Shown in pieces: positions 1 through 6,181 of a DNA stretch of 6,181 nucleotides. The DNA is taken from the NCBI GenBank assembly GCA_903930515.1, contig CAIYYW010000270.1, positions 1 through 6,181 of the forward strand, read 5' to 3'. The position numbers and the translations under genes are program-made. The stretch's first letter is position 1. Each line of letters opens with the position of its first letter. The DNA comes from an uncultured delta proteobacterium (GTDB lineage Bacteria > RBG-13-61-14 > DRUE01). The notes under the pieces were generated by a model that saw only the letters and a program-made list of their open reading frames with translations, was not told where the DNA came from and did not search any database.

Positions 1-21
1 CGATTTGCGTATATGAGCTAA
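1..21 (+). CDS. Possible last codons of a + strand gene lying mostly outside the window
   Basis: In frame 1 the window opens with six sense codons (RFAYMS) and a TAA at 19-21. Four bases later a strong bidirectional terminator hairpin begins, the usual arrangement just after a gene end. The other two + frames also reach stops within the first 26 bases, so the frame is not proven and no product can be named. Confidence 0.25.
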   Translation, partial: RFAYMS

Positions 22-25
22 AATA

Positions 26-65
26 AAAGAGGCGGATTTTTGAATCACCCGCCTCTTTGGTTTTG
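26..65. terminator. Bidirectional Rho-independent terminator
   Basis: A perfect 10-bp stem (AAAGAGGCGG at 26-35 with CCGCCTCTTT at 49-58) encloses a 13-nt loop. On the + strand it is followed by TTTGGTTTT; on the minus strand the stem runs into TTTTATTTT. It can therefore stop a + strand gene entering from the left and act as a second terminator for the minus-strand trpB2 gene. Confidence 0.8.
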
Positions 66-80
66 CGTTTCGGCGCAAAA
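61..80. other. Hairpin between the two terminators
   Basis: TTTTGCG (61-67) and CGCAAAA (74-80) form a perfect 7-bp stem around the hexaloop TTTCGG. Its right arm overlaps the A/T tract of the neighbouring terminator at 77-83, so the two structures may compete or stack. No function can be assigned beyond being part of a terminator cluster. Confidence 0.5.
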
Positions 81-108
81 AAAGCAGGGGCGGTCCTGGA
101 ACCGCCCC
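77..108 (-). terminator. Rho-independent terminator of trpB2
   Basis: Read on the minus strand, the GC-rich 8-bp stem GGGGCGGT/ACCGCCCC (plus-strand arms 87-94 and 101-108, 6-nt loop) is followed by TGC and a run of seven T (plus-strand A run 77-83). It lies about 40 bases after the trpB2 stop codon, which is the expected place for the main terminator of this gene. Confidence 0.85.
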
Positions 109-146
109 CGCCGTTTAGAGTTCTCCTTGTTCCGTTTAGCGCTCTC

Positions 147-1499
147 TCATGCCACCTTGGGCAGCTTCTTGAGCGCCTCCTTGATGGCCTCTTCCGGATG
201 CTCGTAATCCGGCAGCTTTTTATCCATATAATCCAAATAAGCCTGGAGATCAAAATGGCCGTGACCGGAAAGATTGAATAGGACCACCCTCTGCTTGCCT
301 TCCTGATCCCCTTTCTTGGCCTCATCAATGGCGGCTTTGATCGCATGAGCCGCTTCCGGCGCCGGGATGATCCCCTCCGACTTGGCAAAGATCATCGCCG
401 CTTCAAATACCGGGTTCTGATGATACGCGACCGCCTCCATCACCCCTTCTTTCACCAGCTTGGAAATGATCGGGGAATCCCCGTGATAACGCAGTCCGCC
501 GGCGTGGATTCCGGCCGGGACAAAATCATGTCCGAGCGTGTACATCTTCACGATCGGAGCCATCTTGGCGGTGTCGCCGTAGTCATATGCGTAAACGCCC
601 TTGGTGAGCGTCGGGCAGGCGGTCGGTTCCACCGCCAGCAGCCGGACATTTTTCCCGGCGAATTTATCAAGGACAAAGGGCATGGCGATCCCGCCGAAAT
701 TGGACCCGCCTCCCACGCATCCGATCACCACATCCGGATAGTCGCCTACTTTCTTCATCTGCGCCTGGGCCTCCAGGCCGACCACGGTCTGATGCAGGAG
801 CACATGGTTGAGCACGGACCCGAGCGAGTAATGCGCGTCATCGTGAGTGGCCGCGTCTTCCACCGCCTCGCTGATGGCAATGCCCAAAGAGCCGAGGCTG
901 TCGGGGTTCTCTTTCAAAATGCCCCTGCCCGCGTTGGTCAGCTTGCTCGGGCTGGCGTGGACCTCTCCGCCCCAGGTCTCCATCATAATCCGGCGGTAAG
1001 GCTTCTGCTGGTAGCTGATCTTGACCATATACACGGTAACCTTAAGACCGAACAGCGCTCCGGCAAAGCTCAGCGCGCTTCCCCACTGGCCCGCTCCGGT
1101 CTCGGTGGTCAGCCGCTTGATGCCTTCCTTTTTGTTGTAATAGGCCTGCGCCACCGCGGTATTGGGCTTGTGCGATCCGGCCGGGCTTACCCCTTCGTAT
1201 TTATAGTAGATTTTGGATTTGGTCCCGATCGCCTTCTCCAGCCGATGGGCGCGATACATCGGACTCGGCCTCCATAACTGGTAAATTTCCAGCACCTCAT
1301 CCGGGATATCAAACCAACGCTGCGGGCTCATTTCCTGCTCCAGCAAAGCCATGGGGAAAAGCGGGAGCAGGTCCGGCGGGGTGAGCGGCTTCATGGTGCC
1401 GGGATGCAGGGGCGGATCCAGCGGGGTCTTGAAATCAGCCAGAATATTATACCATTTCCTGGGGATCTCATTTTCATTCAGCAAAATCTTGGTTTCCAT
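147..1499 (-). CDS. trpB: Tryptophan synthase beta chain, TrpB2 type
   Basis: PLP enzyme expected to join indole and L-serine into L-tryptophan in the cytoplasm. The 450-residue length and long N-terminal extension match the TrpB2 subfamily rather than classical TrpB (about 400). The PLP lysine is K111 in [20 protein letters not shown] at 132-140 holds the presumed catalytic E133 (classical TrpB has TGAGQHG); GCVGGGSN at 260-267 is the phosphate-binding loop; SGHGHFDL at 411-418 is the C-terminal motif. All key residues are present and the frame is intact. The ATG is supported by GAGGAGG five bases upstream. No trpA or other trp gene is visible, as is common for TrpB2, which may work alone and scavenge indole; that role is inferred. 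It stands as a single transcription unit with its own promoter and terminators and a roughly 155-nt leader that may be regulatory. Confidence 0.96.
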
Positions 1500-1504
1500 T
1501 GTTA

Positions 1505-1511
1505 CCTCCTC
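1505..1511 (-). promoter_or_regulatory. Ribosome binding site of trpB2
   Basis: On the minus strand GAGGAGG precedes the ATG by five bases (TAACA). This near-perfect Shine-Dalgarno fixes the start of the 450-residue protein. Confidence 0.9.
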
Positions 1512-1566
1512 AAATTATTTTTTAAGTCCGTTTAGCGCTTTAATAAATAGAAAGAACCGGACCCGG

Positions 1567-1653
1567 TTAAAAGACAGCTTCTATGCGGCTTTGCGAGCCG
1601 CGCCATCGGCGCCAGACGCGGGCAAGAACCTCTGTTATGGGCTGACCGCTCAT
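1567..1653 (-). CDS. Candidate 28-residue leader peptide upstream of trpB2
   Basis: A minus-strand ATG at 1653 opens a 28-codon frame ending in TAA at 1567-1569. It contains two Trp codons three positions apart (residues 14 and 17, VWRRWRGS). The ATG falls at the predicted transcript start of the trpB2 promoter and has no Shine-Dalgarno, so it would be read as a leaderless ORF. Downstream and overlapping are hairpins: GCGCC/GGCGC (1600-1612), GCGGCT/AGCCGC (1585-1601) and AACCG/CGGTT (1555-1568), the last followed by a T-rich stretch on the minus strand. A Trp-rich leader before a tryptophan gene recalls trpL attenuation in Escherichia coli, but two Trp codons in 28 can occur by chance and no clean terminator/antiterminator pair is seen. 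Confidence 0.25.
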   Translation of the reverse strand: MSGQPITEVLARVWRRWRGSQSRIEAVF

Positions 1654-1660
1654 TTTCTTT

Positions 1661-1689
1661 CTTATATCAGGATTTTGTCCCCTTGTCAA
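1661..1689 (-). promoter_or_regulatory. Sigma70-type promoter of trpB2
   Basis: On the minus strand the perfect -35 box TTGACA (plus coordinates 1684-1689) and the -10 box TATAAG (1661-1666) are separated by exactly 17 bases. The expected transcript start is near 1654, which gives a leader of about 155 nt before the trpB2 ATG. Confidence 0.75.
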
Positions 1690-1742
1690 GCAAGATTCTG
1701 GTCCGGCTGGAACCGTCAAGGATTTATGATAAACTTCCGCAT

Positions 1743-2540
1743 ATGCGCGTTAAAAAGATCCTGGTTATTTCCGTGGTTTTAGCCGCGGTCGCCACGATCG
1801 GGGCCTGGCTGGTTTACGCGCGGGACAATCAAGTTCTTCCCCAGTCCGCGGTTGACCTGCTCGCGGAATTGCCGGCGCCGGCGCCGGGCCGGACCATCCT
1901 GGTGTTCACTCCGCATCCGGACGACGAGACCATCGCGGCCGGGGGATATATTTTCTCGGCCACCCGTGCCGGGGCCCAGGTCTGGATCGCGCTGGTGACC
2001 GACGGCAATTTTCATCACCAGAAGGAAATCCGGTATGCGGAATTCAAGAAGGCGGCCGCGGCCCTGGGGGTTTCGGAGGATCATTTGATTTTCCTGGGCT
2101 ACCCGGACCACCAACTGGCGGGACAGGATTTGAGCCGGGTCCGGGGTCGGTTTGAAGAAATCATTTCAACCATCAAGCCCGAGATCGTGATCACTTCTCA
2201 TCCGCAGGACCATCATCCTGACCACCGGGTCACCGGCGAGCTGGTGGAGGCGATCTGGCGGAACCGTGATTTTACCCTCTACGAGTTCCTGGTGCATCAT
2301 AACCTTTTCCCGCATCCCAAGGGAATGAACCCGCATTTGTATCTTCTGCCCCCGGCTCGGATGATCAGCTTTGGGAGGACCTGGGAGGTTTTTCCGCTGA
2401 GCGATGAGGTGGAAACGCAAAAGCATAAGGCCATCCTCCAGTATCGGTCTCAACTATCGGACCGGCGCGATCCTCTACTCGCCGGACTCCTGGTCGGGAT
2501 GCTCAGGAAGAACGAGTTGTTCTCGGTGCCGAGCAAATAG
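1743..2540 (+). CDS. PIG-L/LmbE family N-deacetylase with N-terminal export or anchor segment
   Basis: Zinc-dependent de-N-acetylase of the PIG-L/LmbE family (relatives: MshB, PIG-L, BshB), which remove acetyl from N-acetylglucosamine-type substrates; the substrate here is unknown. Numbered from the ATG at 1743 (265 residues), THPDDE-type motif PHPDDE at 57-62 gives zinc ligands H58 and D61 and base D60; HHPDHR at 157-162 gives the third ligand H161 and the likely catalytic H158. Residues 6-26 are hydrophobic after the basic start MRVKK and end in VYA, a possible signal peptidase I site, so the domain is probably periplasmic or membrane-tethered and may act on an envelope glycan (inference). 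A TTG at 1683 would add 20 residues and has AGGA ten bases upstream, but it displaces the signal-like start and lies over the trpB2 -35 box. The 1743 ATG has only a distant AAGGA (1718-1722), so the start is uncertain. The gene runs convergently toward phoH. Confidence 0.9.
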   Translation: MRVKKILVISVVLAAVATIGAWLVYARDNQVLPQSAVDLLAELPAPAPGRTILVFTPHPDDETIAAGGYIFSATRAGAQVWIALVTDGNFHHQKEIRYAEFKKAAAALGVSEDHLIFLGYPDHQLAGQDLSRVRGRFEEIISTIKPEIVITSHPQDHHPDHRVTGELVEAIWRNRDFTLYEFLVHHNLFPHPKGMNPHLYLLPPARMISFGRTWEVFPLSDEVETQKHKAILQYRSQLSDRRDPLLAGLLVGMLRKNELFSVPSK

Positions 2541-2547
2541 CGGCGAT

Positions 2548-2764
2548 AAGCTTTATCAGGGTGTTGAAAAAGTCTATTCTCGGCAAAAACTTTGGAAAAA
2601 TGTTTCACCTCCCTTGATGGGATGGGAACAAGGAGAGGGTGATTTGGGCCTTATTTCGCAAAGCTTTGCGGGCTTTCATCACGCATTGAATTCAAGCGAC
2701 CCTCTCCCCGACCCTCCCCCCTCCCAGGGGGAGGGAGCTCTTTTTCAACAGCCTGTTAAAGCTT
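2548..2764. mobile_element. MITE-like foldback element with 25-bp terminal inverted repeats
   Basis: The arms at 2548-2572 and 2740-2764 match at 23 of 25 positions when one is reverse-complemented; both contain CAGG and TGTTGAAAAAG. The interior also folds back: GGAGAGGGT (2632-2640) pairs with ACCCTCTCC (2699-2707), ACCTCCCTT near 2608 is complementary to the GGGGGAGGG block near 2727, and the perfect palindrome CGCAAAGCTTTGCG (2657-2670) sits near the centre. No transposase or convincing ORF lies inside, so it would depend on a transposase elsewhere. The exact boundary is unclear: AAGCTT stands at both outer edges (2548-2553, 2759-2764) and, being palindromic, could be repeat end or target duplication; a TA at 2554-2555 and 2757-2758 is an alternative. 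It fills the gap between two convergent genes. Confidence 0.75.
2712..2745 (+). terminator. Terminator-like hairpin inside the foldback element
   Basis: CCCTCCCCC (2712-2720) and GGGGGAGGG (2727-2735) form a perfect 9-bp GC-rich stem with a 6-nt loop, followed after AGCTC by TTTTT (2741-2745). It reads in the right direction to end transcription from the PIG-L gene 170 bases upstream, for which no other terminator is visible. The five-base gap before the T run weakens the call. Confidence 0.45.
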
Positions 2765-4096
2765 TTCCGAGGTCAGTTCCGCGAGTCGGCTCCGCTCCCC
2801 TTTTTCCAAAAAAAGGTATCCGAAGAGCGGCTCGCCCCGCAAGCGGTTGGCGATATAGCTGAGCGCGTTGCTGCTGGAATCCAGGTAGGGATTATCAATC
2901 TGGTAGGGGTCGCCGGTGAGAACGATCTTAGTCCCTTCTCCGGCGCGGGTGATGATGGTCTTGACCTCGTGGGGAGTCAGGTTCTGCGCCTCATCCACCA
3001 CAATGTATTGGCCGGGGATGGACCGGCCCCGGATATAGGTCAGCGGCTCCACCTGGATCACGCCGAAATTGATCAGGTCCTGATATTCCGGGATCCGGGG
3101 GCCTTTGCCCTTTTTCCTGTCCCCTTCTTCCGCGCCGCGCTTTTTCTGAAAAATGAAATCCAGGTTGTCAAAGATCGGCTGCATCCAGGGCTGCATCTTC
3201 TCCTGGACATCCCCGGGCAAAAACCCCAACTCCTTGCCCATCGGGAAGATCGGCCGGGAGACCAGCAAGCGTTCATAGCGGTTGTCATCCATGGTCTGAT
3301 GAAGACCGCAGGCGATCGCGAGCAGGGTCTTGCCCGTGCCGGCCTTGCCCAACAGGGCCACCAGTTGAATCTCCGGGTCCATCAGCAAATCAAACGCCAA
3401 ATATTGCTCCGGGTTTTTCGGCTTGATCCCGGTCGCGCCCCCCGAATAATCAGGGAGCCGAAGGATTTTTCCCTCCTCTCCGTCAAACCGGCCGTATCCG
3501 GTTTTGCCCGGGTCGGACTTTGCGGAAAAAATCACCATCCGGTTGGGAAAAAAATCGTCCTGCAGGGCGAGCCAGCCCTGGCTTTCAAATTGCCCGAATT
3601 CCTGATCGCTCAATTCCTTCTTCACCCAGCCCCGGTCCATCTCCGAAAGCGCCACCCGGCCCTTGGCCTCGTAGTCAACCGCCTTCATCCCGAGCGCGTC
3701 GGCCTTGAGCCTTAAGTTGATGTCCTTGGTGATGAACACGGTCGGGACCTGGGGCTGGTCGCGATGGAGCGCGTAAGCAGTGGACAGGATCAGGTTGTCC
3801 GCCTTTTTTCCCATCAGGGACTTGGGCAAGATGCCCTCGTCGCCGGAAAGGTCAATCCGGACCATCCCGCCCTGCGGGATCTCAACCCCCTGGCTGAGCG
3901 ATCCCTTTTGACGGAGCTCATCCAGGAGACGACCGATGGTCCGCGCGCTCCTTCCCAGCTCGTCAACATTCCGCTTGAACTGGTCCAACTCCTCCAGAAC
4001 CACAATCGGAATAATAATATTGTTGTCCTCAAACTTGAAGATCACCTGAGGGTCATACAACAGCACATTCGTGTCAAATACAAAATTTTTCTTCAT
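2756..4096 (-). CDS. PIN-PhoH fusion protein (PhoH-like ATPase, YlaK type)
   Basis: Two-domain cytoplasmic protein joining a PIN ribonuclease-fold domain to a PhoH-type P-loop ATPase, a family thought to act as RNA helicase/nuclease; the cellular role is not settled. PIN domain, about residues 3-145: FVFDTNVLLYDP with D8, then E35/E36, D100 (KADNLIL) and D125 (TKDINLR), the acidic metal-binding set. PhoH domain, about 225-446: KNPEQ at 227-231, Walker A GKAGTGKT at 250-257, Walker B VVDEAQN at 366-372, and TGDPYQID at 394-401. A lysine/arginine-rich insert (about 317-334) is probably a surface loop. The ATG is supported by GAGGTGG four bases upstream. The C-terminus GERSRLAELTSEKL resembles the family's normal end, yet its stop codon and possibly the last two codons lie inside the terminal repeat of the foldback element. 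Nothing links it functionally to its neighbours. Confidence 0.95.
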   Translation of the reverse strand: MKKNFVFDTNVLLYDPQVIFKFEDNNIIIPIVVLEELDQFKRNVDELGRSARTIGRLLDELRQKGSLSQGVEIPQGGMVRIDLSGDEGILPKSLMGKKADNLILSTAYALHRDQPQVPTVFITKDINLRLKADALGMKAVDYEAKGRVALSEMDRGWVKKELSDQEFGQFESQGWLALQDDFFPNRMVIFSAKSDPGKTGYGRFDGEEGKILRLPDYSGGATGIKPKNPEQYLAFDLLMDPEIQLVALLGKAGTGKTLLAIACGLHQTMDDNRYERLLVSRPIFPMGKELGFLPGDVQEKMQPWMQPIFDNLDFIFQKKRGAEEGDRKKGKGPRIPEYQDLINFGVIQVEPLTYIRGRSIPGQYIVVDEAQNLTPHEVKTIITRAGEGTKIVLTGDPYQIDNPYLDSSSNALSYIANRLRGEPLFGYLFLEKGERSRLAELTSEKL

Positions 4097-4100
4097 CTAT

Positions 4101-4107
4101 CCACCTC
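4101..4107 (-). promoter_or_regulatory. Ribosome binding site of the phoH-like gene
   Basis: On the minus strand GAGGTGG stands four bases before the ATG at 4096, fixing the start. It lies within one unit of a short tandem repeat. Confidence 0.8.
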
Positions 4108-4132
4108 TTTACCTGTTCACCCCTTAACCTGT
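4102..4132. repeat. Two-unit imperfect tandem repeat covering the phoH ribosome binding site
   Basis: CACCTCTTTACCTGT (4102-4116) and CACCCCTTAACCTGT (4118-4132) match at 13 of 15 positions with a 16-base period. On the minus strand each unit carries a Shine-Dalgarno-like core (AGAGGTG and AGGGGTG), so the phoH leader has two potential ribosome docking sites in tandem. Confidence 0.6.
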
Positions 4133-4175
4133 CCATATTTATACCCCAAAAGCCGGCCAAATTCCAGAGGACCAG

Positions 4176-4220
4176 CTAAAAGGGAAGGTTCCAGAGCAAA
4201 TTGCAGGCATAGATGAACAT
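4176..4220 (-). CDS. Possible 14-residue ORF behind a perfect Shine-Dalgarno
   Basis: On the minus strand AAGGAGG (4227-4233) precedes an ATG at 4220 by six bases, ideal spacing. The frame encodes MFIYACNLLWNLPF and stops with TAG at 4176-4178, 80 bases before the phoH start. It could be a short leader peptide of phoH, the start of a decayed gene, or chance. It is hydrophobic but far too short to assign; no other evidence of coding exists. Confidence 0.25.
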   Translation of the reverse strand: MFIYACNLLWNLPF

Positions 4221-4292
4221 GGCTGCCCTCCTTGGGAGCCCATTTCCCTAAGCGCGGCGCTCAGGGCTTTGATCTGCGCATTCATTTTTTGC

Positions 4293-4320
4293 TTGACATA
4301 TTCAGCAGATTTGCTACAAG
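4293..4320 (+). promoter_or_regulatory. Promoter of the ankyrin gene, placed for a leaderless transcript
   Basis: A perfect -35 TTGACA (4293-4298) is followed after 16 bases by TACAAG (4315-4320), matching four of six -10 positions. Six bases then separate the -10 box from the ATG at 4327, so transcription should start at or within a base of the start codon. No Shine-Dalgarno is present in the 20 bases before the ATG, which agrees with leaderless translation. Confidence 0.6.
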
Positions 4321-4326
4321 TATTCT

Positions 4327-6180
4327 ATGGCGCAGATTAAGGGCGAGAGAAGGCTTTCAAAAATTTCAGCGATCCCAATTTTCATCATATTAGCATTTTT
4401 GCTGGCTGTTTTAATTGTCAAGCCGTTTGATATAGCTATTTATAGGCTTGATTGGGCTATTATAAATGGAGACCTGGACCGGGTGCAATCAATGATCAAT
4501 GAACGGACCGATTTGGTCAATTCCTATGATTTATTCGGTTTTACACCCCTGCATTGGGCGGTGAGAACCCGCCGGAAAGAGATAGCATTTCTGCTCGTAA
4601 ATCATTGGGCTGATCCTTATCAAAAGGATCTTTTTGGAAAAACTCCGCTTGGGATTGCGGAAAAGGATGTTCGCGGCAGTGAGGATAAGTCAATGTTTTA
4701 TTATACCCTGCAAGAGCAGATTACCCAAATAGAACGGAAACAAAGGGCTATTTTGAAAAAAACGATTCAAGAAGGAGATTTTGCTAAATTTAAGCAAAAC
4801 CTCATTTATGGCAAGGAATTGATCAACTACGAGCCGGTGGATGGAGACTTTGACCTGTTATGCTGGGCCGCCTTTAAAGGCAGAAAAGATATGTGTGAGT
4901 TGCTTTTAGCAAGAGGGGCGGATATTAATAGAGAGACAAAATTCGGGGACACACCTTTGAGCCTGGCCGTTTCCAGTCGGCATTTGCAGGTTGTCCAATT
5001 ATTAATCAAAAGCGGCGGGAACGTGAACTCTGGCGACCGGACCCCGCTCTTTATGGCCAGTTATATGGGTTATCCGGAAATTGCGGAGTTGCTATTAAGA
5101 TCGGGAGCCGAGGCAAATGCTACATCAGGAGATCATCTTCCCGCGGATATAGATGCCATTGATGGAAGGGTGATGCCCTTGACCGCCGCGATTGTTAATG
5201 GAAATTTGGAAGTGGCCTCAATTCTATTCCGGCATCATGGTCAGTATAATAATAAATTCACTTATTATTTGCAAAACCCGTATGATACCGAGCATGGATA
5301 TTTTCCAAACGCTAAGATTATCCATATTGCCGCGGCGAGAACCAATCCCGGAATCTTGCAGTTGCTGCTTGACCAAGGCGAAAGAATTGATGAAGAAACG
5401 GAATTTTGCTTTGATAGAGGGGGAAGCATTTGCAGCAAAATTTCAACCATGGAGGCCGCGGCAATTAGAAGGAATGGCAACAACCTGTTGTATATTTTCA
5501 AAAAATCCGGCTTGAGCGAGAGAAAAATCAATTTTGCAACAAAAGAGATGGGCGACAGTTTCATTTTCAATGCCTCGATCCTTCAATATTCTATCGCAAT
5601 GGGTGATTTGGAGATCGTGAAAATTATTTTAGGATTTGGAGCGGATGTTGAAGATGAATCCTCCTTGACACTATGGTGGGCGCAAGGGCCGCAGGTGGAG
5701 AAATGGAAGCCCTTGGATACTGCGGTTTATTTTACCGATCAGGAAAAGGCCTTGCCTATAATAGAATTATGTATAAATTATGGCGCCAGCGTAAATTCCA
5801 AGGTTGTTTCTAAAATTGCGGCGGATTTTGATGGCGCGGATCCGCTTCTTTTGGCGGCCATGGAAAGGTTTCGGCCAAAAACGAAAATCGTAAAGATCTT
5901 ATTGGAAAAGGGCGCAAACCCCAATACCAGCAACCGGAACGGATTTACTTCACTACATTATTCAGCTATGAATGGAGATATTGAGGCGGCGCAACTATTG
6001 ATTGAGCATGGGGCAAAAATCAATGCTGAAGGATTAAATGGAATTACTCCCATAAATATAGCCAGGGCCGCCAATCAGATTAAGATGTGCGAATTCCTGA
6101 TCAAAAATGGCGCCATCGCGGCATCCTTGAGCAAACAGGGTGAAGATGCCCTGCATCAGATGATTGATCTGGGGGACTGA
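4327..6180 (+). CDS. Membrane-anchored ankyrin-repeat protein
   Basis: A 617-residue protein with a basic N-terminus, one hydrophobic segment (about 14-31, ISAIPIFIILAFLLAVLIV) and no cleavage motif, then a long ankyrin array probably outside the cytoplasmic membrane. Clear repeats: 71-112 (GFTPLHWAV, GKTPLGIA), about 173-265 (DLLCWAAFKGRKDMCELLLARGAD, GDTPLSLAV, RTPLFMASYMGYPEIAELLL), and about 505-600 (DPLLLAA, GFTSLHYSAMNGDIEAAQLLIEHGA, GITPINIARA). Stretches 113-145 and 266-440 are degenerate, with only weak matches. The chain ends in GEDALHQMIDLGD, part-way into a further repeat, which may be natural or a truncation. Ankyrin arrays bind proteins; no catalytic domain is visible and the partner is unknown. 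Codon use is markedly more AT-rich than in the other three genes, suggesting a different origin. The ATG at 4327 fits the promoter position; no Shine-Dalgarno is present. Confidence 0.9.
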   Translation: MAQIKGERRLSKISAIPIFIILAFLLAVLIVKPFDIAIYRLDWAIINGDLDRVQSMINERTDLVNSYDLFGFTPLHWAVRTRRKEIAFLLVNHWADPYQKDLFGKTPLGIAEKDVRGSEDKSMFYYTLQEQITQIERKQRAILKKTIQEGDFAKFKQNLIYGKELINYEPVDGDFDLLCWAAFKGRKDMCELLLARGADINRETKFGDTPLSLAVSSRHLQVVQLLIKSGGNVNSGDRTPLFMASYMGYPEIAELLLRSGAEANATSGDHLPADIDAIDGRVMPLTAAIVNGNLEVASILFRHHGQYNNKFTYYLQNPYDTEHGYFPNAKIIHIAAARTNPGILQLLLDQGERIDEETEFCFDRGGSICSKISTMEAAAIRRNGNNLLYIFKKSGLSERKINFATKEMGDSFIFNASILQYSIAMGDLEIVKIILGFGADVEDESSLTLWWAQGPQVEKWKPLDTAVYFTDQEKALPIIELCINYGASVNSKVVSKIAADFDGADPLLLAAMERFRPKTKIVKILLEKGANPNTSNRNGFTSLHYSAMNGDIEAAQLLIEHGAKINAEGLNGITPINIARAANQIKMCEFLIKNGAIAASLSKQGEDALHQMIDLGD

Positions 6181-6181
6181 A

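Follow-up and report, generated by a model that had tools for sequence, protein, structure and literature searches.

A 199-bp element with IS5-type ends, very probably a type II MITE, between two convergent genes of an uncultured delta proteobacterium

Positions 2557-2755 of the window, i.e. the whole stretch of 6,181 bp that was analysed (contig C270 of a 3.65-Mb assembly with 401 contigs and 93% completeness), carry a non-coding element of 199 bp. This element is very probably a type II MITE: only its ends correspond to those of an insertion sequence of the IS5 family, and as a non-autonomous DNA transposon it would be moved in trans. The reading is directly supported by the ends themselves, by copies at unrelated sites, by YTAR target duplications and by transposase-bearing elements with matching ends elsewhere. 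Type II MITEs derived from IS5 elements are a known kind, and the element in the window is an unreported family of that ordinary kind; no report of the family or of its wide end signature was found in the literature that could be searched.

Limits of the element and its target site

Prokaryotic MITEs are shorter than 500 bp, non-coding, bounded by terminal inverted repeats of about 4-30 bp, present in dispersed copies and flanked by a target duplication. The limits of the 199-bp element (given without strand, as are the target copies and the inner cassette described below) were taken from an alignment of the copies in its own genome and from comparing it, over its full length, with some 50 elements of other genomes. 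Its left terminal inverted repeat, CAGGGTGTTGAAAAAG (2557-2572, plus strand), and its right one, CAGGCTGTTGAAAAAG (2740-2755, read on the minus strand), are 16 bp long, match at 15 of 16 positions and follow the pattern CAGG[G/C]TGTTGAAAAAG. An inverted pair of this kind (16 nt, at most one mismatch, spanning 150-260 bp) occurs once in the window and was absent from five composition-preserving block shuffles. The open reading frames overlapping the element are mechanical only, and the transposase that the initial annotation had found to be lacking is not among them.

Longer repeats of 25 bp and an extent of 217 bp (2548-2764) had been proposed initially. On recomputation, the segments 2548-2572 and 2740-2764 indeed match at 23 of 25 positions, but the actual repeats comprise only 16 bp. 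Joining the window flanks with a single TTAA yields ...GATAAGCTTTAAAGCTTTTCC... (the joined site would read ...GATAAGCTTTAAAGCTTTTCCG...), with AAGCTTTAAAGCTT forming a perfect palindrome. Consequently, 8 of the 25 matching bases on each side belong to a palindromic target and not to the element. The two target copies, TTAT on the left (2553-2556, TTAA with one change) and TTAA on the right (2756-2759), were recognised from the YTAR duplications of other copies and elements and correspond to this 4-bp consensus of IS5 type. The single mismatch in the left copy is a point against the MITE reading.

Two convergent genes flank the element and leave almost no other sequence between them. A gene of the PIG-L (GlcNAc-PI de-N-acetylase) family (1743-2540, plus strand, Pfam PF02585) ends with its stop codon 12 bp ahead of the left target copy, and a gene for a protein with PIN and PhoH domains (2756-4096, minus strand, PF02562 and PF13638) has its stop codon TAA (2756-2758) inside the right one. 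Since the target lies at the stop codon of the phoH-like gene and in the short gap between convergent genes, neither flanking gene is broken. The two other genomes of the phylum that were compared contain no close orthologue of the phoH gene, the best matches being about 39% identical, and hence offer no orthologous locus at which an empty site might be seen. Adjoining this gene, positions 4327-6180 encode a large protein with ankyrin repeats and a hydrophobic segment at its N-terminus.

Copies and transposons with the same ends

BLAST of the own genome revealed five copies including that of the window, the other four being about 80-86% identical to it. Two of these are full-length and have perfect target duplications, namely those on contigs C220 (85% identity, flanks TTAA/TTAA) and C37 (82-83%, CTAA/CTAA). 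The remaining two, on C97 (86%) and C47 (80-81%), are cut by contig ends, as repeats commonly are when short reads are assembled. The flanking sequences of the sites are unrelated, and outside CAGG...CCTG the aligned copies diverge except for the 4-bp duplication. Within these limits, the same interior recurs at near constant length in all five copies, which argues that the short form itself was multiplied. This genome also contains a shorter, AT-rich element whose terminal repeats are the same but whose interior is unrelated (G000:C111:1-134, L046); the contig begins inside it. Plasmid and phage collections contained no sequence similar to the 199-bp element.

Full transposons with the ends of the MITE were present at three loci among the matches listed. 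They measure 1.27-1.35 kb and are flanked by CTAA/CTAA (L106, 1312 bp, and L124, 1274 bp) or CTAA/TTAA (L104, 1348 bp); their hosts lie outside this phylum, which weighs against the MITE reading. The transposases, 362-373 residues in length with DUF772 and DDE_Tnp_1 domains, reach 242-279 bits on the IS5-family model NF033581 of NCBIfam, for which the cut-off is 140. Since these enzymes score as IS5, the ends are the same and YTAR has been reported as the target duplication of IS5 (PMC10359306), the ends of the MITE can be assigned to the IS5 family. The initial annotation had thought them familiar from insertion sequences without naming a family. Compared with IS5 insertion sequences themselves, the element shows the YTAR duplication and 16-bp ends identical or nearly identical to those of the three transposons, but it has a length of only 199 bp, no transposase and an unrelated interior. 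Because this interior has nothing in common with the end-matched transposons, the definition in PMC10969869 places the element among type II MITEs: the ends are shared with an autonomous IS5-family element, the interior is not, and the duplications are 4-bp YTAR with CTAA, TTAA and TTAG dominating.

A search of the own genome with the family model and by alignment of the three transposases detected no IS5-type transposase of this kind, so that a transposase flanked by the same ends was found in other bacteria but not in this assembly. A matching transposase in the same genome is usual for a type II MITE, but not required. Its absence here weighs against the MITE reading but is no bar to the assignment, since repeats break the assembly, which is 93% complete, and since a MITE may persist after its parent has been lost.

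The ends of full IS5-family transposons would also be present on a decayed or internally deleted remnant (a relic or type I MITE), as opposed to a short form that multiplied with an unrelated interior. We consider such an origin improbable: the interior is a palindromic cassette and not transposase sequence, and it is the same in five copies of near constant length. No autonomous parent is present in the assembly.

For the type II MITE we propose the following course of transposition. An IS5-family DDE transposase, supplied in trans, would recognise both CAGG[G/C]TGTTGAAAAAG ends, move the 199-bp unit and insert it at a 4-bp YTAR target, which would thereby be duplicated. In the window, this target would have been TTAA at the stop codon of the phoH-like gene, in the short gap between the convergent genes. 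Presumably, an enzyme of this family mobilised the copies in the own genome; its gene would since have disappeared or have escaped assembly.

The ends are distributed widely. Scanning about 85,000 genomes with the pattern AACAGGSTGTTGAAAAAGTC returned at least 115 stretches from Deltaproteobacteria, Nitrospirota, Gammaproteobacteria, Fibrobacteres and others, and about 50 short elements of 62-328 bp with both ends occurred among the matches listed. Identical 4-bp flanks were found in 32 of 52 distinct pairs among the matches listed (CTAA 15, TTAA 8, TTAG 8, ACAA 1), the 52 including a few inner mis-pairings within one element. The scan pattern starts with AA and therefore determines two of the flank bases at one end of every match, those at the partner end being free. 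Re-pairing the flanks at random, which preserves this bias, gave a mean of 11.6 identical pairs and a maximum of 23 in 20,000 shuffles, against the 32 observed. Element families of about 160 bp, mostly from Sedimenticola, carry a second inverted copy of the end nested just inside the outer one (L111, L061, L076, L108 and L122).

Folding and non-mobile alternatives

The foldback structure described in the initial annotation is real. As single-stranded DNA the element folds with -55.7 kcal/mol (z = -6.3), which none of 200 shuffles equalled, and as RNA either strand folds with z of about -5. The 14-bp palindrome CGCAAAGCTTTGCG noted earlier near the centre is present at 2658-2671, but its perfection is private to the window copy; the other copies read CGCAAGGCTTTGCG or CGCAAGGCTTTGTG, with a G in the middle. 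In the MITE, the interior palindromes are presumably cargo or structure only.

Strong RNA folding of both strands, the site between convergent genes and a hairpin followed by a T run after the PIG-L gene (2712-2742, plus strand) would also suit a bidirectional transcription terminator or another structured, immobile intergenic RNA. Terminator-like matches are, however, about as many as chance predicts (two found in the scan, about one expected, a weak signal), and no Rfam family matches the element. Copies with the same ends at unrelated sites, in which flank identity stops exactly at the duplicated YTAR, render this explanation highly improbable, and a pure terminator was rejected. A terminating effect on the PIG-L gene following insertion of a MITE is nevertheless possible, if only faintly suggested by the hairpin.

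REP/BIME-type repeats lack a target duplication, usually occur in more than 100 copies and are associated with tyrosine (RAYT) transposases. That the element is such a repeat and owes its mobility to a REP-associated tyrosine transposase is hardly credible and was likewise rejected: it is palindromic and intergenic, and its cassette also occurs outside the MITE, but the 16-bp inverted ends and the duplicated target are those expected for a DDE transposase, the end-matched transposases are IS5-type DDE enzymes, and copies are few. The initial proposal of a MITE candidate is supported by most of the checks suggested for it, namely the copies at unrelated sites, the target duplications and the full transposons with the same ends elsewhere.

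Palindromic interiors and related MITEs

The inner C/G-rich hairpin cassette of the MITE (CTCCCTTGATGGGA... GGAGAGGGTGA ... ACCCTCTCC ... CCTCCCCCCTCCCAGGGGGAGGG, 2600-2737) is not confined to these ends. Its inner part, CTCCCTTGATGGGA..GGAGAGGGTGA..ACCCTCTCC..CCTCCCCCC(TCCC)AGGGGGAGGG, recurs in two elements of G002, a genome of the same order, which have other ends (GGGC[A/T]TGTTGCCCAAA) and lack the central 40-50 bp. In the own genome the cassette is partly present on contig C38, outside any such element.

The two G002 elements belong to another MITE-like family, bounded by GGGC[C/A/T]TGTTGCCCAAA and roughly 107-270 bp long, which was observed in all three genomes of the phylum examined. 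Each genome contains about 21-34 end matches (at most two mismatches) versus 2-5 for a reversed control pattern. Examples are G002:C121:19088-19249 and C116:21001-21162 (L010, L016, L206, L212) as well as G001:C254 (L195).

Short elements with the same IS5-type ends and palindromic interiors were also observed in other phyla, in three groups (L059:4791-4944, L078:1745-1933 and L114:1900-2137; L064:3259-3411 and L135:1222-1386; L065:2106-2251). We take these interiors to be the widely seen palindromes that give rise to spurious open reading frames (translations like VIPAKAGIQ, HPEPFGYAQGKLREG and SPREKVRMRG). When three well-known palindromes of this kind were counted in other genomes, they occurred in 6 of about 50 elements (8.2 kb), versus some 10 occurrences outside such elements in 58.7 kb of DNA free of ORFs, a count that is only a lead because the motifs were chosen after the elements had been seen. 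Nothing relevant to the end sequence or to VIPAKAGIQ-type repeats turned up in the literature searched.

Comparable elements are known. The Neisseria ATR, a type II MITE with ISNme1 of the IS5 family as proposed parent (PMC4596501), is likewise non-coding, repeat-associated and of modest copy number and has only its terminal repeats in common with its IS5-family parent, but the end sequence differs and ATR is AT-rich, in contrast to the C/G-rich cassette in the window. In Porphyromonas gingivalis, the BrickBuilt MITE trapped a repeat (PMC4596501). BrickBuilt, MITE239 and MITE464 resemble the present element in their IS5-type ends and in an unrelated, repeated interior that was seemingly trapped, although the BrickBuilt interior is a tandem 23-nt repeat and its target duplications are irregular. 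The Chunjie MITE of Geobacter (PMC10969869) is similar by description: its non-coding copies measure 178-235 bp, lie mostly between genes and have conserved ends as well as direct repeats, a likeness that leaves end sequence and parent aside.

The cassette between other ends in G002, its occurrence outside the MITE on C38 and the different palindromes in elements of other phyla suggest, as far as sequence comparison goes, that palindromic cores and transposon ends may combine freely, as in BrickBuilt. Tentatively, widespread palindromic cassettes, here of the CCTCTCCC..GGGAGAGG type and of other types elsewhere, might even be interchangeable interiors, transferred between MITEs whose ends differ.

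With the present analysis, a phylum represented here by only three genomes gains a MITE family whose exact ends and target are defined. A single signature, CAGG[G/C]TGTTGAAAAAGTC beside YTAR, ties together short non-coding elements in many phyla, which annotators could label accordingly. Most worth following is the sharing of the inner cassette between elements that differ in their ends, on which ideas about the origin of MITE interiors can be tested. If the exchange of cassettes proves true, MITEs would consist of swappable ends and cores and would serve to carry repeats that occur in many different phyla.
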